A stretch of 64,000 bases of DNA from Janthinobacterium sp. (GTDB lineage: Bacteria > Pseudomonadota > Gammaproteobacteria > Burkholderiales > Chitinibacteraceae): positions 62,001 through 126,000 of the forward strand of contig JANYCY010000074.1 of assembly GCA_025360045.1 (NCBI GenBank), in the 5' to 3' direction. Within the stretch, counting starts at the first letter, position 1, and each line of letters begins with the position of its first letter. Shown here piece after piece: positions 1-64,000 of the stretch. A program made the position numbers and the translations under genes. The notes beneath the pieces are model-generated. The model saw only the letters and a program-made list of their open reading frames with translations, ran no database searches and was not told the DNA's origin.

Positions 1-517
1 GGCCGACGCGCCCAGCCTGTGCATCTCTAGTCAGTCGAGTTTGAGCTTCGGACAAAGACGTTGTGCTAATGCCTGCTTGCTGTAAGGCCCCACGGGCGGC
101 TTGAAGAGCAAGGGTATGCTCTTGTTGTGCCGTTTTTGCGGCTTTTGCCGCCTTTGCTGCGGCTTCTAATGCTCGCTCAAGATCGGCAATTTTTTTTGCT
201 GTTTCTCGGCTAGTGTCTCCAGACTGCTGAGCCTCAGCACGAGTTTGCTGCAGTGCCAGCGCCGCTTCACGCGCCTTACCCTGCGCATTAACTAATGAAT
301 CTGCGACCGCTTGGCTCGCTAACTTCAGCCGTGTAAATTCAGCGATGAGGGTTTGCTGTTGAGCTAACTTAGCCATTTCAGTCGCTAACTGCTGCGCCTT
401 AGGTGCGGCCTCTCCCCCTGCTCTACCGATCTCCCGCAGCTCTTGCTGCATTTTCTCTAAATCAGAAAGGCCTCTGGTAACCGCCTCAATCAGTACGCGC
501 ACACTCAAATCAGACAT
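1..517 (-). CDS. Phage tail tape measure protein, N-terminal part (runs off window)
   Basis: The ATG at 517 opens a minus-strand frame that runs off the left edge, so only the first 172 residues are visible. They begin MSDLSVRVLIEAVTRG and continue as an almost uninterrupted Ala/Gln/Lys/Glu-rich helix with coiled-coil character. This is the usual N-terminus of tape measure proteins, which set tail length and are ejected during DNA entry. It follows the tail tube-like gene, as expected for a long-tailed phage. No tail assembly chaperone gene (G/GT type) is visible between tube and tape measure, which is unusual. The identification rests on composition, start motif and position. Confidence 0.75.
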   Translation of the reverse strand, partial: MSDLSVRVLIEAVTRGLSDLEKMQQELREIGRAGGEAAPKAQQLATEMAKLAQQQTLIAEFTRLKLASQAVADSLVNAQGKAREAALALQQTRAEAQQSGDTSRETAKKIADLERALEAAAKAAKAAKTAQQEHTLALQAARGALQQAGISTTSLSEAQTRLTRDAQAGRVG

Positions 518-540
518 CACAAAGCCCCAAGACACACCCG

Positions 541-580
541 ATAAAACCTAAGTCGACGACATGGATGTCGTCGACTTAGG
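541..580 (-). terminator. Intrinsic terminator between tail tube-like and tape measure genes
   Basis: A perfect 14-bp inverted repeat (547-560 against 567-580, 6-nt loop) is followed on the minus strand by TTTTAT. It lies between the stop of the tail tube-like gene (585) and the start of the tape measure gene (517). It probably lowers transcription into the tape measure gene relative to the highly expressed tube gene. Confidence 0.75.
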
Positions 581-584
581 CTCA

Positions 585-1337
585 TTACAACATTTCAATC
601 AGTCCCAACTGCCCCATCTGCGCGTTATTTGGCGCAGTGGGGTCTGCCAGCAGCTCAGCTTCCAAGTCCAGCTCGCCAAACTTTTTATTGCTGATTAAAT
701 CCACCACCTTGGCCGGATCAAACGTCACCCGCCACAGGCTAATACGGGCCTCACGCCCAGACTGCGCCTTGTTGTTGCCTTTAAACAGCAACTCGTACTC
801 CACCGGGTCAGAACTAAAGATCCCGACGTTTACCGCGCTGGCATAGGTGTACGAAGCCTTAATCGGCATCACAAACGGGCCGGTAATGCTCAGAATTTCA
901 ACCGTGCCAAACTGCGGATCAAGGCGATAATGCGTGCCCTCGACAAGCGTGAGCGGCGTGGCTGTTGAATCTTTAAGCGTCACCGCGCTAACGGCACCAT
1001 GAGCCAGCTTATAAATGCCGCCCACTTCTACGGTTGGCAATGGCTCATTCGTTGCAGAGCCACCCACCACAGCCAGGCTTGTGGCGTGCAGCGCCAGTGC
1101 CGCCACATCCGGATCAAACTGATTGGTTTTTAGCTTCAGGCTGGCTTCGGGTGAGCCATAGCGCACATCAATCGTGCCCTCGCCGTTCGCCCCTTCTAAT
1201 TTGGTTTTATCGCGCTTTAACGAGAGCTGCAGATCAGGGCAGTTACCCAGCAGGCGGAAAAAACTGGTGCCTTTTTTTCGGAGCAACACCTGCCCATCAA
1301 AACTAAAGTGCTCACGAACAAATAAATTGGCTGGCAT
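585..1337 (-). CDS. Phage tail tube-like structural protein
   Basis: A 250-residue protein starting MPANLFVREHFSFDGQ, rich in beta-type segments with no membrane span or signal. Size, composition and position directly before the tape measure gene and after the neck genes match a siphovirus major tail (tube) protein, which polymerises into the tail tube. It starts one base before the stop of the upstream small gene (1338), so translation is likely coupled. A strong terminator follows it. No catalytic motif is visible; the call rests mainly on gene order. Confidence 0.6.
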   Translation of the reverse strand: MPANLFVREHFSFDGQVLLRKKGTSFFRLLGNCPDLQLSLKRDKTKLEGANGEGTIDVRYGSPEASLKLKTNQFDPDVAALALHATSLAVVGGSATNEPLPTVEVGGIYKLAHGAVSAVTLKDSTATPLTLVEGTHYRLDPQFGTVEILSITGPFVMPIKASYTYASAVNVGIFSSDPVEYELLFKGNNKAQSGREARISLWRVTFDPAKVVDLISNKKFGELDLEAELLADPTAPNNAQMGQLGLIEML

Positions 1338-1505
1338 TTAGTCGGCGTCCTTTTTTGTGGCCGTAGTGGCCTTGGTTTTAGTGTCACTGGCAATACCGTT
1401 TTCTTTTAGCCAGCCTGCAGTGGATTCATCCACTTCAATGTCATCGCCGGCGCGGTACTGCTTGCCAGCATCGATGTGGTCTTGCTTGAGTAATACCTGG
1501 GGCAT
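1338..1505 (-). CDS. Small phage protein of the tail module
   Basis: A 55-residue acidic and Lys-rich protein beginning MPQVLLKQDHIDAGKQYRAG and ending in a low-complexity Thr/Lys tail. I chose the ATG at 1505 over the one at 1520 because the stretch between them (AAAGGAGGGC) is itself an excellent Shine-Dalgarno sequence for the downstream ATG. It sits between a tail-completion protein and the tube-like protein. Short proteins of this kind (beta hairpin plus variable tail) are common in siphovirus neck/tail clusters. The function is unknown. Confidence 0.65.
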   Translation of the reverse strand: MPQVLLKQDHIDAGKQYRAGDDIEVDESTAGWLKENGIASDTKTKATTATKKDAD

Positions 1506-1529
1506 ATGCCCTCCTTTCATAACAAACGT

Positions 1530-1949
1530 TTACAAATTAGGCAGGGTGAGCTGTATCGCCACCCAGCCGTAGGGAAACTCCAACTGCCCGCTTTGCCGCA
1601 GCTCAGTAATCGCTACCGGCCCCAGCGCTTTGGGTAGACAATCTTTATCTAATGCCGCGAGCAGTTCGTCATACAAAGCGCCCTCGGCATCTTCGATAGC
1701 AAAGGCCTCTGTGCCGCCCACTCTCAACTGGCCAATAATGGCCACACGGCGCAAACCACCATTTGCCAGCTCGCTAGGGATGTTTTCTAAATCCTGCAAA
1801 CCCTGATGCACGACCGTAACCACGCCTTTTTCTAACGCTTCATCACCGCGCTCTGCAAAATCCTGCATAGAGCGGGTCACTATTCGCGTAGGCAGCTGGG
1901 AGGATAAATGCGCCTTTAAAGCGTTCATTCGAATAGAAAGCCGACTCAT
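1530..1949 (-). CDS. Putative tail terminator / head-tail completion protein
   Basis: A 139-residue protein with no cysteine-rich or membrane segment. Its alternating helix/strand pattern ends FPYGWVAIQLTLPNL. Its start overlaps the stop of the upstream gp10-like gene by 4 nt (ATGA at 1946-1949), so the two are translationally coupled. Proteins in this slot (after the HK97 gp10-like component, before the tube) usually cap the tail or complete the neck. Only length and order support this assignment, so the exact role is inferred. Confidence 0.5.
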   Translation of the reverse strand: MSRLSIRMNALKAHLSSQLPTRIVTRSMQDFAERGDEALEKGVVTVVHQGLQDLENIPSELANGGLRRVAIIGQLRVGGTEAFAIEDAEGALYDELLAALDKDCLPKALGPVAITELRQSGQLEFPYGWVAIQLTLPNL

Positions 1950-2449
1950 GGCATAAATCCTTGTATGGCAGCCTCACGCATAATTTGCATCACGCGGCTT
2001 TCAGTCTGCTTAAATGCGCGTTCAACAAATGGGTTTGGTGCAATACCACGCCTAGCAATGGCTCGGCCGATTAAAAACGTCAATGAATCCACCTGTGCCT
2101 TGCCCTTTTTGCTCCGACTGGCACGAGAGCCAACTACCCGCAAACGCACCCATTCGGCAAAAGCAGAACCCGGCTGCATATTGGGAAAGCGCCCAGCAGG
2201 GCGGCCTGCATTCACAAACCCTGCATACTTAACGCTGGGGGCAATGGTTCGAGAAAGCGCACTGGTTTTTTCAACATGGATCGAATTGGTCAGCAATGTG
2301 AAGCCCTTTGGCGCTTCTTCTTTCATTGCCGCTGCGACTTCATGCCCTGCCCGATCTAAGCCCTTAATCAGTGACTTTCTTAATGACTGATCTGCAGATG
2401 CCAAGGCGGCCTGCACCGCTTCATCATCAACACGAATCGTAAAACTCAT
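1946..2449 (-). CDS. HK97 gp10-like neck/tail-completion protein
   Basis: A 167-residue basic protein. Its features match the HK97 gp10-like family: an N-terminal helix, EEAPKGFTLLTNSIHVE, then KYAGFVNAGRPAGRFP and a C-terminal stretch with NPFVERAFKQTE. In that family A-P-x-x-TG-x-L is followed by Y-A-x-x-V-x-x-G and a conserved P-F. These proteins act in head-tail joining of siphoviruses and many Mu-like phages. The gene overlaps both neighbours by 4 nt (2446-2449 and 1946-1949), typical of a tightly coupled neck operon. Confidence 0.65.
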   Translation of the reverse strand: MSFTIRVDDEAVQAALASADQSLRKSLIKGLDRAGHEVAAAMKEEAPKGFTLLTNSIHVEKTSALSRTIAPSVKYAGFVNAGRPAGRFPNMQPGSAFAEWVRLRVVGSRASRSKKGKAQVDSLTFLIGRAIARRGIAPNPFVERAFKQTESRVMQIMREAAIQGFMP

Positions 2450-3072
2450 GAGCGGCCCGCCTTCCAGAACTCATCCAGCAGCGCCTGATACAGCGCCGCC
2501 GGTGTGCTATTGCGCGGCGAGCCGGTCAGGCCGTCGCGCATTGCCACCGGCTTATTAATATTGCGCATGGCCAGCTCTCGCATCGCCTCAGCCTGGCAGC
2601 GCAAAATCAACAACGGCACATCCTGGCTTTGCACCGTGGTTTGCGCTGCTGTGCCCACTTTATGCAGAGCAAGATAGTGATAAGAAAAGCGACTGCCACA
2701 CACGCTAAGCTGCAGCTGCGTAGGCGCTGGGGTCAGCGTTAAAGCCCGCTGATCATTGATGTCCACTCTGGCCACACGGGGTAATTGCCCTGGATATAAC
2801 GGCTCCCACGGCATATGGCCATGCGCCCCCCAAATCATTTGCCGAAACTGAATAAAATCAGCAGGCATGGCATAGCAGTTGGGATAATCCGCCATCTGCC
2901 CCGTCAACAGATCAAAGCTGCCCATGCCAATGCGCGGGCGCTGAGTGCTGAAATCAGCCAAGGCCGTATCCAGATGACGCTGAAAATCAGCATCATCTGC
3001 AGCCTTAAACCCACTGACAGCATCGCCCAAGCTGGCTTTTAGCTGCGTGATCAAGTCGCCACGGCTGATCAT
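2446..3072 (-). CDS. Putative head-tail connector / head completion protein
   Basis: A 208-residue protein starting MISRGDLITQLKASLGDAVS. It contains a patch with Trp and Pro (MIWGAHGHMPWEPLYPGQ) and a C-terminal helical part. It lies directly after the capsid and small 123-residue genes and before the gp10-like gene, the position of an adaptor that docks under the portal. The first base of its start codon shares the base at 3072 with the upstream stop (TAATGA-type junction). No diagnostic motif is visible, so the function rests on position. Confidence 0.5.
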   Translation of the reverse strand: MISRGDLITQLKASLGDAVSGFKAADDADFQRHLDTALADFSTQRPRIGMGSFDLLTGQMADYPNCYAMPADFIQFRQMIWGAHGHMPWEPLYPGQLPRVARVDINDQRALTLTPAPTQLQLSVCGSRFSYHYLALHKVGTAAQTTVQSQDVPLLILRCQAEAMRELAMRNINKPVAMRDGLTGSPRNSTPAALYQALLDEFWKAGRS

Positions 3073-3443
3073 TACTGCCCCTCAGCCTTATCTTTATTTG
3101 CAGCACCCGCACGATTAAGCAAATGCTCGGCTACTGCGCCCAGCACGCCTTTGCGGCTTTTACCCAGCTGCTCCAGCTCGCCCAAGCGCTCCAGCTCTTC
3201 ATCAGGCAGATCAGCCATTGCAGCCAGCACGCTATCTACATTGCCATCCAGCAATAGCTGCATCGCCAGATCAAGCTCTGACACATCAACGTCCCCCTGT
3301 TCTTCAACGGGGGCATCCGCCGGTGCGGAATAATCAGGGTGTAAGAACGCTTCAACAGAGCGCGTCTGGCCGGGAGGAATAGTGAATAAACCGACGGTCA
3401 CAAAACGATCGGTTTCATTAGTAAATGGCACAAGGTTTGACAT
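3072..3443 (-). CDS. Small phage structural-region protein (hypothetical)
   Basis: A 123-residue acidic protein starting MSNLVPFTNETDRFVTVGLF. The first part looks like a small beta domain (FTIPPGQTRSVEAFL). The middle is acidic with an ALAMQLLLDGNVDSV-type helix (positions near 58-75) and the end is Lys/Ala-rich. It lies between the capsid gene and the connector gene. A terminator (3458-3485) separates it from the capsid gene, so it is probably expressed at lower level than capsid. A role in capsid decoration or head completion is possible but unproven. Confidence 0.45.
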   Translation of the reverse strand: MSNLVPFTNETDRFVTVGLFTIPPGQTRSVEAFLHPDYSAPADAPVEEQGDVDVSELDLAMQLLLDGNVDSVLAAMADLPDEELERLGELEQLGKSRKGVLGAVAEHLLNRAGAANKDKAEGQ

Positions 3444-3457
3444 GATTTTTCCAGCAC

Positions 3458-3485
3458 AAAAGCCCCGCTAGCAAGCCAGCGGGGC
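3458..3485 (-). terminator. Terminator after the capsid gene
   Basis: An 8-bp GC-only stem (3462-3469 with 3478-3485) is followed on the minus strand by TTTT. It lies 6 nt past the capsid stop codon. It probably keeps capsid expression high and attenuates transcription into the neck and tail genes. Confidence 0.7.
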
Positions 3486-3491
3486 GGGTTA

Positions 3492-6047
3492 TTAACGGCC
3501 TGTAAAGGAATAAACCAGCACAGAAGTCATGCGGTTACGCACAGCAGTAGGAACCTTAATGGCGTTGCACTCTTCGCCATACGCTTGCTTTTTACCGACC
3601 GGCACACCTTGGGCGTTAGTGACTTCAAATGGCGCGCCCATCTCAAATGGCTTAGCCACGGTATAAGTGAGCTGGCCACGCTGGCCCAGCAGCATGCGCT
3701 GATCACCCAAATCAATACCAGGCGCATTGGTGCCGAAGGTCGGGATGCTCTTGATGGCCTGTAAATCACCTTGGCTATCTGTTGAAGTACCGTTCTTACC
3801 CAGCAGGCTGACAAACTGCTCTGCATTAGAAAGTGTGTCGTTTAGGGTAGGGCTCATTAGCGAAAAATCAGGCTGAATAAAGCGCTGGCCAGCCATCATG
3901 GCCTTCTGCGCACCCACGGCCTGCAGGGATTTATTCAGTTGCTTTTCAAAGGTACTGCCGCCTGGCACATCCAAATCGACCTTGATCAGATTGGTGGCAC
4001 GGCTGTAATCCACGGTGCACACGCCGGTATTAGCGGGGGTTACGGGCACGCCGTCTTTATTTACAAACTGGATGTAACCCATATTGAAACTGGTTACACG
4101 GTAATAGGTGGCGACAGGCTGAGTGCCTGAGCCATCCCATAGCAACACAGCCACACCATTCAGTTTTACTACCATCGGATTTTCAGGAAGGCCAATCGGG
4201 GTGCCCTTAATATCAAATGCTTGATACGGGCGAACAATAGGGAAACTGGCTGTTTTAATGGTGTTTTTAGTCGTGCCATCTAGCTGCGCCGCAATACTCT
4301 CCGCAGCAACCGCCACCGCGTTATAGGCATCCGAGCTACGCTGTAATTCATTAGCAATCCGCTTTGCTACCAGCTCGCGCATCACCCGTGCGCACACCTC
4401 GATATTGCGGGCCATTGCATCCCAGTTAATCGCGCTGGCACGGCTGAAATTAGCCATTTCATTGGTGATGATGTAAGCCACTTTCATCGGCAGAATGTAA
4501 GCGGTGTCCATGGCCTGATTAATCGTGGCGTAGTTAATTGCTCCGCCCTCAAACACCACGCCGTCATTCACCACGCCGCTCACATCGCGGAACTCATACG
4601 GAATTTGGGTGGTTACGGTGGCGGTGAAATCGGTCAGGGTATTAACCAGCTGCAAGATATTCAGATCCGACAATGCCTCACGGATCACTTCACGCTGAAA
4701 GCCGATCGGCAGCGCACCACGGCTCATATTAGTTTCACCGCCCGCCAACATCTTCACTTCGTCGGCAATGGCATGGGCATTAATGAGATCAAACTGAGCA
4801 ATCACCTGATCTACAAATGGAGAAACCTTCTCGGCCAGCTTCAGCTTGCCGCTAGAAAACGTCGACGTGCGCTTTAGCATATCGGTGTAAGTACCCGACA
4901 ACTGCTTGGCCCCTTCATCCGGCATAGAGAAGCGAACCGATCCCGCAGGAGCAAAGCCCAGTGCCGCCAGCTGCTTGGCAGCGGCCTGCTGATTACCCTG
5001 GCTAAGCAGCATTTCAGACAAGGTTGTGATCTGTGCATCACCCCAGCCCGGCATCAATAGTGTTGTGCCCTGCTCGCAAAGAGTTTTCTTTACCGCATCG
5101 CTTAGGCCAGAGGCATTGATTTTGTCGCTAAGCAGCTTATTGGCCGCCGCTTTATCGTCGCTTAACTGCTTAACTGCAGCGGCATCGCTGGCTCGCTGTT
5201 CGGCCAACGCCTTAGTAACTGCGGCAGCCACATCAATCGTTTGGGCAGGGGCATTAACAGCAAGCTGAATCACACCGCCACCGGCTAGTTGCTGCGCTAG
5301 CTGCACAGCCGAGGCTTCAAATTGAGCCAATACCGCTTCAGCTACTTTTTCATCTGTAACGCTGGCTTCAGACAAGCATTTTTCAGCAGCGATAGATAAA
5401 CATTCAATAGCCGCAGCAGACAGGCCTTTAGCCACAAGGCTTTGTGCCAAGCGTTTTACGTGTTCTTTCCACATTGTTTGGATCTCCGACAGAAGCGTTT
5501 TCTGTAGTTCTGGGTGTAATAGGATGGGATGTTCATTAGAGGCGGCACTTACACTCAATTTCACCGGATCCAGCCCTTTAATCACTGGACGCACAGTGAG
5601 GGCAGCGCCAAGCAAGACACATCCGTGCTGCTGGCCCGCTTCGTTGTCGATGAACTGTTCGTGGTATTCCGCAGAAAGGTATTTATATTTCTTGCTACGC
5701 ACTGCAGTGACCCCGTAAGGGCTCCACTCCACCAATGCGCGCAATCGACTGCCTTCAATCGCCAACTTGAGAACGGTAGCGGCCGCTCCATCCCCAGGCT
5801 CATGGTTTACATCGATAAAAATATCCTGCCCAAATGTGCGCTCATCAAAATTGCGCACCATAGACAGCAACATTTCTTTGGTAATTTCAAAACGCCCATA
5901 ACGCGGATCAGTAAAGCTACCTGTTCTGGTCACTGTTACCCACGTCGGCCCTGGAGCATCTCCATCTGCCAGGGTCACGCTAAGAGCGGACAGAAAACGT
6001 ACTGCCTCAGGGCGGTTAGATTCAGAAAGTTTGATGATTCGCGCCAT
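3492..6047 (-). CDS. Fused prohead protease / scaffold / major capsid protein
   Basis: An 851-residue protein from the ATG at 6047. An upstream GTG at 6071 also exists, but the ATG has a GGAA ribosome site. Residues 1 to about 165 look like the Mu gpI-type prohead protease: DVNHEPGD carries a likely catalytic His (residue 82) and KYKYLSAEY a likely Ser (125). Residues about 170-380 are helical, Ala/Gln-rich and scaffold-like. The rest resembles a capsid protein, with INQAMDTAYILP and EMGAPFEVTNAQGVPVG. Such fusions are known, and the protease would release the capsid part during maturation. A terminator follows the gene and another precedes it. Confidence 0.8.
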   Translation of the reverse strand: MARIIKLSESNRPEAVRFLSALSVTLADGDAPGPTWVTVTRTGSFTDPRYGRFEITKEMLLSMVRNFDERTFGQDIFIDVNHEPGDGAAATVLKLAIEGSRLRALVEWSPYGVTAVRSKKYKYLSAEYHEQFIDNEAGQQHGCVLLGAALTVRPVIKGLDPVKLSVSAASNEHPILLHPELQKTLLSEIQTMWKEHVKRLAQSLVAKGLSAAAIECLSIAAEKCLSEASVTDEKVAEAVLAQFEASAVQLAQQLAGGGVIQLAVNAPAQTIDVAAAVTKALAEQRASDAAAVKQLSDDKAAANKLLSDKINASGLSDAVKKTLCEQGTTLLMPGWGDAQITTLSEMLLSQGNQQAAAKQLAALGFAPAGSVRFSMPDEGAKQLSGTYTDMLKRTSTFSSGKLKLAEKVSPFVDQVIAQFDLINAHAIADEVKMLAGGETNMSRGALPIGFQREVIREALSDLNILQLVNTLTDFTATVTTQIPYEFRDVSGVVNDGVVFEGGAINYATINQAMDTAYILPMKVAYIITNEMANFSRASAINWDAMARNIEVCARVMRELVAKRIANELQRSSDAYNAVAVAAESIAAQLDGTTKNTIKTASFPIVRPYQAFDIKGTPIGLPENPMVVKLNGVAVLLWDGSGTQPVATYYRVTSFNMGYIQFVNKDGVPVTPANTGVCTVDYSRATNLIKVDLDVPGGSTFEKQLNKSLQAVGAQKAMMAGQRFIQPDFSLMSPTLNDTLSNAEQFVSLLGKNGTSTDSQGDLQAIKSIPTFGTNAPGIDLGDQRMLLGQRGQLTYTVAKPFEMGAPFEVTNAQGVPVGKKQAYGEECNAIKVPTAVRNRMTSVLVYSFTGR

Positions 6048-6076
6048 GCCGATTCCATGAAAAAGTGGCACAGCGG

Positions 6077-6131
6077 AAAAAGAAAAACCCCGCTGCGCAG
6101 CCCTTTATGGAAAAGGGCTTACACAGCAGGG
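6077..6131 (-). terminator. Terminator upstream of the capsid gene
   Basis: A long imperfect hairpin centred on AAGCCCTTT/AAAGGGCT, extended by GCTG/CAGC and CCC/GGGG pairs, is followed on the minus strand by TTTTTCTTTTTCC. It ends 30 nt before the capsid start codon. It would isolate the capsid/tail genes from the accessory block upstream, and implies a regulated antitermination or a promoter inside or downstream of it. Confidence 0.65.
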
Positions 6132-6151
6132 TAGGGATTTAATGCAAGTCT

Positions 6152-6172
6152 AAAAAGGCACCAAAAGCACCG
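6152..6172 (-). repeat. Stop-adjacent 20-bp element, copy 1 (divergent)
   Basis: On the minus strand it reads CGGTGCTTTTGGTGCCTTTTT, starting directly after the TAA of the 6173-6637 gene. It matches three other copies at 14651-14671, 18169-18188 and 20829-20848. It may work as a weak terminator, but recurrence at the same distance from stop codons suggests a shared junction sequence. Confidence 0.7.
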
Positions 6173-6637
6173 TTAGCAGCTCTTATTAATACTCTCCTCG
6201 ATCCTGTAATAAGCGTTCATTAGCTCCTCCATCTTCTTTGCATTATCTTTGATCGCAGCAGCCAAAGAGAACGCCGCATCACGAGAAGACGATGCATTAA
6301 CCCTCAATAATTGAGCCTCACCACTCAAGGTTTCAGCGTGTTTTTTAATCTGAGTAAAAACATCTTCAACCAAGCCTCTTTTCTCATTCACCATAACACG
6401 CCTCATTTCATCGTATTCATCGTCTACAACAACAATCAAACGACTATCAGGAGTTCCAGAGAATGGACGAGCGACCACTCGAGAGGTTTCACTTACTCGG
6501 TAAGAAGCACTATGCCTCAGCCGAGCATTAAACCCCGCTTTGCACAACATAAAAGCGACCATCTTGGCCGTAGTTGTCACTCCAGCGGCTTTAGATGTAG
6601 ATGTAACACGAATTTTCACTATTTCAGAATTGCTCAT
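6173..6637 (-). CDS. Hypothetical protein, accessory block of prophage
   Basis: A 154-residue protein starting MSNSEIVKIRVTSTSKAAGV. The N-terminal third contains AGVTTTAKMVAFMLCKAGF, which looks like a strand-loop-helix. The central part has LIVVVDDEYDEMRR, and the C-terminal half (from about residue 85) is helical and probably coiled-coil. There is no membrane segment. The gene stands alone between a weak element and a 173-bp spacer. It is not recognised as a known family. The Thr-rich loop is not a true Walker A because no GK[ST] is present. Confidence 0.5.
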   Translation of the reverse strand: MSNSEIVKIRVTSTSKAAGVTTTAKMVAFMLCKAGFNARLRHSASYRVSETSRVVARPFSGTPDSRLIVVVDDEYDEMRRVMVNEKRGLVEDVFTQIKKHAETLSGEAQLLRVNASSSRDAAFSLAAAIKDNAKKMEELMNAYYRIEESINKSC

Positions 6638-6810
6638 TTATGTTTTTACTCTTTAAATTACTCGAAGCCCTGTGAGCATCACGGCTCAGCTCCAAGCAGA
6701 TTGTTTTTCAATGTGACGTTCCATTTGCGCCGTAAATCCTCATCATATAGAACAAGTATGGAAGTGATATAAGCGCAAATATAGGTATTACCTATTGAAA
6801 TGTCAAAGCT

Positions 6811-6996
6811 TTAATCAATATCTTCCTTCTCAATTTCTCTTAACTCCTCCACCAGCACCGAATGATCCCGAACCAAAGATTCAATCAGGGCAGCAATATC
6901 TGCAGGGCGCTCTAAATACAGACTTTCACGCAGCAAACGAGCCAGCCCCATCAGTGCGGCTTCGTGCTGTTCCAGCCCTATTATCAAGTCAGACAT
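6811..6996 (-). CDS. Small hypothetical helical protein
   Basis: A 61-residue protein starting MSDLIIGLEQHEAALMGLAR, with acidic helices throughout and no membrane span. It is the last gene of a four-gene cluster following the BRO gene. The pattern around EQHEAALMGLARLL resembles the two small proteins at 19130-19321 (LHEAMLGLRGLCSLL) and 19308-19565, suggesting a paralogous family of small regulators in this prophage. The function is unknown. Confidence 0.5.
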   Translation of the reverse strand: MSDLIIGLEQHEAALMGLARLLRESLYLERPADIAALIESLVRDHSVLVEELREIEKEDID

Positions 6997-7005
6997 ACTT
7001 ATCCT

Positions 7006-7215
7006 TTATTGAAAAGTAAGCGGCAAAGCGCAGCCAGTTGGCAAGGGCACACGCATCCGCGCCTCATACAAATCTTTACGGGAATCCAGGCAAAAGATCT
7101 TAAACCCCTGATTGATCCACCCTATAAACGCATCCTCTGGCGAATCGTCCCCCACCATGGCCGTTTGAATCGGCACGCGGATCTCATGAAAAGCAGCAAT
7201 AAGTGCAGAAGCCAT
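7006..7215 (-). CDS. Small hypothetical protein
   Basis: A 69-residue protein from the ATG at 7215 (MASALIAAFHEIRVPIQTAM). An in-frame TTG two codons earlier is less likely. The ATG lies 3 bases past the stop of the previous gene (7218), so translation is probably coupled. The sequence has alternating short strands and a PEDAFIGWINQGFKIF patch, without cysteine pairs or membrane segments. No family is recognised. Confidence 0.5.
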   Translation of the reverse strand: MASALIAAFHEIRVPIQTAMVGDDSPEDAFIGWINQGFKIFCLDSRKDLYEARMRVPLPTGCALPLTFQ

Positions 7216-7217
7216 GA

Positions 7218-7415
7218 TCAAGCCCCTTCAGGTGAGTTAGCCAATAAATACTCAATACGGCTTCTAGCCCGCTCAACCGCATACGCAAAGCTAAATACCT
7301 TGGCACGTACCTCATCCGGCAAACTGGCATAAATCTGATCCGCCTCATTGAAAGCACTCATTGCTCGGCGGGCTTCTTTTATTGCATCCATTTTTGCATC
7401 CATTTTCTTAGCCAT
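7218..7415 (-). CDS. Small hypothetical helical protein
   Basis: A 65-residue, mostly helical, charged protein beginning MAKKMDAKMDAIKEARRAM and ending EYLLANSPEGA. It overlaps the stop of the BRO gene by 8 nt (7408-7415), indicating translational coupling in one transcript. There is no membrane span. It might partner the BRO protein, but nothing in the sequence proves that. Confidence 0.5.
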   Translation of the reverse strand: MAKKMDAKMDAIKEARRAMSAFNEADQIYASLPDEVRAKVFSFAYAVERARSRIEYLLANSPEGA

Positions 7416-8361
7416 TTGGCGTTTCCTTTGGTGAACCCAGCTCAGGGAGAGCTGGCAAAGGTTGGCCTAAGGCTCCGGCAATTTCACGTAATAGCCCCAC
7501 AAGTACATTTCTGGAAAACTCATCCTTACTTTTTGCAATATCCAAAGCCAGCTGCCGTGCCATTTTAAGCAGGGCCAGCCGGTCTTTAGTGAGCGCACCA
7601 CCGGCGCTATAAAAGCCTTGTTTACGGATAGCGGGCAGCACCAAGCTGCCGATCCACTCCTTAAACGGCTTCACTTCTGGCTTGCGACTACCTGCCAGCA
7701 AAGCAAATAGTCCGGCCTCGCTGATTAAGTTCATGGGTTTACTCTTTGCCTCTATTGAGCGCATGGCTACATCCTCAGCATCCAGCCTTTGCACCGCCAT
7801 GGTTGGATTGCCCAAGCCAATCGCCTCGCAAACATCGGCCACCACAAACCACACCTCGCCATCGTTACGCAGTAACACCCGCACATCGATGCGGTTTTCA
7901 AAGCAGTATGTAAACACAAAACCCAGACTTGGCGCGGCTTGCGGCGTATCGCTGGTGGGCTGAATGCTTAGTGTTTTGCCTTCTAATACATCCAGCACCC
8001 AGCGGCGGAATGCTTTGGCATTTTCGGTTTGAGCAAACATCCCCAGTAAATAGCAGCCGCGAGGAGAGAAAATCCTTACCTCGCGCACCTGACCTGCGTC
8101 ATCAGTTTGCTGACGCAGGTCAGCACCTGCGCTTCCAGATTGGAAGCGCAGGTCTGGAAGTTTGACGATTGCAGTCATACTGTCATCAAACTCGTCAGCA
8201 TTACGGTCATACAACTTTGACATATCCGCTCTTGGATTTTTATATCCCAAAGCGCTCCCGATTTGAGTTCCCCTCAACCAAGGCTTACCGTGAATATCCA
8301 CCACATCAAATGCGGTTTCTTGAAAGACTAAATCCAAAGACGTGCTAGAATTAAGGTTCAT
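7408..8361 (-). CDS. BRO-N domain antirepressor-like protein (two BRO-N domains)
   Basis: A 317-residue protein with two BRO-N-like units. Unit one (residues about 8-130) has FDVVDIHGKPWLRGTQIGSALGY and FSPRGCYLLGMFAQTENAKAFRRWV. Unit two (about 148-255) has VWFVVADVCEAIGLGNP and LISEAGLFALLAGSRKPEVKPFKEW. BRO-N proteins of phages bind DNA and act as antirepressors or regulators. A C-terminal helical segment follows. The ribosome site AAGGGAAA precedes the ATG at 8361, and the same CTTACAAGGG leader precedes the other BRO gene (start 19052). Two perfect hairpins lie within the coding sequence (8091-8153). Confidence 0.8.
   Translation of the reverse strand: MNLNSSTSLDLVFQETAFDVVDIHGKPWLRGTQIGSALGYKNPRADMSKLYDRNADEFDDSMTAIVKLPDLRFQSGSAGADLRQQTDDAGQVREVRIFSPRGCYLLGMFAQTENAKAFRRWVLDVLEGKTLSIQPTSDTPQAAPSLGFVFTYCFENRIDVRVLLRNDGEVWFVVADVCEAIGLGNPTMAVQRLDAEDVAMRSIEAKSKPMNLISEAGLFALLAGSRKPEVKPFKEWIGSLVLPAIRKQGFYSAGGALTKDRLALLKMARQLALDIAKSKDEFSRNVLVGLLREIAGALGQPLPALPELGSPKETPNG
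8091..8153. repeat. Two tandem perfect hairpins inside the BRO gene
   Basis: Hairpin one pairs GACCTGCGTCA (8091-8101) with TGACGCAGGTC (8111-8121), 9-nt loop. Hairpin two pairs ACCTGCGCTTCC (8125-8136) with GGAAGCGCAGGT (8142-8153), 5-nt loop. All four arms share CCTGCG/CGCAGG. They encode a hydrophilic stretch, DLRFQSGSAGADLRQQ, between the core and C-terminal parts of the first BRO-N unit. Confidence 0.85.
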
Positions 8362-8392
8362 GTTATTTCCCTTGTAAGTTGTGGCATGTAAC

Positions 8393-8422
8393 GGCCTTAA
8401 GGTGTCTCACCACCTTAAGGCC
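8393..8422. other. 30-bp palindrome, dif-like recombination site candidate
   Basis: Twelve-base arms GGCCTTAAGGTG (8393-8404) and CACCTTAAGGCC (8411-8422) are perfect inverted repeats around a 6-base centre TCTCAC. It lies 17 bases beyond the stop codon of the tyrosine recombinase gene (8440) and 31 bases before the BRO start. Arm and spacer lengths match core sites of Xer-type recombinases (11-6-11). A plus-strand terminator is the alternative because TTTCTTTT follows on that strand, though no plus-strand gene ends here. Confidence 0.5.
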
Positions 8423-8439
8423 TTTCTTTTGGCTGCTAA

Positions 8440-9153
8440 TTACGCACATTTTTGTACTGCCTTTAAATACTCCCGTTTGGGCTGTCGCCCCGATCGCAAA
8501 CCTTCCAGCCTTTGCGCCTCTTCTTCCAATTCACTTCTCCCTGGTGTGGCATAAATCCGCGCACTGGCCGTGCTGCTCTGGCCCAAGGCATAAGCCACCT
8601 GTGCATAGGGATCTTTTGCTATGGTTTCCCTCATAATTTGCCGTGCCTTGGTATGGCGAAACCAGTGTGGGGAAGCATCGGCCGGTAAGCCCGCCTTGGC
8701 CGCCCACTCTGCCAGCCGTGCCTGATAGCTACGCACCGACAAAGCCATCCCTTCTTTACGCCCTGCCACCAAGGGGCCATCCACAATCGGGTTTAAAGCC
8801 AGCAATTGGCGCAGGGCCGCTGCCGCCGCATTGTTCAAAATGTAGCAATGGGCATTGCGCTCGGTCACCCGCAAGGCTTTTTGTGTCAGCGGATTCAACA
8901 CCGCCACCCCCGCCTCTTTTAAGATCTTGCCTTTCACCCCCTTCCGTTTTTCGGCCGCGATATACAAACGCCCATCCGCCAACCAGCGCTCCGCATCTTG
9001 CCGCGTAGACGCGGCAAACTCGCTGATACGCAGGCCGGTTTCCAACAAAAATTCATACACCGCCAAATCACGCTGCGCCAATTCATCGGCTCTATGCGCC
9101 TTTAGTGTCTTGAATAATTGCTTCAACTCTGCTTGAGTAAAATCGTTATTCAT
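8440..9153 (-). CDS. Tyrosine recombinase, catalytic domain only
   Basis: A 237-residue protein with the tyrosine recombinase signature: TGLRISEF (first Arg), SPHWFRHTKA (HxxR), and ARIYATPGRS (likely nucleophilic Tyr). The sequence starts at the catalytic domain (FTQAELKQLFKTLKAH). The usual N-terminal core-binding domain is missing, as in FimB/FimE-type invertases. The substrate may be the 30-bp palindrome just downstream. It overlaps the Arc-type gene (9146-9328) by 8 nt. This is the second recombinase of the prophage; the one at 21605-22609 sits next to the attachment site and is the better candidate integrase. Confidence 0.8.
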   Translation of the reverse strand: MNNDFTQAELKQLFKTLKAHRADELAQRDLAVYEFLLETGLRISEFAASTRQDAERWLADGRLYIAAEKRKGVKGKILKEAGVAVLNPLTQKALRVTERNAHCYILNNAAAAALRQLLALNPIVDGPLVAGRKEGMALSVRSYQARLAEWAAKAGLPADASPHWFRHTKARQIMRETIAKDPYAQVAYALGQSSTASARIYATPGRSELEEEAQRLEGLRSGRQPKREYLKAVQKCA

Positions 9154-9328
9154 GACGAATCTCCTTTTTATCTAAAAGTACAAACTCCTTTTTAAAACAT
9201 GCCTCTAACCTGAATACCAACTCACTATTCAAACTTCGACCATTCTCCTCTGCCGTCAACTCAAAAAAACGCCGTAACACATCTGGCATTCGCAACGGAT
9301 AGGGGGCTGGCTGAGCTTTTTTCCCCAT
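9146..9328 (-). CDS. Arc-family ribbon-helix-helix DNA-binding protein
   Basis: A 60-residue protein from the ATG at 9328, preferred to the ATG at 9334 because AGAGGGG lies at proper distance. The pattern PAPYPLRMPDVLRRFFELTAEENGRSLNSELVFRLEACF is the Arc/Mnt ribbon-helix-helix fold: a short strand, then two helices with the conserved N-G-R-S-L-N-S-E turn. It overlaps the recombinase start by 8 nt, so it probably controls its own operon with the recombinase. It is divergent from the second Arc-type gene (9461), and operator-like repeats lie between them. Confidence 0.85.
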   Translation of the reverse strand: MGKKAQPAPYPLRMPDVLRRFFELTAEENGRSLNSELVFRLEACFKKEFVLLDKKEIRHE

Positions 9329-9373
9329 AAACATCCCCTCTTAACACTGCTTCAGCACAATGCCAAAACAATA

Positions 9374-9449
9374 GAATCACAATAAATCTATTTAACTCGT
9401 GAGTCAATAAGATTTATTAAGAATCTTGCCGTGATTCAAAATGAATCAC
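9374..9449. promoter_or_regulatory. Operator region between divergent Arc-type genes
   Basis: It contains GAATCAC at 9374-9380 and the palindrome GTGATTC-AAAAT-GAATCAC at 9431-9449. A second inverted repeat is formed by AATAAATCT (9381-9389) and AGATTTATT (9410-9418). Repeated GAATCAC half-sites around two divergent ribbon-helix-helix genes are the expected layout of an autoregulated switch. Binding by these proteins is inferred. Confidence 0.6.
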
Positions 9450-9460
9450 ACAATAATGGG

Positions 9461-9715
9461 ATGAAAGAACAATCCACCCCCTTCTCACTCCGCCTGCCCA
9501 CGGAGCTTCGTCAGCACCTAGAAGCAGAAGCCGATATCGCTGGCCGCTCTCTCAATGCTGAAATCGTCGCTCGATTACACAAATCAACTGACACACAAAT
9601 TGCAGACCAACCAAGCCATGAAAAAATAACTTCGATGCTGCAAGAGTTAGAACAACGTATGGACAACAAGCTCAACCAAGCCATTCGTGATCTGCTCATT
9701 GCACTCAAGACGTAA
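9461..9715 (+). CDS. Arc-family ribbon-helix-helix DNA-binding protein
   Basis: An 84-residue protein from the ATG at 9461 (MKEQSTPFSLRLPTELRQHL). A GTG at 9431 is in frame but falls inside the operator palindrome. Residues 6-48 are a classic Arc domain (FSLRLPTELRQHLEAEADIAGRSLNAEIVARL). Residues 55-84 form a helical tail with EQRMDNKLNQAIRDLL, probably for oligomerisation. It is divergent from 9146-9328, and the two share the A/G-GRSLN turn. The two regulators probably form a bistable control of the lysogeny or accessory module. A strong terminator follows at 9714. Confidence 0.85.
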   Translation: MKEQSTPFSLRLPTELRQHLEAEADIAGRSLNAEIVARLHKSTDTQIADQPSHEKITSMLQELEQRMDNKLNQAIRDLLIALKT

Positions 9716-9743
9716 AAAAAGCCAGCATCCGCTGGCTTTTTTA
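9714..9743. terminator. Bidirectional terminator after Arc-type gene
   Basis: AAAAAAAGCCAGC-ATCC-GCTGGCTTTTTT forms an 8-bp GC-rich stem with A and T runs on either side. It starts within the stop codon region of the plus-strand Arc gene. Nearly the same sequence recurs at 10231-10258. Confidence 0.85.
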
Positions 9744-9791
9744 GGCACTATTTGCTTACACATAACTTCCCCCAAACAACCGGAAAATAAA

Positions 9792-10220
9792 ATGTCTTTT
9801 ATGTCTTTCATGCCCTTCCTCATGTTCTGCGGCATCATTTTTGGCGCGTTTTATTTCTTTTTTTCTGCCAAAGAGCGGCGCACCCCACAAGGCGATCAAT
9901 ATATTTGCTCAACATGCGGCTGCAAAACACCTTACCCAGAAAGTCATACAAAAGGATCGATCTTTATTGAGATCGTCCTATGGTTCTGCTTCCTATTCCC
10001 AGGGGTGATTTACAGCATTTGGCGCCTCACCTCAAAACAACAAGTTTGCCCCACCTGCAAAAATCCTTCGCTCATTCCTTTAAACACACCAGCAGGGAAA
10101 AAATACGTGCGTGAATTCGCCCCTGCCCCTGAAAAATCTTCATTTCAGCAAATGACTGATGAACTGGGAACAAGCCCAAGACATCCTCAACACGAAGCAA
10201 AAAAGAAAATAACATCATAA
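9792..10220 (+). CDS. Membrane-associated zinc-ribbon protein (hypothetical)
   Basis: A 142-residue protein from the ATG at 9792 (MSFMSFMPFLMFCGIIFGAF). Transmembrane segments occur at about residues 5-24 and 60-80 (EIVLWFCFLFPGVIYSIWRL). Two CxxC pairs, ICSTCGC near 36-41 and VCPTCKN near 89-94, would form one zinc ribbon around the second membrane span. The tail is polar with Gln/Glu/Lys. It stands alone between two nearly identical terminators, typical of a lysogenic conversion (moron) gene. Such proteins in other prophages often alter the host envelope or exclude other phages; the function here is unknown. Confidence 0.6.
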   Translation: MSFMSFMPFLMFCGIIFGAFYFFFSAKERRTPQGDQYICSTCGCKTPYPESHTKGSIFIEIVLWFCFLFPGVIYSIWRLTSKQQVCPTCKNPSLIPLNTPAGKKYVREFAPAPEKSSFQQMTDELGTSPRHPQHEAKKKITS

Positions 10221-10230
10221 TCAGCACGTA

Positions 10231-10258
10231 AAAAAAGCCAGCATTCGCTGGCGTTTTA
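10231..10258. terminator. Bidirectional terminator, near copy of the one at 9714
   Basis: AAAAAAGCCAGC-ATTC-GCTGGCGTTTTAC matches the 9714-9743 terminator, including the preceding ACGTA; about 25 of 26 bases agree. The pair brackets the zinc-ribbon gene. It also serves the convergent minus-strand gene ending at 10260. Confidence 0.8.
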
Positions 10259-10259
10259 C

Positions 10260-10685
10260 TTATTGAGATAACTCCTCATAAGTAAAACGTAAAATTTCTG
10301 CGTATCTCACGTCCCCCGTCTTAGAAACTGTAATGTAATATTTTTCGTAATGCCTACCAAACCCGCCTTCTACTACGCAAAGGCCGCTTGAATTAAGTCT
10401 ATTAGCCTTTTCATTAAACTGCATTTGTGCGAATTCCTTATCTTTGGGAAGCCACAACGCCCCCTCACTAATGGGCTTGCAAGGCTGAGCAACTACCGCT
10501 TTAGAAACTACAGCTTCTGAAGACGCACATTTATTAAGAATAACCACAATAAACAGCAAACCTATAAGTACGGCAGCAAGCCAAGTCATTGGAGATGTTT
10601 TATTGATCAATGCACCACAATGAACACACTGAACGGCTGTTGTACTAATTTCTTTTCGGCAATCTTTGCACTTACCCAATGCCAT
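10260..10685 (-). CDS. Zinc-ribbon membrane protein (hypothetical)
   Basis: A 141-residue protein. The N-terminus MALGKCKDCRKEISTTAVQC has two CxxC pairs (Cys6/9, Cys20/23), a typical prokaryotic zinc ribbon. One transmembrane segment follows at about residues 34-51 (WLAAVLIGLLFIVVILN), then an extracytoplasmic domain of about 85 residues ending KTGDVRYAEILRFTYEELSQ. It is convergent with the zinc-ribbon gene at 9792-10220 and lies downstream of the DUF4124-like gene. This domain order is common in small envelope proteins of unknown role. Confidence 0.6.
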   Translation of the reverse strand: MALGKCKDCRKEISTTAVQCVHCGALINKTSPMTWLAAVLIGLLFIVVILNKCASSEAVVSKAVVAQPCKPISEGALWLPKDKEFAQMQFNEKANRLNSSGLCVVEGGFGRHYEKYYITVSKTGDVRYAEILRFTYEELSQ

Positions 10686-10754
10686 CTATACCTCCGTGTT
10701 CCTTACGTTAATCTGGCTTTTTACATTTCTAAAGCACTACAACATTTCATAAAC

Positions 10755-11231
10755 TCAAATCCGCACAAATTTATATTTGTCCTTACAATCTGCCCAATAG
10801 CGCATATGAATATCCGTAGAGGCCCCATACACGGGCTCTGTATAAACTTGCCTAACAATACCCTCACTAGAGAACGGCGCTGCTTTCGTTGCTTTCATTA
10901 CATCTTTAGCTGCGCTTAGCGCATCCGACATACTCACTCCAGCTTTACGGGCCTCATAAGCCTTAACCGCAATCTCTCCAATCGTTGAGCAGTACTGATC
11001 GACAGCAACCATCATCCTAGTATTGCTTGGTAATGTAATTACATCCCCATCTGTCTGTATAGCCCCCCCCATATCAAAACCTGAATTTGCCCAAGTTCTT
11101 ATCTTCTCTGAAGGCATACCCTCACAAGGTGTACCGCTATAAGTGATTTTCCCCTTATCAGAACACTTATAAACCGCAGAGTAAGAATTACAACAACAAA
11201 AGAAAGCAAAAAATAAGATTAATAAACGCAT
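10755..11231 (-). CDS. Secreted DUF4124-like protein
   Basis: A 158-residue protein with a clear signal peptide: MRLLILFFAFFCCCNSYSA, with cleavage expected near residue 19. It is followed by VYKCSDKGKITYSGTPCEG, the start of a DUF4124-type domain. The mature part has several cysteines likely to form disulfides in the periplasm. The motif AAAGCGCAGTG lies 38-48 bp upstream of the start (11269-11279), as for two other prophage transcripts. The function is unknown; placement suggests a lysogenic conversion gene. Confidence 0.65.
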   Translation of the reverse strand: MRLLILFFAFFCCCNSYSAVYKCSDKGKITYSGTPCEGMPSEKIRTWANSGFDMGGAIQTDGDVITLPSNTRMMVAVDQYCSTIGEIAVKAYEARKAGVSMSDALSAAKDVMKATKAAPFSSEGIVRQVYTEPVYGASTDIHMRYWADCKDKYKFVRI

Positions 11232-11356
11232 TTTAGTAAAGCCTATGTCAGTTATAAAGGCATAGTGCCACTGCGCTTTTATACAGACAAGCAGAAAATT
11301 TGCCGCGACTTACTCAGTCGTCCCTTTAAACCCAACTAGCGTTATCACAGGCAAAC

Positions 11357-11385
11357 AAAAGGGGCCATCATTGATGGCCCCTTTT
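11357..11385. terminator. Bidirectional terminator
   Basis: AAAAGGGGCCATCA (11357-11370) pairs with TGATGGCCCCTTTT (11372-11385), giving a 14-bp perfect stem. On the minus strand TTTTGTTTG follows. It closes the minus-strand transcript that carries the 12343, 12146 and 11601 genes. Confidence 0.85.
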
Positions 11386-11448
11386 GAGGTGAAGCATAAA
11401 AACTTAAAATATCACAAAACAATTCACGCTTTCGCTGCTGCTTTCTTT

Positions 11449-11601
11449 CTAAGCGATGAGGGGACTATCAGCCTCAGTCACCCCTGCTCCACCAAGTCGG
11501 CTCGAAGAGCGTGCTTTCATCCGTCTAGCTACAGCTTGGTGGGAAGTCGGCTTCAGGGATTTAATCATTGACTTAAATCCAGCAGATACGTTCGCTTTCA
11601 T
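11449..11601 (-). CDS. Small basic protein, 50 residues (candidate gene)
   Basis: The ATG at 11601 is preceded by AGGGGATTAAGTG and opens a 50-residue frame starting MKANVSAGFKSMIKSLKPTS and ending in TAG at 11451-11449. The product is Arg/Lys/Ser-rich (VARRMKARSSSRLGG). It lies on the same strand as, and just after, the 11643-12146 gene, and a strong terminator follows, which fits a real short gene. No homology is recognised; coding status is uncertain. Confidence 0.4.
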   Translation of the reverse strand: MKANVSAGFKSMIKSLKPTSHQAVARRMKARSSSRLGGAGVTEADSPLIA

Positions 11602-11642
11602 CACTTAATCCCCTATTGCACGTCGATGTGAGCCCCACCTAA

Positions 11643-12146
11643 TTATTTAACTATTTGCTTAGGTTGATAACCAGACCAATCCGCAATGGTGTCTGAAAAA
11701 CCGTGCTTAGATGCGATAATAGTAAATACAAAAAGGGTCACTATGATTGCAGCGATCAGGCTGGCTGCTACGTTTTGCCAAACCCCTGTCCAGAATTTAT
11801 TACCCTTCGTAAGGCGATCAACTGTATCGACATGCAGCTGCAATGCGTCACTCAGCTGTTTATCGTAGAGGGCCTGTATCTCGTCAGCTCGATTTTGAAG
11901 CAAATTAACCATCATCTGAGTCATCAAGCTTTCGGCTTCACTGCGATAGCTCTGAATACGAGCAGGGGTATTTGATACGCGATGAAAATCTTTTACCTGC
12001 TCATCGCTCGCCTCACTCCCCTCTGCTCGTATTTGCTCAATAAACTCTATCTTTTCTCGTTTATACAAGCCATAAGCAACAAGGCCCGATAAATCATCTG
12101 GGCCTTGTACTAATTTCTCATAAATAAAATTATAAGGTTTGCTCAT
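11643..12146 (-). CDS. Membrane-anchored hypothetical protein
   Basis: A 167-residue protein. Residues 1-40 (YNFIYEKLVQGPDDLSGLVA, then YGLYKREKIEFIEQ) form a conserved-looking helical block. A long helical middle follows, then one transmembrane segment at about 122-145 (WQNVAASLIAAIIVTLFVFT) and a short tail. Its start overlaps the stop of the 12143-12343 gene by 4 nt, so the two act in one operon. Proteins with this N-terminal block and a C-terminal anchor occur in prophages and defence-type contexts, but I cannot name a function. Confidence 0.55.
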   Translation of the reverse strand: MSKPYNFIYEKLVQGPDDLSGLVAYGLYKREKIEFIEQIRAEGSEASDEQVKDFHRVSNTPARIQSYRSEAESLMTQMMVNLLQNRADEIQALYDKQLSDALQLHVDTVDRLTKGNKFWTGVWQNVAASLIAAIIVTLFVFTIIASKHGFSDTIADWSGYQPKQIVK

Positions 12147-12343
12147 GCATGCCTAATAGGGGTCTTATATGCATGCAAAGCCTGACGACCTGCTTCAGCG
12201 ATGCGATCAGGTAAGGTTTGCTTCATTTCATTCACAACTTTCTGAACGGCCAGTGGCTGACGAGAGAAATCCGGCTTAACACCCGCTATAAGCTTGGCAT
12301 TGGCAAGGCGAACCTCGGAAACAGTAACAATAATGCGAGACAT
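12143..12343 (-). CDS. Small hypothetical protein
   Basis: A 66-residue protein starting MSRIIVTVSEVRLANAKLIA, then a basic helical part (VQKVVNEMKQTLPDRIAEAG). It is coupled by an ATGA overlap to the membrane-anchored gene downstream. The pair opens the accessory block after the head morphogenesis gene (stop 12501). It could be a cytoplasmic partner, or the antitoxin-like half of a two-gene unit, but nothing proves this. Confidence 0.45.
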   Translation of the reverse strand: MSRIIVTVSEVRLANAKLIAGVKPDFSRQPLAVQKVVNEMKQTLPDRIAEAGRQALHAYKTPIRHA

Positions 12344-12500
12344 AAAATGCTCCTCAACTTAAAACACATACTCACTTTTGATAGCTCAAACTCTATTTAG
12401 TTGCACAAATAAAGTTTGACACTTCGATCAAAAAGCGAAGCCATGCTATAGCGTAGTGACGGCCTCGTCAATTCAGAAACCAAGTTAATATCAGCTTAGA

Positions 12501-13361
12501 CTACAAACCAAACACGGCAACAACATAACTCAGCGTATTGGGATGTGCAGGCCACGGATTCTTGCCGTGAGGATAAACGCCTTTCCCCAGCGCATATAAA
12601 TCCGCATTGGCATGGATATCGCAAATATCCCGGTGCCGGTGCCTTGGGGAAAGCAAGAACCGCGTGCCGATGCAGCCCGGCGTTAGCTCTGCAGCGTTTT
12701 GATAGGCCGTGCCGTGAGCTCGGTTTAGCTCTGTCCTGAATACCCTCGCGGCGTTGTAATAAGCACTGCCTCCATCCCCTGTCAGCAAATCCCTTGCGGC
12801 TTTGGCTATATTTTTATGTTTGGCGGCATTGATGCCATCGACTGCACCACTCTTGCCTCTGGCCAGCATCTCTAGTGCAGCTTGCTGGGCGCTGTGGCCG
12901 CGAATAATGGCGAGCTCAATATCATTTAAAAGCCGCTCTTTTGCCCCCCGATCGACGCGCCACAAGCGATCAGATAAACGTAGGCCGTCGGCCTGCCTGA
13001 ATTCATGCACAAAACGCACCGCATCGTGATTAATCATGTGGGTCGAGTTGAGTGCATCGCCAAATGGCGTACTGCCCAGCGCAGCCGCTTCGGGCAGTGT
13101 TTTATCCAGCAGCTGGTTTTTCTGTTTGCCCACACGATCAATTTTTTGCGTGACTTGCTCTCGCAGCGCGGGCAGTTGGCTTAATGCAACCACATCGCCA
13201 TCGATTGCGGCAGCTGCGATCTCTTCTTCAATATCGTCTGCAGCCTGCTGATAAATATCCTGCAGCGCAGCCAGGGTTTCAGCGTCCAGCTCATTCATTG
13301 CAGCTTGCGCTGCGATCGATGCGGCTTGGATTTCTTCTGCAATGGTTTGAGTACCTGGCAT
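12501..13361 (-). CDS. Phage head morphogenesis protein (Mu gpF / SPP1 gp7-like)
   Basis: A 286-residue protein from the ATG at 13361, which overlaps the upstream stop (TAATG). The C-terminal third carries ARVFRTELNRAHGTAYQNAAEL followed by HRHRDICDIHANADLYALGKG and PWPAHPNTLSY. This is the typical R-T-E-x-x-R-A plus C-x-x-C/H-P-x-C-R-like block of the Mu gpF / SPP1 gp7 minor head family. These proteins enter the prohead with the portal. The neighbours (portal and lysis genes upstream) agree. The capsid gene normally follows but here lies 6.4 kb away, beyond the accessory block. Confidence 0.75.
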   Translation of the reverse strand: MPGTQTIAEEIQAASIAAQAAMNELDAETLAALQDIYQQAADDIEEEIAAAAIDGDVVALSQLPALREQVTQKIDRVGKQKNQLLDKTLPEAAALGSTPFGDALNSTHMINHDAVRFVHEFRQADGLRLSDRLWRVDRGAKERLLNDIELAIIRGHSAQQAALEMLARGKSGAVDGINAAKHKNIAKAARDLLTGDGGSAYYNAARVFRTELNRAHGTAYQNAAELTPGCIGTRFLLSPRHRHRDICDIHANADLYALGKGVYPHGKNPWPAHPNTLSYVVAVFGL

Positions 13362-13936
13362 TAAAACACCCACCCTAAACGCACCCGAGTTTCTATGCCC
13401 TGATCCGCTTTATTCAGATCCAGCCCCAAGCGCACGCGGCCTAAATCCCGCTCTAACCACAGGCCCGGCGCTTGCTGATTCACGCCGTAGCTGGCCCCTG
13501 CGGCCCAGCGTTTTGGCTCTGTAGGCATACCCTCAGCAGCGATGGGTAAATCGAGTGCGCTGATAATTTCGCCATCTGGCGAGCTAGCCACAACACGGCG
13601 GCCATCTTCACCCCGCACTAGCGACAAATCCAAATGCACCGGCGCGCAATCGTTGGCAGTCAGCGGCTTAGGCTTGATAGCAATGGAGATGCGACGTTCT
13701 TCCTTGCTGCCTGCAGGTAGTAAATGCGGGGCTTTGGGCGGGGAGAGGTACGGGGCTGATCGCTGCAATATCAGGCTGCCATCGGCTTGCATAGCCGCTG
13801 GCTTGGGCAAAGCATCTAAGGGCAGGGCAGGCTGAAACCATGCCCGCCAGCACAGATGCCCAATACCCAAACAAACCATAAAAATGAGGATTAAGGGCAT
13901 ACCCCTATCAGTCATAAACTGGTTTGTGATTCTCAT
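13361..13936 (-). CDS. Membrane-anchored phage protein after endolysin (possible spanin-like)
   Basis: A 191-residue protein starting MRITNQFMTDRGMPLILIFM. One N-terminal signal-anchor at about residues 14-30 (PLILIFMVCLGIGHLCW) is followed by a long periplasmic part. That part contains APVHLDLSLVRGEDGRRVVASSPDGEII and, at the end, an outer-membrane-like strand pattern with ERDLGRVRLGLDL. It overlaps the endolysin stop by 4 nt (ATGA at 13933-13936). Position in the lysis cassette suggests an envelope role such as a spanin, but it lacks the usual coiled-coil Rz pattern. Confidence 0.5.
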   Translation of the reverse strand: MRITNQFMTDRGMPLILIFMVCLGIGHLCWRAWFQPALPLDALPKPAAMQADGSLILQRSAPYLSPPKAPHLLPAGSKEERRISIAIKPKPLTANDCAPVHLDLSLVRGEDGRRVVASSPDGEIISALDLPIAAEGMPTEPKRWAAGASYGVNQQAPGLWLERDLGRVRLGLDLNKADQGIETRVRLGWVF

Positions 13937-14400
13937 GATCTTCTCTCACATAAAGCACGTTCTGCAGCACGGCGTTTCACTAAACCCGGCAAGACGCGGC
14001 CACCGGCATACACCCAGCGCGATAATTCTGCGCAGGCGCCAGCGTAATCTGCTGCATTTAGCCGACGCGCCACACTGCTGCCGCAGAATTTCTGACCACC
14101 CACATTGAATGCAAAAGAAAGCATGGCCGCACGCTGGCCAACAGTCAGCGGCGCCTTAATGCAGCGATCGATATCCGCGTTTGCCTCGAGCAAATCCCGC
14201 TGCAAGAATACTTGGCATTGCTCTGCGGTATAGCGCTGGCCCAGTTTTACCTCTGGGCCAGTGTGGCCGATGCAGGCAGTGGGAATGCCAACAGGGTCTA
14301 AGTAGGTACGCCGTATCTCATTTTCGAATGTGGCGAGAAGCGCAGCAGCCATTACGGTGGCAGTAGATACTGTAGCGACAATATGGCGTGGATTAATCAT
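13933..14400 (-). CDS. Phage endolysin, GH24 lysozyme (SAR-type)
   Basis: A 155-residue protein from the ATG at 14400, which overlaps the holin stop. Residues 6-22 (VATVSTATVMAAALLAT) form a weakly hydrophobic signal-arrest-release segment. The catalytic region FENEIRRTYLDPVGIPTACIG, followed by HTG, carries the Glu, Asp/Cys and Thr of the E-D/C-T triad of the R21/P1 lysozyme family. Later LTVGQRAAMLSFAFNVG is the family signature. It cleaves peptidoglycan for host lysis. It is arranged holin-endolysin-membrane protein with overlapping starts. Confidence 0.9.
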   Translation of the reverse strand: MINPRHIVATVSTATVMAAALLATFENEIRRTYLDPVGIPTACIGHTGPEVKLGQRYTAEQCQVFLQRDLLEANADIDRCIKAPLTVGQRAAMLSFAFNVGGQKFCGSSVARRLNAADYAGACAELSRWVYAGGRVLPGLVKRRAAERALCERRS

Positions 14401-14629
14401 CAGAACCATCCTTATCATCGACAGGGAGCGGGCTAGATGCTCGCCAATGTTTTCTCACCAGCCAAGCAATCTGCAAAACGAGGTAAACAAGGGTGGCGAA
14501 TTGGATCCAGTCATTCATAGACCAAGATCCAAACCCGGACAGCAGGAGCGTCAGGGCGGTTTTTGCGGAAACCGCAGCGGGAGTGTCGTCTTTAAGCATG
14601 GGTAGGATCTGGCTATGGATTTCCACCAT
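14393..14629 (-). CDS. Putative holin
   Basis: A 78-residue protein starting MVEIHSQILPMLKDDTPAAV. It has one certain transmembrane segment (WIQFATLVYLVLQIAWLV, about 41-58), a weaker one before it (AKTALTLLLSGFGSW, about 22-36), and a charged tail ending DDKDGSDD. This is the holin layout. It is coupled to the endolysin through an overlap of start and stop. Holins form membrane lesions that trigger lysis. The call rests on size, topology and operon. Confidence 0.7.
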   Translation of the reverse strand: MVEIHSQILPMLKDDTPAAVSAKTALTLLLSGFGSWSMNDWIQFATLVYLVLQIAWLVRKHWRASSPLPVDDKDGSDD

Positions 14630-14650
14630 GATCTATGCGAATGGCAAGCA

Positions 14651-14671
14651 TAAAAAGGCACCAAAGCCGCC
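14651..14671 (-). repeat. Stop-adjacent 20-bp element, copy 2
   Basis: The minus strand reads GGCGGCTTTGGTGCCTTTTT, lying between the portal terminator and the holin start. Unlike the other copies it is not directly behind a stop codon. The following ATGCTTGC resembles the GACTTGC that follows copies 1 and 4. Confidence 0.75.
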
Positions 14672-14708
14672 TAAAAACAAAGCGCCCCGCTCGTTTGAGC
14701 TGGGGCGC
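14672..14708 (-). terminator. Terminator between portal and lysis genes
   Basis: GCGCCCCAGCTC and GAGCGGGGCGC (minus strand) form an 11-bp stem with one mismatch, followed by TTTGTTTTT. It separates the packaging/portal transcript from the lysis cassette, so lysis needs its own promoter or antitermination. Confidence 0.75.
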
Positions 14709-14796
14709 GGTGTGCAGGGTAGTTATCTACAGCTTACCCACTGAAATCAGGGGATAAACCTATTTCGTGCAGTCACGAAAATGGTCACTTCATTAG

Positions 14797-16134
14797 CTAG
14801 CTAATATGAGTGCCACTTTCCCCTTTTCGACCATTCCCTGGTGTTATTTTCACATTAGGAATCGGGTCCTCATTCGGATAGGGATTTAAGTTTTTTTCCT
14901 CCCACTGCCTGCGCTTCTCCACCGTTGCAGCGTCATAGCCCAGCTCTTCGTAAACCATGCCCTGCGGCAGGCCTGCAGCGCGCAGTTTCAATGCGCGGTC
15001 GGTTGTCTGGCTGAGCGATTCAGTGCGGCGCTCTGCAAAGCTAATCGTAAAGTCAAAGGCATCCGGGTTCAGGCCGCGAAATAAGAGCTGTAATCTAAAT
15101 GCCTGGGCGTAACCAAATGCCAAAGTATCTTGCAGCACATCCACTTCATCATAATAGTCACGCTTCAGGTCTTCTAAAATATCTCGCGCCATGCCATCGG
15201 TGTAACCCATCAGGCCCTTAGGCAGAGGCGAGCCAGCAAAGAAGCAATCCATCAGATGTACTACATCGCCGATCTGGTCCAGATTGGCATCGCCCTGTAA
15301 TGGGGTCACGCCGCCTTTTTTATTGCTGTAATAATCAGTGACAACCCCATGCGCCTGATCGGCTTCTACGCCAGCGCGATATGCAGTTAAAGCCCCATCC
15401 TCCGCCCCTTCCAAAACATGGGCCATTCGGAGCGGTGCACGCATACGGCGCCTTAAAACCAGATCCTCTTCCGTCATGGCCAGTTTTTGCCAGGCTGTGC
15501 GGCTGGCATCTAAAAACGGGCGGCCCATGCTGCCGTAATCATCAAAATTATCTGGATCAAAGCGCAAAAGGAGCAGTTGCCACAGCGGAAAGGTGGCGAG
15601 GGCTTTGCCTGTCTGCAGATCAAACTGCACATAGGCCTGCGCTGGGTCGGCAAACCGGCCCGAGGCCCCCACATTGGGCTTGATTGTTTCGCTCGGCATG
15701 CGCACTGCTGCGGTGATATTCATTTCATCATCCAGCACAAACTGCAGCGGCAAATTGCCTTCTTTCACCAAACCCTGCGCGTCTGATTTCAGCTTTTCAA
15801 TTCTATTGAGCTGTAGCCTACGTTGGAATGATTTCCACTCTTTAGCGATCACATCACTGGCTTCGGCCTGCTGCAAGACCAAGCCGCCCTTTACCGTATC
15901 ACGGGCAATTTTGCTGTGAATACGTTTTACTCGGCCATCTCGCCTATCCATATCCCGGATATGCAGAATCGTTGCCCGCAAGCTGTAATCTACCTGCAGC
16001 GTGGCATAGAGGCGCTTGGCCTGATCTTCTGGTGTGGCTCGTCGGCCAGATTCTGTCGTTGGGCGGGTTTCTTCACCGGGCTGATGCGTATCCGCTGTGG
16101 GCTTTTTAGCAAACCATCGATCAAGAATTCCCAT
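14797..16134 (-). CDS. Phage portal protein
   Basis: A 445-residue protein from the ATG at 16134 (MGILDRWFAKKP). It has the sequence style of large portal proteins: an N-terminal flexible tail, KGGLVLQQAEASDVI, a central PLWQLLLLRFDPDNFDDYG-type segment, and DLKRDYYDEVDVLQDTLAFG in the long stem helix. It then ends in a Glu-rich QWEEKNLNPYPNEDPIP tail. The portal forms the dodecameric DNA entry ring and docks TerL. It sits after TerL and before lysis and head morphogenesis genes, and overlaps the 79-residue gene upstream by 14 nt. Confidence 0.8.
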   Translation of the reverse strand: MGILDRWFAKKPTADTHQPGEETRPTTESGRRATPEDQAKRLYATLQVDYSLRATILHIRDMDRRDGRVKRIHSKIARDTVKGGLVLQQAEASDVIAKEWKSFQRRLQLNRIEKLKSDAQGLVKEGNLPLQFVLDDEMNITAAVRMPSETIKPNVGASGRFADPAQAYVQFDLQTGKALATFPLWQLLLLRFDPDNFDDYGSMGRPFLDASRTAWQKLAMTEEDLVLRRRMRAPLRMAHVLEGAEDGALTAYRAGVEADQAHGVVTDYYSNKKGGVTPLQGDANLDQIGDVVHLMDCFFAGSPLPKGLMGYTDGMARDILEDLKRDYYDEVDVLQDTLAFGYAQAFRLQLLFRGLNPDAFDFTISFAERRTESLSQTTDRALKLRAAGLPQGMVYEELGYDAATVEKRRQWEEKNLNPYPNEDPIPNVKITPGNGRKGESGTHIS

Positions 16135-16360
16135 GCACCACCCCATTTACCGTTACGTTTTTAATTGCTCGCAGCCCATCCACCATGCCCAGGCTATGCA
16201 GCTCTTTTAAGAAATCCATCGCTTCAGGGATGTGCTCTTTTACCAGCGCCACCCGCGATGCCACAGCGGTTTTCTCTTTCTCAGTCAATGGCACAAGCAC
16301 TATCGCAGGCTGATTACTCTGCGTGGGCATTTGCCGCGTAGAACCCTTGTAATTACTCAT
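16121..16360 (-). CDS. Small hypothetical protein between TerL and portal
   Basis: A 79-residue protein starting MSNYKGSTRQMPTQSNQPAI. The sequence VPLTEKEKTAVASRVALVKE is followed by helices. It is joined to both neighbours by overlaps (16357-16360 ATGA with the 54-residue gene; 14 nt with the portal). Small genes at this point are common in packaging operons. The function is unknown. Confidence 0.55.
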   Translation of the reverse strand: MSNYKGSTRQMPTQSNQPAIVLVPLTEKEKTAVASRVALVKEHIPEAMDFLKELHSLGMVDGLRAIKNVTVNGVVHGNS

Positions 16361-16521
16361 TCTGCAGCCTTCTTAGGTACAGACTCAGTAGCAGGAATAC
16401 CCAGCACACGCCGCGCTCGATTACGCACCTCGGCGGTCACCGTCCAGCCAAAAGCCTCTGGATCTAAAAACGCCTTAGCAAAGAGAGTTAACTCGGCAAT
16501 TCGCATTTCTTGCTCACTCAT
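16357..16521 (-). CDS. Small hypothetical protein after TerL
   Basis: A 54-residue protein from the ATG at 16521 (MSEQEMRIAELTLFAKAFLD). The start overlaps the TerL stop (ATGA 16518-16521), which supports it over longer upstream starts inside TerL. Residues EAFGWTVTAEVRNRARRVLG look like a short basic helix pair. No family is recognised. It is coupled on both sides in the packaging operon. Confidence 0.55.
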   Translation of the reverse strand: MSEQEMRIAELTLFAKAFLDPEAFGWTVTAEVRNRARRVLGIPATESVPKKAAE

Positions 16522-18107
16522 GATCCCAACCCCATTAATTGTTCCCGCGTTTGCACCCTGCTTTGAATCACTGTTGGCGCGCTGACTTGGCCCCGCGTCA
16601 CCAGCGCCCACACACCAGCACAGGCCGCATCAAATAAATCATCACCGATTTTGATATCAGCCATTTTGTAACTTGAATAGCCAGCCTTGGTTGGCTCGCT
16701 CTTAATATTGGAAAGCTGGCGCACTAAAGTCATCCAGTCCGCATTCGTCGGGTCTTCCTCGTCAAAACTTGGAATCGCAGCCTGCCGATTATGAAAAGCA
16801 GCGCGCAGCGTGCTAGCCATGCTGTGTTTAACCATGCCCTGAAAACGAATCGGCGCGAATGGCCATTCTGCCCAGGTAGTCGCCGTGCTCTGCCCGTCAC
16901 CAATGCTACGGCGATCGATATGCGTTAAGCCTTTCGCATAAAGCCTATCGTTTAGGCTAGTCATCATGCCGATACCAAAAGCATCACCCATGGCGTAATC
17001 CGGCCTAAAGTATTCCCAAAGGCCCAGCAGATCGTCCTCAACCACTCGGTCATCGGTGCCGGCTGGCCAAGTGCGGCAATAGATAATCACCACGTAATTG
17101 CCAATCTGCTCAACTACTACAATCGCTGACTTTGAAGCAGTAGCGCTTTCGCCATGGCCACTATGGTCATAGCCAAAGCTCAAAATGCCGCGCTTTCTAT
17201 ATCGCTGCCCAGGCAAAGGACCAGCAGCCAGCAGATTAGCAGAGAGGCCAATAGCAATGGCAAGCCGGATATACTTTTCCCAAATGTAATTTGTGGAACG
17301 GGTATTGATGCAGAGAAACTGACGAATCCACTCTGATTCGGTCTGCTGAGCACGCATATCCAGCGCCCAAGATTCATTCAAAATACCCAGTTCAATGCCC
17401 AGATAAATATCAACAGCAGAAAGCATCACGTACTGGCCGTTATCTACCAGCGCCTGCAGCACGTCAGCGCCTTTATAAACGCCGGTAATGCGGATTTGCG
17501 GCTGAAATTTTGTTGTTGAGTCTGCCCCTAAGCGGCGAGTAGAGCCCAGCATCGGTAAAAAACGGCTCATTAAGCGATCTTGCGGGCAATCATCTACCTC
17601 ATCAATCGACGCAAAGCTGATGGCATCGCCATCGATCTGACTCATGATCCCGAAAGCGGTGGCTTTGCTGCCATTAGCAAACTGGTACTGCGTGTCTTTT
17701 AGTTGCCTTCGGCCGTTCTTTACACCGATGTAGGCTGTCAGCATTTCAGAGCGGCGAATCGCCTCCAAGTGATAACCCAGCCCAATCTGCGACTGCTGCA
17801 AGCGAGGTGCAACAATCCCCTCTTCCTGATGCGGCGTCGTTGCTAAAAACTGCAAGGCATAAAGCTCTTTAACCGTGGTCTTACCAGTACGGCGGCAAGA
17901 TACATCGATTGAATTGGGATGATTGTCCATCTCGATGCACTTGAGCACCTGCATGGGGTCAAGCTCAACACCGTGCACATGCTTGTGCCATAAGGCGTGC
18001 GGGCGCATTCCAGTCGCCAAATCCACCCGGCCGTAGCGCATGATTTCGATCTCAGCGCGGTTTTGTACAATCACCCGCTCACGGGCGCTGATGCGCTCAT
18101 TCGCCAC
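16518..18107 (-). CDS. Phage terminase large subunit
   Basis: A 529-residue protein with a GTG start at 18107. ATPase domain: Walker A-like CRRTGKTT at residues 71-78 and Walker B FASIDEVDD around 166-173 (Asp169, Glu170). Nuclease domain: SFGYDHSGHG (first acidic residue) near 315 and KIGDDLFDAACAGVW near the end. It packages phage DNA into proheads through the portal. The GTG is preceded directly by the stop of a 9-codon reading frame (18108-18137), suggesting coupled translation. Downstream genes follow with 4-nt overlaps. Confidence 0.9.
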   Translation of the reverse strand: MANERISARERVIVQNRAEIEIMRYGRVDLATGMRPHALWHKHVHGVELDPMQVLKCIEMDNHPNSIDVSCRRTGKTTVKELYALQFLATTPHQEEGIVAPRLQQSQIGLGYHLEAIRRSEMLTAYIGVKNGRRQLKDTQYQFANGSKATAFGIMSQIDGDAISFASIDEVDDCPQDRLMSRFLPMLGSTRRLGADSTTKFQPQIRITGVYKGADVLQALVDNGQYVMLSAVDIYLGIELGILNESWALDMRAQQTESEWIRQFLCINTRSTNYIWEKYIRLAIAIGLSANLLAAGPLPGQRYRKRGILSFGYDHSGHGESATASKSAIVVVEQIGNYVVIIYCRTWPAGTDDRVVEDDLLGLWEYFRPDYAMGDAFGIGMMTSLNDRLYAKGLTHIDRRSIGDGQSTATTWAEWPFAPIRFQGMVKHSMASTLRAAFHNRQAAIPSFDEEDPTNADWMTLVRQLSNIKSEPTKAGYSSYKMADIKIGDDLFDAACAGVWALVTRGQVSAPTVIQSRVQTREQLMGLGS

Positions 18108-18137
18108 TTAAACCATACCTGTTTCTGTTTTAGCCAT
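18108..18137 (-). CDS. Nine-residue upstream reading frame (possible leader peptide)
   Basis: An ATG at 18137 opens MAKTETGMV and ends with TAA whose last base touches the GTG of TerL (TAAGTG). The region CCCAGCATGGCTAAA is repeated at the start of the 19841-20797 gene, so this may be a remnant of a duplicated gene start rather than a regulatory leader. Translation of it could deliver ribosomes to the TerL start, which lacks a good ribosome site of its own. Confidence 0.35.
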   Translation of the reverse strand: MAKTETGMV

Positions 18138-18168
18138 GCTGGGCATCGTGCACCCAAAAACCAATCAG

Positions 18169-18188
18169 AAAAAGGCACCAAAGCCGCC
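18169..18188 (-). repeat. Stop-adjacent 20-bp element, copy 3
   Basis: GGCGGCTTTGGTGCCTTTTT on the minus strand, beginning 3 bases after the TAA of the BRO gene (18192-18194). It is identical to copy 2 and to copy 4 over the 20 bases. Confidence 0.8.
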
Positions 18189-18191
18189 GTT

Positions 18192-19052
18192 TTAGTGTGT
18201 TGTGTAGCCTATTTTGCTACGCGCCAGCTTTAAATCCAGCGCCACCATATGGGCAACCCGCTTGCCAGCTATTGCCCGCTCTGTTTCTTCTGCCGTCAGC
18301 AAGCCCTGAACACGCAGCATGCGCTTCCAAACCCGGTCACTGATTGCGCCCAAACGCTGCCATTCCTCACGTAAACCGCCACGCTGGGCCACATGCTCAA
18401 TAAAATGCGCGGTTCTGAATACCAACACCTCGCGCCCAGCCAATACTTCCAGCTTATGCGGCGCTTTGTACTGGCCGTTTTCTACTTCATCCAATAGGGC
18501 CTTGACCAGCCAGCACCAAGCGTCACTGAGTAAGGGGATTTCAGGCGAGCTCAATACGGGCGGTTTAAGCTCCAGCTCTGCATAGATGGCCGTCAGTAGC
18601 ACGCCCAAATTGTCTTTTAATGCTGGGTTATTAGCGTTAGACCAGCGGCCTAGCAATTTTGTCGCTTGCTCAATGAGCTGGCATCGGGAAATGTCGGGTT
18701 TTGGATTTGACAGGGCGTAGCTGCCAGTTTTGCGGATGGATGGAATCACATCTCCTGCTATCCACATTTGAAAGGGCAAAGCTTTGGGTTTGTCGCTACG
18801 TACTACGAAAAAATACAAACCCTGTTCTGTCAGGAAAATGGTGTCTCTTATTCCAGAGGTGGTATTAGCGGCTAATACCACCCTCCATATATCGGGCACA
18901 TGAGAAACGGTAGTTGATCCATTCCATATAATCCCTAAGGCCTGAGCCACATCTTTAGCGCAAAACAGCGGAGTAGCCTTTTCATCGTACTCAACACGTA
19001 ATAATTGCTCTTCAAACGCAAACGCCATTGGGTAATTCTGAGTTTCAGCCAT
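18192..19052 (-). CDS. BRO-N domain protein with distinct C-terminal domain
   Basis: A 286-residue protein from the ATG at 19052 (MAETQNYPMAFAFEEQLLRV), with AAGGGG upstream. Residues about 10-115 are BRO-N: TPLFCAKDVAQALGI, IFLTEQGLYFFVVRSDKPKA, then IAGDVIPSIRKTGSY. The rest is a helical region ending with EVLVFRTAHFIEHVAQRGGL and RVWKRMLRVQGLL, which resembles the winged-helix-like C-terminal module of phage replication or regulatory proteins. Role: probable phage regulator. It shares a CTTACAAGGG leader with the other BRO gene. It sits between the small paralog genes and TerL. Confidence 0.75.
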   Translation of the reverse strand: MAETQNYPMAFAFEEQLLRVEYDEKATPLFCAKDVAQALGIIWNGSTTVSHVPDIWRVVLAANTTSGIRDTIFLTEQGLYFFVVRSDKPKALPFQMWIAGDVIPSIRKTGSYALSNPKPDISRCQLIEQATKLLGRWSNANNPALKDNLGVLLTAIYAELELKPPVLSSPEIPLLSDAWCWLVKALLDEVENGQYKAPHKLEVLAGREVLVFRTAHFIEHVAQRGGLREEWQRLGAISDRVWKRMLRVQGLLTAEETERAIAGKRVAHMVALDLKLARSKIGYTTH

Positions 19053-19107
19053 GATTGAACCCCTTGTAAGTGGCCGTGAGAATAACAAACAGAGGGACAA
19101 AACATCT

Positions 19108-19118
19108 AAAGCGCAGTG
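19108..19118 (+). promoter_or_regulatory. AAAGCGCAGTG motif, copy in reverse orientation
   Basis: The 11-mer AAAGCGCAGTG lies between the 19130-19321 and BRO genes on the plus strand. Three other copies lie on the minus strand at 11269-11279, 19817-19827 and 21365-21375, all in intergenic prophage DNA. A regulator site is inferred from recurrence only. Confidence 0.4.
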
Positions 19119-19129
19119 ACTTAGCAGGC

Positions 19130-19321
19130 TTACGCACGATTTCCTGCCTGCAATTGCCCATCCACCGCCGCCACCGCATCCACCAGAGGGCGTAATACGT
19201 GGTAAATCAGCTCAGGTTTAAGACTGCTCTCGCTACTGGCCAGCAAGCTGCATAGCCCGCGCAGGCCGAGCATGGCTTCATGGAGTTGATCTGTGCTTTC
19301 CAAGAGATTAGGCGTTGCCAT
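19130..19321 (-). CDS. Small hypothetical protein, paralog of 19308-19565
   Basis: A 63-residue protein from the ATG at 19321 (MATPNLLESTDQLHEAMLGL). It is fully helical, with LRGLCSLLASSESSLKPELI then YHVLRPLVDAVAAVDGQLQA. The end closely resembles the end of the upstream neighbour (CLLRPLMRQLDAAMGDL), so the two are probably tandem paralogs. It overlaps the stop of that gene by 14 nt. The function is unknown. Confidence 0.55.
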   Translation of the reverse strand: MATPNLLESTDQLHEAMLGLRGLCSLLASSESSLKPELIYHVLRPLVDAVAAVDGQLQAGNRA

Positions 19322-19565
19322 GTTCCACCTCCTGCCAATGGTCCAAGTCACCCATTGCGGCATCCAGCTGACGCATCAGCGGGCGTAGTAAGCAGGTTAG
19401 CTCGCGGGTTTCGATCAAATGAGGATCGTCCACGTAGTCGAGTAAGCGGCAGAGTTGCTGCAAGGCGAGCACAGATTCGCCGATCTCGTTACGAACGGCG
19501 TTAATTTGCATCAAAGAGATAGTGAAATTGAGTGTTTCTAAGGCGTGCGGGGATATTTGAGCCAT
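19308..19565 (-). CDS. Small hypothetical protein, first of a paralogous pair
   Basis: An 85-residue protein from the ATG at 19565 (MAQISPHALETLNFTISLMQ), preceded by GGAG at good distance. It is helical, with SVLALQQLCRLLDYV and RELTCLLRPLMRQLDAAMGD. It heads the mini-operon with 19130-19321 and probably the BRO gene. The likely promoter is at 19806-19834. Longer upstream starts reach into the repeat-rich spacer and lack a ribosome site. No known family is recognised. Confidence 0.55.
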   Translation of the reverse strand: MAQISPHALETLNFTISLMQINAVRNEIGESVLALQQLCRLLDYVDDPHLIETRELTCLLRPLMRQLDAAMGDLDHWQEVEHGNA

Positions 19566-19720
19566 GATGGACTCCATTTGCTGTGGTGTTAAATCCACCC
19601 CCTTCAACGCCAATTGAGGGGGGCGGAACCAAACGAGATTGGCGTACCAGGCAAATGGAACTGGCGAGCCCGAAGGCTCTCCCGCTTGGCCCACCCATAG
19701 GAGGATACCAAACATAAGGA

Positions 19721-19751
19721 CGTAAAAAAACCGCTGATGCGGCGCTTTACG
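19721..19751 (-). terminator. Terminator after the zinc-finger packaging-region gene
   Basis: On the minus strand CCGC-ATCA-GCGG is followed by TTTTTTTACG. It has the same ACGTAAAAAAA border as the terminators at 9714 and 10231. It is flanked by a 13-bp inverted repeat, ACGAGATTGGCGT at 19633-19645 against 19767-19779. Confidence 0.55.
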
Positions 19752-19805
19752 CCATTTGCTACCGAGACGCCAATCTCGTGCAGCCCTATTAAAGACTGCA
19801 AGCCG

Positions 19806-19834
19806 ACTATAAGCATCACTGCGCTTTTGTGCAA
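19806..19834 (-). promoter_or_regulatory. Sigma-70-type promoter with AAAGCGCAGTG in the spacer
   Basis: The minus strand reads TTGCAC (19829-19834), 17-bp spacer, TATAGT (19806-19811), close to consensus. The spacer contains AAAGCGCAGTG (19817-19827), found in three more intergenic places. It would drive the 19308/19130/BRO genes through or past the nearby hairpin. Confidence 0.55.
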
Positions 19835-19840
19835 GCTTTT

Positions 19841-20797
19841 TTAAGCTGCACCACCACCGTTCTCTCGCTGATATTCAATCAGCACCGGATCCCGCGCGGC
19901 ATTGGCCTTGGCTTTGCCCATTTTATCGACGAGGGCAGCCAGGCTATTGGCCTGCTGAGTCATAAAGTCAGTCACCGCCTCGCGCTCATCACCGGCATTT
20001 TTTAGCTGCCCCATATCCTGGGCTTTTTCATCGACGATCTTAGGTGTCATACCCAGATCCGCCATGCTCATATTGTTGCGGCTCAGGAATTCGGCCAGCG
20101 GCTTGAGTAGCGGATGCGCCTCGATATTGATGATCTGCGTTGTTTCTCCAGTCTGCGGATCAGAAAACTGCGCTAATTTCAGATTGCCCTCCTTATCGGT
20201 AAACCACTCTGGATTTCGAATCGCCACGCCATCGGCCAGAATGGTCTGCAGCATCTGCTGCACCATAGCCAGGGTAGCGGCCTGCATGCCGCTGAAAATC
20301 CCTGTGAGGTGCCGTGGGTCTTTTTGCTCAAAAGCAGCATGGGTTTTCATAAACAGCATGGTTTGCTTTTCACAGGCAGGCTGAGTAGCGCAGTAATCGC
20401 GGTCTACGGTGCAGCCGGAGCAAAAGGCATAGCCATCGGGCTTGGCAGGAAAGTAAGTGGCCGTTTTAGCCGCCAAGCCATGGCGCATGGCATTAAAGCG
20501 CGTGCGTAGGGATTCTTCTGGCGTGGGGTGGCCTTGCAGATTGGCAGCGGTTGCAGCTTTGCCCTCAGCAGTCCTAGGGCCAGTGGCATTCTTCCAAGCT
20601 TTAAACAGGCTTTTTTCAAACGGGGCCTGCTCAACATCATTTTTACAATATGGGCAGGAGGCAAAGTAGCGAAACGGGTGATGCTCAAGCTCAGGCGCAT
20701 CGGTCACCTGTGCCGGAGCCACCTTGAACGTATGGCTGCACGGGGCGCAGCGGAAGGTAATGCGAGCAACCGGAAGGGAAAAATTATGTTTAGCCAT
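19841..20797 (-). CDS. Zinc-finger protein of the packaging region (possible terminase small subunit)
   Basis: A 318-residue protein from the ATG at 20797 (MAKHNFSLPVARITFRCAPC). Cys pairs FRCAPCSHTF (near 16-19) and ASCPYCKND (near 49-52) form a first zinc ribbon, and FCSGCTVDRDYCATQPACEKQ-type Cys spacing near 128-143 a second metal site. Between them GPRTAEGKAATAANLQGHP is a basic motif common at the start of small phage proteins. The C-terminal half is helical. It lies upstream of TerL, after the HTH-like gene, so it may recognise phage DNA for packaging. This is inferred. Confidence 0.5.
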   Translation of the reverse strand: MAKHNFSLPVARITFRCAPCSHTFKVAPAQVTDAPELEHHPFRYFASCPYCKNDVEQAPFEKSLFKAWKNATGPRTAEGKAATAANLQGHPTPEESLRTRFNAMRHGLAAKTATYFPAKPDGYAFCSGCTVDRDYCATQPACEKQTMLFMKTHAAFEQKDPRHLTGIFSGMQAATLAMVQQMLQTILADGVAIRNPEWFTDKEGNLKLAQFSDPQTGETTQIINIEAHPLLKPLAEFLSRNNMSMADLGMTPKIVDEKAQDMGQLKNAGDEREAVTDFMTQQANSLAALVDKMGKAKANAARDPVLIEYQRENGGGAA

Positions 20798-20828
20798 GCT
20801 GGGTATATTGCGCCAGCAGGGCAAGTCA

Positions 20829-20848
20829 AAAAAGGCACCAAAGCCGCC
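20829..20848 (-). repeat. Stop-adjacent 20-bp element, copy 4
   Basis: GGCGGCTTTGGTGCCTTTTT on the minus strand, starting a few bases after the TAA (20851-20853) of the HTH-like gene. The following sequence TGACTTGCCCTGCTGG and then CCCAGCATGGCTAAA is partly repeated near copies 1 and 3. Confidence 0.8.
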
Positions 20849-20850
20849 GT

Positions 20851-21327
20851 TTACACGGCTTTGCTGATGATTTTGCTAATGCGATCGTTAGATAGGGATA
20901 TTGCGTAATGCTCTTTCATGGCCGCTTGAATCTGGATCGAGCTGGCCCCCTTTGCAGCCAAGGCTCTGATATGCAAATCGCGCTGGTAGCGCTGCCAGCT
21001 TTTAAACGGCCTGCAGCGTAGCAACAGCATGCCGGTATCGGTGCGCGGCACATCATCCGCACGATCAACCTCGCGCCACATCTCTAAAAAAGCATCGACG
21101 CCGATTTTTTCCGCGACGCGCAACCAAAACGGCTGCAGCCCCATTTTGTCGAGATTGTCCAAGCGCGGATCGCGCGGCAAAAGTTTGAAACCAGTGCAAT
21201 TCTGTAGGTACCCACCTCCCCCAAGGCCGAGGGCTGATCGCCTATGCCGACCTCCCACCCCTAGCTGCCCTAACTCTTCCCTGCTGACTTCCCTAAATGC
21301 ACTGCGCACTTGTACGGTGTTGCTCAC
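20851..21327 (-). CDS. Putative DNA-binding protein, terminase small subunit-like
   Basis: A 158-residue basic protein starting MSNTVQVRSAFREVSREELG. The N-terminal part is Gly/Arg-rich (GVGGRHRRSALGLGGGG). The C-terminal helices LHIRALAAKGASSIQIQAAM and SLSNDRISKII look like a helix-turn-helix. It is the first gene of the packaging cluster after the integrase. Motif AAAGCGCAGTG lies 38-48 bp upstream (21365-21375). Position and HTH suggest a terminase small subunit or a late-gene regulator; neither is certain. Confidence 0.5.
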   Translation of the reverse strand: MSNTVQVRSAFREVSREELGQLGVGGRHRRSALGLGGGGYLQNCTGFKLLPRDPRLDNLDKMGLQPFWLRVAEKIGVDAFLEMWREVDRADDVPRTDTGMLLLRCRPFKSWQRYQRDLHIRALAAKGASSIQIQAAMKEHYAISLSNDRISKIISKAV

Positions 21328-21604
21328 TCTTCACGCCCCTGTTTACGTTACCTGATCCATTGCCCACTGCGCTTTCCTACAGGAGTACGCAGTGGTCTTA
21401 TTTTGAGTTAGCCCGATATTGTAAGCGTTTTGGTAAGGATGGCTGGACCCCCGTCAACCCTAAGCTTTCTTCTTTAGAACAGTGGAACTAGATACGGGCT
21501 ATTAAATTTGTACACATCAACTTGAAACCGAACTGTCCTTCTTTGCTTTCAAATAACTGCAGGCTACGAGAAGCCCAAGGACAAAGGACTCGACACACGG
21601 GCTG

Positions 21605-22609
21605 TCATATCGACCCCATCCTTTTAAGCAATTCTGAAGCTGGCGTACGGATCTTCGCCAGCGGATTGGCTCTATCAATCGTCTGGGTCTTCTTTTTCAT
21701 TGCCAGATGCGTATAGATCCGGGTGGAGTCTGCAGACGAATGCCCCATCAGCTCGCCGGTTTGGTTTTCTGGCACATCGGATTCGGTCAGCTCGGTGCCA
21801 AAGCGGTGACGCAAGGCGTGCGGGTGGAGCTGATCCTTTGGGACTCCTGCCTTTAGGCCGTGCCGAATCACAATGCCCTGCACGCCTCGAGCAGAAAGCC
21901 GACGACGTTCACCAATGAACTCATGCGCGGGAATGCGGCGGTTGTTGGTAGAAACAAACAGCGGCTGATCGCCATTGGCCAGAGCCGAATCAATATCCGC
22001 ATGATCTTCATGCTCCATATAAACCCGAAGCAAAAGCTCGGCCTCACGCGGTAGCGGCACCAGCCGCTCCTTTTCGCCCTTCTCGAACGTCCGGACTGAT
22101 AATCGCAGCTGGCCATCCACCGTAAACGGCACCAAGCTGCTGCGGTTTAATGCCACCAGCCCTGCCAGGCGCAGCCCGCAACCGATCAGCACGGCAAAAA
22201 TAGCTGCATCGCGGATACCTTCAAACCTTGACAGATCCGGTGCAGACACTAGCCGCTCGGCGTTTGATAGCTCAATGACTCGCGGGAGTGGTTTACCTGA
22301 TTTGGGATACGGCAGGCTTTCTGCAGGGTTTTTCCCGCTGATATGCCCAAGTCGATGCATCCATTTATAAAACTCTCGGATACAGGATATATACGGGATC
22401 CGGCTACGGGCATGTAGCTGGAATGTTTTATTCAAATACATGCCCGTAAATAGCAGCAGCTGCTGGTCATCACACTCACGCGGATCCTGCCCCTTTAGCC
22501 ATGCACCGAATCGCTGCAAAATATCGCCGTATGCCTGAATCGTCCGCACTGAGCAGCCATCATTCATTCGTTTGTAATCTAAGAAGCGATCCTTGAAAGA
22601 ATCAATCAT
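21605..22609 (-). CDS. Phage integrase, tyrosine recombinase
   Basis: A 334-residue XerC/D-like recombinase. The N-terminal core-binding domain covers about 1-105 (TIQAYGDILQRFGAWL). The catalytic domain has GCGLRLAGLVAL (Arg), HPHALRHRFGTEL (HxxR), LMGHSSADSTRIYTH (His and Tyr nucleophile). It lies 1.4 kb from the tRNA-Leu fragment at 24005-24062, so it probably catalyses integration there. The phased CCGTGGAT repeats just upstream (22645-23005) may be its arm-type sites or those of a partner factor. Confidence 0.9.
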   Translation of the reverse strand: MIDSFKDRFLDYKRMNDGCSVRTIQAYGDILQRFGAWLKGQDPRECDDQQLLLFTGMYLNKTFQLHARSRIPYISCIREFYKWMHRLGHISGKNPAESLPYPKSGKPLPRVIELSNAERLVSAPDLSRFEGIRDAAIFAVLIGCGLRLAGLVALNRSSLVPFTVDGQLRLSVRTFEKGEKERLVPLPREAELLLRVYMEHEDHADIDSALANGDQPLFVSTNNRRIPAHEFIGERRRLSARGVQGIVIRHGLKAGVPKDQLHPHALRHRFGTELTESDVPENQTGELMGHSSADSTRIYTHLAMKKKTQTIDRANPLAKIRTPASELLKRMGSI

Positions 22610-22644
22610 TTACATGCTCAACAAAGGGGTGGGGGCAGAACAAA

Positions 22645-23005
22645 CCGTGTTCCGTGGATCAGCGCAAACAATATTATAACCCTTTGTTTTTCTTGAATAA
22701 ATCAATTAAATCAATCCACCACTAAGCCGTGGATTACCTTTGCAATTCGTGGACAGTTTCACGTAATTTTCCATCTTCCGTGGATCTATACCTGCAATCC
22801 GTGGATTCTATTTTTTGCCTTTATCTATCTCTATCTCTTTATTTTAAAAAGAAAAAGAAAGAAATAAGGACAAAAAAAACCCAAATCAGAACAAAATTAA
22901 AACCGTGGGGAAAAGATGGCAAACCGTGGAATTAAAAGCCTAACCCGTGGGTATAGTTTTCTAATTAATCAAAGACTTAGCAACAAAGAGTAGCAAAATC
23001 CACGG
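22645..23005. repeat. Array of CCGTGGAT repeats with helical phasing
   Basis: Nine copies: 22652, 22727, 22747 (TCGTGGAC), 22778, 22799, 22903 (CCGTGGGG), 22924 (CCGTGGAA), 22945 (CCGTGGGT), and one inverted copy at 22998-23005 (ATCCACGG). Steps between starts are 75, 20, 31, 21, 104, 21, 21 and 53 bp, all close to multiples of 10.5 bp, so most copies face the same side of the helix. The array occupies the spacer upstream of the integrase, with an AT-rich stretch at 22840-22900. Candidate integrase arm sites, iterons or a partition site. Confidence 0.7.
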
Positions 23006-23374
23006 GTCGTGCATACCTGCGGCTATTTCTTATTTAGCCTTACCCCTCAGGGCCTTCTTTTCAGGTTTTTCTCTAGGCTGGCCAGCTTTAGAGCGACACC
23101 CAAGGCCAGCGGCCACCAGCGTCGCTCACCTTTGCCTTCTCTTCGCCAGCGGCGCAGCCGGAACGCGGCCTTTTTCCTGCGTGGGGGGTACGGGGGACAA
23201 AGCAAAGGCGACGCAACACAGGCCCTTTGTGTAGATGTTAAGAAGCCGGCGCAAGGCCGGCTTCAGGTATTTAAATATTTAGGCGGAGAGAAGGGCAAGG
23301 TTGGCCAAGCCAAACGAACATGGCCACCTGATGAGGTGGCCATGTTTCTAAAAATGGGGCCAAGGCCCCAAGGT
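23006..23374. other. Structured non-coding stretch with tandem perfect hairpins
   Basis: Three consecutive hairpins: GAAGCCGGC/GCCGGCTTC (23242-23264, 9-bp stem), AACATGGCCACCT/AGGTGGCCATGTT (23317-23346, 13-bp stem, 4-nt loop) and GGGGCC/GGCCCC (23356-23369). The preceding part (23100-23230) is GC-rich. A plus-strand frame exists (23009-23419) but its sequence is Arg/Pro/Gly-rich without ribosome site, so I treat it as non-coding. The layout beside repeats and integrase suggests an origin, recombination or RNA element. Confidence 0.5.
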
Positions 23375-23695
23375 TTAGGCTATTTCAATCCCTACGTAGC
23401 GTGCGTAGTCCCCTCCTGAAGGGTCAACAAACAAAGTGCTACGCTTAGGGGCTACGATCGCTATGACGCTCCGGAGGCCGTTTTTACTCCCGCCCTTACC
23501 CGCCATCCAGTCATGCGAAGCAAGCAGAGACTCGGTAAAAGCATCGTATTCTCTAGAGCTCAGCTCTTTTTTAAGCTCTACCCTGACCTGCTCTGCCCTA
23601 CCTTCCTCTTGCTCATAGCGCGCTTGCTCATGCACATCGCTAAGATTAAAGGGCTTACGTGAAAAATATATATTTGAAAATGTATTGGCGTTCAT
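23375..23695 (-). CDS. Small hypothetical protein next to the attachment site
   Basis: A 106-residue protein starting MNANTFSNIYFSRKPFNLSD. The first half is helical and charged. The second half has SVIAIVAPKRSTLFVDPSGGD followed by YARYVGIEIA, a strand-turn-strand pattern similar to small proteins on plasmids and integrative elements. It is the outermost gene of the prophage on this side. Its stop lies in the structured region. The function is unknown; it could be cargo or linked to mobility. Confidence 0.55.
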   Translation of the reverse strand: MNANTFSNIYFSRKPFNLSDVHEQARYEQEEGRAEQVRVELKKELSSREYDAFTESLLASHDWMAGKGGSKNGLRSVIAIVAPKRSTLFVDPSGGDYARYVGIEIA

Positions 23696-24004
23696 TTTGC
23701 GGCTCTAGTTCGGCTTGGAATGAACACACATTCGCTCTGTTTAGGCGTCTAAGCAACTCATTAATAAGGATATTTATTCCACTGTACAAAATGGCAAAAT
23801 CGGCCCTCATCATTTGCTCAACTACTAAAATAAACTGAATCAATAACCCACCAATTTAATTAACAGAGCGGTAAAAAAACGCCCCCAATTTTAGTTCCGC
23901 AAAACCCTTTCCACTTCATATAGAATGCGGGCTTGAAAGATCTATTTTTATTTGATTTGCGGAACGCAAATGGTGTCCGAAGCGGCGTAGATGTTAGGTT
24001 TCCC

Positions 24005-24062
24005 AAAGGACTTAAAATCCCTCGCTTATGGCGTATCGGTTCAAGTCCGATCCCGGGCACCA
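24005..24062 (+). other. 3' part of tRNA-Leu(UAA): prophage attachment site (attR-type)
   Basis: From GGACTTAAAATCC (anticodon TAA) through a class II variable arm, the T arm ATCGG-TTCAAGT-CCGAT and CCCGGGC-A-CCA, this is the 3' half of a leucine tRNA. The expected 5' half (GCCCGGG plus D arm) is absent upstream, and the anticodon stem mispairs on its 5' side. So the fragment begins near 24008 and marks the phage/host junction. The intact tRNA should lie beyond the left edge of the window. Confidence 0.8.
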
Positions 24063-24082
24063 CACTCAAACAGTAAAACTTC

Positions 24083-24117
24083 AAACCCGCATGCCTTAAG
24101 GCTTAGCGGGTTTTTTG
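24083..24117 (+). terminator. Terminator behind the tRNA-Leu fragment
   Basis: AAACCCGC (24083-24090) pairs with GCGGGTTT, followed by TTTT. It is the natural terminator of the host tRNA gene, which supports the right side being bacterial chromosome. Confidence 0.8.
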
Positions 24118-24216
24118 TTGTCTCAAATTCAAGCAAAAAGCCGGAGAAAATAAAAAATCAGGAGCGCCTTTTGTTTTTTATCCAGCTTCTGCAGCCATCA
24201 TCTGATTATCCCCTCC

Positions 24217-24966
24217 TCACCGCCCTCCCGCCAAATCAATAAACGTCCCTGTCGCGTAAGAAGCCTCGTCGGACAGCAACCACATAATCGCTTGGGCGAC
24301 TTCTTGTGGGGTGCCACCGCGTTGCATGGGGATGGAGGATTTGATTCGGTCGACACGGCCAGCTTCACCGCCATCACTATGAATATCGGTATAGATAAAA
24401 GCGGGGCGGACGGCGTTGACTCGGATGCACTCACTTGCTACTTCTCGCGAAAGACCAATCGTGAGCGTGTCGATTGCGCCTTTTGATGCGGCGTAATCCA
24501 CGTATTCTCCTGCGGAGCCAAGGCGGGATGCCGCTGAGGAGACATTTACAATTGCGCCGCCCTTACCTCCGTAGCGATTCGACATGCGCTTTATCGCTTC
24601 TTTGGCACATAAAAAATAAGGAGTGAGATTGCTGGCAAAGATGCGGCTTAATCGTGCAGCGTCCATTTCGTCCACGCGCATTTGCGTTTCTAAAATACCG
24701 GCGTTATTCACCAGTGCGCTGATCACGCCCAATTCCATATCTACGGTTTGAAATAAGCGTAATACATCCGCCTCTTGCGATACATCGGCTTGCACTGCAA
24801 TGGCCTTTGCTCCTGCTGTGGTTTTAATCTGCGCCACAATCGCTTCAGCTCTAGCCTGATTTTTTAGATAATTCACACAGACGGCATAGCCACGCTGTGC
24901 TGCAAGCGTCGCCGTGGCGGCACCGATACCTCGGCTAGCGCCGGTAATGAGGATGACTTTATCCAT
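24217..24966 (-). CDS. SDR family NAD(P)-dependent oxidoreductase
   Basis: A 249-residue protein from the ATG at 24966 (MDKVILITGASRGIGAATAT). The classic short-chain dehydrogenase motifs are present: TGASRGIG at 8-15, NNAG near 89-92, NVSSAAS, and YVDYAASKGA with the catalytic Tyr-x3-Lys. The end DEASYATGTFIDLAGGR matches the FabG/glucose dehydrogenase type. The substrate cannot be told from sequence. ATGs at 24978 and 25005 also exist, but AGAGA precedes the chosen one. It is the first host gene beyond the prophage. Confidence 0.85.
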   Translation of the reverse strand: MDKVILITGASRGIGAATATLAAQRGYAVCVNYLKNQARAEAIVAQIKTTAGAKAIAVQADVSQEADVLRLFQTVDMELGVISALVNNAGILETQMRVDEMDAARLSRIFASNLTPYFLCAKEAIKRMSNRYGGKGGAIVNVSSAASRLGSAGEYVDYAASKGAIDTLTIGLSREVASECIRVNAVRPAFIYTDIHSDGGEAGRVDRIKSSIPMQRGGTPQEVAQAIMWLLSDEASYATGTFIDLAGGR

Positions 24967-25189
24967 TTTGTCTCTCATAGTGGCACTGGGTGATATAAAA
25001 CCCAATTTAAAATTAGCGGCTTGATATTTAGCTCAGCTCGATACAAGCAGTCTATTCAGACTGCAATAGTAATAATTATTTATTTGGCATTTGTTAATAA
25101 TGCCTAATCACTCGTTTTAGTCCATTAGCTTATTCTAATAACATAAAAAAAGAGGATAATTCTGCTTAATTCTCTTTATTTTCAGGCAC

Positions 25190-27070
25190 ATGATGCAGTC
25201 TATCAGAAGTAAAATCACGCTATTAATTGCGTTATCCATGCTGTTTGCCACGATCAGCATTACGATCATCACCTGTTTAAATATTCGCAGCCATACCTAT
25301 ACCGAAGCCGAGCGAGAAATTGATTCTGTTGCGGCTGGACAAACTGCGTTTATCAGCCATTGGCTCGATGTGCGCAAGAAAGTGGTTAAAGCCGCAATGC
25401 GCCATAGTGGTGACGAAAATATCAGCCTATATTTGCAGCAGCTCGCCGATGCGGGTGGCTATAGCTTGATGTTTGAAGGCGATGGCAGCACAAAAACCAT
25501 GATGTATTCTGTGCCTGGCCAAAGTAAGCCTCGCCCTGACTATGATCCAGCAGCTCGCCCTTGGTTTATCCAAGCAAAATCGAGCAATGATGTCATCGTC
25601 TCCGAGCCTTACCGTGATGCTGAGCCCACCGTTAAAGATCTGGTGCTCACCTTGGCACAAAAAATCAGCGGCCAAGAAAAAGTGATTGGTGGAGATATTC
25701 TGATTGGCGATTTGGTGAAGTCCACACTCGGCATTAAATTAGCCGGTAAAGGCCATGTGTTTTTGATGACCAAAGAAGGCAAGGTGATTGCCTATCCTAA
25801 GCCAGGCTTCGAGCTCAAACCGATTACTGATTTAATCCCCAGCCTAAATGCTAGCCAGTTTACGGCGCTACAAAGCAAATCAGACATATTAGATATCGCG
25901 GGCGATGATTATATTGTTCAGCTCTCCCCTATTGCGGGTAGCGACTGGATCTTGGGTGTTGCACTCGATAAGGCCGAAATCGATGCGCCGCTCAATCACC
26001 TGATTATGGTGATTATCACCGCCATGATTGTTGTGCTAATTGCTGTGCTTGTATTCTGCACCGCTTACTTACGCAGCTTATTGGCCGGCTTATTGCGTAT
26101 TCGTGATGCCATGCTAGAAATCTCACAAGGTGAAGCCGATTTAACCCGCAGAATTCAAAGCGATGGCAATGACGAAGTAGCAGAAACAGCGCAGGCATTT
26201 AATCGCTTTGTGGATGGCTTAAATACCCTGTTTAAAGGCCTTCGTAGCGAGGCGATTGAATTAACTGGCGGTGTTAGCCAAGTGAATCACTCGGTACTGA
26301 AGCTTGCTAATGATTCGCATATCTTAGCGGATATTTCCAGCTCAAATGCCGCCGCCATCGAAGAAGTCAGCGTCAGCATCTCGCATATTGCCGATGCAGC
26401 AAGAGACACCGATGATCTGGTCAAAGAAGCCGCCAATGCTTCACGCCATGGCAGCGACAATGTGTTAAAGATTAGCGAAGAAATGGCGCACACCCGCTCA
26501 TCCGTCAATGATTTGTCCTCACTCCTGATTTCGCTTGAGCATCGCTCACAAGACATCACCAAGATCACCAATGTGATTCGTGAAATTGCCGATCAAACCA
26601 ATCTATTGGCCCTGAACGCCGCGATTGAAGCGGCCCGTGCAGGTGAGCAAGGTCGCGGTTTTGCGGTAGTGGCCGATGAAGTGCGTAAGCTAGCCGAGCG
26701 CACCGGCAAGGCCACCATGGAAATCAGCCAAATGATCGGCGATATCCTCAGTGAAACAGGCCGAGCCGTCAGCAATATGCAAACCACGGTCAAAGCGGTC
26801 GATGTCAGCAGCACACTCACTCAAAACGCCAGCGAGCAAATGCAGCTGATTGGCACCTCCATGCAGCAGGTTACCGAAAGAATCAGCGAAATTGCCTTAT
26901 CGACCAATGAGCAGCACAACGCCACAACGGCGATGGCGCAAAGCACTGAATCGATTAATGGCCAGATTTTGGATTCAGATGCCGCACTGCAATCATCGAT
27001 GCAAACTTTAAAAATGCTGGATGATTTAGCCAAGAAAATGCAAGGCACCTTTAATCGATTTAAGCTTTAA
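25190..27070 (+). CDS. Methyl-accepting chemotaxis protein with dCache-type sensor
   Basis: A 626-residue protein. TM1 is at about 8-30 and TM2 at about 272-295, with a periplasmic Cache domain between ([20 protein letters not shown] with the ligand-pocket D/W/Y pattern). A HAMP domain follows ([20 protein letters not shown]), then a cytoplasmic signalling domain with the hairpin tip [20 protein letters not shown] then [21 protein letters not shown]. It detects small ligands such as amino or organic acids and controls CheA. There is no C-terminal NWETF-type pentapeptide. Single gene. Confidence 0.92.
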
Positions 27071-27531
27071 GCTTCTTTATTTTTGTAGGTGTACTGGAAA
27101 GCGTAAATGAGCGAGCCTCCAGTACACCAGCAGCAGAATAAGGGATAGATTCACTGGCTATTTGCTTCTTAGTGCGGTTTTCCCCTCAACCCCATTATCT
27201 TGAGCATCAATGCCGCTTCTACGAAATCCATCCTATCTTTTACCTAACTTGATAGGATGGCCTTCTTCAATGAAGCAATCCGCATAAAAAACCCACCTCA
27301 ATAACGGTTATGCATTTTGAATAAAATACATTCAATTTGGCAATATAACCAAATAAATAAAACACCTCCTAATACTATCCCCAGTAGCACACTATTTGTT
27401 TACCTCTTATTCTCAACATCTAAATTCATTTAGCCTTATTCCCCGCTCTAACTTACTTTGTTAAAAAGTATTTATGACATACGCAGCATTCAAGGTATGA
27501 ATGAGGCAAATAAAACAGCAAAGGAAATACG
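27071..27531. other. Intergenic spacer between chemoreceptor and sstT
   Basis: It holds two perfect inverted repeats: GGTGTACTGGA (27088-27098) with TCCAGTACACC (27118-27128), and CCATCCTATC (27228-27237) with GATAGGATGG (27251-27260). Neither has a clear T-run on the coding strand. The last 200 bases are AT-rich and probably contain the sstT promoter. I see no gene. Confidence 0.5.
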
Positions 27532-28773
27532 ATGCAGCAGGTACAACATCCGCTACTCAGGCTTTTAAATCGCAGCAGCCTTGTCAGTCAAATTATGATT
27601 GGCTTAATTGCGGGTATCGCACTGGCTTTATTCTTCCCCGCAGCGGCAAGCTCCACAGGCTTATTAGGCAGTTTATTTGTCAGTGCCTTAAAAGCCGTTG
27701 CGCCCATTTTAGTGTTTGTTTTGGTGACCGCTTCAATAGCCAACCACAAACCTAGCCAAAAATCGAATATGCGGCCGATTCTGGTTCTTTATTTATTTGG
27801 CACATTTACTGCGGCCGTTGTGGCCGTAGCGGCTAGCTATTTGTTTCCATCCACACTTATTTTGCTTAAACACGCTAGTGATATCACCCCGCCTAGCGGC
27901 ATTGTAGAAGTGCTGCGCAGCCTGTTACTTAGCGTGGTCGACAACCCCGTTAAGGCGCTCATGAATGCCAATTTTATCGGTATTTTGGCTTGGGCGATTG
28001 CCTTGGGCGTGGTAATGCGCCATGCCAATGACACCACTAAAACGGTTGTTAGCGATTTATCTGGCGGCGTATCGGTGATTGTGGGCGTGGTCATTCGCTT
28101 TGCCCCGCTCGGTATTTTTGGCTTGGTTGCCTCGACCATTGCTGAAACAGGCATTGGTGCATTACTTAATTATGCCCACCTTTTATTGGTGCTGATCGGC
28201 TGCATGCTATTTGTAGCGCTGGTAATGAACCCTGCGATTGTGTTTTGGAAACTCCGTCGTAATCCTTACCCATTGGTATTTGCCTGCTTGCGTGAAAGTG
28301 GCGTAACCGCCTTCTTTACCCGCAGCTCCGCCGCGAATATCCCCGTCAATATGGCGCTGTGTAAAAAGCTGGGCCTGAACGAAGACGATTATTCGGTATC
28401 GATCCCGCTGGGCGCGACCATCAATATGGCCGGTGCCGCAATCACGATTTCGGTGCTGACGCTGGCTGCAGTCAACACACTAGGTATTCAAGTTGATTTA
28501 CCTACGGCGCTACTCTTAAGCGTGGTTTCTGCCATCTGCGCTTGCGGTGCATCTGGCGTGGCGGGTGGCTCGCTGCTACTAATTCCGATGGCGTGCAGCT
28601 TGTTTGGCATCTCGAACGATCTGGCCATGCAAGTGGTGGCAGTGGGCTTTATTATTGGCGTGCTGCAAGATTCAGCCGAAACCGCGCTGAATTCTTCGAC
28701 CGATGTGCTGTTCACTGCGGCAGCTTGCCAAGCGGCAGAGCAGAAGACGCAGCTGGCTTTTGCGGGGCGGTAA
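27532..28773 (+). CDS. sstT: Serine/threonine:sodium symporter SstT
   Basis: A 413-residue protein of the dicarboxylate/amino acid:cation symporter family, inner membrane. Typical SstT segments are [58 protein letters not shown], then [17 protein letters not shown] and [20 protein letters not shown]. The serine-rich hairpin TRSSAANIP and the GATINMAG motif bind Na+ and substrate. It takes up serine and threonine. Length and motifs match the E. coli family member closely. It is flanked by a repeat element downstream. Confidence 0.92.
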
Positions 28774-28820
28774 GTCGAATCAGCAAATAAAAAAAAGCGG
28801 TAACGACTCAGGTATTCAAA

Positions 28821-28961
28821 CAAAACCCAAATCTTGAACCACAGAGAACACAGAGGACTCAGAGTTCCACGGAGAAAACCAAGAGAAATGATCCGTTTTT
28901 TTCCCTAGCTTTTGTGTTCTTTGTGGATATCTAATTTATTTTTAGCGCACCTGAGTAGTTA
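28821..28961. repeat. CACAGAG-family intergenic element, copy a (long form)
   Basis: It starts CAAAACCCAAATCTTGAACC, followed by repeated CACAGAG/CACGGAG units, then GGAGAAAACCAAGAG and an AT-rich tail ending AGCGCACCTGAGTAGTTAC. The same long form occurs at 41590-41718. Confidence 0.75.
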
Positions 28962-28962
28962 C

Positions 28963-28994
28963 AAAAAGCGCAGCGATGTAAGCTGCGCTTTTTT
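28963..28994. terminator. Bidirectional terminator between sstT and cysG
   Basis: AAAAAGCGCAGC and GCTGCGCTTTTTT form a strong stem with A and T runs on the two sides, suited to end both convergent genes. Confidence 0.8.
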
Positions 28995-29080
28995 ACGCCG
29001 TGCGTTCGTCATGCGGCGTAATACCAGCAAACAAAAAACGCTTGGTGGCGATTACGCCCTACACACCTCAAATAAATCGC

Positions 29081-30463
29081 TTAATCTTCCCGCCATTTTA
29101 GCTTGTCATGCAGGTTAACGACCTCGCCAATAATAATCAGCGCGGGGGGTTTAATCGCCAGCTCAGCCACTTTTTGCGCCAGATTACTTAAGGTACCCAC
29201 CACGATGCGCTGCTGCGAGAGTGTGGCTTTTTCGACCATTGCGGCGGGAGTATTTGGGCTTCTGCCGTGTTTGATCAGTTGTGCGCAGATTTTCTCGACC
29301 TGCGCCACGCCCATATACACCACCACTGTTTCAGTGGGGCTGACCAAACGCGGCCAATCAAGCTCCACTTCCCCATCACGGCGATGGCCCGTCACAAAGG
29401 TCACCGATTGGGCGTAATCACGATGCGTCAGTGGAATACCTGCGTAGCAAGAAGCCCCCGCTGCTGAGGTAATACCTGGCACCACTTCAAAGGCAATCCC
29501 CGCCTCGGCCAGCTCTTCGATTTCTTCGCCGCCTCGACCAAAAATAAATGGGTCGCCGCCTTTCAGCCGCAGCACTTTTTTGCCCGCTTGAGCATAGCGC
29601 ACGAGCAGTTGATTAATTTCCTCCTGCGGCACCGCATGGTTATTCGATTTTTTGCCCACATACACTCGCTCCGCATCGCGGCGCACCATGTCTAAAATCG
29701 GGGCAGAAACCAGATTATCGTACAGCACCACATCGGCCTGCTGCATCAGCCTAAGCGCACGAAAAGTCAGCAAATCAGGGTTGCCCGGCCCACAGCCCAC
29801 CAAATACACAGCGCCTTGCACGGGTGCATTGGCATCCGTCTTAATAGCTGCACTGAGTGCGCGTCGCGCCGCATCATGCTGGCCCGCAAACACCATATCG
29901 GGAATCGGCCCTGCTAGCGTTTTTTCCCAGAACTGCTTACGCGCATCTACACTGGTCAGCGTTTGCTTTACTTCCTCACGAAAATCGCTGGCCATTTGCG
30001 CCAAATCACCGTAGCCATGTGGAATCAAGGCTTCTAATTGGCTACGCAGCTGCCGCGCTAAAACCGGCACGCCGCCCGACGTGGAAATCGCAATCATCAA
30101 GGGCGATCGATCCACAATGGCTGGGGTAATAAAGCGGCAACTAGCAGGATCATCCACCGCGTTAATTAAGATGCCGCGCGCTTCACAGGCCTCAAAAACC
30201 TGACGATTGACATCTTCGCTATTGGTTGCAGCAATCACTAGGCGCACATTTTGTAGCTGAGATTCATTAAAGCTCGCTGCCAAATAAATTAACTTGCCCG
30301 CAACCACGGCCTGCGCTAATTCCTCGCATAGCTGTGGTGCAACCACCGTAATTTGACCACCCGCAGCCACCAGCAAGCGGATTTTACGCGCCGCCACATC
30401 GCCCCCTCCAATCACAAGGCAATGCTGATTTTTTAAATTTAGAAATAGCGGGAAGTAATTCAT
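29081..30463 (-). CDS. cysG: Siroheme synthase CysG (trifunctional)
   Basis: A 460-residue protein. The N-terminal precorrin-2 dehydrogenase/ferrochelatase has a Rossmann start [20 protein letters not shown]. The C-terminal uroporphyrinogen-III C-methyltransferase starts near 217: [20 protein letters not shown], then [39 protein letters not shown]. It methylates uroporphyrinogen III, oxidises precorrin-2 and inserts iron, giving siroheme for sulfite/nitrite reductases. The precorrin-2 branch could also feed cobalamin, whose late genes lie at 39608-42473. Confidence 0.95.
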
Positions 30464-30544
30464 TAGCCTAACAACCTTAAATTCAATTACTCGCTAGTTT
30501 GGGCTAGTCTTTCACTTATTGCAAAATCACTCTCTGCTATAGAT

Positions 30545-30590
30545 ATGATCTAAATCAAATATAGTGGGGTGCAAGTCATGTTTAACTAGC
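30545..30590 (+). promoter_or_regulatory. FNR-type box and -10 element for cytochrome c
   Basis: ATGATCTAAATCAA (30545-30558) matches TTGAT-N4-ATCAA at 9 of 10 positions. A -10-like TAACTA at 30583-30588 gives a spacing near -43 for the box centre, close to the class II activation position. Oxygen control by an FNR/Anr homolog is inferred. Confidence 0.55.
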
Positions 30591-30653
30591 GGGACATATC
30601 ATGCCGCCTGCATTTTTAAGAATGGTGATGCACACACCATGAAGGAATCAGAA

Positions 30654-30956
30654 ATGAAAAAAACAATTTTATTATTCTGCGTATTAAGCGCCAGCAGCGT
30701 TTATGCAATTACACCTGTTGATTTAGCCAAAGCCAAAAACTGCTTTGCCTGTCATGCCACTGATAAAAAAATTATTGGCCCCGCCTATAAAGAGGTCGCC
30801 GCAAAATATAAGGGGGATGCCAATGCCCTTACTAAACTGGCTGACAAGATAAAAAAAGGCGGTAGCGGCGTATGGGGCAGCATGCCAATGCCACCTAATG
30901 CGGTGAGCGATGCGGAAGCCAAAGATTTAGCTAAATGGGTGCTGAGTAGTAAATAA
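30654..30956 (+). CDS. Small periplasmic cytochrome c (c551/c552 type)
   Basis: A 100-residue protein from the ATG at 30654, GGAATCAG upstream. Signal peptide residues 1-18 (MKKTILLFCVLSASSVYA). Haem attachment CFACH at 30-34, followed by IIGPAYKEVAAKYKG, and the Met ligand in SMPMPPN (Met79). It is a single-haem electron carrier of the cytochrome c551/c552 family, working in the periplasm with terminal oxidases, nitrite reductase or peroxidase. The FNR-type box upstream fits low-oxygen induction. Single gene. Confidence 0.9.
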   Translation: MKKTILLFCVLSASSVYAITPVDLAKAKNCFACHATDKKIIGPAYKEVAAKYKGDANALTKLADKIKKGGSGVWGSMPMPPNAVSDAEAKDLAKWVLSSK

Positions 30957-30967
30957 CTGACTGCGAC

Positions 30968-31519
30968 TTAGGCAGAGCTTGCTACAGTGCTGTTTGGATA
31001 TTCATTTTGCCCATAATGATCCGCTAATTTTTGCGCTGTGGGGCTACGTTTAGCAATTTCTGCCTGTGCACTTTGTGCCATTGCTGCCGCAGCCGCAGCA
31101 ATGGCGCGATCAGCCCCGCTAGGATCCGCTGGTGCTAAAGCCGCCGCTTGAATGATTCTGGCTTTGCTTAGCGTTTCTTCAGCTGTCTTGCCGGGGCTTA
31201 TATCAATTTTTACCTCACCACCCATAGCGTATTGCTTACCATCGGGGCCAGTCTCCATCGAGTAAGACGCACCACTTGTTGCCAAACCACCCGCAGTTGC
31301 CAAATGTGCTTGCTCGTGCTGGCGGACTTCCCGATCGCGCCTTGCCATTTTTTCAACGGTGGCGAGTTGTGATTCGCTCAGTGGATCGCCATTTGCGGCG
31401 GTTTGAGCAGATTTGGGCTTGCTACTTAAATCTTGCGTTTTTGCCTGAGCAGCACTTGCCCCGCTCACTTGATTCAGTGCGCTTTGAGAAGAAGTTGAGA
31501 CACCGCCGATGCTGCTCAT
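30968..31519 (-). CDS. Putative metalloprotease, SprA-related (CJM1_0395-like) family
   Basis: A 183-residue protein. The N-terminal 50 residues are Ser/Ala/Gln-rich and probably disordered. From residue 55, MARRDREVRQHEQAHLATAG contains HEQAH, an HExxH-type zinc motif. It is followed by YSMETGPDGKQYAMGGEVKI and DISPGKTAEETLSKARIIQAAALAPADPSG, the hallmark of the SprA-related family. The family role is unclear, with possible surface or flagellar association. Convergent with the cytochrome gene. Identification by recalled family motif. Confidence 0.8.
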   Translation of the reverse strand: MSSIGGVSTSSQSALNQVSGASAAQAKTQDLSSKPKSAQTAANGDPLSESQLATVEKMARRDREVRQHEQAHLATAGGLATSGASYSMETGPDGKQYAMGGEVKIDISPGKTAEETLSKARIIQAAALAPADPSGADRAIAAAAAAMAQSAQAEIAKRSPTAQKLADHYGQNEYPNSTVASSA

Positions 31520-31668
31520 AATAGGCTGGATTTATGCGAGGTAAGTAAATTATACCCCCGTAAAAACGCAAAAAGACCGACCTTTTATCAGCCATGGCTT
31601 GCAAATTACTTTGGAATTAAAAACTAAAATTTAGTTCAGGCGAATCATTTGCAAGCATTGAATCATGT

Positions 31669-32073
31669 GTAGGGCGGGTGAAACCCGCCAGATTTATATC
31701 TTAGAAGCTCATAAACGGCGGGTTTCACCCATGTGCGCTAACCAAAGTCAAAAAGACCTTTTTAGTGCCTTCGGCACGTTGATTTAGGTGCGGGCGTCCC
31801 GCTGGACCTTCCTTTCTTGCGCGGCCAAGAAACGAAGCCAAAGAAGGCCGCCCCAGCCAGCACGAAACCCCTCGTTGCGGACAATCGAGGCGGCGTCAAT
31901 TCAACTCGCTTCGCTCAAACACGAATTGACGCCCCCCCCGCCCCGCTTGTTCCTCGCTTCGGCGTGCTTCAAGGGGAGGGTAATAGCCCCATGTGAGGAG
32001 CATAGTAATTGTGTGATTTCGCTGTTTGCAAATAAATACAATGCCTAACACTCATGGGTTTCACCCGCCCTAC
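31669..32073. repeat. Large duplicated non-coding element, copy 1 (about 405 bp)
   Basis: It begins GTAGGGCGGGTGAAACCCGC and ends GGGTTTCACCCGCCCTAC, the outer palindromes. The interior (from about 31736) has GTGCCTTCGGCAC, GGTGCGGGCGTCCCGC, AAGAAACGAAGCCAAAGAAG and CGTCAATTCAACTCGCTTCG. The copy at 50215-50627 has the same order with scattered differences and small gaps. Reading frames inside (for example 31788-32048) differ between copies and are not credible genes. It overlaps the stop codon of the peptidase gene at 32070. Confidence 0.85.
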
Positions 32074-32588
32074 ACATCATGCCAACACCAATGCCAAGGC
32101 TCATAGAGATAGCCAGCTGGATTGCCGCGTGGGAACGATAGGCTAAAGCCAAAGTGCGTGGCGTTGAGGTTTAGCCAAGTAAAGGCGGGGGTGGCTTCAA
32201 AGGCTTCTTCAACCACAGGGCCGCCGGGCTGGTAGATATCTACAGCTTGGCCGGTGTGGTGCTCGCTGCAGCCGGGTGGAGCAAGTACTTGCAAGATCTG
32301 CTCGATATCTTGTCCCTGCGACAACTTTCTTTGAATCAACTCACACTGCCGACTTGATGCCCGATACGCCGAGGTGATCTGGATATCGACGCCATCTAGA
32401 GCAGCGGCAGCCTGCATTGCTAGCCATGCTGCTGCTGCACTCGGGGTGAGCTGCCACACACGGCCATCGCTAGCGATGGCTACATCGACTAGCTCGCTGG
32501 CTTCTTCAAATAATTGCAAAGGACGGCGACTCAGTAAATCGAGTGGAATGCCTAGATCTGCCCAAGCCGCTGCAATGGTCGGCGTCAT
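32070..32588 (-). CDS. M15-family D-alanyl-D-alanine carboxypeptidase-like peptidase
   Basis: A 172-residue protein without signal peptide. ITSAYRASSRQCELIQRKLS, then CSEHHTGQAVDIYQPGG and a final EPWHWCWHD provide the zinc ligands His/Asp/His and the S-x-H-x-x-G-x-A-x-D motif of VanY/LdcB M15 peptidases, which trim peptidoglycan stem peptides. The lack of an export signal is odd for such an enzyme, so the substrate is uncertain. It ends inside the outer palindrome of the repeated element. It stands 2 bases after parC. Confidence 0.8.
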   Translation of the reverse strand: MTPTIAAAWADLGIPLDLLSRRPLQLFEEASELVDVAIASDGRVWQLTPSAAAAWLAMQAAAALDGVDIQITSAYRASSRQCELIQRKLSQGQDIEQILQVLAPPGCSEHHTGQAVDIYQPGGPVVEEAFEATPAFTWLNLNATHFGFSLSFPRGNPAGYLYEPWHWCWHDV

Positions 32589-32590
32589 GA

Positions 32591-34957
32591 TTAAAATCTT
32601 GGCATCTTCAAACCGGCATGAATAGGCTTGCCTTTACGTGCTCGCTTACCTAAATAGGCGGCGATTTCATTGGTATTGAGCACCCAATCAATCGCTTTAC
32701 CTGCACGACCGGTACCGCTGATTTTTAGCGTTAGGCCATCACAAACCGTAATGGCTGCCAGTGAATCTTTATCGTCAAAAGCCATGGTAATCACACCACG
32801 CCCACCGCCCGTTAGCTGTTTAAACTCGCTAAAGGTAAAGATATGCAGCTTGCTGTTTTGGGAAAGACAAGCAACGTGCGATGTTTCACGTGGAACAAAG
32901 GTAGAAACTTTAAGCAGCGTTTCGCCTTCTTCTAGCGTGAGGAAGCTCTTACCGGCTTTTTGGCGGCTCATTAAGTTTTCAAATAAGCAGTAAAAACCAT
33001 AACCATTAGAATTAGCGATCACTACATGATCTTGAGGTTTAGCGGCCAGTAGCTGGGTAATTTGTGACTTAGGCGTCAGATCGACTAAAGTCGTGACTGG
33101 CACGCCATCGCCTCTGCCGCCAGGAATGATAGCGGCTTGAATACTATAGACTCGGCCATCGCTACCAAACATGGCAATTGGGTCGATAGAACGGCATTCA
33201 ATAAAGGCCAACAGCGTATCGCCGTCTTTAAAGCTAAGGTTTTGCAGATCGAGCGCATGGCCTTGGCGGGCACGCATCCAGCCTTTTTCAGACAGGATAA
33301 TGGTGACCGGCTCATCTACTACCGTGACTTCGAGCGAGGCACGTTCTGCTTCTACAATCAGCGTTCTACGCGGATCTGCAAACTTCTTTTTATCTGCTTC
33401 GATTTCTTTGATGATCAGTTTTTGCATCACATCGGGTGTGGCTAAAAGATGCTCAAGCTCGGCTTTTTCTTTAGCTAAATCAGCCAATTCTTGTTCAAGC
33501 TTAATGCCTTCCAAGCGCGCTAATTGGCGCAAGCGAATTTCTAAAATATCTTCGGCTTGGCGATCGCTTAAATTAAATGCCTCAATCAAAGCTATTTTTG
33601 GATCGTCGCTATGACGAATAATACGGATCACTTCGTCGATATTTAAGAAGACAATTAAGCGGCCTTCTAAAATATGCATACGATCATTCACCTGCCCCAA
33701 GCGATGCTTGGTGCGGCGGGTGACGGTATCAAAGCGGAAAGAAATCCATTCGGCAATCACTTGCTGCAGCGACTTTTGCCCAGGGCGGCCATCGCGACCA
33801 ATGGTCACCATATTGATGGATAAACCACTTTCTAGCGCGGTGTGCGCCAGTAGCAGCTTCATCATATCGTCTGGATTTTGCCTTGATGATTTTGGCTCGA
33901 TCACCAAGCGAACGGCGTTTTCCTTGCCCGATTCATCCCTTACCCTATCGATCAAAGACAGAATAAGTTGCTTGGTTTGAATCTGTTCTTGGGTTAGGGC
34001 TTTTTTGCCCTTTTTGATTTTTGGATTGCTTAAATCTTCAATCTCTTCCAACACTTTTTGCGTGGAAGTGCCGTGCGGTAATTCATTAATCACAATCTGC
34101 CACTGGCCACGGGCTAAGTCTTCTTTGGTCCAGCGGGCGCGAACTTTTAAGCTGCCTCGGCCATTTTCATAGGCCGTCACAATATCTTTGCGTGGCGAGA
34201 TAATCTGCCCGCCACCTGGCAAATCTGGCCCTTGGATATAGCTGAGCAAATCACTGGTGGTCAGCGTCGGCTTTTTAATCAGCGCAATGGCCGCATCGGC
34301 GACTTCACCCAGATTGTGCGCTGGGATTTCCGTTGCCATCCCCACAGCAATCCCCGATGCGCCGTTAAGCAGCAGCATAGGCAGGCGTGCGGGCAGCAAG
34401 GATGGCTCTTGGAATGCGCCATCGTAGTTAGGCACAAAATCGGTGGTGCCTTTATCTAGCTCGCTGAGCAATAGCTCGGCAATCGGCGTTAAGCGTGCTT
34501 CGGTATATCGCATCGCCGCTGCGCCATCGCCATCGCGGCTACCAAAATTGCCCTGACCATCAATCAGCGGATAACGTAAGGAAAAGTCTTGAGCAATACG
34601 CACCAGCGCGTCATAGGCCGATTGATCGCCGTGCGGATGGTATTTACCCATCACATCACCGACAATACGTGCCGATTTAATCGGCTTGGCATTAGCAACG
34701 AGGCCAAGGCCGTGCATGGTAAACAGAATACGGCGCTGTACCGGCTTTTGCCCGTCTTCTACTTGAGGTAAGGCGCGGCTTTTAATCACGCTCATCGCGT
34801 ATTCGAGATAGCTTTTTTCTGCGTACAAGCCTAGCTGTACGGATTCGGCATCGTCTGGAGTAGCAGAGATCTGCGCTTCAACAAAACGGCGCGGGCCTTG
34901 ATCTGCGATGCTTTCCAACTCGTCGGCATCATTAGGTTCTATATCGTGCTGAGTCAT
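32591..34957 (-). CDS. parC: DNA topoisomerase IV subunit A
   Basis: A 788-residue protein. Typical GyrA/ParC winged-helix region: [20 protein letters not shown] with the quinolone-region residues, and [10 protein letters not shown] with the catalytic Tyr (about residue 151). The C-terminal part has degenerate beta-pinwheel repeats, with no GyrA box QRRGGKG, so ParC. With ParE it decatenates daughter chromosomes. A parS-like palindrome abuts the start codon (34958-34973) and another lies in the gene (32882-32897). parE is 20 kb away. Confidence 0.95.
32882..32897. promoter_or_regulatory. parS-like site inside parC
   Basis: TGTTTCACGTGGAACA matches the bacterial parS consensus TGTTTCACGTGAAACA with one mismatch. 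Such sites are bound by ParB to segregate the chromosome. Being within coding sequence is common for parS. Confidence 0.7.
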
Positions 34958-34973
34958 GGTTTCACGTGGAACA
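34958..34973. promoter_or_regulatory. parS-like site abutting the parC start codon
   Basis: GGTTTCACGTGGAACA has 14 of 16 matches to the parS consensus. It lies directly 5' of the ATG of parC. Confidence 0.6.
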
Positions 34974-35184
34974 TTTGAGGATGGGATTGTAGCGAATTAT
35001 CAAGCATGCAAAATGTCAGAATGTCCTTGCATCTAGATGAAGAACGACTGGGCATCTACTTGGGCTTGCATTGAAGGCAAGATAGTATGCCTAGATCCTT
35101 GCCCGAATCTACTCACTTTTTATGTCTTGTGTTGTTTCTGTTGAAATTGACGTATGTAAAAGGTCAAAAAAATAAGATGAATTC

Positions 35185-36036
35185 ATGCAAAAAATAGCTT
35201 ATTTAATCTTGGTTTTACTTTGGTCTACCACGCCTTTGGCGATTAATTGGAGCGTACAGGGCGTGCCCTACTCTGCCGCACTTGCTGCTCGGTTTGGGCT
35301 GGCCGCTGCTTTAGCCCTCCTTGTGTTGATTGTTTGCAGGCAAAAAATACCTGCTAGCAGCTGGCCAGCCAGTGCCTGTGCTGGCTTTGCCACCTCTTTG
35401 GCGATGCTCTGTGTTTATTGGGCATCACAAACCGTATCGTCTGGTTTAGTTGCGGTGCTGTTTGGCTTGATCCCTTTAGCAACGGCCGGTTTTTCATGGC
35501 TATGGCTGGGCTTAAAATTACGTCGTTTTGAAGTGCTGGCGATGGTGATAGGGATCTCAGGCTTGCTGATTATTTTTGCTGAAAAGTTAAATTCGGCCGG
35601 CGTAGTGGGCGTGGCGGTGGTGCTGCTTGCGGTATTGATTCAGGCGGCAGCTGCAGTAAAGCTTAAAAAACTAGCCGCTGGGCAATCGCCACTGGCGGTG
35701 AATGCAGGGGCATTGAGCATTGCAACTGTGCTGCTGAGCGCGGTGTGTGTATGGCAAACCGATGTCACGAATTTAATTTTCCCCAAGCAAAGCTTAGCTG
35801 CGATTGGCTATTTAGCTGTGTTTGGCTCAGTGCTGGGCTTTAGCCTGTATTACTGGCTGATCCGCGAATGCAAGCCGATTACCGTGTCACTTATTTCCCT
35901 GATTACGCCAGCGACTGCTTTATGGACGGGATACAGCCTGAATGGCGAAGAAGTTTCGGGTTCTTTGATTTGGGGAACAGCGTGTATTTTGCTGGGGCTG
36001 GCGGTGCATTTGTTGGCGCAGCGAGGGAGGGGGTGA
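35185..36036 (+). CDS. EamA/DMT-family transporter
   Basis: A 283-residue membrane protein with about ten transmembrane helices in two EamA repeats. N-terminal LILVLLWSTTPLAINWSVQG and LAARFGLAAALALLVLI are typical of the family. The second repeat has YLAVFGSVLGFSLYYWLI and PITVSLISLITPATALWTGY. Members export or import small metabolites; the substrate is not predictable. Single gene, divergent from parC, followed by repeat elements. Confidence 0.85.
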   Translation: MQKIAYLILVLLWSTTPLAINWSVQGVPYSAALAARFGLAAALALLVLIVCRQKIPASSWPASACAGFATSLAMLCVYWASQTVSSGLVAVLFGLIPLATAGFSWLWLGLKLRRFEVLAMVIGISGLLIIFAEKLNSAGVVGVAVVLLAVLIQAAAAVKLKKLAAGQSPLAVNAGALSIATVLLSAVCVWQTDVTNLIFPKQSLAAIGYLAVFGSVLGFSLYYWLIRECKPITVSLISLITPATALWTGYSLNGEEVSGSLIWGTACILLGLAVHLLAQRGRG

Positions 36037-36048
36037 TTTAGAGAATGT

Positions 36049-36373
36049 GGCAAAAACCCAAATCTTGAACCACGGAGGTCACAGAGAACACGGAGTTTCA
36101 CGGAGAAAACCATATGATTTATTTAGGTTTTCTGTGAGTAGACAATATTTGTAGGGTGGGCACGTCGTTGTGCCTACCATAAGCCTCACTAAAGACAGAA
36201 ACATAGTAAAAAAGCTGATTTTTATAGGGTGTGCAAGTCGCTTTTCTTGCGCACCGTTTTCTGCGCACCGACTGCGTCGTTGTACTCCCTATAATTTCCG
36301 ATTCGCTCTATGACTAAAGCTTAGCTTGATTTCTGTAGGGTACGCTGTTGCGCCCACCCTACACGTCTCCGTG
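36049..36373. repeat. Intergenic cluster of repeat elements
   Basis: It contains a CACGGAG-type element (36053-36111), a GTAGGGTGGGCACGTCGTTG palindrome (36152-36180), a TAGGGTGTGCAAGTCG palindrome (36223-36292), another GTAGGGT...CACCCTACAC pair (36335-36363) and an inverted CCGTGGTTCAAGATT. No gene is seen. Confidence 0.65.
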
Positions 36374-36375
36374 GT

Positions 36376-37644
36376 TCAAGATTTAGGTATCTCTACGCAA
36401 GGTGGCAAATACGAAAGCAGCTTTTGGGTAGCGCCTCGATGGGCGCTGGCGAAGGTTTTGCCTGCTTGCCCCATGTCTTTGCGCTCGTCTGCATGGGCAA
36501 GCAAATACTTGGCTTGCTGGATGATGGCGTGGATGTCTTCGCCTTGCCATGCTGCATGGCTAGCGATGGCTTCCTTAGCTGCTTGGCTAAAGTTATAGGT
36601 GGATGGGCCAAGTAATACGGGGGTGCCTAGGGCGCAGGCTTCGATGAGGTTTTGGCTACCGAAGGACAGGATGGAGCCGCCGATAATGGCGAGATCGCTG
36701 GCTGCGTAGTAGCGAGTCATTTCCCCCATCGAGTCGCCTAGCAAGACTTGCACATGGTTTGCTACAGGGCTTTCATCCCAAGTGCTGCGCTTGAGTAGCT
36801 GTAAACCACGAGCCTCTACCAGCATGGCGACTTCTTCAAAACGCTGTGGATGGCGTGGCACCAAAATTAAAAGCAGTGATTCTGGCCAAGTGGCTAAGGC
36901 ATCAAGCAGCAGTGCTTCTTCGCCATCCCGGCTGGATGCAAACAGCAGCACATTGTGGGGGCCGAAGTTGGAGCGCCAGCTTAGTCCATGGGCGATGGCG
37001 CTTTCATCGGGCAAATTATCAAATTTGATATTGCCGATAATTTGCGTGTTGCTGCTGCCTAATTGCTTTAAACGTGCTGCATCCATTTCGCTTTGTGCCA
37101 ATACACCGGCAAGCCGAGCGACGGCAGGTTTGATGAGGGAGCTGACTTTTAAATAGCCCTTAAGCGATTTCTCGGATAAACGCGCATTGGCTAAAAACAA
37201 GGGCATCTCAAAATCGGCGCAGCCATGAATCAGATTGGGCCAGATTTCGGTTTCCATCAGTACGCCAAAGCTGGGCCGAAAATGCTTTAAAAAGCGCCTT
37301 ACTGCGCTGGGATAGTCGTAAGGCAGATAGACGATTTCGGCGAAGTCGGCAAATAACTCTTGCGCGGTAGCTCGGCCTGTTGGCGTCATGCAGCTGATTA
37401 AAAAACGATGCTGAGGATAGGCTGTTTTAAGCGCCGTAACTAAGGGCGCTGCGGCACGGGTTTCGCCAACCGATACGGCGTGTAGCCAAATTAAAGGAGT
37501 GCTATTTGGCTTGCTGGCATAAAAGCCCAGCCGCTCACGCCAGTGCTGGCGATAAGCTGGCTGGCGTTTGGAGCGTTTAAGTAGATATAAAAAGATAAGC
37601 GGGAAAACGCAGCAGAGCAGCGCGCGATAAAGCCAGCGGCTCAT
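36376..37644 (-). CDS. waaA: 3-deoxy-D-manno-octulosonic acid (Kdo) transferase
   Basis: A 422-residue inner-membrane-associated glycosyltransferase. The N-terminal segment LYRALLCCVFPLIFLYLLKR is a membrane anchor. LIWLHAVSVGETRAAAPLVT, then FGVLMETEIWPNLI, FLANARLSEKSLKGY and the C-terminal GGSILSFGSQNLIEACALGT are typical of KdtA/WaaA. It adds Kdo to lipid A precursor. It follows waaC (37756-38706) on the same strand with 111 bp between, so the two form an LPS inner-core cluster. Confidence 0.93.
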   Translation of the reverse strand: MSRWLYRALLCCVFPLIFLYLLKRSKRQPAYRQHWRERLGFYASKPNSTPLIWLHAVSVGETRAAAPLVTALKTAYPQHRFLISCMTPTGRATAQELFADFAEIVYLPYDYPSAVRRFLKHFRPSFGVLMETEIWPNLIHGCADFEMPLFLANARLSEKSLKGYLKVSSLIKPAVARLAGVLAQSEMDAARLKQLGSSNTQIIGNIKFDNLPDESAIAHGLSWRSNFGPHNVLLFASSRDGEEALLLDALATWPESLLLILVPRHPQRFEEVAMLVEARGLQLLKRSTWDESPVANHVQVLLGDSMGEMTRYYAASDLAIIGGSILSFGSQNLIEACALGTPVLLGPSTYNFSQAAKEAIASHAAWQGEDIHAIIQQAKYLLAHADERKDMGQAGKTFASAHRGATQKLLSYLPPCVEIPKS

Positions 37645-37755
37645 GCTCTATCTCCAGTTATTAGATGGTAGGTAAACAGAGTCACGCAACGTAGCTGCTC
37701 GCGGCTCATGCCCTGCCCCCATTTATCTGAGCCACACATCGTAAAATCCAGTGAC

Positions 37756-38706
37756 TCATTTCATGCCATCCAGCGTGGCTTGCCAAACTGATTCCAAGCT
37801 AGGCGGTGCGCCATTGCTGCCTAAATTAACCGCATAGCTGCTGGCTAATACGCCAGTTAGTTCTGGGTCTGATGCGCAAAAAATGGCGATCACGGGGACG
37901 GCAACGGCGGCGGCAAGATGGGCAAGACCAGTATCTACGCCAACCACAACTTGGCTAGATGCCAGTAGCGAAGCCGCTTCTTCCAAGCTCATCCGGGGTG
38001 GGCAAACTGCATTCGGGATGGCTGCAGCAAGGCGCTGGCTGCGCTCTTGTTCCATAGCATTACCCCAAGGCAATACGCTATGGATGCCCATGGCATCTAA
38101 GTGCTTGCCAAGAGCAATCCAGTTTTCTTCAGCCCATTCCTTATCGCTACGGCTGGTCGCCGAAAGTAAGACGGCATAAGGCGTCGCTGGCCGCCATGCT
38201 AAAGCTAGCTTAGGAACACTGAGGCCATAAACGATATTGTCATCGATCGTGTAGTTAAATACCTGAGCACTTAGCTGGCGATTTCTGGTGATGGCGTGTT
38301 GATTACGTGACACTGGGTAGGTGTTTTGATAAGCCAAACTGGCTAAGCCCTCCCTTGCCGATGCTTTGTCGTAACCGCTAATTGGGCCAAGTGCTTGTTT
38401 AGCAATAAAGGCACTTTTAATTAAGCCTTGAGAATCAAGAATTAAATCATATTGGCAATGGCGTAATTTACGGCGAAAGTGAATGAATTCTGCTCTGGAT
38501 TTAAGCGGAGCCTTACGCCAGCGTCGTAATGCAGTCGGAATCACCGTGCGCACTGCGGGGTGTAGGGCGGGCAAGGCAGCAAAGCCCTCTTCTACCACCC
38601 AATCGATGGCAATGTCGGGCCTGTGCTTGGCTAAATCGCTCAGAGCAGGAAAATGATGAATGATGTCTCCCATCGAGGAGAGACGAATAATGAGGGTCTG
38701 AAACAT
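37756..38706 (-). CDS. waaC: Lipopolysaccharide heptosyltransferase I
   Basis: A 316-residue GT9 glycosyltransferase. Start MFQTLIIRLSSMGDIIHHFP is the hallmark (LIVKTSSLGDVIHTLP-type). AIDWVVEEGFAALPALHPAV and LILDSQGLIKSAFIAKQALG follow. Near the C-terminus SLEEAASLLASSQVVVGVDTG then LAHLAAAVAVPVIAIFC is the nucleotide-sugar site. It transfers the first heptose to Kdo2-lipid A. Operon partner waaA follows. Confidence 0.93.
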   Translation of the reverse strand: MFQTLIIRLSSMGDIIHHFPALSDLAKHRPDIAIDWVVEEGFAALPALHPAVRTVIPTALRRWRKAPLKSRAEFIHFRRKLRHCQYDLILDSQGLIKSAFIAKQALGPISGYDKASAREGLASLAYQNTYPVSRNQHAITRNRQLSAQVFNYTIDDNIVYGLSVPKLALAWRPATPYAVLLSATSRSDKEWAEENWIALGKHLDAMGIHSVLPWGNAMEQERSQRLAAAIPNAVCPPRMSLEEAASLLASSQVVVGVDTGLAHLAAAVAVPVIAIFCASDPELTGVLASSYAVNLGSNGAPPSLESVWQATLDGMK

Positions 38707-38776
38707 GGCAGCATTCTACCCGCACTTGCTTTATAAGAACTACACTGAGAACAACGCATTTTTACAGGACTAGTAA

Positions 38777-39382
38777 ATGATGACTGACCATAGTTTACTG
38801 TTTCTTTCCTGGATACTGGCGCTGTTTATGTTTGGCTTATGGCTATGGAGCGAACGTATACGCCGCATACAGAAAACAAAGCTCATAGAATTAATCGGCA
38901 AAGATCTCCTTACAGGTTTATCTAATCGTCGACATTTTTTAGATATCGCCGCGCGTGAAATTAATCGTAGTCAGCGTTTTTCTAATCCTCTGAGCGCTTT
39001 AATCATTGATGTTGATGATTTACGCCATCTTAATAAAACCTATGGGCATATTGGGGGCGATTTAGCACTTAATCATTTAGCGCAAGCCTGCCGACAAAGC
39101 GTACGAGATTTCGATTTAATTGCTCGATTTTCAGGAGAAGAAATCGCCCTGCTCCTGCCTGATACCCCCTTAGATGGCGCTATTGTTGTGGCTGAGCGCA
39201 TCCGTAGAAAATCGGCCGAAAATAGAATTGCGATGCCCGATGGCTTGGAATTCACCATGACCGTGTGTATTGGCGTGGCGCAAACTCAAAATGAAATGGA
39301 TAGCACAGAAGATTTATTATTAGCCGCAGATTCCGCCTTGCAAAGCGCAATGGCGGCTGGGCCAAATAAAGTTATGTATTAG
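38777..39382 (+). CDS. GGDEF-domain protein with degenerate active-site motif
   Basis: A 201-residue protein. Residues 7-24 are one transmembrane helix, then a GGDEF domain (DLLTGLSNRRHFLDIAAREI). The active-site motif reads SGEEI instead of GGEEF. The allosteric I-site RxxD (RDFD, five residues before) is intact. It may make cyclic-di-GMP weakly or act as a c-di-GMP receptor. Single gene divergent from waaC. Confidence 0.85.
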   Translation: MMTDHSLLFLSWILALFMFGLWLWSERIRRIQKTKLIELIGKDLLTGLSNRRHFLDIAAREINRSQRFSNPLSALIIDVDDLRHLNKTYGHIGGDLALNHLAQACRQSVRDFDLIARFSGEEIALLLPDTPLDGAIVVAERIRRKSAENRIAMPDGLEFTMTVCIGVAQTQNEMDSTEDLLLAADSALQSAMAAGPNKVMY

Positions 39383-39387
39383 CTTTA

Positions 39388-39542
39388 GGATGTGGCTCAA
39401 AATAAATCCCGTGTGACCTATTAATGCAAAAGCGTCATCCCCGAGCGTATTTATCGGGGATCCAGCAGAGTAGCTGGATTCCCGCCAAAAGCATGCGGGA
39501 ATGACGACGTTTTGTAGTGGGAAGTAAATATGAGCCATATCC
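39388..39542. repeat. MITE-like element, copy 1 (155 bp)
   Basis: Ends GGATGTGGCTCA and TGAGCCATATCC are imperfect terminal inverted repeats. The interior carries CGTCATCCCCGAGCG, GCTGGATTCCCGCC and GCGGGAATGACG. A second copy lies at 56587-56742 with the same order. Both are followed by TTACT. A non-autonomous mobile element is inferred. Confidence 0.65.
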
Positions 39543-39607
39543 TTACTTATCTACTTGCACGATGAATGTGCATCGTCTACGGTGCATTCTTTTTGCTTGG
39601 CTCCATT

Positions 39608-40645
39608 ATGTCTACTCCAAATCAAGCGCTTGCTACTGCTGCACGTCTTCACCAAGCTCAATTAACTAAGCCGCAGGGCAGCTTAGGCAAACTTGAAGAG
39701 TTGGCTATCTGGTTTGCTGCGCGCTCAAACTCGGCCATGCCTAGTCGCTTACAGCCTGCGATTGTGGTGTTTGCTGCCGATCATGGCGTGGCAAGCGAGG
39801 GCGTTTCTGCGTTTCCTGCTGAAGTGACTGGCCAGATGGTGGCTAATTTTGTAGCGGGTGGTGCTGCAATTAGTGTCTTAGCCCGTGAAGCAGGAGCTAG
39901 CCTATCGGTAGTGGATGTAGGTGTTGCCAGCCATTACGTCGTTACAGCGGGAAGTAGTGCCCAGCTATTTAGAGTACCCGTGCGTGCAGGAACCGCTAAT
40001 TTGCGTCTTGAGCCTGCAATGAGCGAACAAGAATGCAATAAGGCATGGTCGATTGGTGTGGGCAGCGCACAAGAAGGCCTAGCTCGTGGCAAAACGCTGT
40101 TGATTGGCGGGGAAATGGGCATCGGCAATACCACCGCCGCCGCCGCGCTGATTTGTGCTTTGACGGATATCGATCCGACAGAAATTGTCGGCCTAGGCAC
40201 AGGCATTAGCGCCCAAAGTCGTGAAAATAAAGTTCAAGTGGTAAAAGACGCGCTGGCCCGCGCTCGTGCTGCCGGTGCAGTGACTGCTAAAGATTGGCTG
40301 ATGCAAGTCGGCGGTTTAGAAATCGCCGCCTTGGCTGGCTTTTATACCGGCGCTGCCGAGGCGGGTATTCCGGTCTTACTGGATGGGTTTATTACGACAG
40401 CTGCGGCCTTGGTTGCCGTTAAAAACAAGCCCGAAGTGGCTGATTGGCTGCTGGCCAGCCATTGCTCAGATGAAAAAGGCCATCGCCTTGCATTGGCCGC
40501 CTTGCAGCTGGAGCCGATCTTGCAATTAGGCCTACGTTTAGGCGAAGCCAGCGGAGCCGCACTCACCCTCCCCCTCATCCAAAGCGCCCTCGCCCTACAC
40601 CGTGATATGGCCACGTTTTCATCGGCGGGGATTACGACGAAGTAA
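39608..40645 (+). CDS. cobT: Nicotinate-nucleotide-dimethylbenzimidazole phosphoribosyltransferase
   Basis: A 345-residue protein from the ATG at 39608 (MSTPNQALATAARLHQAQLT). Signature segments are KPQGSLGKLEELAIWFA, VVFAADHGVASEGVSAFP and LLIGGEMGIGNTTAAAALIC, and a C-terminal part with GEASGAALTLPLIQSAL. It makes alpha-ribazole phosphate, the lower ligand of cobalamin. An upstream in-frame ATG (39566) exists without a better ribosome site. It heads the cobT-cobC-cobS cluster, whose genes are separated by repeat elements. Confidence 0.95.
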   Translation: MSTPNQALATAARLHQAQLTKPQGSLGKLEELAIWFAARSNSAMPSRLQPAIVVFAADHGVASEGVSAFPAEVTGQMVANFVAGGAAISVLAREAGASLSVVDVGVASHYVVTAGSSAQLFRVPVRAGTANLRLEPAMSEQECNKAWSIGVGSAQEGLARGKTLLIGGEMGIGNTTAAAALICALTDIDPTEIVGLGTGISAQSRENKVQVVKDALARARAAGAVTAKDWLMQVGGLEIAALAGFYTGAAEAGIPVLLDGFITTAAALVAVKNKPEVADWLLASHCSDEKGHRLALAALQLEPILQLGLRLGEASGAALTLPLIQSALALHRDMATFSSAGITTK

Positions 40646-40676
40646 TGAGCCAGCTGTGCGTGGCCCTCTAAAAAAA

Positions 40677-40915
40677 CCTTAGTTCTGTAGACACAGAGAC
40701 TGGTAAGAACACAGAGCACACAGAGAAAAGCATAAGAGTTAAATCGTATCCTGATGAGTAAGGATCTTCAGTTAGCCTTGATATTGAGCTAAATCTTGAA
40801 CCACAGAGGGCACAGAGAACACAGAGTTTCACAGAGTAATGCGATAGATTCGATGGTTTTCTCTGTGGACCTCTGTGACCTCGTTTTACTCTGTGGTTCA
40901 AGGTTTGGCTCCCTT
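40677..40915. repeat. CACAGAG-family elements between cobT and cobC
   Basis: Short form at 40680-40730 and a full palindromic form at 40788-40906. The left arm ATCTTGAACCACAGAG has four CACAGAG units about 9 bp apart, and the right arm CTCTGTGGTTCAAG mirrors it. It would fold into a long hairpin in the transcript. Confidence 0.8.
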
Positions 40916-40957
40916 AGCTGTGTCTACAGACCTTTTTTCAGCTTTCGGTATTTAATC

Positions 40958-41572
40958 ATGAGTAGTTTTCGTCTTACGCTTTTGCGGCATGGCGCTACGG
41001 TTGCCCCAAAGGGGATGATAATCGGCCATACCGATCTGCCTTTATCCCTATTGGGCGAGCAGCAGTTGGCTAGCCGCAATGATCACTTTGTCCGCTTTCC
41101 GCCAAGCAGCATTGCCAGCTCTGATCTAGGCCGCTGTGCGGGCTTTGCTCGGCAGTTGGCGGCAACAGCGGGGCTGGATTGCCATATCGATCGCAATTTA
41201 CGCGAAATGTGTTTTGGCGAACTGGATGGTTTGGCCAAGGCGCAATGGAGCGAACAACAGCAGGCTGCTTGGGCGCTTTGGTCACACAATCCTGAGGAAA
41301 ATACGGCTGCTGGTATTGAACGCTGGGCGGATTTTTCTGCCAGGGTCAATGCGGCTTTCCGCTCATGGTTACAAGCTGGCCAAGGGGATCATAGGGTATT
41401 GATTACCCACGGTGGTGTGGCAAAAGCGCTATTGCTAGAGTGGCTGGGCCTGCCCGCAGCGCGGCATAGTCAATTTTGGCTGGCGCACGCGGGGATGATT
41501 ACGCTTTATTGGGATGATGAATATCCACCTATTTTGCAGGGGATTGATAATGAAGTTTTGTTGGGTGTGTGA
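40958..41572 (+). CDS. cobC: Alpha-ribazole phosphatase-like histidine phosphatase
   Basis: A 204-residue protein from the ATG at 40958 (MSSFRLTLLRHGATVAPKGM). The phosphoglycerate mutase motif LRHGAT with catalytic His is at the start. REMCFGELDGLAKAQW supplies the Glu, and RVLITHGGVAKALLLEWLGL the second His. It removes phosphate from alpha-ribazole phosphate or adenosylcobalamin phosphate. Position between cobT and cobS supports the CobC call. Reading frame upstream of 40958 runs through the repeat and is not used. Confidence 0.88.
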   Translation: MSSFRLTLLRHGATVAPKGMIIGHTDLPLSLLGEQQLASRNDHFVRFPPSSIASSDLGRCAGFARQLAATAGLDCHIDRNLREMCFGELDGLAKAQWSEQQQAAWALWSHNPEENTAAGIERWADFSARVNAAFRSWLQAGQGDHRVLITHGGVAKALLLEWLGLPAARHSQFWLAHAGMITLYWDDEYPPILQGIDNEVLLGV

Positions 41573-41589
41573 GCTATTGGGATAGGTGT

Positions 41590-41718
41590 GCGAACAAAAC
41601 CCAAATCTTGAACCACGGAGAGCACTGAGAACACGGAGTTTCACGGAGAAAACCAAGATAAATGATCCATTTTTTCGTGTCTTATGTGTTTTTTGTGGGT
41701 ATCTGCTTTAGCGCACCT
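41590..41718. repeat. CACAGAG-family element between cobC and cobS (long form)
   Basis: It starts ACAAAACCCAAATCTTGAAC, then CACGGAG units, AGAAAACCAAGA and an AT-rich tail ending TAGCGCACCTGAATCATTAC. Same arrangement as 28821-28961. Confidence 0.75.
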
Positions 41719-41744
41719 GAATCATTACGAAATAGGAATAAAGA

Positions 41745-42473
41745 ATGAAATTTGATTGGCGCGAGCCTGTGCTGGCGGTGCAGTTTTTAACTCGGCTGCC
41801 AACGCCGCAGATTCGTCAGTTTGAGCCGACTTTACTCGCAGCTGCCGCGCCGTGGTTTCCTGTGGTTGGGCTATTGATTGGTGCGTTTTTAAGCGCGGCG
41901 GTGTTTTTTGCTGCCAAAGTAGACCCTTGGTTGGCGGCTTTGCTGGGGTTTTTGCTCTGGACATGGATTACCGGTGGCTTGCATTTAGACGGCCTTGCCG
42001 ATATGTCGGATGGTTTAGGCGCTGCGCATCGTGATCCGGAACGGTTTTTGGCGGTGCTGAAAGACCCGCATCTGGGTAGCTTTGGCGTGTTGGCGCTGAT
42101 TTGCCAGTCTGCCGCCAAGCTGGTGCTGTTAATGCTGCTGGCAAAGCAGCAAGAATGGCTGGCGCTGTTGCTGATCCCCGCATGGGCGCGCTTTGGTGTT
42201 TTGTATTGGAGCCGCCTACCGGCCTTAGCGCCCGGCATGGCCGAGCAATTTGCTTGGCAAAAAACCAGCTACTCGTTGTATATTCTTTTGGCCACACTTT
42301 TGCTGGCATCCTATTTTATAGCTCCCGCACTAATGATGGCTCCGCTACTGATTTTGGCTTATGCCAAATGGCTGATGCATAAATTGGGTGGAATGACCGG
42401 GGATTGCTTGGGTGCAGGAATAGAAATAACCGAAACAGGGTTGTTATTTTGCATGCTTGCTCTGGTGTTGTAG
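41745..42473 (+). CDS. cobS: Adenosylcobinamide-GDP ribazoletransferase
   Basis: A 242-residue membrane protein. Start MKFDWREPVLAVQFLTRLPT; TGGLHLDGLADMSDGLGAAH followed by RDPERFLAVLKDPHLGSFGV is the active-site signature. Several hydrophobic helices follow, ending near GGMTGDCLGAGIEITETG. It joins adenosylcobinamide-GDP with alpha-ribazole to finish cobalamin. Cobalamin here could serve B12-dependent enzymes. Confidence 0.95.
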   Translation: MKFDWREPVLAVQFLTRLPTPQIRQFEPTLLAAAAPWFPVVGLLIGAFLSAAVFFAAKVDPWLAALLGFLLWTWITGGLHLDGLADMSDGLGAAHRDPERFLAVLKDPHLGSFGVLALICQSAAKLVLLMLLAKQQEWLALLLIPAWARFGVLYWSRLPALAPGMAEQFAWQKTSYSLYILLATLLLASYFIAPALMMAPLLILAYAKWLMHKLGGMTGDCLGAGIEITETGLLFCMLALVL

Positions 42474-42539
42474 GGTGGGAATAACGCTTTACCGTGCTCA
42501 CGAAAAATCCAGATATTGAGCCACTGAGGAGATTGTTTC

Positions 42540-42612
42540 GTAGGGTGTGAAACGACGAAGTCGTTGCGCACCGAGAGGCGGTGCGCAAGAAAAGCGACTT
42601 GCACACCCTACG
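42540..42612. repeat. GTAGGGTGTG palindromic element
   Basis: The ends GTAGGGTGTG and CACACCCTACG with nested GCGCACC/GGTGCGC and AAGTCGTT form a long hairpin after cobS. Related elements lie at 36223-36292 and 56516-56586. Confidence 0.7.
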
Positions 42613-42722
42613 AAATACCAAGCCATGCATGATTGTTGATCTTAAGTTGTACAAATAGGGTGGGTAAAATAACAGCTCATTCAAAGCAAAAACGTTGATT
42701 TCGGTGTTTATAGGAACGGTTT

Positions 42723-42986
42723 ATGAAAATTATCCGCAATATTGAAGTTTGGGAAAAAGGCATGGATGGCGGTTTTATCGGGCATTTAGCCATAGCCGAA
42801 ACCATCAGTGTTGAGTTTCTGCTTAGCTTATTTCGTCATGAGCAAGATCAGCCTGATCCTGAAATGAAGCTCTCTTATATGCTAGACGCCGCCCGTATTG
42901 CCCTGCTGCAACCCTATGTGGGCGAGCTGATGGATTTGGCGAAAAACGATTATATTTTGACCGCACACGGCCAGCCTGATTATTAA
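42723..42986 (+). CDS. Conserved-looking small hypothetical protein
   Basis: An 87-residue cytoplasmic protein starting MKIIRNIEVWEKGMDGGFIG. It is acidic with helices (EFLLSLFRHEQDQPDPEMKL). No motif is recognised. A ribosome site is poor (AGGAACGG). It lies between the cobalamin cluster and the anaerobic ribonucleotide reductase region, with repeats on both sides. No link with either is evident. Confidence 0.6.
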   Translation: MKIIRNIEVWEKGMDGGFIGHLAIAETISVEFLLSLFRHEQDQPDPEMKLSYMLDAARIALLQPYVGELMDLAKNDYILTAHGQPDY

Positions 42987-43030
42987 AATTTCTCCTGCTC
43001 CTAAAGGTACGTCAGCTTAAAGCTGAGGGA

Positions 43031-43153
43031 GCAAAATCTCGAACCATAGAGAACACAGAGAGCACAGAGCTTCACAGAGGAACGCAATAGATTTGATGGT
43101 TTTCTCTGTGGCCCTTTGTGGCCTCGTTTTCCTCTGTGGTTCAAGGTTTAGCT
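43031..43153. repeat. CACAGAG-family palindromic element upstream of nrdD
   Basis: The left arm ATCTCGAACCATAGAGAACA carries several CACAGAG units. The right arm CCTCTGTGGTTCAAGG mirrors it. Full palindromic form like those at 40788 and 45357. The rest of the 42987-43347 spacer holds the FNR-type box and no gene. Confidence 0.8.
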
Positions 43154-43245
43154 CTCTATCAAGGCTCGCGACGAATCTTGTAGATTAGAAAATTCCTATC
43201 CAGAGCGGGCATTCTGCTCGCTCTGCAAATCTATTCTGAAAGTAT

Positions 43246-43290
43246 TTGATTAACGTCAAATACCCCATATCTAGTTAAGCATCCTTAGAT
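43246..43290 (+). promoter_or_regulatory. FNR/Dnr-type box and -10 for nrdD
   Basis: TTGATTAACGTCAA (43246-43259) matches TTGAT-N4-ATCAA at 9 of 10 positions. TTAGAT (43285-43290) is a fair -10 with the box centre about 44 bp from the predicted start. Low-oxygen or NO induction of class III reductase is known in pseudomonads; here it is inferred from the site. Confidence 0.65.
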
Positions 43291-43347
43291 AAAACACCAT
43301 ATATTGTGGTCTGTAAAAATATTCTACCCTGATCCAGGTGGGGAAAA

Positions 43348-45342
43348 ATGACCATATACCCGCAATATGTGCTGAAACGCGATGGCCGCATCGTGCCTTT
43401 TGATATCGATAAAATTCGCCTTGCTCTGCTGAATGCCAGCCGCGTAACCGCTGAGTTTGATGAGGCAGAAGCAATCCGCTTAAGCACGCTGATTAGCAGC
43501 CACTTGCAGGGTGATCTCACCCCCACCATCGAGCAGATTCAGGATCAGGCTGAAGAAGCGCTGCTGCAATATCATTATTTAAAAACCGCCCGTGCCTATA
43601 TTGCGTACCGCAGCCAGCATGCGCGTTTGCGCTCGGATGTGCGTACGGTGGTGGATGTTGAATCGTCGATTAATGAATATCTGGATCAATCAGATTGGCG
43701 GGTAAATGCCAATGCCAATCAGGGCTGGAGCTTGGGCGGGCTAATTTTAAATACCAGCGGCAAGATGATAGCCAATTACTGGTTAAGCCATGTTTATCCG
43801 CCGGAAATTGGAGAGGCACATCGCTCTGGTGCCATGCATATTCATGACTTAGATATGCTGTCTGGCTATTGCGCAGGCTGGTCTTTACGCCGCCTATTGC
43901 AAGAGGGTTTTAATGGCGTGCCAGGCAAGGTAGAAGCCAAGCCACCCAAGCATTTCTCCGCCGCTATTGGCCAGATTGTTAATTTTTTAGGTACTTTGCA
44001 AAATGAATGGGCGGGTGCGCAGGCATTTAGCTCGTTTGATACCTATATGGCGGCATTTATTCGTGCCGATAATCTGCAATACAAGCAGGTAAAGCAGTAT
44101 ATCCAAGAGCTGATTTATAACCTGAATGTGCCTAGCCGCTGGGGCACGCAAACGCCGTTTACTAATCTGACTTTCGATTGGATCTGCCCAGAAGATTTGC
44201 GCGAACAAATTCCCTATGTGGGCGGCAAGGAAATGCCATTTAGCTACGGTGATTTGCAAACTGAAATGGATATGATTAACCGCGCCTATATCGAAGTGAT
44301 GATGGAAGGCGATGCGCTGGGCCGCGTATTTACTTTCCCGATTCCCACCTACAACATCACCAAAGATTTTGCATGGGATCACCCCAATACCGATCTTTTG
44401 TTTGAAATGACCGCTAAGTATGGCCTGCCCTATTTCCAGAATTTTTTAAATTCGGATCTAGAGCCGCATATGGTGCGCTCCATGTGCTGCCGCTTGCAGC
44501 TTGATCTGCGCGAGTTGTTAAAGCGCGGCAATGGTTTATTTGGCTCGGCTGAGCAGACTGGCTCCTTGGGCGTGGTCACCATTAACTGCGCTCGCATTGG
44601 TTACGAATTTAAAGGCAATGAAGCGGGCCTGATGGCGCGTGTTGATCAGCTGATGGATTTGGCCAAGCAATCTTTAGAAATTAAACGCAAATTAATTGGG
44701 CGCTTAATTGATGGCGGTCTTTACCCCTATACCAAGCGTTACTTAGGCACGCTGCGTAATCACTTCAGCACGCTTGGGGTGAATGGCATTAACGAGATGA
44801 TTCGCAATTTTAGCGATGATAAAGATGATATCAGCAGCGAGGCGGGCTATGCCTTAGCCATCCGTTTGCTCGATCATATTCGCGCCAAAATGACCGAAAT
44901 TCAGGAAGAAACTGGCCATCTTTATAATCTGGAAGCCACGCCAGCCGAAGGCACGACTTATCGCTTTGCCAAAGAAGATAAAAAGTTTTATCCCGATATT
45001 TTGCAGGCAGGAACGCTAGAGCAGCCCTTCTATACCAACTCCAGCCAGCTGCCGGTTGGCTTTACGGATGACCCGTTTGAGGCCTTGGGGCGTCAGCAGG
45101 AATTGCAGCGTAAATACACCGGTGGCACGGTATTGCATCTGTATATGAACGAGGCGATTTCTAGCCCTGCAGCATGTAAAGCACTGGTGAAAAAAGCGCT
45201 AACTAACTATCGCCTGCCCTACATCACCATCACGCCAACTTTCTCTATTTGCCCGAAACACGGTTACCTGAGCGGCCACCACGAGTTTTGCCCAAAGTGC
45301 GATAGCGAGTTGCTGGCAAAGAAGTGTTGTGTATCGAGTTAG
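43348..45342 (+). CDS. nrdD: Anaerobic ribonucleoside-triphosphate reductase catalytic protein lacking the glycyl-radical segment
   Basis: A 664-residue class III reductase. The ATP-cone is at about 5-95 (YVLKRDGRIVPFDIDKIRLA). The catalytic part has MHIHDLDMLSGYCAGWSLRR, NLNVPSRWGTQTPFTNLTF, and LGVVTINCARIGYEF. The C-terminus ends with a zinc motif: Cys635-x2-His638 and Cys648-x2-Cys651, then TAG. The usual glycyl-radical stretch that should follow is missing from this frame; it is found in a separate gene at 45509-45688. AGGTGGGG precedes the ATG. Makes dNTPs without oxygen. Confidence 0.93.
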   Translation: MTIYPQYVLKRDGRIVPFDIDKIRLALLNASRVTAEFDEAEAIRLSTLISSHLQGDLTPTIEQIQDQAEEALLQYHYLKTARAYIAYRSQHARLRSDVRTVVDVESSINEYLDQSDWRVNANANQGWSLGGLILNTSGKMIANYWLSHVYPPEIGEAHRSGAMHIHDLDMLSGYCAGWSLRRLLQEGFNGVPGKVEAKPPKHFSAAIGQIVNFLGTLQNEWAGAQAFSSFDTYMAAFIRADNLQYKQVKQYIQELIYNLNVPSRWGTQTPFTNLTFDWICPEDLREQIPYVGGKEMPFSYGDLQTEMDMINRAYIEVMMEGDALGRVFTFPIPTYNITKDFAWDHPNTDLLFEMTAKYGLPYFQNFLNSDLEPHMVRSMCCRLQLDLRELLKRGNGLFGSAEQTGSLGVVTINCARIGYEFKGNEAGLMARVDQLMDLAKQSLEIKRKLIGRLIDGGLYPYTKRYLGTLRNHFSTLGVNGINEMIRNFSDDKDDISSEAGYALAIRLLDHIRAKMTEIQEETGHLYNLEATPAEGTTYRFAKEDKKFYPDILQAGTLEQPFYTNSSQLPVGFTDDPFEALGRQQELQRKYTGGTVLHLYMNEAISSPAACKALVKKALTNYRLPYITITPTFSICPKHGYLSGHHEFCPKCDSELLAKKCCVSS

Positions 45343-45356
45343 AAAGCATTTTATTA

Positions 45357-45477
45357 AACCCACATCTTGAACCACGGAGTTAAGGAGAACACGGAGCTAC
45401 ACGGAGGAAATCAAAACAAGGTTTTCTCCGTGAAACTCCGTGTTCTCTGTGTCCTCCGTGGTTAAAGATTTGGGTTC
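45357..45477. repeat. 121-bp hairpin repeat between nrdD and its glycyl-radical gene
   Basis: Left arm AACCCACATCTTGAACCACG and further CACGGAG units pair with a right arm CTCCGTGGTTAAAGATTTGG plus GTT. Nearly 50 bases per arm can pair. A CACAGAG-family element, fully within the spacer 45343-45508. The spacer shifts the frame relative to nrdD by one base. Confidence 0.85.
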
Positions 45478-45508
45478 AAATCTTAATCAAACTTAACAGG
45501 AAAAAATC

Positions 45509-45688
45509 ATGAGTGATTTATCGGTTCAAGCAAAATTGGCCCCTGAGCTTAAAGATGAAGAGCGCACTCGCTGCGAGGTCTGGACTCGGGTGATGGGTTA
45601 TCACCGGCCGGTGAGCAGTTTTAATATTGGTAAGAAGGGCGAGTTTAAAGAACGGCAGTTTTTTAACGAATGTAATACCGTTCAATAA
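45509..45688 (+). CDS. Separate glycyl-radical domain peptide of anaerobic ribonucleotide reductase
   Basis: A 59-residue protein starting MSDLSVQAKLAPELKDEERT. Residues 22-41 (CEVWTRVMGYHRPVSSFNIG) contain RVMGY, the glycyl-radical motif of class III reductases (Gly30). The end is GKKGEFKERQFFNE, as in the C-termini of one-piece NrdD. AGGA lies 8 bases before the ATG. Its TAA overlaps the nrdG ATG (TAATG). It probably docks on the 664-residue NrdD and receives the radical from NrdG, comparable to GrcA/YfiD acting for pyruvate formate-lyase. Whether related bacteria share the split is not visible here. Confidence 0.85.
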   Translation: MSDLSVQAKLAPELKDEERTRCEVWTRVMGYHRPVSSFNIGKKGEFKERQFFNECNTVQ

Positions 45689-46410
45689 TGATGCCCGCGC
45701 CCAAGATTGGCGGCTTGGTGCCGTTCTCTAGCTGTGATTATCCCGGCGAGCTTGCTTGTGTGGTGTTTTTGGCGGGCTGCCCTTGGCGCTGTGGCTATTG
45801 TCATAATCCGCATTTACAAGCGCGAGAGCAGCACGATGCAGCACCACAGTGGGATGAAATCCTCATCTGGCTAAAAACGCGCCGTGGTCTCTTAGACGCG
45901 GTGGTTTTTTCGGGCGGCGAGCCACTGATCGAGCCTCAGTTACCCGAGATGATGCGTGCTGTAAAAGCACTGGGCTTCAAAATTGGCCTGCATAGCGGTG
46001 GGGCTTATCCCAAGCGTTTGCAGGAGTGCTTGCCCTATCTGGACTGGGTGGGTTTTGATATTAAAAGCGATTTTATGCTTTACGAAAAAATCACTGCCGT
46101 TACTGGCAGTGGTGCTGTTGCGAGTGCCTCATTAAAGCTGCTACTGGCGAGCAAGGTGGCGCTGGAATGCCGCAGCACTATCCATCCCAGCCTGCATAGC
46201 GAGGATGAGCTGATTGCCCTTGCCCAAGCATTAAGCGACTTAGGAGTGCAGCGCTATGTATTGCAAGCTTTCCGCTCTGCTGGGTGTGCTGAGCCTGCTT
46301 TGATTAACTCCGCGCAGCTTCATTTTGCGCAGTTTCCTCAGCCTGCCACCTTAGCGGCAATTGAGCAGCAGTTTGCTTCATTTCAGTTTGTATCAGCACT
46401 TGCTGCCTGA
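45688..46410 (+). CDS. nrdG: Anaerobic ribonucleoside-triphosphate reductase activating protein
   Basis: A 240-residue radical SAM protein. FLAGCPWRCGYCHNP holds the Cx3Cx2C cluster motif (Cys31, Cys35, Cys38). VVFSGGEPLIEPQLPEM is the SAM-binding GGEP. It generates the glycyl radical on the NrdD system. Its first codon overlaps the stop of the glycyl-radical peptide, so both are made together. A second ATG follows at 45691. The last 107 bases overlap the convergent SulP gene. Confidence 0.93.
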   Translation: MMPAPKIGGLVPFSSCDYPGELACVVFLAGCPWRCGYCHNPHLQAREQHDAAPQWDEILIWLKTRRGLLDAVVFSGGEPLIEPQLPEMMRAVKALGFKIGLHSGGAYPKRLQECLPYLDWVGFDIKSDFMLYEKITAVTGSGAVASASLKLLLASKVALECRSTIHPSLHSEDELIALAQALSDLGVQRYVLQAFRSAGCAEPALINSAQLHFAQFPQPATLAAIEQQFASFQFVSALAA

Positions 46411-48076
46411 AGGCGCGGTAAGCCTGTTTTAGGCTAGAGAAAATCAGAAAGTTGGCCTGTAATTCATCCAGCTTATGGTGGCGGGCGGCAATAAACTCGG
46501 TCTGTGTTTTGCGTCCAGACAGCGCCAGTGCGATGCCGCGTTCTTTTAAATCTCTTTGCAAAATAATAATGGCTTCTATGCCCGCGATATCGATTTGATT
46601 AATCGGCACGGTATCCAGCACCACCCACGAGACATGGCTGCCTGCACCGTCGGCTAAAGATAAAACGCGCTGGCGGAAGTAATTGGCGTTAAAGAAATTG
46701 AGCGAAGCATCAAAGCGATACACCAGCATGCCATCAATCGGTGCTGCGCCGGGGTGGTGGGATAGGTCGTGAAAGCTGTTTTTATTTGGATAAACACCCA
46801 GCAGGCTTTCATGTGGCCGGGCCAGCTTAACGAGTAGCCGCAGCGTCGCCATTAACACGGCAAATAACATGCCCTGCATCACGCCTACACAGGCCACGCC
46901 GATTACGGTGAGGATAGCAATGCCGTATTCGCCACGGCTGGCTTGGCGAAAATAAATAAAATTGGCAAAACTCATCAGCCCAAACGAGGCGGTAATCAGC
47001 ACGGCGGCCAGCGCGGAAATCGGCACATATTGCAGCGGGGTGGTAAATAGCGCGATGGCAATGGCGATGGCTGCCGCCGCAACTAGGCTCACCATTTGTG
47101 TTTTACCGCCGGCATTATCATTGACTGCCGTTCTGGAATCCGCGCCGCTAATCACAAACCCCTGTGAAAACGCTGCCGCAATATTCGCCATCCCCAGCGC
47201 GGTAAATTCTCTATCTGCATCGATTTCATAGCGATTTTTGGCGGCAAAGCTACGGGCGGTCAGAATGGCGCTGCTAAAACTGATCAGCGCCAGCCCTGCC
47301 CCAGCACCGAGTAATTCACCCAGATGGGCTCTGGGGATGGTGGGCCAGTGCAAAGTGGGTAATCCGGCGGGCAACAGGCCAATAACGGCGATACCTGTAG
47401 TTTGTAAATTCAGACTAAAGATGATTAATCCTGCCAGCCCCATGGCAACAAGGGCGGTGGGCAGCTTAGGCAGCAGGCGTTTAATAATTTGAATCGTTAA
47501 CAGCGTGCCAAGGCCAATCAGGGCGGTGCTTGGATGAAGCTCAGGCAGGCGATCTGGCAGCTCGAGGATACTGCCAATAAAATCATGCTTTTGAAAAGTA
47601 AAACCAAGCAATTTACCCAGTTGCCCCAGCGCAATACTGATCGCTACGCCGTTTAAAAAGCCAGCCAAGATCGGTGGGGATAAAAAGTCAGCCAGAAACC
47701 CTAGCTTAAAACGACTAGCCAGCAGGCAAAACAGCCCAGTAATCAGCGCCAAAGCCACAGAAAGCGAGATATACAGCTCAGAATTTCCCATTGCCATCGG
47801 CAGCAGGGTGGAGGCCACCATGGCGCAAGTCGCGGCATCTGGCCCAACGATCAATTGCCGTGAAGATCCAAACAGCGCATAAGCCACCATGGGCAGAATG
47901 CTGGCATAAAGGCCAGCAATCGGGCTCATCCCTGCCAGCTGGGCATAGGCCACACCCACTGGCAGCGCGACGGACGCCACAGATAATCCCGCCAGCAAAT
48001 CCTGCCGCCAACAATCCCGTGGGTAATTAAAGAATACGCCCAGCCCAGGGATGGCACGTAGAAAGAATTTGTTCAA
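46304..48076 (-). CDS. SulP-family inorganic anion transporter with STAS domain
   Basis: A 590-residue protein. Membrane domain about 20-420: LLAGLSVASVALPVGVAYAQ LAG-type start, DAATCAMVASTLLP, ISALAAVLITASFG. STAS domain about 455-560: DTVPINQIDIAGIEAIIILQ with the typical D-x-x-G. It exports/imports sulfate, bicarbonate or other anions. The final 35 residues lie on DNA that also encodes the NrdG end, an unusual 107-bp convergent overlap; a shorter SulP end would still hold the STAS domain. Confidence 0.9.
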   Translation of the reverse strand: MNKFFLRAIPGLGVFFNYPRDCWRQDLLAGLSVASVALPVGVAYAQLAGMSPIAGLYASILPMVAYALFGSSRQLIVGPDAATCAMVASTLLPMAMGNSELYISLSVALALITGLFCLLASRFKLGFLADFLSPPILAGFLNGVAISIALGQLGKLLGFTFQKHDFIGSILELPDRLPELHPSTALIGLGTLLTIQIIKRLLPKLPTALVAMGLAGLIIFSLNLQTTGIAVIGLLPAGLPTLHWPTIPRAHLGELLGAGAGLALISFSSAILTARSFAAKNRYEIDADREFTALGMANIAAAFSQGFVISGADSRTAVNDNAGGKTQMVSLVAAAAIAIAIALFTTPLQYVPISALAAVLITASFGLMSFANFIYFRQASRGEYGIAILTVIGVACVGVMQGMLFAVLMATLRLLVKLARPHESLLGVYPNKNSFHDLSHHPGAAPIDGMLVYRFDASLNFFNANYFRQRVLSLADGAGSHVSWVVLDTVPINQIDIAGIEAIIILQRDLKERGIALALSGRKTQTEFIAARHHKLDELQANFLIFSSLKQAYRAFRQQVLIQTEMKQTAAQLPLRWQAEETAQNEAARS

Positions 48077-48120
48077 TGCCGAGTCCTGTTGTGTACTTGG
48101 GAAAGAGGGTTGAGCTGTAT

Positions 48121-48190
48121 GTAGGGCGGGTGTAACCCGCCGTTTTTACCGTATTTCATACCAAAGTCTGGCGGGTTGCACCCGCCCTAC
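48121..48190. repeat. GTAGGGCGGGTG palindromic element
   Basis: The ends GTAGGGCGGGTGTAACCCGC and GCGGGTTGCACCCGCCCTAC form a hairpin of about 20 bp per arm. Same family as 54173-54241, 58433-58488, 62810-62830 and the ends of the large elements. Confidence 0.8.
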
Positions 48191-48223
48191 GATGATTCAA
48201 TGCTTGTAAATGAAAGGTATTAG

Positions 48224-49108
48224 CTAGCAAATTACTCCCGCCTGATCCCTACAAAACTGAATAAACCGGCGCAAGGCTGCGGAATGGTATTTTTGTTTGT
48301 GCCAAGCAAGGTAAAGCTGGCGTGGGAAGCGTTGCTGCATGGCGAGGCAGACTAATCGTCCGTTAGTGATGCGGTCTTGTGCTGCCAGCTTGGATATAAA
48401 GCTGATTCCTAGTCCCTGCTCTACAGCCAACATCACCGCCTCTAGGGTATTGAGCTCCAGCCCGATTCGGCTGCTGCTGAGTTGTGGCTGGATCAGTTGT
48501 TCAAATTGCTCCCGATTGCCAGACATAGGTTCACGCAGCACCCATGTTTCGCTGCTTAATGCAGAGATAGTCAACTCAGTTTGCTTGGCTAAGGGGTGAG
48601 CAGCTGTAGCCACGATACACATTTCATCTTGCAGCCAAGGATAGTCGATTAAATCGGGGTGGTGGTTTTCACCTTCGATTAAGGCGAGGTCTAGTTCAAA
48701 ATGGGCGAGCGCATGGCTCAGTATATGGGTATTGGCAATCGATATACGTGGTGTGGTGGCTTGCTCGCTACGAGCCAGCAAAATAGGGAGCAGATAGTTG
48801 CCGATGGTTTGGGTAGCTCCAAGGCGGAGTTGGCCGACCGGCTCGCTATCGCTGGCAAACATCGTTTCAATATCTTGCACTCGGGCGAGTAATTCTTCGG
48901 CCACGGGTTGTAATAATTTACCTTCTGCATTCAATTGCAGGCGTGGATGTACCCGATCAAATAGCGGCGTTGCCAGCTGGCGCTCTAACTCTTGCAAAGA
49001 CTGCGAAACCGCGCCCTTGCTCAGGCATAGCTCATTGGCAGCTGTGCCAAGATTGCCATAGCGAGCAATGGCAGCGAAGGATTTTAGCTGTTGCAGAGTG
49101 AGCTTCAT
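48224..49108 (-). CDS. LysR-family transcriptional regulator
   Basis: A 294-residue protein with an N-terminal HTH (LQQLKSFAAIARYGNLGTAA then NELCLSKGAVSQSLQELERQ) and a C-terminal effector domain (from about 90). It is divergent from the TDT transporter gene 97 bp away, so probably controls it. The spacer contains ATCATTTAGATATGAT, compatible with a LysR T-N11-A site. The effector is unknown. Confidence 0.9.
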   Translation of the reverse strand: MKLTLQQLKSFAAIARYGNLGTAANELCLSKGAVSQSLQELERQLATPLFDRVHPRLQLNAEGKLLQPVAEELLARVQDIETMFASDSEPVGQLRLGATQTIGNYLLPILLARSEQATTPRISIANTHILSHALAHFELDLALIEGENHHPDLIDYPWLQDEMCIVATAAHPLAKQTELTISALSSETWVLREPMSGNREQFEQLIQPQLSSSRIGLELNTLEAVMLAVEQGLGISFISKLAAQDRITNGRLVCLAMQQRFPRQLYLAWHKQKYHSAALRRFIQFCRDQAGVIC

Positions 49109-49205
49109 TTGATTTTACTAAACACCTTATTCAAATCATTTAGATATGATAAACAAAATCTGAGCGTTATCCTATTTGTACTGTAATAAATAACAAGGTC
49201 GTCGT

Positions 49206-50195
49206 ATGTTTAAGCGAACACATCAATTACTTGCCGCTGCCCCTACTCCTATGGCGGGCTTAGCTTTAGGTCTTGCTAGCCTTGGATGGTGTTGGGAAAA
49301 CGCTGGCGATTTTTCGGGTCAAGCCCAGTTATTAGGCGCGGTAATTGCCGCCTTGCTGTTACTTATCTTAGCTTTCAAATTTGTGCTTCACCCCCGTTTA
49401 CTATTGAAAGATTTGGCTCACCCCGTCGTGGGTAGCGTAGTGCCTACCTTTGCAATGGCAACGATGGTGGTATCTAAGGCCTTAGGTCAATTCACCCCTG
49501 ATTTTGCTGAGGGCCTGTGGTTGTTTGCCGTGATCCTGCATATGGTATTTCTGGCGACGTTTATTTGGCATCGCGCTAAAGACTTTGAAATTCACCATAT
49601 GGTGCCAAGCTGGTTTGTGCCGCCGGTAGGTATTATCGTGGCCGACGTGGCTTTCCCCGGCGGGCAGTTTGCGCCCCTTGCCAATGGCTTATTGTGGTTT
49701 GGGATATTTTGCTACGCCGTGATGTTGCCGCTGATGCTCTATCGTTTGATCTTTAGCCACGAAGTACCCGATGCGGCCAAACCCACCATTGCCATTCTTG
49801 CCGCACCTGCTAGCCTCTCTCTTGCTGGCTACTTAACCGTAACTACCGAGCCATCGCTGTTGATTGTGGCGCTATTGTTTGGGATTGCCCTGCTGATGAC
49901 CGGCATTATTTATCTCGCCTTTTTCAAGCTGCTAAGCCTGCCTTTCTCACCTGGCTATGCTGCGTTTACTTTTCCGCTGGTGATTGGTGCTACGGCGCTA
50001 TTTAAAGTTAGCCATCTGCTTGGGCAGTGGGAATTTGCCGCAGATTATGTGGATCAGATTCAATGGCTAGCACAGTTTGAATTAGGCGTTGCTACGGTGA
50101 TTGTGGGCTATGTAGCGCTGCGATATGTGATGTTTTTTATGGCAAAGGATGGCGAGAGTATTGTTTATAAAGCAGGGCAGCTGGTGCAGAGATAA
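49206..50195 (+). CDS. TehA/TDT-family (SLAC1-like) transporter
   Basis: A 329-residue protein with about ten transmembrane helices. TPMAGLALGLASLGWCWEN and HPVVGSVVPTFAMATMVVSK are typical of TDT carriers (tellurite-resistance/dicarboxylate/anion channel family). Later SPGYAAFTFPLVIGATALFK is conserved in the family. The substrate might be a weak acid anion or sulfite. Divergent LysR gene next to it. Known families use this pairing for sulfite/organic acid efflux, but this is inferred. Confidence 0.85.
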   Translation: MFKRTHQLLAAAPTPMAGLALGLASLGWCWENAGDFSGQAQLLGAVIAALLLLILAFKFVLHPRLLLKDLAHPVVGSVVPTFAMATMVVSKALGQFTPDFAEGLWLFAVILHMVFLATFIWHRAKDFEIHHMVPSWFVPPVGIIVADVAFPGGQFAPLANGLLWFGIFCYAVMLPLMLYRLIFSHEVPDAAKPTIAILAAPASLSLAGYLTVTTEPSLLIVALLFGIALLMTGIIYLAFFKLLSLPFSPGYAAFTFPLVIGATALFKVSHLLGQWEFAADYVDQIQWLAQFELGVATVIVGYVALRYVMFFMAKDGESIVYKAGQLVQR

Positions 50196-50214
50196 GATAG
50201 TGAAGTAGGATTTT

Positions 50215-50627
50215 GTAGGGCGGGTGAAACCCGCCAGATTTTGGCATGAAACACTACGGAAAACGGCGGGTTTCACCTCATAGGCGCTAACCAAAGTCAA
50301 AAGACCTTTTTTATTAGTGCCTTCGGCACGCTGACTTAGGTGCGGGCGTCCCGCAGGACCTTCCTTTCTTGTGCGGCCAAGAAACGAAGCCAAAGAAGGC
50401 CGCCCCTAAAACACGAAATCCCCTCGCTGCGGACAATCGAGGCGGCGTCAATTCAACTCGCTTCGCTCAAACACGAATTGACGACACCCCCGCCCCGCTT
50501 GTTCCTCGCTCGGCGTGTTTTCAGGGGGGTAAAAGCCCTATGCTGAGAGTGCGGTTATTGCGTTTTTTTGCTGTTTGCTAATAAAAAAATAACTTGCTTA
50601 ACACGTATGGGGTTGCACCCGCCCTAC
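50215..50627. repeat. Large duplicated non-coding element, copy 2 (about 413 bp)
   Basis: Same architecture as 31669-32073: outer GTAGGGCGGGTGAAACCCGC and GGTTGCACCCGCCCTAC, inner GTGCCTTCGGCAC, GGTGCGGGCGTCCCGC, AAGAAACGAAGCCAAAGAAG and CGTCAATTCAACTCGCTTCG. It lies between the TDT gene and proQ. No gene is seen. Confidence 0.85.
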
Positions 50628-50680
50628 GATGATTCGATGCTTTTATTATGAGAACACAGCGTTTTATAGAGAGAAGCAAT

Positions 50681-50708
50681 AAAAAAGGCCGCTGATGCGG
50701 CCTTTTTC
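50681..50708. terminator. Terminator after proQ-like gene
   Basis: AAAAAAGGCCGC-TGAT-GCGGCCTTTTT forms a 6-bp GC-rich stem extended by A/T pairs, 18 bases after the stop of the minus-strand ProQ-like gene. Confidence 0.85.
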
Positions 50709-50725
50709 TATGGAGCTAAAGCGAT

Positions 50726-51223
50726 TTACTCTGCTTTACTCTCTGCGTCAGTGATTGCTGGTTCAGTAATCACTTCGCTGGCAGTAGCAACCACTAGCTG
50801 CTCAACCGCTGCTTCTACTGCAACTACATCAGTTGCCACTTCTTCTGCAACTACGGCTGTTGCTGGCTTTTTGCGGTCTTCGATATTTTGTACGAATTTA
50901 GCTGCTGCGGTTTTTTCTTCAAGGGTAACGTCGCCTACTGGCTTACCGTTCAGATCAAAACGCTTACCACCACGGGCTACCGCTTTCAGGTAGCGCACTT
51001 TGCGGCAATGGGCGGCAATCGAGCGATGTACGTGATTGGCACCAAATTGCGGTAGTGCTTTTTCTAGTTCTTTGTGAACACCGATCATTAAAGGCTTGAA
51101 CTGCTTCATCACCGGATAACGCTGATAAAGTAATTCGATAATCATAATTTGCTGTTGACGGGCAGATTTCTCGCCAATGGCAGATTGGAATGCTTGAGCT
51201 AAAGCTGAGTTTTGATCGGTCAT
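50726..51223 (-). CDS. proQ: ProQ/FinO-family RNA chaperone
   Basis: A 165-residue protein from the second ATG at 51223 (the first is at 51226). Residues about 25-115 form the ProQ/FinO RNA-binding domain: LLYQRYPVMKQFKPLMIGVH, then HRSIAAHCRKVRYLKAVARG and KRFDLNGKPVGDV. The C-terminal 50 residues are Ala/Val/Glu-rich low complexity. It binds structured sRNAs and mRNA ends. The abundant hairpin repeats in this genome could be among the RNAs bound; that is speculation. Confidence 0.88.
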   Translation of the reverse strand: MTDQNSALAQAFQSAIGEKSARQQQIMIIELLYQRYPVMKQFKPLMIGVHKELEKALPQFGANHVHRSIAAHCRKVRYLKAVARGGKRFDLNGKPVGDVTLEEKTAAAKFVQNIEDRKKPATAVVAEEVATDVVAVEAAVEQLVVATASEVITEPAITDAESKAE

Positions 51224-51492
51224 CATTAGAAAACTAGGGTAGGTATGAAGGGGTAGCTTACCTTAACTCTGCGTTTGCATATACCGTACTATCGCAAAGT
51301 GTCGTTTATCAGTCGTGTGTAAAACGCAGATCAAGCCTGTAGACTGTACTCATAAACCGTAAAAAATCCTTATTTATGGCCTACAAATGCTGTTTTACCG
51401 CTATTTTTTGCCTTTTAGCCTGAGTTTTGCTGTGTTTTTCAGCAAATAAGGAGCTAGGGCAATATTTGACAGAATACCGCCTCTTGGGTGGA

Positions 51493-52113
51493 TTAGAGCC
51501 GCGTTTTGTGGATTAAAACCATAGTACAGGGCGCTCTACAGGCAATACTGGCCCTATATAGGGGCTCTCTCGCACTCGCCCAGTGCCAAGCTAGCTTGAT
51601 ATGGTCATCAATGATTAGGCTGCTACCGCGAATGACCTGATCCCGAATCCCTGCTTTAAAAGCCGCTTCACGTAGCGTCCAAAGTAGGTAAAACCGCTCT
51701 TGAGATTCTGCTTCTACGGCATTTACCCAGCTGGCTTCATCTTGATGCAGTGCAAATGCGGCCAGCTTGGCGATATTGGCCTTAGGGCGGCAGCTTTCAA
51801 TATCTAGCCCTACTCGTTCAGTATTAACCGTGACCCCCAAGCTATCTCCGCTATGCGAAATACTGGCGTGCAAATGAGCAGCCTTGCTTAAATAGGGGAA
51901 AAACTCGCCTTCTTCAATATCTTCAATTGCGTAATCAAACCCTAAGGCTCGTGTCGCTGCTTGGGCGAGCAGCATGCGGCCAAGAATAAATTGCTGAGCA
52001 CGGGCAGGCGATTGCATCGTCGCCAGCTTGGTTTTGCTACTGGCCGAGAGCGAATCGCTGCTTAGCGAAGGATTAAGCGAGATTTGGGTAAGAAGAACTT
52101 CGGTGTGAAGCAT
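51493..52113 (-). CDS. 4'-phosphopantetheinyl transferase (Sfp-like)
   Basis: A 206-residue protein from the ATG at 52113 (MLHTEVLLTQISLNPSLSSD). Motifs: ISHSGDSLGVTVNTERVGLD followed by IE (Asp and Glu magnesium ligands) and FYLLWTLREAAFKA (W-x-x-K/R-E-A-x-x-K). It attaches the phosphopantetheine arm to carrier proteins of polyketide, peptide or fatty-acid synthases. Stand-alone gene. No biosynthetic cluster is seen in the window. Confidence 0.85.
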   Translation of the reverse strand: MLHTEVLLTQISLNPSLSSDSLSASSKTKLATMQSPARAQQFILGRMLLAQAATRALGFDYAIEDIEEGEFFPYLSKAAHLHASISHSGDSLGVTVNTERVGLDIESCRPKANIAKLAAFALHQDEASWVNAVEAESQERFYLLWTLREAAFKAGIRDQVIRGSSLIIDDHIKLAWHWASAREPLYRASIACRAPCTMVLIHKTRL

Positions 52114-52230
52114 GGGCAAACCAAGGGCAAAGGATGGGGAATGATATACCTTGGTGCGAGTTTGAATTTCTCAAAAAAACGGATAGCGACTTTTTTAAAC
52201 AAATGAAGAATCTGCCGGAGTAATGCTCTC

Positions 52231-52345
52231 GTAGGTTGGGTTAGCGGGGTTATTCGCCTATTTTTGGCGGATAACCCCGCGTAACCCAACGTTTATGGTC
52301 AAAAGAATGTTGGGTTACGCGATAAAGCTGCTAACCCAACCTACG
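52231..52345. repeat. GTAGGTTGGGTTA palindromic element (115 bp)
   Basis: It opens CGTAGGTTGGGTTAGCG and closes CTAACCCAACCTACG, with inner repeats GTTGGGTTACGCG and GCGTAACCCAACG. A shorter relative is at 60357-60415. Confidence 0.75.
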
Positions 52346-52365
52346 ATTTATCTGATGAGATATAA

Positions 52366-53547
52366 CTACCCCGCCTTCCCATCTGCCCTCGGTTTCAAAT
52401 ACACCGGCATAAAGCGGCTGCCCCATAGCAAGAAGGCCAGCAATGCGCCCAAGGCTGCGGCGCAGAGCAGGGTGTTTTGCCAGGGCAGCACTTCGGCCAG
52501 TACACGGGCAATGGCCACTCCGTGCAGCAGGCAATAGAGCGTCCAGGCAAGGCGGCTGAGGATGAGTGGCAGGCCTGCGTGGCCCAGACTCACCCTTGTG
52601 GCAAAGCCCAGTAGCATCGTGCCAAAAAAGCCGATGCTGATGGCGTGTAGCGGAGCAAATCCCAGAATGGCCGAACCAGCTAGCATGGCCGCATCTTGTA
52701 CGGTGTAAAGCAGCATCGCGACCGCCGCCCAAGCAAAGGCGAGATGCAGCATAGCTAAGAGCCGGTTTTGGAGTGAGGCAAATAGGCGCCAGTGGTAGCT
52801 GGTATAAAGCAGCAGCCCAGCAAACAGGGCATCAACAGGGAGGCTGTTGAAATGCGCCAGCTTTAAGGCCCCATGGCCCCAAGACAAGGCAATCATGGCG
52901 TTTAACAGCCATAGCGGCCGCCATGCGCTGTAGTTTGGGATGGCGTTGGAAGAGAAAAACGGCAGCATTCTATGGCTAACAGTTAAATACACCGGCAGTA
53001 AAAATCCCCATAAGCCGATTTCTATCATGCTCAGCCAGCCTGTCGTTGCACCCAACACGGCCCAATACAGGGCCAGCGTCTGCCCTATCCAGCCCATGGC
53101 AAAGGCAAGTGCAATACGAATGGCGTGGCCACGATCTGGGGCGCTACTGGCCTGTACTCGGCCGAGCCAGACAAGGCAGGCCGCTCCCCAGCTGATCCAA
53201 TGTAGAGTAATGCCGAGGCTAAGCAGTGGCTGCCAAAATAGCGCGGCAATCAAGAGGGCGCTGCCTATGGCATAGCTGATAAAAATCGGCACATAAAGCT
53301 TGGCTGAAGGGCTGTCCACGCCCAGCCATTTAGGCCCCGCCGTGTAGATAAAGCCCAGCATAAATAGCGGGAAAAATCCATATAGCATCAGATAGCCGTG
53401 CAAAAACATCGGCGCAATGCTGCTGGGCATGCTGCTGCCGCTGGCCCTAAGCAGCATTTCGCTAGCCCACCAAGCAAGGCTTGCGATTAGTAATAAAGTG
53501 CCGCAAAAAAAACCAATACGGTGAGGGGCGCTGAGAAAGGTTTTCAT
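52366..53547 (-). CDS. nnrS: NnrS-family protein
   Basis: A 393-residue membrane protein with about twelve helices. APHRIGFFCGTLLLIASLAW, PMFLHGYLMLYGFFPLFMLG, and GAIISIGFFGTMLLGFATRVS-like AISIGFFGTMLLGFATRVSL are typical of NnrS, a haem/copper protein linked to nitric oxide stress. It overlaps the hemerythrin-like gene by 4 nt (53544-53547), so they are co-translated. Confidence 0.9.
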   Translation of the reverse strand: MKTFLSAPHRIGFFCGTLLLIASLAWWASEMLLRASGSSMPSSIAPMFLHGYLMLYGFFPLFMLGFIYTAGPKWLGVDSPSAKLYVPIFISYAIGSALLIAALFWQPLLSLGITLHWISWGAACLVWLGRVQASSAPDRGHAIRIALAFAMGWIGQTLALYWAVLGATTGWLSMIEIGLWGFLLPVYLTVSHRMLPFFSSNAIPNYSAWRPLWLLNAMIALSWGHGALKLAHFNSLPVDALFAGLLLYTSYHWRLFASLQNRLLAMLHLAFAWAAVAMLLYTVQDAAMLAGSAILGFAPLHAISIGFFGTMLLGFATRVSLGHAGLPLILSRLAWTLYCLLHGVAIARVLAEVLPWQNTLLCAAALGALLAFLLWGSRFMPVYLKPRADGKAG

Positions 53548-54077
53548 AAGGTTTTATCACTGCTTTGGGTGCGTCGATCAGCCATGTTCTGCCCCATTGC
53601 CGCTAGCGTAGGGGCATCAAGCAGCAATTCGGCGCTTGGGTAAATACAGGCTTCTTCCAGATCGGCGTGATCGGTGTAGCGCTTGGCAAATTCGCTTGCC
53701 AAAGGCAGTGGCAGCTTGCCATCTTGCCCTGCAGCTAGCGGAATTAAATAGCTGCGGATATCTTGCCAGAGCAGGCCAAGCATTTCGTGCTCGGCGCTGG
53801 TTGATGCAATGATGGCTTGCAGCTCCTCATCGCCGTATTGACTAAGCAGCGGAAATACGTCGAGATCTTCATCGTCGTGGTGTAGTGGGGCTGCCACGTC
53901 GAAATAGCGCAAGATGCCTGTGGCAGCATCTTGTGCCTTGGCATCTACACCTTCTTTAATCAGGTGTTGAGCCAGCTTGAGCGTTAATGCCGCATATTGC
54001 CGCACCCTGTCGTGACAGGCGATCAGCATGGCGATAGGTGTTTCAAAGGTGACCGTTTCGGCAGAAAACAATGACAT
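53544..54077 (-). CDS. Hemerythrin-domain protein
   Basis: A 177-residue protein with the di-iron hemerythrin fold: early His (ACHDRVRQYAALTL), APLHHDDEDLDVFPLL, STSAEHEMLGLLW, and RYTDHADLEEACIYPSAE with the H-x3-E/D ligands. Such proteins sense or handle O2 or NO, often with NnrS. First gene of the operon; a Dnr/FNR-like box lies upstream. Confidence 0.9.
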   Translation of the reverse strand: MSLFSAETVTFETPIAMLIACHDRVRQYAALTLKLAQHLIKEGVDAKAQDAATGILRYFDVAAPLHHDDEDLDVFPLLSQYGDEELQAIIASTSAEHEMLGLLWQDIRSYLIPLAAGQDGKLPLPLASEFAKRYTDHADLEEACIYPSAELLLDAPTLAAMGQNMADRRTQSSDKTL

Positions 54078-54112
54078 GATGCTCTCCTAATAATTCCCGA
54101 CTAACACGTCGG

Positions 54113-54153
54113 ATTTTACGCAGAAAGACAGTTGCATATTTGACTTAGGGCAA
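54113..54153 (-). promoter_or_regulatory. FNR/Dnr-like box and -10 for hemerythrin-nnrS operon
   Basis: The minus strand reads TTGCCCTAAGTCAA (54140-54153), a 7-of-10 match to TTGAT-N4-ATCAA. It is followed after 21 bases by TAAAAT (54113-54118). The spacing suits class II activation near -41. NO-responsive control fits the operon content but is inferred. Confidence 0.45.
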
Positions 54154-54172
54154 TGTTTACCTTTTCCCATTT

Positions 54173-54241
54173 GTAGGGCGGGAGAAACCCGCCATTTTTG
54201 GCATGAAAAGCTATGAAATCGGCGGGTTTCACCCGCCCTAC
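54173..54241. repeat. GTAGGGCGGGAG palindromic element
   Basis: GTAGGGCGGGAGAAACCCGC and GCGGGTTTCACCCGCCCTAC form a hairpin in the spacer between parE and the hemerythrin gene. Confidence 0.8.
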
Positions 54242-54260
54242 AGAGTTTTGAGGTGTTCAT

Positions 54261-54287
54261 AAAAAATGGGCCGAATCAATCGGCCCA
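54261..54287 (-). terminator. Terminator of parE
   Basis: TGGGCCGA (54267-54274) pairs with TCGGCCCA (54280-54287). On the minus strand TTTTTT follows. It lies 22 bases beyond the parE stop codon. Confidence 0.85.
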
Positions 54288-54308
54288 TGGTTTTTTACGC
54301 GAGGTAGC

Positions 54309-56285
54309 TTAAATATCTGCCTCAGCCTCATTGCCCCTTGCTTCCAGCCACGCTTTACGGCTGCTGGCTTCGGATTTGCCCATTAGCATATGCATCAGCT
54401 CACGAGTATTCAGCGCCACATCGTCGTTAATGCCAACGCGCAGCATGCGGCGGGTGTCTGGATTCATGGTGGTGTCGAATAATTGCTCGGCATTCATTTC
54501 CCCCAGACCCTTGAAACGGCTGATGCTCCAAGCATTTTCGCGGATTTTTTCTACACGTAGCTTATCCAAAATCGCGGTTAATTCGCCTTCATCCAGCGCA
54601 TAGAATTTACGCGGAGGCTTCGCTTTACCGCTGCCTGCTACGTCTACACGGTAGAGTGGTGGTTGTGCCACATACACATGCCCTTGGGCAATTAGCTGCG
54701 GGAAATGGCGGTAAAACAGCGTGAGTAGCAGCACTTGAATATGGCTACCATCCACGTCCGCATCCGACATGATGATCACTTTACCGTAGCGCAGGCCAGA
54801 CAAATCAACCTTGTTATCACTTAAGGTATGCGCATCAACGCCAATCGCCACGGCCATATCGTGTACTTCATTATTGGCAAAAATCTGATCGCGATCAACT
54901 TCCCAAGTGTTCAGCACCTTGCCGCGTAGTGGCAGAATCGCTTGAAAATCCTTATCGCGGCCTTGCTTGGCCGAGCCGCCCGCTGAATCACCTTCGACTA
55001 AAAATAACTCGCAGCGCTCGGTTTCATCCGATGCGCAATCGGTTAGCTTACCGGGCAAGACGGCCACGCCGGAAGATTTTTTCTTTTCTACTTTTTGCGA
55101 GTTCTTTTGCCGTGCTTGCGCCGCGCGGATGCACAACTCGGCTAGCTTTTTAGCTAGATCAACGTGTTGATTCAGCCAAATTTCAAACGGCGAGCGCACT
55201 ACGGTAGAGACCAGCTTTAAGCCATCACGGCTGGTCAGCTTGTCCTTGGTTTGGCCTTGGAATTGCGGGTCCAAAATCTTGGCCGATAGCACAAAAGAGC
55301 AGCGGCCAAATAAGTCTTCCGGCAGCACTTTCACGCCCTTAGGCAGCAGGCTGTGGAATTCGATAAAGGTTTTAACCGCTTGAAACACCCCGTCGCGCAG
55401 GCCCGATTCGTGCGTGCCACCGACTGGTGTGGTGATCAAGTTCACATAGGACTCACGATTAACTGGGCCGTCTTCGGTCCAAGTCAGCGCCCAAGCGCAG
55501 CCTTCACCGAGTGAGAAAGTATCGTCCACCTGCTCGATATACTTCTCGCCTTCAAATATCGGGATCAGCTGGGTATAGCCGGCTACTTTCTCAGATAAGT
55601 AGCCGGTTAGGCCATCTGGATAGCACCAGCTTTTATTGATTAATTCGCCATTGGCCTGCTCAATCGCCAGGTTCACCACCAGCCCTGGCAAGAGCACCGC
55701 TTTGGATTTGAGTTGATGTTCCAGATCGGCCAGCGGGATATTAGGCGAATCAAAATACTTAGGATCAGGCTCTACATACACGCTGGTGCCGCTGTCTTTT
55801 TTGGCACAAGTGCCCAGCACCACTAGGGGCTCGATTACGTCCCCTGAGCCAAACACAAGCCGATGTTGCTGACCTTCGCGTTTTACTTCAACTTCTAAAC
55901 GCGTAGATAAGGCATTGGTGACTGAAACGCCCACGCCATGCAAACCGCCGGAAAACGCGTAAGCGCCGCCGTCTTTTTTATCAAACTTACCGCCAGCATG
56001 CAGCTGGGTAAATACGACCTGTACCGTTGGCACGCCTTCTTCGGGGTGCAGCCCTACCGGAATACCTCGGCCATTATCGCTGACGCGCACGCTTTGATTG
56101 CGGTACAGCACCACGTCGATCTGGGTGGCATAGCCGCCTAGGGCCTCATCGGCGGCGTTGTCGATCACCTCTTGGCAAATATGCAGCGGGTTATCGGTGC
56201 GGGTGTACATCCCGGGACGGTGCCGGACAGGATCAAGGCCTTTTAAGACCTTAACGGAAGATTCGTCGTATTTAGGAGTTGCCAT
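54309..56285 (-). CDS. parE: DNA topoisomerase IV subunit B
   Basis: A 658-residue protein. GHKL ATPase: ICQEVIDNAADEALGG, VSDNGRGIPVG, and GGLHGVGVSVTNALS. TOPRIM: ELFLVEGDSAGGSAKQGRDK and DADVDGSHIQVLLLTLFYRH. C-terminal end SRFKGLGEMNAEQLFDTTM. Partner of ParC in decatenating chromosomes. It starts at the ATG inside a parS-like palindrome (56285-56300). No gyrB-type insert. Confidence 0.95.
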   Translation of the reverse strand: MATPKYDESSVKVLKGLDPVRHRPGMYTRTDNPLHICQEVIDNAADEALGGYATQIDVVLYRNQSVRVSDNGRGIPVGLHPEEGVPTVQVVFTQLHAGGKFDKKDGGAYAFSGGLHGVGVSVTNALSTRLEVEVKREGQQHRLVFGSGDVIEPLVVLGTCAKKDSGTSVYVEPDPKYFDSPNIPLADLEHQLKSKAVLLPGLVVNLAIEQANGELINKSWCYPDGLTGYLSEKVAGYTQLIPIFEGEKYIEQVDDTFSLGEGCAWALTWTEDGPVNRESYVNLITTPVGGTHESGLRDGVFQAVKTFIEFHSLLPKGVKVLPEDLFGRCSFVLSAKILDPQFQGQTKDKLTSRDGLKLVSTVVRSPFEIWLNQHVDLAKKLAELCIRAAQARQKNSQKVEKKKSSGVAVLPGKLTDCASDETERCELFLVEGDSAGGSAKQGRDKDFQAILPLRGKVLNTWEVDRDQIFANNEVHDMAVAIGVDAHTLSDNKVDLSGLRYGKVIIMSDADVDGSHIQVLLLTLFYRHFPQLIAQGHVYVAQPPLYRVDVAGSGKAKPPRKFYALDEGELTAILDKLRVEKIRENAWSISRFKGLGEMNAEQLFDTTMNPDTRRMLRVGINDDVALNTRELMHMLMGKSEASSRKAWLEARGNEAEADI

Positions 56286-56300
56286 GTTTCACGTGAAACC
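56285..56300. promoter_or_regulatory. parS-like site at the parE start
   Basis: TGTTTCACGTGAAACC matches the parS consensus at 15 of 16 positions. Its first base is part of the parE start codon. Confidence 0.75.
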
Positions 56301-56433
56301 GATTACTAAAGTTGACGCGAGTCTAGCAAGCTGAGACAAATATAACTACCACAAGGCCACATAAATAAAACCTGTAGGCACCGAGTTAGCCTTGCCATGT
56401 GGCCGTTGGTGCTTGTCATAAACACTCAAAAAT

Positions 56434-56586
56434 CGTCATTTCCGAGGGGGTGTCGGGAATCTAGTGGCGCTGCTAGAGCCCCGATAAAAGCACTCGGGGT
56501 GACGATTTGGGATTTATAGGGTGTGCAAGTCGGTTTTCTTGCGCACCGCTTTCGGTGCGTAACGCCTACGGCGTTTTGCACCCTAT
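56434..56586. repeat. Two intergenic palindromes upstream of parE
   Basis: CGTCATTTCCGAG...CTCGGGGTGACG (56434-56504) and ATAGGGTGTGCAAGTCGG...TTTTGCACCCTAT (56516-56586). They are followed directly by the 156-bp MITE-like copy and a CTCTGTG fragment (56755-56797). No gene is seen in 56301-56824. Confidence 0.7.
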
Positions 56587-56742
56587 GGACATGGCTCCAA
56601 ATAACGTCCCTGTGGCCTCATCAACGCAAACCCGTCATCCCCGAATGATTTTGTCGGGGATCCAGCAGCGCAGCTGGATTCCCGCCAAAGACACGCGGGA
56701 ATGACGATATTTCGTAGCGGGAAATTAATAAGAGCCAAGTCC
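56587..56742. repeat. MITE-like element, copy 2 (156 bp)
   Basis: Ends GGACATGGCTCC and AGAGCCAAGTCC are imperfect inverted repeats. The interior CGTCATCCCCG, GCTGGATTCCCGCCAAAG and GCGGGAATGACG matches 39388-39542. Confidence 0.65.
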
Positions 56743-56824
56743 TTACTATATTTTTCTCCGTGTGCTCTGTGTTCTTAGCGTCCTCTGTGTCTACAGAACT
56801 TTTTAAACCAGCTCCGTGTATGAA

Positions 56825-58321
56825 TCACCCGCCCAAGCCCCGCCGATATTGAATTGCCTCGGCAATATGCGCCGTGGTGATGGCTTCGTCCCCTGCTAGA
56901 TCGGCAATGGTTCTGGCTACTTTTAATACGCGGTGGGTGGCGCGGGCTGAGAGCGATAGCTTTTGGATGGCTGTTTGTAGCAGGCCGCGTGCTTCATCGC
57001 TGAGTGGGCAGTGCTGCTCAAGCAGCTTGCCATTCAAGCGAGCATTGGGCGTATTTTGCCGTTTTGCTTGCCTTAAATGGGCGGCTGCTACGCGTTTTCT
57101 AACGATGGTCGATGTCTCGCCAGTGGCTGCGGCAAGTAGAGTGCTTTCTGGTAATAATGGCACTTCGATCACTAAATCGATTCGATCCATAAAGGGGCCG
57201 GAGAGTTTGCCTCGGTAGCGGGCGACTTGATCGGGTGTGCAGCGGCAGGCTTTTTTAGGGTGGCCCAAAAAGCCGCAGGGGCAAGGATTCATCGCGGCGA
57301 TCAGTTGAAAATCGGCAGGGAAAACCGTTGAGTGGGCGGCGCGGGCAATGTGGATTTTTTGGCTTTCTAGTGGCTCACGCAAGACTTCCAAAACCTTTCG
57401 ATCAAATTCAGGTAATTCGTCTAAAAACAACACTCCGTGATGCGCCAAAGAAATTTCACCCGGCTGAGGTACACTTCCCCCGCCCACCAGTGCCACGGCA
57501 GATGCGGTGTGATGAGGGGATCTGTAAGCGCGCACGCCAAAGCGGCTGGCGTCTAGGCGTTCTCTGCCTAAGGATTGAATTCTGGCGGCTTCTAGCGCCT
57601 CTAGCTCGCTCATATCGGGCAGTAAGCTGGGTAAACGCTGCGCCAGCATGGATTTCCCTGTGCCCGGTGGGCCAATCAGCAGCAGGCTGTGCCTGCCTGC
57701 TGCGGCAATTTCTAAGGCGCGTTTGGCTTGTTGCTGGCCTTTTACTTCGCTTAAATCAAGCATCGCTGGTGGGGCGTTGATGGTGATGGGGAGCGCGATA
57801 GGTAGTTGATCGCTGCCAAGTAAATGTCGGCAAACTTGCATCAGGTGATTCGCTGAAAGCACGCTGGCGCTGCTGAGTAAGGCGGCTTCTGCAGCACTAT
57901 CGGCTGGCAAAATCAGCGTTCTACCCACGATCTGTGCAGCCCAAGCCATACCTAGTGCACCACGAATAGAGCGTAATTCACCCGATAGCCCTAATTCACC
58001 TGCGAACTCAAAATCATTCAGTTGCTCTAAAGGAAGTTGACCGCTAGCTGCCAGAATACCGACGGCAATTGGTAAGTCAAATAAGCCAGATGATTTGGGT
58101 AAGTCAGCAGGAGCAAGGTTTACAGTAATCCGCCGATTGGGGAATTCAAAGCCACACACGGCCAAGGCGGCGCGAACGCGTTCTCGGCTTTCTTTAACTT
58201 CTAAATCGGGCAAGCCGACTAAATTAAAGGCGGGCAAGCCATTAGCCAGATGGATTTCTACCAAGACGGCACTCGCTTCAATCCCGATCATGGCGCGGCT
58301 ATGAATAATGGCGAGTGACAT
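56825..58321 (-). CDS. comM: YifB/ComM-family Mg-chelatase-like AAA ATPase
   Basis: A 498-residue protein. The N-terminal domain, MSLAIIHSRAMIGIEASAVL then NGLPAFNLVGLPDLEVKESR, is the ComM/YifB signature. Walker A LLLIGPPGTGKSMLAQRLPS and Walker B VLFLDELPEF follow. MNPCPCGFLGHPKKACRCTP supplies zinc cysteines. ComM is a hexameric helicase helping branch migration in natural transformation. This suggests, but does not prove, competence of the host. Confidence 0.93.
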   Translation of the reverse strand: MSLAIIHSRAMIGIEASAVLVEIHLANGLPAFNLVGLPDLEVKESRERVRAALAVCGFEFPNRRITVNLAPADLPKSSGLFDLPIAVGILAASGQLPLEQLNDFEFAGELGLSGELRSIRGALGMAWAAQIVGRTLILPADSAAEAALLSSASVLSANHLMQVCRHLLGSDQLPIALPITINAPPAMLDLSEVKGQQQAKRALEIAAAGRHSLLLIGPPGTGKSMLAQRLPSLLPDMSELEALEAARIQSLGRERLDASRFGVRAYRSPHHTASAVALVGGGSVPQPGEISLAHHGVLFLDELPEFDRKVLEVLREPLESQKIHIARAAHSTVFPADFQLIAAMNPCPCGFLGHPKKACRCTPDQVARYRGKLSGPFMDRIDLVIEVPLLPESTLLAAATGETSTIVRKRVAAAHLRQAKRQNTPNARLNGKLLEQHCPLSDEARGLLQTAIQKLSLSARATHRVLKVARTIADLAGDEAITTAHIAEAIQYRRGLGG

Positions 58322-58432
58322 TCAGCAAGCTCAGAGTGTGATTTTTATAGTGTAGGTCGCAAATGGATAAGCCGTCAGACCTGATGGATTTCCAGCGACA
58401 CATACCATTTAAACCAAGGGCATTTAGGCCAT

Positions 58433-58488
58433 GTAGGGCGGGTGAAACCCGCGTATTTTTCCGCATCGCTCGCGGGGTCCCGCCCTAA
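58433..58488. repeat. GTAGGGCGGGTG palindromic element
   Basis: GTAGGGCGGGTGAAACCCGC at the left and GGGGTCCCGCCCTA at the right. A third arm, GGTGAAACCTGCCG, lies at 58520-58535. Confidence 0.7.
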
Positions 58489-58550
58489 GAAAAACATTTC
58501 GCTTAAGTTGATAGGATTGGGGTGAAACCTGCCGTTTTTCTAATAAATGG

Positions 58551-59603
58551 ATGGATCGTATGCTGCTCGATAAGCCGATTGAAGAGCCTGTGCCTCTGCC
58601 TGATTTTCGTAATTTTGGCGTGATATTGCGCATTTTGGTGATTGTGCATCTTGGGATGCTGGCTTATGTATTACCGGGTTTGACGAGCTGGGATGAGTGG
58701 CCCATCAAGCTGGGCGAGGCGGCGATGTGGGTAGAGCCGCCGCTGCTTGGCACCTTAATGCTGCTTGCGCTGGGGATGCCTTACTACAAGCGCTTGTCTT
58801 ATCGGATGGGTGTTTTGCTAGTTGTTTTGGTGGCTATGGGCTTGGCAGGTGGGCAAAGAATGCTGTTGATGTCTTTATTACAACCTTTTACGGCCTTGCT
58901 TCCTGCGCTACTGTTTACCATGATGTTGGTAGTGTCTTTAATGTTGTATATGCGTTTACGCTGGAAATCGCTTTCTCCTCGGCTAACCGAAGCCAAGCTG
59001 GCAGCGCTGCAAGCCAGAATTAGGCCGCACTTCTTTTTTAATAGCTTGAATGCGGTGTTGTCTTTGATTCGTAGCGAGCCACGGCGGGCTGAGCAGGTTT
59101 TAGAAGACTTAGCGGATTTATTTAGAGTGGTGATGGTGGATAAGCAGCAGCTTTCTAGTTTGGAATGCGAAATAGAAATTGCGCGGCGTTATTTGAATAT
59201 CGAAGCGGTGCGCTTGGGGGATAGATTGCAGGTGGAGTGGGATATTGCACAGATGCCCGTGGCTGCAACCGTGCCCCCTTTATTACTGCAGCCGCTCTTA
59301 GAAAATGCAATTTATTATGGTGTAGAACCTATATTGGAGCCAGGGCCGGTGCAAATTAGCATCAGTCTTAAAGAAAAACAGCTGCATCTTTTTATAAAAA
59401 ATTCGTTACCACCGGCAGGCACGGTTAGTCAGCATAGAGGCAATGGAATGGCGCTAGAAAACATCCGTCAGCGTTTGTTGCTCCACTTCGATGCAGAAGC
59501 CAATCTAAGCACTTACGCAAATAACGACTATTATCAAGTACATATTGTCTTGCCTTATCGGGAGATTCCCCATGGGAACACCACTGCGCCTTTTTCTAGT
59601 TGA
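58551..59603 (+). CDS. LytS/AlgZ-type sensor histidine kinase
   Basis: A 350-residue protein with about four N-terminal transmembrane helices (30-135), then a His-kinase domain with LQARIRPHFFFNSLNAVLSL (phosphate-accepting His) and PPLLLQPLLENAIYYGVEP (N box) and HRGNGMALENIRQRLLLHF (G box). It is the AlgZ/FimS-like family. An internal ATG at 58560 with GGATGGA ahead is an alternative start. The 3' end overlaps the response regulator by 32 nt. Confidence 0.9.
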   Translation: MDRMLLDKPIEEPVPLPDFRNFGVILRILVIVHLGMLAYVLPGLTSWDEWPIKLGEAAMWVEPPLLGTLMLLALGMPYYKRLSYRMGVLLVVLVAMGLAGGQRMLLMSLLQPFTALLPALLFTMMLVVSLMLYMRLRWKSLSPRLTEAKLAALQARIRPHFFFNSLNAVLSLIRSEPRRAEQVLEDLADLFRVVMVDKQQLSSLECEIEIARRYLNIEAVRLGDRLQVEWDIAQMPVAATVPPLLLQPLLENAIYYGVEPILEPGPVQISISLKEKQLHLFIKNSLPPAGTVSQHRGNGMALENIRQRLLLHFDAEANLSTYANNDYYQVHIVLPYREIPHGNTTAPFSS

Positions 59604-60339
59604 TGATGAAATTCCTGCCTTGCGCCGCTTGCAAGATGTGCTGGCCGACATTAGCGACGAATGCCCACACGATGTGGTTGGCACCGCCACCAGTGGCATG
59701 GCCGCTCTTGCGGCGCTGGCTGAGGCCGATGCCGATGCGGTGATTGTGGATATTCAAATGCCGCAAATGAGCGGGATTGAGCTGGCCCGTGAGCTAAGCC
59801 ACTTCTCGCATCCGCCTGTGGTGATTTTTGCTACAGCATTTGAAGAATACGGTGTGGCCGCTTTTGAAGTGCGTGCGGTAGATTATTTGCTAAAACCGAT
59901 ACGCAAAGAGCGGCTGATTTCTGCCTTAAAACGGGTACAGGATATGCGTTCTGCTAAAGTTCAAGCCGAGCCGGCCAGCCATGCTCGCAGCCATTTCAGT
60001 GTGACTGAGCGAGGGCGCGTGCATCTTATCCCCGTTTCAGACGCCTATTATTTAAAAGCGGAGCAAAAATACATTACGCTGCGCACGCGTGATCGTGAAT
60101 ACCTACTTGAGGATTCGCTAACCCGCTTAGAAGAAGAATTCGGCCATCATTTTGTGCGAATTCATCGCAACTGCTTAGTGGCACGCGACATGATGTCGGG
60201 CTTTGAAAAATCAGCGGTGGGTGGCAGCGAAGCGCACTGGCAGGTGATTTTGCGCGATTTACCCGAGCGTTTGGCGGTGAGCCGCAGGCAGCAGCATGTG
60301 ATTAAAGAGCTGAAAAAATTGGAAAGTGAAGGGAGGTAG
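59572..60339 (+). CDS. LytTR-type response regulator (AlgR-like)
   Basis: A 255-residue protein from the ATG at 59572 (MGTPLRLFLVDDEIPALRRL), GGGAG upstream. Receiver domain 1-120 with VIVDIQMPQMSG (phosphorylated Asp) and the K in YLLKPIRK. LytTR DNA-binding domain 150-245 with YYLKAEQKYITLRTRDREYL and FVRIHRNCLVAR. It is co-transcribed with the sensor gene. Relatives control alginate, pili or virulence genes; targets here are unknown. Confidence 0.92.
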   Translation: MGTPLRLFLVDDEIPALRRLQDVLADISDECPHDVVGTATSGMAALAALAEADADAVIVDIQMPQMSGIELARELSHFSHPPVVIFATAFEEYGVAAFEVRAVDYLLKPIRKERLISALKRVQDMRSAKVQAEPASHARSHFSVTERGRVHLIPVSDAYYLKAEQKYITLRTRDREYLLEDSLTRLEEEFGHHFVRIHRNCLVARDMMSGFEKSAVGGSEAHWQVILRDLPERLAVSRRQQHVIKELKKLESEGR

Positions 60340-60356
60340 GTGTCAGGTGTTAGGGC

Positions 60357-60415
60357 GTAGGTTGGGTTAGACGGTTTATTCGCGGGTTTTAGCGGATAAA
60401 TTGGCGTAACCCAAC
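60357..60415. repeat. GTAGGTTGGGTTAG palindromic element (short)
   Basis: GTAGGTTGGGTTAGACGG with GCGTAACCCAAC: a partial version of the 52231-52345 element between convergent genes. Confidence 0.65.
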
Positions 60416-60463
60416 AGGCTCAAGCGAAAAGATCACAAAGCGTAGAGCGCAGTGCGCCGTTTT

Positions 60464-61174
60464 CTACAAGTCACATGCCCTCGTCTTTACTTCGGGCCAA
60501 GCCAAATCCCAAGGCGCGGCTATGCTCGCAAGCTGAGCCTCTAGCCCCTGAAACGCTAATCCTGATTCTGGGGATAGCAAAATTCGCTGCTGCTCTCCTT
60601 GATAATCAAAATCTAAAGCCCAGGCATGTAAATAGCCACGATCTGCTGGTGTGCCGCCGTAGCGCTCATCGCCCAAAATAGGGCTGCCCAAGCTTTTAAG
60701 TGCAACACGTAATTGATGAGTGCGGCCACTCAGCGGCCTAAGCACAAATAAGCGTTGCTTGGGCAGCATATCCCCAAAGCTAAAAAACTGCGTGGCTGCT
60801 TTTAAATCGCCATCGCGGCTTAAACGCCAAGAGCCTCCCCTACCCTTTTCCATCGTACCTTTGATCAAGCCCTGCTTTTTGGAGGGTTTTTTGTCGGAAA
60901 TGGCTAGGTAATATTTGCTAATGCGATGCTCGGCAAAGGCCTCGCCAAAGTAGCGGGCGGCCTCGGCATTTTTGGCAAAAAGCAGTAAACCAGAGGTGAG
61001 TTTATCTAGCCGATGTACAGGCCAAAGTGGCATGCCACCTAGCGCTTGGCGCAATACTTCAACAAAACCTGCCTCCCCTGCTTCTTGGTGAAAAGATAAG
61101 CCAGTAGGTTTGATGGCGACTAGAAAATCGGAATGCTCAAAGGCAATAAGTGGATGGCTTGTATGTGGGGGCAT
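60464..61174 (-). CDS. RluA-family RNA pseudouridine synthase
   Basis: A 236-residue protein. LVAIKPTGLSFHQEAGEAG then PVHRLDKLTSGLLLFAKN with the catalytic Asp, later RPLSGRTHQLRVALKSLGSP, and GDERYGG. It is a short RluA-type without an S4 domain, similar to the TruC/RluA-like group that modifies tRNA or 23S rRNA. The exact site is not predictable. Convergent with the response regulator. Confidence 0.88.
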   Translation of the reverse strand: MPPHTSHPLIAFEHSDFLVAIKPTGLSFHQEAGEAGFVEVLRQALGGMPLWPVHRLDKLTSGLLLFAKNAEAARYFGEAFAEHRISKYYLAISDKKPSKKQGLIKGTMEKGRGGSWRLSRDGDLKAATQFFSFGDMLPKQRLFVLRPLSGRTHQLRVALKSLGSPILGDERYGGTPADRGYLHAWALDFDYQGEQQRILLSPESGLAFQGLEAQLASIAAPWDLAWPEVKTRACDL

Positions 61175-61236
61175 GCTTGGCTAGGCTAAAGTGATGGCGA
61201 TCAATGATCGATCTAGGGCATGAGCATAATAATAAT

Positions 61237-61608
61237 ATGCATAAAAAGAAACTATTTTGGCAAACCATTTTAATCTCGATTCTTGCCTGTGTGGCAGTCA
61301 CTTTGTTGCCTGTGGACATTCTTAAAATTGATAAAAGCTTCATACAAGCCCTAGGTAGTGGTGCTGCCACGCATCATGTGGCATCGCATATTGTGCAAAT
61401 GGCTAAAGCATTGGGTTTGAGTGTGGTGGCAGAAGGGATTGAAACCACCGAGCAGGCAGAAATACTGAAAGAAATGGGTGTTGAATGGGGGCAAGGTTGG
61501 CTGTATGCCAAGGCGATGCCCTTTGCCGAGCTTAGGCAATTTTTGCAGGGGTCTACCCCCACAACGCTGAAACCGCTAAGCTCCAATCCTTTGCCTGATG
61601 CCGTATGA
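61237..61608 (+). pseudogene. Deleted EAL-domain gene: membrane start fused to the end of an EAL domain
   Basis: A 123-residue frame from the ATG at 61237 (MHKKKLFWQTILISILACVA). The membrane start runs straight into LPVDILKIDKSFIQALGSGA, the late part of an EAL phosphodiesterase, then VVAEGIETTEQAEILKEMGV and GQGWLYAKAMPF. The whole middle, including the EAL motif and metal ligands, is missing, so no phosphodiesterase activity is expected. The reading frame stays open and its stop overlaps the rlmH ATG (61605-61608). Confidence 0.8.
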
Positions 61609-62075
61609 AACTGACCTTAATTGCTGTTGGGCACAAGATGCCGGATTGGATCGACTCTGGGTATAAAGAGTTTTCTAAACGCATGCCGCGCGATTTCCCC
61701 TTGCAATTGCTCGAGCTAAAGCCAGATAAACGTGGCAGCGGCAAAACCGCGCAGCAAGTGATGGTGGATGAAGCCGAGCGCATTCTGGCTGCCATCCCGC
61801 AAGACGCCCGCGTATTGGCTTTGGATGAGCATGGTGCCAATTGGACCACTATGCAGCTGGCCGAGAAAATGAAAACTTGGCAAATCGATGGCCGTGAAAC
61901 GGTATTTATTATCGGCGGCACCGACGGCCTAGACCCAAGCGTAAAAAAGCGCGCCGATCAGCTCTTACAACTCTCCGCCATGACACTGCCCCACGGCATG
62001 GTGAGAGTGATCTTGGCCGAGCAACTTTATCGGGCGGTATCGATCATTAATAACCACCCTTATCATCGCGAGTAA
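61605..62075 (+). CDS. rlmH: 23S rRNA (pseudouridine1915-N3)-methyltransferase RlmH
   Basis: A 156-residue SPOUT methyltransferase. [60 protein letters not shown], and the end [20 protein letters not shown] with the E final are diagnostic. It methylates pseudouridine 1915 of 23S rRNA. It is normally found after rsfS and before maf; here the EAL remnant precedes it and maf follows. Confidence 0.95.
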
Positions 62076-62169
62076 TGCATGGTCTTGTAGGATGGGTGGA
62101 GCCGTTTTTTGGCGATACCCATCAAGCCAATTTGCCATCTATTTATCCTAAAACCTAATATAAAAAACG

Positions 62170-62766
62170 ATGCCAACGACTCAACTCTACCTCGCCTCTG
62201 GCAGCCCGCGCCGCCAAGAGCTGCTGGCGCAAATTGGCGTTCAATTTGAACGCATCTCTGCCCCTATCGACGAAACACCTCTGCCCAATGAAAGCGCCAA
62301 AGATTACGTGCTGCGCCTAGCCCAAGCCAAGGCAGAAGCAGGTTGGCAAGTCATGCTGGCGCAAGGCAAATACCCCCTACCCGTTTTAGCCGCCGACACC
62401 ACCGTGGTGCTGGATGGGCAAATTCTCGGCAAACCGTTAGATGCCAACGATGCGATCGCCATGCTAGAGCAACTATCAGGCCGCAGCCACCAAGTGCTCA
62501 CCAGCCTAGGTTTGCGCACACATACCGGCACAGAAATCGTGCTGTCGGTCAGCACCGTGACCTTTATGCCACTGAGCGCCGCGCAAATTGCGGCCTATGT
62601 GGCCAGTGGCGAGCCGATGGATAAGGCCGGTAGCTACGGCATTCAAGGCACAGCGGGAATGTTTATCTCAGATTTGCAAGGGAGTTTCAGCGGCGTAATG
62701 GGCCTGCCCCTGCACGACACCGCTGTCCTGCTCGCCCGCCATGGTTTGGGTTTGTTAGCGGTGTAG
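62170..62766 (+). CDS. maf: Maf-family nucleoside triphosphate pyrophosphatase
   Basis: A 198-residue protein. LYLASGSPRRQELLAQIGVQ and VLAADTTVVLDGQILGKPLD are the Maf signature, then EPMDKAGSYGIQGTAGMFIS. It hydrolyses dTTP/UTP and modified pyrimidine nucleotides (YhdE-type by sequence). It follows rlmH in a common arrangement. The long 3' spacer contains repeat elements. Confidence 0.93.
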   Translation: MPTTQLYLASGSPRRQELLAQIGVQFERISAPIDETPLPNESAKDYVLRLAQAKAEAGWQVMLAQGKYPLPVLAADTTVVLDGQILGKPLDANDAIAMLEQLSGRSHQVLTSLGLRTHTGTEIVLSVSTVTFMPLSAAQIAAYVASGEPMDKAGSYGIQGTAGMFISDLQGSFSGVMGLPLHDTAVLLARHGLGLLAV

Positions 62767-62809
62767 GCTAGGGTTCAAACTACTTCTCAAAATGCCGAAA
62801 TGTGCGTTC

Positions 62810-62930
62810 GTAGGGCGGGTGAAACCCGCCGTTTTTAGCCACCCAAAGCTGTGCAGCGTCATTCCCGGGGGCATGTGCTGGGAATCCAGCTGCGCTGCTG
62901 GATCCCCGATACAAGCATCCGGAGATGACG
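62810..62930. repeat. Intergenic repeats downstream of maf
   Basis: A single GTAGGGCGGGTGAAACCCGC arm (62810-62830) is followed by CGTCATTCCCG...CCGGAGATGACG (62858-62930), the same family as 56434-56504. The spacer 62767-63038 holds no gene. Confidence 0.65.
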
Positions 62931-63038
62931 ATGGTGTCATTTCAGAAAGCTAATATGAACCATGCCCTGATCCCCCTTCTTGTCCCCTGCTTGGTTTACC
63001 TGTAAATTATAAATAATCATAAAAACAGGTAAACCGTC

Positions 63039-64000
63039 GTGTACCCTTTGAATGAACAACAACGCTTGCAATATATTGAAACCCATCAGCTATGGGATAA
63101 CTACCAGCATGCGCGTCAACAGGTGCAATCTTACAAATATGGCATGAAATGGGGTAAAGCGAAGGGGCGTGAATATCTAATTCGCCTGCAAGATGCACAA
63201 GGGCGTGGCAAATCAATGGGGGCACGCAGTACTGAAACCGAAGCCATTTATTTGGCATTTCAGCTAGGGAAAGAGCGCAGCGCACAAAGGTTCTCCCAAC
63301 TAAAGCAGCAGCTTGCAGAGCAAGCAAGGATGAATAAAGCGGTGCGTTTAAGCCGAATACCGCAGCTGATCGCACGGATTCTGCGTGAAATGGATCAACG
63401 GCAGCTATTTAATGAATTTTGCATTTTAGGCACTCATGCACTTTGGGCTTATGAAGCCATGGCGGGCGTGCAATGTAAAGCCGAGCTATTAGCTTCGGGC
63501 GATATTGATCTACTTTATGATCCACGCAAAAAACTAAGCCTGACTTGCCGCAAGCTCGAAAAGCACGGTTTGATGGGGCTATTACAGCGTATCGACAGCA
63601 GTTTTATTGCTTTGCCAGGGCAAACCTTTCGTGCTGCTAATGCCGATCGTTTTATGGTGGATTTAATTCTGCCACCCACTGATATGCGCCAGCCGCCCAT
63701 GGCCACATTTAGCCCTGATGATCTGAGTGGTGTTGAAGTCCCTAGTTTGGAATGGCTGATCAATGCCCCTAAAATTAGCGTCATGGCTATTGGGATGGAT
63801 GGCGGGCCGGTGCCGCTTAAAGTACCGTCCCCACAAGCCTTTGCAATCCACAAAGCTTGGTTATCGCAACAGCCTGGCCGCGATCCGGTGAAACGTCCGC
63901 GTGATCTGGCGCAGGCCAAATTGGTCCTCCAACTGCTGCATGCCTATCTACCGCAGTATCCGCTGGACCCGCAACATTTACGTTTTTTCCCCGCCCATGT
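63039..64000 (+). CDS. GSU2403-type nucleotidyltransferase-fold protein, partial
   Basis: It starts with GTG at 63039 (AGGT nine bases before) and runs off the right edge. About 320 residues are visible. FNEFCILGTHALWAYEAMAG then ASGDIDLLYDPRKKLSLTCR shows the G-[ST/H]-x9-D-x-D pattern of nucleotidyltransferases. LPGQTFRAANADRFMVDLIL supplies the third acidic residue. Matches the NTP_transf_8/GSU2403 family as I recall it. Its role is unknown; nucleotidyltransferases near other accessory genes may act in defence or toxin modules. Confidence 0.75.
   Translation, partial: MYPLNEQQRLQYIETHQLWDNYQHARQQVQSYKYGMKWGKAKGREYLIRLQDAQGRGKSMGARSTETEAIYLAFQLGKERSAQRFSQLKQQLAEQARMNKAVRLSRIPQLIARILREMDQRQLFNEFCILGTHALWAYEAMAGVQCKAELLASGDIDLLYDPRKKLSLTCRKLEKHGLMGLLQRIDSSFIALPGQTFRAANADRFMVDLILPPTDMRQPPMATFSPDDLSGVEVPSLEWLINAPKISVMAIGMDGGPVPLKVPSPQAFAIHKAWLSQQPGRDPVKRPRDLAQAKLVLQLLHAYLPQYPLDPQHLRFFPAH

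What the first reader, a model, noticed from the sequence alone, without database searches (positions are those of the whole stretch)
22645..23005. Nine CCGTGGAT repeats phased on the DNA helix upstream of the integrase
Steps between copies (75, 20, 31, 21, 104, 21, 21, 53 bp) are close to multiples of 10.5 bp, so the sites lie on one face. An AT-rich stretch splits the two clusters, and the last copy is inverted. It looks like an ordered nucleoprotein array: integrase arm sites, iterons for replication, or a partition site. The number of copies is high for integrase arms.
Basis: seen in the sequence. Interest (0 to 1): 0.7.

Follow-up and report, generated by a model that had tools for sequence, protein, structure and literature searches.

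The report
Phage replication origin beside a recombinase
The helix-phased repeats are most likely the DNA replication origin of a prophage, read by the tail domain of the phage's own primase-helicase, and the same 400-bp layout recurs in many other phages with the repeat 'word' changed to suit each one; the neighbouring recombinase is a bystander.

Summary
The array is real. It is not a set of integrase arm sites. The prophage sits between tRNA-Leu repeats next to another integrase. The adjacent recombinase is XerC/D-like with no arm-binding domain. In lysogens (G000, G042) the array is intact away from the att site. The whole ~400-bp architecture is conserved: two phased clusters of one word flanking an AT-rich pyrimidine/purine inverted repeat, an IHF-type site, and a final inverted copy. 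The word changes from phage to phage (CCGTGGAT, CTGTGGA, GGTGGAT, CGGACAG, CCGCGCA, CGTGGCA, CCGAGGAT). The array follows the phage's primase-helicase (phrog_5629), not the recombinase. Six Burkholderia P2-like phages with this primase and no such recombinase carry it, as do 36 of 76 further primase loci (strict detector, 0/76 shuffled). XerD-type loci with another primase have another kind of array. Word similarity tracks primase identity (rho 0.79), not XerD once primase is controlled (0.18). The primase C-terminus is predicted as a winged helix resembling the SaPI Rep origin-binding region. Best explanation: an iteron replication origin of the PICI/P4 kind. Function is inferred, not shown.

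The parts
22645..23005 (+). iteron array (proposed replication origin, ori): two phased clusters of a CCGTGGAT-type word
   Evidence: layout conserved in relatives
22652..22659 (+). iteron 1 CCGTGGAT (left cluster)
22727..22734 (+). iteron CCGTGGAT (left cluster)
22746..22754 (+). iteron variant TTCGTGGAC (left cluster)
22778..22785 (+). iteron CCGTGGAT (left cluster)
22799..22806 (+). iteron CCGTGGAT (left cluster)
22811..22877 (.). AT-rich (78%) pyrimidine tract / purine tract inverted repeat between the clusters; proposed DNA-unwinding element
   Evidence: conserved in relatives by inspection
22903..22910 (+). iteron variant CCGTGGGG (right cluster)
22924..22931 (+). iteron variant CCGTGGAA (right cluster)
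22945..22952 (+). iteron variant CCGTGGGT (right cluster)
22967..22979 (+). AATCAAAGACTTA, fits the IHF consensus WATCAANNNNTTR; conserved at this place in most relatives
22998..23005 (-). terminal inverted iteron CCGTGGAT
23183..23198 (+). GGGGGGTACGGGGGAC, conserved element about 180 bp beyond the array, also in KL3, AP3 and Mana; role unknown
21605..22609 (-). XerC/D-like tyrosine recombinase (P0001, 334 aa), neighbour of the array; no N-terminal arm-binding domain
20851..21327 (-). 158-aa protein with a C-terminal helix-turn-helix-like part, next gene after the recombinase in 38 of the loci compared
18192..19100 (-). Bro-N antirepressor-like protein whose residues 193-291 match the C-terminal domain of the phage primase
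24005..24150 (+). attR: copy of the tRNA-Leu 3' end; direct repeat of the intact tRNA-Leu at the other prophage end (outside the window)

Best explanation
The array is the replication origin of a roughly 40-kb prophage. The phage's multi-domain primase-helicase (P0002, 921 aa, phrog_5629) would bind the repeated words through its C-terminal winged-helix domain. Two phased clusters would then hold initiator assemblies on one face of the DNA on either side of an AT-rich pyrimidine/purine inverted repeat. IHF, or an IHF-like bend at AATCAAAGACTTA, would help fold the complex. The AT-rich centre would melt, and the same protein would load as helicase and prime both strands. In the excised circle the origin lies about 3.5 kb downstream of the primase gene. 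Integration at tRNA-Leu separates the two to opposite ends of the prophage. Shown: the array, its conserved geometry with a changing word, its linkage to the primase rather than the recombinase, and the predicted winged-helix fold. Inferred: binding, melting and origin activity.
For: (1) The same array (words, spacing, AAAAAATAGGC, pyrimidine/purine inverted repeat, IHF-type site) occurs in Burkholderia phages KL3, Mana, AP3, KS14, FLC5 and FLC10. All have the primase; none has the P0001-type recombinase, its HTH protein or the other genes of that module. (2) Unbiased search from the primase: 38 of 76 loci have the array within 2.6 kb downstream by a strict word-independent detector. Of these 38, 36 have no P0001-family recombinase; 0 of 76 shuffles were detected. 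(3) Natural swap: L056 and L076 keep the recombinase (50% and 46%) but have a different primase (phrog_47/6444) and a different array (GGGTGCAAG/GGGGCAAG words, 9-12 bp steps, no pyrimidine/purine repeat). L064, with a third primase, has yet another array. (4) In 15 phages word similarity follows primase identity (rho 0.79; 0.70 given XerD) and not XerD given primase (0.18) or the HTH protein given primase (0.13). The best single primase stretch is the last 71 residues. (5) AlphaFold2 model of the primase C-terminus (pLDDT 86) contains a winged helix. Top structural matches are SaPIBov1 Rep initiator helicase 8tch (Z 8.7) and the oriT-binding TcpK 5vfx (Z 8.1). (6) P4 alpha protein and SaPI Rep recognise origin repeats with winged-helix or C-terminal domains (PMC4234260, PMC7581432). 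PICI origins are two iteron sets flanking an AT-rich region, 3' of the initiator gene (PMC6092414). Plasmid iterons are helix-phased (PMC5043065). (7) It is the top repeat cluster in the window prophage.
Against: No replication, binding or footprint data exist. The structural match to SaPI Rep is modest (10% identity, rmsd 9 over 180 residues; Z near 8 can be a common arrangement) and there was no sequence match in the PDB. GC skew gives no consistent sign at the array. Half of the primase loci were missed by the strict detector, though 28 of those 38 have the IHF-type motif downstream. In the window prophage and in Microcystis phage yong1 the array is not next to the primase gene. Coevolution statistics use related sequences, and the 8-mer motif call for one locus (L046) failed.
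Confidence: 0.86

Rival explanations
1. Arm-type sites and core of an attP (or dif/res-like site) of the adjacent XerC/D-like recombinase, with the pyrimidine/purine inverted repeat as crossover core and IHF as bender.
For: Recombinase gene directly adjacent in about 40 loci; clusters flank an inverted repeat; IHF-type site; active-site residues R147, H264, R267, H290, Y299 invariant.
Against: No arm-binding domain. tRNA-Leu att and arm-like TTTAGTTCCGCAAAA sites belong to another integrase, C83:45812-46876. In G042 a large serine recombinase gene abuts tRNA-Asn while the array is intact inside. The array is present without this recombinase in six Burkholderia phages and 36 further loci, and it changes type when the primase changes although the recombinase does not.
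Confidence: 0.05
2. Partition (centromere) or incompatibility/copy-control site, as in P4 crr or plasmid parC, bound by the primase or a Par protein rather than acting as the origin itself.
For: Direct-repeat clusters resemble some parC or crr sites; KS14, a plasmid prophage, carries ParA about 0.4 kb from its array (PMC3091744).
Against: Annotated carriers KL3, AP3 and Mana show no ParA and the host-integrated phages have no obvious need of partition. AT-rich centre, phasing and primase linkage fit an origin. A crr-like control role next to an origin is not excluded.
Confidence: 0.06
3. Operator/promoter array for late-gene transcription, bound by the 158-aa HTH (Mor-like) protein encoded after the recombinase.
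For: The array lies upstream of the recombinase and packaging genes; the HTH protein is conserved beside it and its identity correlates with the word (rho 0.68).
Against: Correlation nearly vanishes once primase identity is controlled (0.13); the HTH protein is absent from KL3, KS14, AP3, Mana, FLC5 and FLC10, which keep the array.
Confidence: 0.03

Closest known systems
PICI/SaPI replication origins with Rep initiator-helicase (SaPIbov1, EcCICFT073)
   Same: [quoted passage not shown] initiator reads iterons with its C-terminal domain; iteron sequence differs between elements (PMC6092414, PMC7581432)
   Different: Found in full-size 32-45 kb phages (P2-like myophages and siphophage-type prophages); primase and helicase in one phrog_5629 protein with Toprim; copies spaced 21 and 32 bp on one helix face; long pyrimidine/purine inverted repeat in the centre; conserved IHF-type site and terminal inverted copy
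Satellite phage P4 ori/crr and alpha protein
   Same: Primase (Toprim)-helicase-origin binder in one protein; winged-helix domain binds repeats (PMC4234260)
   Different: Different primase family (phrog_5629, not phrog_47/6444); different word and geometry. Some relatives here (L056, L076) have a phrog_47/6444 primase, which I liken to P4 alpha, and a matching different array
Phage lambda ori (O protein iterons plus AT-rich region)
   Same: Initiator-specific repeats, DNA bending, adjacent AT-rich opening region
   Different: Lambda iterons are in one cluster inside the O gene and bind O dimers; lambda uses separate O, P and host DnaB
Lambda-type attP arm sites
   Same: Two groups of short sites around a central inverted repeat with an IHF-type site
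   Different: The adjacent recombinase has no arm-binding domain, is not the integrase, and is absent from many array carriers

Membership tests
Iteron-type replication origin | several copies of a short element-specific repeat, in phase with the DNA helix | tested here: met
Iteron-type replication origin | AT-rich opening region beside the repeats | tested here: met
   78% AT at 22806-22900 against 50% for the prophage
Iteron-type replication origin | cognate initiator encoded by the same element, linked to the repeats across genomes | tested here: met
   primase linkage and coevolution
Iteron-type replication origin | initiator binds the repeats and the region supports autonomous replication | not testable with these tools
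   needs EMSA/footprint and a plasmid replication assay
[quoted passage not shown]
   definition from PMC6092414
PICI/SaPI-type origin | origin immediately 3' of the initiator gene | tested here: inconclusive
   met in KL3, AP3, Mana and 38 of 76 loci; in the window phage about 3.5 kb downstream in the excised circle, with the integration module between
PICI/SaPI-type origin | initiator C-terminal DNA-binding domain homologous to SaPI Rep | tested here: inconclusive
   winged-helix fold, best match 8tch Z 8.7, but no sequence match
PICI/SaPI-type origin | element is a phage satellite lacking structural genes | tested here: not met
   portal, head and tail genes present in the prophage
Integrase arm-type sites (attP) | integrase with an N-terminal arm-binding domain | tested here: not met
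   P0001 starts directly with a SAM-like core-binding domain at residue 7
Integrase arm-type sites (attP) | array split by, or adjoining, the att crossover in lysogens | tested here: not met
   array intact about 1 kb inside attR; intact about 3 kb inside the G042 prophage end
Integrase arm-type sites (attP) | array follows the integrase across genomes | tested here: not met
Partition site | adjacent ParA/ParB-type genes across carriers | tested here: inconclusive
   ParA annotated in KS14, FLC5 and FLC10 only; none annotated in AP3, KL3 and Mana

The most novel reading that the evidence does not exclude
A previously unrecognised, widespread family of phage replication origins in which a fixed roughly 400-bp protein-DNA scaffold (phased sites, pyrimidine/purine inverted repeat, IHF-type bend, terminal inverted copy) is held constant while the recognition word and the winged-helix reader of the primase change together. 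It would extend the PICI-type origin, described as shared by no other known replicon, to full-size phages.
Probability: 0.7. Interest if true: 0.65.

Novelty: new variant of a known kind. Interest (0 to 1): 0.56.

Why it matters
Origins of most temperate phages are unmapped. This gives a sequence-level definition of an origin for a whole primase family (phrog_5629), including the characterised Burkholderia phages KS14, KL3 and AP3; the KS14/KL3/KS5 genome paper mentions no iterons (PMC3091744). The set of paired words and winged-helix domains is a natural recognition-code experiment. It also shows that a layout claimed to be unique to phage-inducible islands occurs in full-size phages, which bears on where island replicons came from.

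Tried and rejected
Integrase arm sites and recombination core: pursued first because about 40 recombinase loci share the array; rejected after the primase swap and the Burkholderia phages. HTH (Mor-like) protein as reader: first crude test favoured it, but controlled for primase it did not. Collection scan for CCGTGGAT triplets: 10 contigs, with other spacing or isolated repeats, none with the module genes; negative. Scan for a second iteron locus in the window prophage: none stood out. GC skew: an extremum lies within about 0.7 kb of the array in five of eight genomes, but its sign differs and gene strand confounds it; inconclusive. Promoter scan: nothing above shuffles. tRNA search: the tRNA-Leu fragment is not reported by ARAGORN in the window, found by direct search. 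PDB sequence search with the C-terminal profile: no convincing hit. Literature on P4 iteron sequences was not in the library, so the likeness of the L056/L076 words and primase to P4 rests on memory.

Full report
WHAT IS THERE. Five are exactly CCGTGGAT and four share only CGTGG. A degenerate inverted copy near 22715 was missed. Chance is excluded: 6 exact 8-mers in the window against 1.1 expected, with 0 of 100 shuffles reaching 6. It is the top local word cluster in the 40-kb prophage, and a CCGTGGA pair at this spacing occurs only here in the 4.0-Mb genome. Direct copies are phased at 10.5 bp (R 0.89, p about 4e-4). Between the clusters lies an AT-rich (78%) pyrimidine/purine inverted repeat, and after the second cluster AATCAAAGACTTA, which fits the IHF consensus (consensus from general knowledge).

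NOT THE INTEGRASE. The window lies in one contig of the host assembly. A 43-bp tRNA-Leu 3' end occurs twice, 40.4 kb apart. The intact tRNA-Leu stands next to a 354-aa integrase at C83:45812-46876, and the prophage ends share a 150-bp direct repeat plus arm-like TTTAGTTCCGCAAAA sites at both ends. So that enzyme most likely made the insertion. The gene beside the array (P0001) is XerC/D-like, begins directly with its core-binding domain and has no arm-binding domain. In many relatives a large serine recombinase sits two genes downstream of it; in G042 that gene abuts tRNA-Asn, the array staying intact inside the prophage. A short third tyrosine recombinase (window 8440-9153) is also present in all 22 records checked.

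CONSERVED SCAFFOLD, CHANGING WORD. About 40 viral contigs and genomes carry the recombinase, most with the same upstream layout, but the repeated word differs: CCGTGGAT, CTGTGGA, CTGATGGA, GGTGGAT, CGGACAG, CCGCGCA and others. Within clusters the steps stay at 21 (49 times), 32 (13 times) or 19-20 bp. The gap across the centre varies and is often, not always, near whole turns. A changing word on a fixed scaffold implies a coevolving reader protein.

WHO READS IT. Two XerD-bearing phages (L056, L076) have a different primase (phrog_47/6444) and a different array; L064, with a third primase, has another again. Arrays of the window type whose primase could be identified go with a 915-aa primase-helicase, phrog_5629 (P0002 in this prophage). 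Conversely Burkholderia P2-like phages KL3, Mana, AP3, KS14, FLC5 and FLC10, found through this primase, lack the recombinase and its neighbours yet carry the array with its parts. A search started from the primase profile gave 76 usable loci: 38 with the array within 2.6 kb downstream, 36 of these without the recombinase, none among 76 shuffled loci; 28 of the 38 missed ones still have the IHF-type motif downstream. In 15 phages the word tracks primase identity (rho 0.79) and, controlled for it, neither XerD (0.18) nor the HTH protein (0.13). The strongest single primase stretch is its last 71 residues. This is correlation among related sequences and should be read as support, not proof.

THE READER DOMAIN. 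The primase C-terminal part (alignment) was modelled with pLDDT 86; residues 105-213 of the model form a winged helix. Best solved matches are the SaPIBov1 Rep initiator helicase (8tch, Z 8.7, rmsd 9 over 180) and the oriT-binding TcpK (5vfx, Z 8.1). Z near 8 alone could be a common arrangement, and no sequence match was found. The same domain is fused to a Bro-N protein in the window, and a separate piece of it lies between primase and recombinase in L134.

MECHANISM. Best reading: a replication origin. Initiator primase-helicase molecules bind the phased words in two clusters, IHF or a similar protein bends the right side, the AT-rich centre opens, and the helicase-primase loads. Shown here: anatomy, conservation, linkage, fold prediction. 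Inferred: binding, opening, replication. In the excised circle the array is about 3.5 kb downstream of the primase gene (from coordinates); integration puts them at opposite prophage ends.

AGAINST WHAT IS KNOWN. PICI origins are described as two iteron sets flanking an AT-rich region just 3' of the initiator gene, and as shared by no other known replicon (PMC6092414). SaPI Rep reads them with its C-terminal domain (PMC7581432). P4 alpha binds its origin repeats with a winged helix (PMC4234260). Plasmid iterons are generally helix-phased and often use IHF (PMC5043065). The array works like these, but it sits in full-size phages with a different primase family and a stricter, longer scaffold. 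I therefore call it a new variant of a known kind. The KS14/KL3/KS5 genome paper mentions no iterons; other phage papers outside the library may.

Noticed in passing
window 8440-9153 (-): Short (237 aa) tyrosine recombinase with catalytic domain only; a counterpart is present in all 22 virus records with the XerD-like recombinase checked. Role unknown.
   Followed up: partly
L043, L007, L040 and about 30 other loci, downstream of the XerD-like gene: A large serine recombinase of about 530 aa two genes downstream of the XerD-like gene; many proviruses end at its 3' end, and in G042 it abuts tRNA-Asn. The window phage has a tyrosine integrase at tRNA-Leu instead: an integration module swap.
   Followed up: partly
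window 18192-19100 (-); L134 6285-6671 (-): The primase C-terminal winged-helix domain occurs fused to a Bro-N antirepressor-like protein and as a separate piece between primase and recombinase; possibly a competitor for the iterons.
   Followed up: no
window 23183-23198: GGGGGGTACGGGGGAC, a noncoding element conserved about 180 bp beyond the array in KL3, AP3 and Mana too; function unknown.
   Followed up: no
window 20851-21327 (-) and homologues: N-terminal part of the HTH protein carries a conserved GVGGR...GGGYL.NC peptide with low-complexity context in most phages, absent in the CGGACAG group.
   Followed up: no
L056, L076, L064, L133: Other replication-module types beside the same XerD-like recombinase: different primase or large ORF with its own repeat array (GGGTGCAAG, GGGGCAAG, AGTGTAACC, GTGACA).
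   Followed up: partly
window 23317-23346: Long inverted repeat AACATGGCCACC-TGATGA-GGTGGCCATGTT near which related prophages start to diverge; terminator-like.
   Followed up: no
KL3 (NC_015266), AP3 (NC_047752), Mana (NC_055863), KS14 (NC_015273): Unannotated origin-like arrays in published phage genomes, downstream of the primase gene.
   Followed up: yes

Follow-up and report, generated by a model that had tools for sequence, protein, structure and literature searches.

A split class III ribonucleotide reductase with a probable stand-alone glycyl-radical subunit, and related peptides on viral contigs and plasmids

When a class III ribonucleotide reductase gene ends before its glycyl-radical motif, and the motif lies on a small gene downstream, is the enzyme damaged or does it work as two chains? 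The question is raised by a locus in a 64,000-nucleotide stretch of Janthinobacterium sp. DNA (contig JANYCY010000074.1), called the window here, whose features are collected in Table 1. We conclude that nrdD, the 59-codon gene and nrdG very probably constitute a two-chain class III ribonucleotide reductase with its activase, the peptide being the glycyl-radical subunit.

Table 1. Features of the split nrdD locus (positions in the window)
Feature	Position	Strand	Basis
FNR/Anr-like box TTGAT-TAAC-GTCAA, 5' of nrdD (weak)	43246..43259	+	1 mismatch to consensus
nrdD, class III reductase body lacking the glycyl-radical tail, 664 aa	43348..45342	+	NF006126, PF13597
ATP-cone of NrdD, residues 7-92	43366..43623	+	PF03477, 67.7 bits
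Finger-loop Met-Cys-Cys, NrdD residues 379-381	44482..44490	+	sequence reading
Zinc-type motif CPKHGYLSGHHEFCPKC, NrdD residues 635-651	45250..45300	+	sequence; aligns with cysteine motifs of solved NrdDs
Spacer, nrdD to peptide gene, 166 bp	45343..45508	+	sequence
Dispersed hairpin repeat within spacer	45354..45479	.	nested inverted repeats, 126 bp
AGGA ribosome-binding site, 7 nt 5' of peptide ATG	45498..45501	+	sequence
Stand-alone glycyl-radical peptide gene, 59 aa	45509..45688	+	PF13597; conserved in alignment A1
Gly30 codon, presumed radical glycine of peptide	45596..45598	+	invariant in A1 and A2
nrdG, radical SAM activase, 240 aa	45688..46410	+	TIGR02495 NrdG2, 183.4 bits, cut-off 131.15

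The NrdD chain has the barrel of the class III reductase family models, matching NF006126 with 1117.6 bits (cut-off 548) over profile positions 3-655 of 684 and, in a Pfam scan, PF13597 with 578.9 bits over positions 2-529 of 562. The peptide matches the adjoining part of the same Pfam model, positions 532-562, with 33.0 bits (cut-off 26.2). Since the glycyl-radical motif is not in the NrdD chain and lies on the separate 59-aa gene, the locus is filed as a two-chain variant of class III NrdD. Gly30 of the peptide aligns with the T. maritima motif RIVGY, and in the body the stretch RSMCCRLQ, whose Met-Cys-Cys we take to be the likely radical cysteine site of the finger loop, is invariant across the 16 rows of NrdD alignment A3. 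A dedicated radical SAM activase is present, as nrdG scores above its model's cut-off and overlaps the peptide gene, the peptide stop TAA and the nrdG ATG forming TAATG. The preliminary description had read the locus in much this way, with an NrdD of 664 residues ending past the zinc motif, the radical motif on its own 59-codon gene with a ribosome site and a TAATG junction to nrdG, and a one-base difference in frame between nrdD and the peptide gene; each of these readings is borne out, and CEVWTRVMGYHRPVSSFN and the Gly30 codon are present as stated. Upstream of nrdD, the FNR/Anr-like box was scored against a consensus, and sites of this quality number 6 in the window versus 2.5 expected.

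A second, full-length nrdD elsewhere had been named as a finding that would overturn this picture. A search of the window's own genome gives one nrdD and one peptide gene, and the other NrdD match is an ATP-cone in a 962-aa frame. The hairpin repeat that had been noted in the 166-bp spacer is there, at 126 bp and not the 121 bp first given. It has 86 matches genome-wide, many of these places matching on both strands, and it looks incidental because it is part of this dispersed repeat. The spacers read in other genera lack the repeat and are unrelated; as a cause of the split the hairpin is rejected on both grounds.

In the window's family, 28 of 43 genomes encode the peptide and all 28 have a tail-less NrdD; none of the 13 genomes with only a one-piece NrdD has a separate peptide, and two genomes have neither. 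A one-piece NrdD occurs besides the split pair in two genomes of the family (G025, G027). The sample of the class contains 33 genomes (of 369) above the NF006126 cut-off: 28 are tail-less, with a peptide match in 28/28, four are one-piece (G263, G370, G096, G055) and one is a fragment (G379). PF13597 is found above its cut-off in 56 of the 398 genomes of the phylum sample; 11 have the split pattern and most others are one-piece, while G572, with overlapping, stop-containing matches, was left unclassed. G189, with no more than a 35-residue NrdD match ahead of a peptide that the contig end truncates, was counted neither way. Frame length was dropped as a test of the split because high-GC frames run long; by that measure G301 and G198 seem one-piece, but they are actually split.

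The split is also found on plasmids of Cupriavidus (including CH34), Bradyrhizobium, Azospira, Shinella, Paracoccus, Sulfuricystis and Sulfuricurvum, as well as at four other loci, three from Omnitrophota and one with the title Deltaproteobacteria (L093, L101, L102, L106). A scan of named genomes found at least 587 stretches encoding the peptide, of which the best 80 were kept. One-piece NrdDs of the same type are carried by plasmids of Actinomyces, Acidiphilium and Acidithiobacillus. A broad lineage has the split as its normal form. This had been the preliminary description's own alternative, and it now holds together with the main claim, that a class III reductase is split and its glycyl-radical peptide stands alone (tail-less in 28/28 family genomes with the peptide, split in 28/33 of the class sample). 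The one-piece relatives it had thought worth looking for exist as well, in the 13 family genomes and four of the class sample.

Over a 35-codon core picked around the motif, 36 within-genus pairs of peptide genes have a mean pN of 0.008 versus a pS of 0.41, ratios that place the peptide under strong purifying selection. In a quick NrdD tree with long branches, from which rows L322, L134, L183 and L316 were dropped beforehand, all 40 split rows fall into a 44-row clade (support 98) together with four nested one-piece rows, and form changes at least four times within this clade. A topology test does not reject a single split clade (p-AU 0.37), and given this result and the nested one-piece rows, one split event with later rejoinings is possible. 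It is almost certainly wrong to explain the split by an error of sequencing or assembly, or by pseudogene decay: the repeat element in the spacer could suggest a recent insertion, but independent genomes share the split (28 of the family, several of them within one contig, and 28 of the class sample), the spacers of other genera are unrelated, and purifying selection on the peptide is strong.

Might the ribosome bypass the spacer, or shift frame across it, and yield one joined NrdD? The genes are usually adjacent, and in 26 of 130 split loci both are in one frame, but across these loci the spacer varies between -41 and 549 nt (median 33) with every frame represented, and an SD-like site precedes the peptide gene in 127. 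Layouts also depart from simple adjacency. The peptide-nrdG pair of G703 lies 9 kb away from nrdD, G003 has one nrdD match and two peptides, each then followed by nrdG, the viral contig L328 has the order nrdD-nrdG-peptide, and there are viral contigs with the peptide but no nrdD. The spacer range and the layouts of G703 and G003 make a joined chain unlikely as a general rule, and bypass or frameshift is in our view very improbable. From the anatomy of the loci, we infer instead that the two chains act in trans. As to a possible conserved attenuator, 13 of 70 spacers of at least 30 nt are terminator-like by our own rule, 11 of them from the window's family.

Structural comparison locates the cut. 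In 4coi numbering, the alignment of the zinc motif to T. maritima NrdD stops at 610 and that of the radical motif, weak by itself (E 0.06), begins at 616, so that the cut falls in a short linker of the T. maritima protein. For the Thiobacillus thioparus locus L099, a natural read-through was modelled with AF2 from 88 rows (a first model, from 16 rows, was poor and was discarded), giving a mean pLDDT of 81.2 and a pTM of 0.75, with 75-85 in the peptide part and 48-60 in the linker. The model superposes on P. copri NrdD 8p2s_B over 102-724 versus 94-735 (Z 31.3, rmsd 2.7, 533 residues). Its superposition on T4 NrdD 1h78 extends to model residue 708 versus 587. Provided there is no intervening gap, model Gly701 corresponds to T4 residue 580, which we take to be the radical glycine. 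The model shows the peptide in the usual position of the radical domain, the superposition running through the glycine loop, and the predicted geometry is compatible with the proposed role; as it joins both chains, the model is mute on binding in trans.

In the proposed mechanism, the peptide would dock in trans on the NrdD barrel, bringing Gly30 into the active site close to the cysteines of the finger loop, and NrdG would use SAM to place the radical on Gly30. Trans binding, radical formation and activity of the two-chain reductase are thus predictions from sequence and model. In glycyl radical enzymes, the glycine is the point at which oxygen cleaves the chain. In a two-chain enzyme such cleavage would spend the small peptide alone, and a fresh peptide would bring activity back; we put the chances of this about even, and repair following oxygen cleavage of the reductase is a plausible, putative function.

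The split form occurs in bacteria whose reductase has been discussed before. The pHG1 copy of C. necator H16 is split, with an NrdD of 676 aa, a peptide of 66 aa and an NrdG of 239 aa, and the nrdDG of A. eutrophus is reportedly the subject of a 1999 paper. The available text of one genome paper calls NrdDG essential for complete denitrification in C. necator H16, citing earlier work, and gives the C. metallidurans NrdDG as Rmet_5137 plus Rmet_5139, skipping 5138 (PMC2864759). P. aeruginosa PA1920 is given as 76 kDa in the accessible portion of another (PMC12284477), close to the mass that the 676-residue NrdD of C. necator should have, a suggestive agreement.

A third explanation would make the peptide a GrcA-type spare whose only role is repair of a reductase that is otherwise complete. 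E. coli GrcA (YfiD) and phage T4 Y06I are likewise small autonomous glycyl-radical proteins for a larger enzyme, so that a phage-borne version exists, and in the part available of PMC8683613 both are described as spare parts for pyruvate formate-lyase (PFL), spare parts being treated there as validated only for PFL and possible for other glycyl radical enzymes. That G003 and G309 have a second peptide copy is also in keeping with a spare. The partner NrdD, however, lacks a radical glycine, and the peptide does not stand beside a complete target enzyme: it accompanies a tail-less NrdD in 28/28 family genomes and is found in 0/13 of those with only a one-piece NrdD. Nor does it resemble the PFL C-terminal domain, since a Pfam scan at E<=1 gives PF13597 (NRDD) alone. 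GrcA and Y06I serve PFL, whereas the peptide is homologous to NrdD and is predicted to replace its missing tail. We therefore regard the spare-part explanation of the cellular peptide as improbable; the likeness to GrcA drawn in the preliminary description survives as an analogy and not as an account of what the peptide replaces. The peptide is most likely an obligatory radical subunit charged by NrdG, and the analogy to GrcA and Y06I is stronger for viral and plasmid copies because those occur apart from the enzyme.

Scanning viral contigs gave 127 stretches with a coding sequence for the peptide. In the best 80 of these the peptide gene is solitary, and neither NrdD nor NrdG is matched within up to 6 kb on each side (less at contig ends). 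A PF13597 search of 50 of those 80 as whole viral records (10-108 kb) found no NrdD body in 50/50, the match beginning at profile position 521 or later in frames of at most 190 residues; in G790 a weak second match covers 521-544. The collection consists of predicted viruses and the records are possibly fragments, so absence from a record is not absence from a virus. Five viral stretches encode an NrdD body of this type, a rough comparison with the 127 because the scans had different motifs. In L326, L327 and L328 the radical motif is apart from the body, the contig end cuts the locus in L325, and L329 has no motif in the forward frames read. Orphan peptides also occur on plasmids of Allochromatium vinosum and A. 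tepidum, both absent from the 29 plasmids with an NrdD match in a search that covered plasmids. G309 has its second peptide in a prophage-like region, flanked by RecT and SSB genes and close to a ribonucleotide reductase barrel protein.

The 58 distinct viral peptides were scanned without L252, and all 57, as well as the window's (over about 43 of 179 profile positions), match phrog_4132 (E<=0.01), to which PHROGs assigns no function; taking this family as NrdD radical peptides is our own reading of these matches. Neighbours include DNA polymerase and clamp loader, replication initiator and helicase, and endolysin and tail fibre proteins; integrase, terminase and portal proteins come from a set of 149 ORFs at 26 of the 80 loci. 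A cysteine-rich N-terminal extension is present in seven viral rows (L220, L227, L234, L263, L265, L272, L281).

A fourth explanation sees the orphan viral and plasmid peptides not as donors but as decoys blocking the host reductase, or as drifting leftovers. Very few relatives are found among isolated phages: the window peptide has two matches, one of them annotated as a reductase, the L263 peptide has one and the L222 peptide none, a scarcity that argues against a common role in well-sampled phages. Against decoys and leftovers, the radical glycine with its flanks is invariant in the 57 viral rows (the glycine and 14 other positions in A2, which has 58 members with the window's peptide), an invariance that arises partly because the scan motifs select those positions. 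In addition, pN is below pS in 355/355 viral pairs of moderate pS, and some of the peptides sit inside replication modules. Decoys or leftovers are a possibility that we hold doubtful. We lean, with moderate confidence, to the reading that viruses, plasmids and prophages carry the peptides as mobile cartridges, which would supply fresh radical subunits to a host class III reductase, as T4 Y06I does for PFL, and so would increase the dNTP supply of an anaerobic infection or bring it back. The spare-part idea fits better with these orphan viral, plasmid and prophage-like copies.

Split reductases as such are already known, in the form of class II NrdJa/NrdJb and of phage nrdD genes broken by introns or inteins. 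NrdJa/NrdJb of P. aeruginosa is likewise a two-chain reductase in a whole lineage, but in the available parts of the sources it is class II and B12-dependent, with a split that does not isolate a radical glycine (PMC9669993, PMC3267527). Introns, inteins and homing endonucleases leave phage nrdD in pieces too, but as described in the accessible text (PMC3653736) they interrupt one gene, whereas the radical domain here is an independent gene, often without the body. The one-piece NrdDs of E. coli, T4, T. maritima and P. copri (PF13597, TIGR02487, NF006126) share the ATP-cone, barrel, zinc-type motif, radical motif and NrdG, and differ in that the radical domain here is a separate gene product. 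A literature search, with most subscription journals outside its range, found no description of a split NrdD or of viral NrdD radical peptides. Plasmid records label the peptide plain NrdD or hypothetical protein. A family-wide reductase phylogeny, as stated in the part of it available, removed sequences shorter than 400 residues (PMC9531940), a filter that would drop the ~60-residue peptide.

If the cartridge reading is true, it would mean that a glycyl radical enzyme besides PFL has a donor or spare-part system and that phrog_4132 has a function, and the viral copies suggest a compact viral route to more anaerobic dNTP supply. With the radical glycine on a cheap, exchangeable chain of ~60 residues, repair by replacement would become directly testable. 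The oxygen-sensitive radical part of this reductase is separate in many bacteria, and its orphan copies in viruses and some plasmids suggest that it may serve as an exchangeable cartridge.

The hairpin in the spacer between nrdD and the gene for the stand-alone glycyl-radical peptide is a single copy of a dispersed intergenic repeat, which has 86 matches genome-wide. Sequence resembling this repeat is also seen at a second place in the window. FNR/Anr-like sites number six in the window against 2.5 expected by chance, so the box upstream of nrdD is a weak candidate.

Coordinates of features in the window and in fetched loci
Feature	Location	Positions	Remark
FNR/Anr-like box	window	43246-43259	~90 nt upstream of nrdD; weak
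Spacer hairpin repeat	window	45354-45479	
Sequence resembling the hairpin repeat	window	~43040-43160	
Mixed class I/class III gene row	L205	1-6034	Azospira plasmid pAZI09
Interrupted peptide-nrdG pair	L133	3751-5649	
Interrupted peptide-nrdG pair	L105	3750-5657	
NrdD body with insertion	L327	4001-6385	viral
NrdD body with insertion	L329	807-6289	viral

On pAZI09, a single gene row holds the class I alpha gene, the class III nrdD of the split type, the peptide gene, nrdG and the class I beta gene. A gene for a radical SAM/DUF4070 protein separates the peptide from nrdG in L133 and L105, and no NrdD was found within 3.5 kb upstream in L133. Seven viral peptides (L220, L227, L234, L263, L265, L272 and L281) carry a cysteine-rich N-terminal extension that may provide them with their own metal site. 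Insertions are also present within two viral NrdD bodies; that of L327, 140 residues long and in-frame, lies at the active-site cysteine pair, a placement that might be likened to that of an intein.

Both kinds of NrdD, one-piece and split pair, are present in two genomes of the family (G025 and G027). One-piece enzymes on Actinomyces, Acidiphilium and Acidithiobacillus plasmids (L144, L147 and L324) are nested among split NrdDs and retain the CEVWTRVMGY stretch of the peptide. It is possible that these three are rejoined genes.
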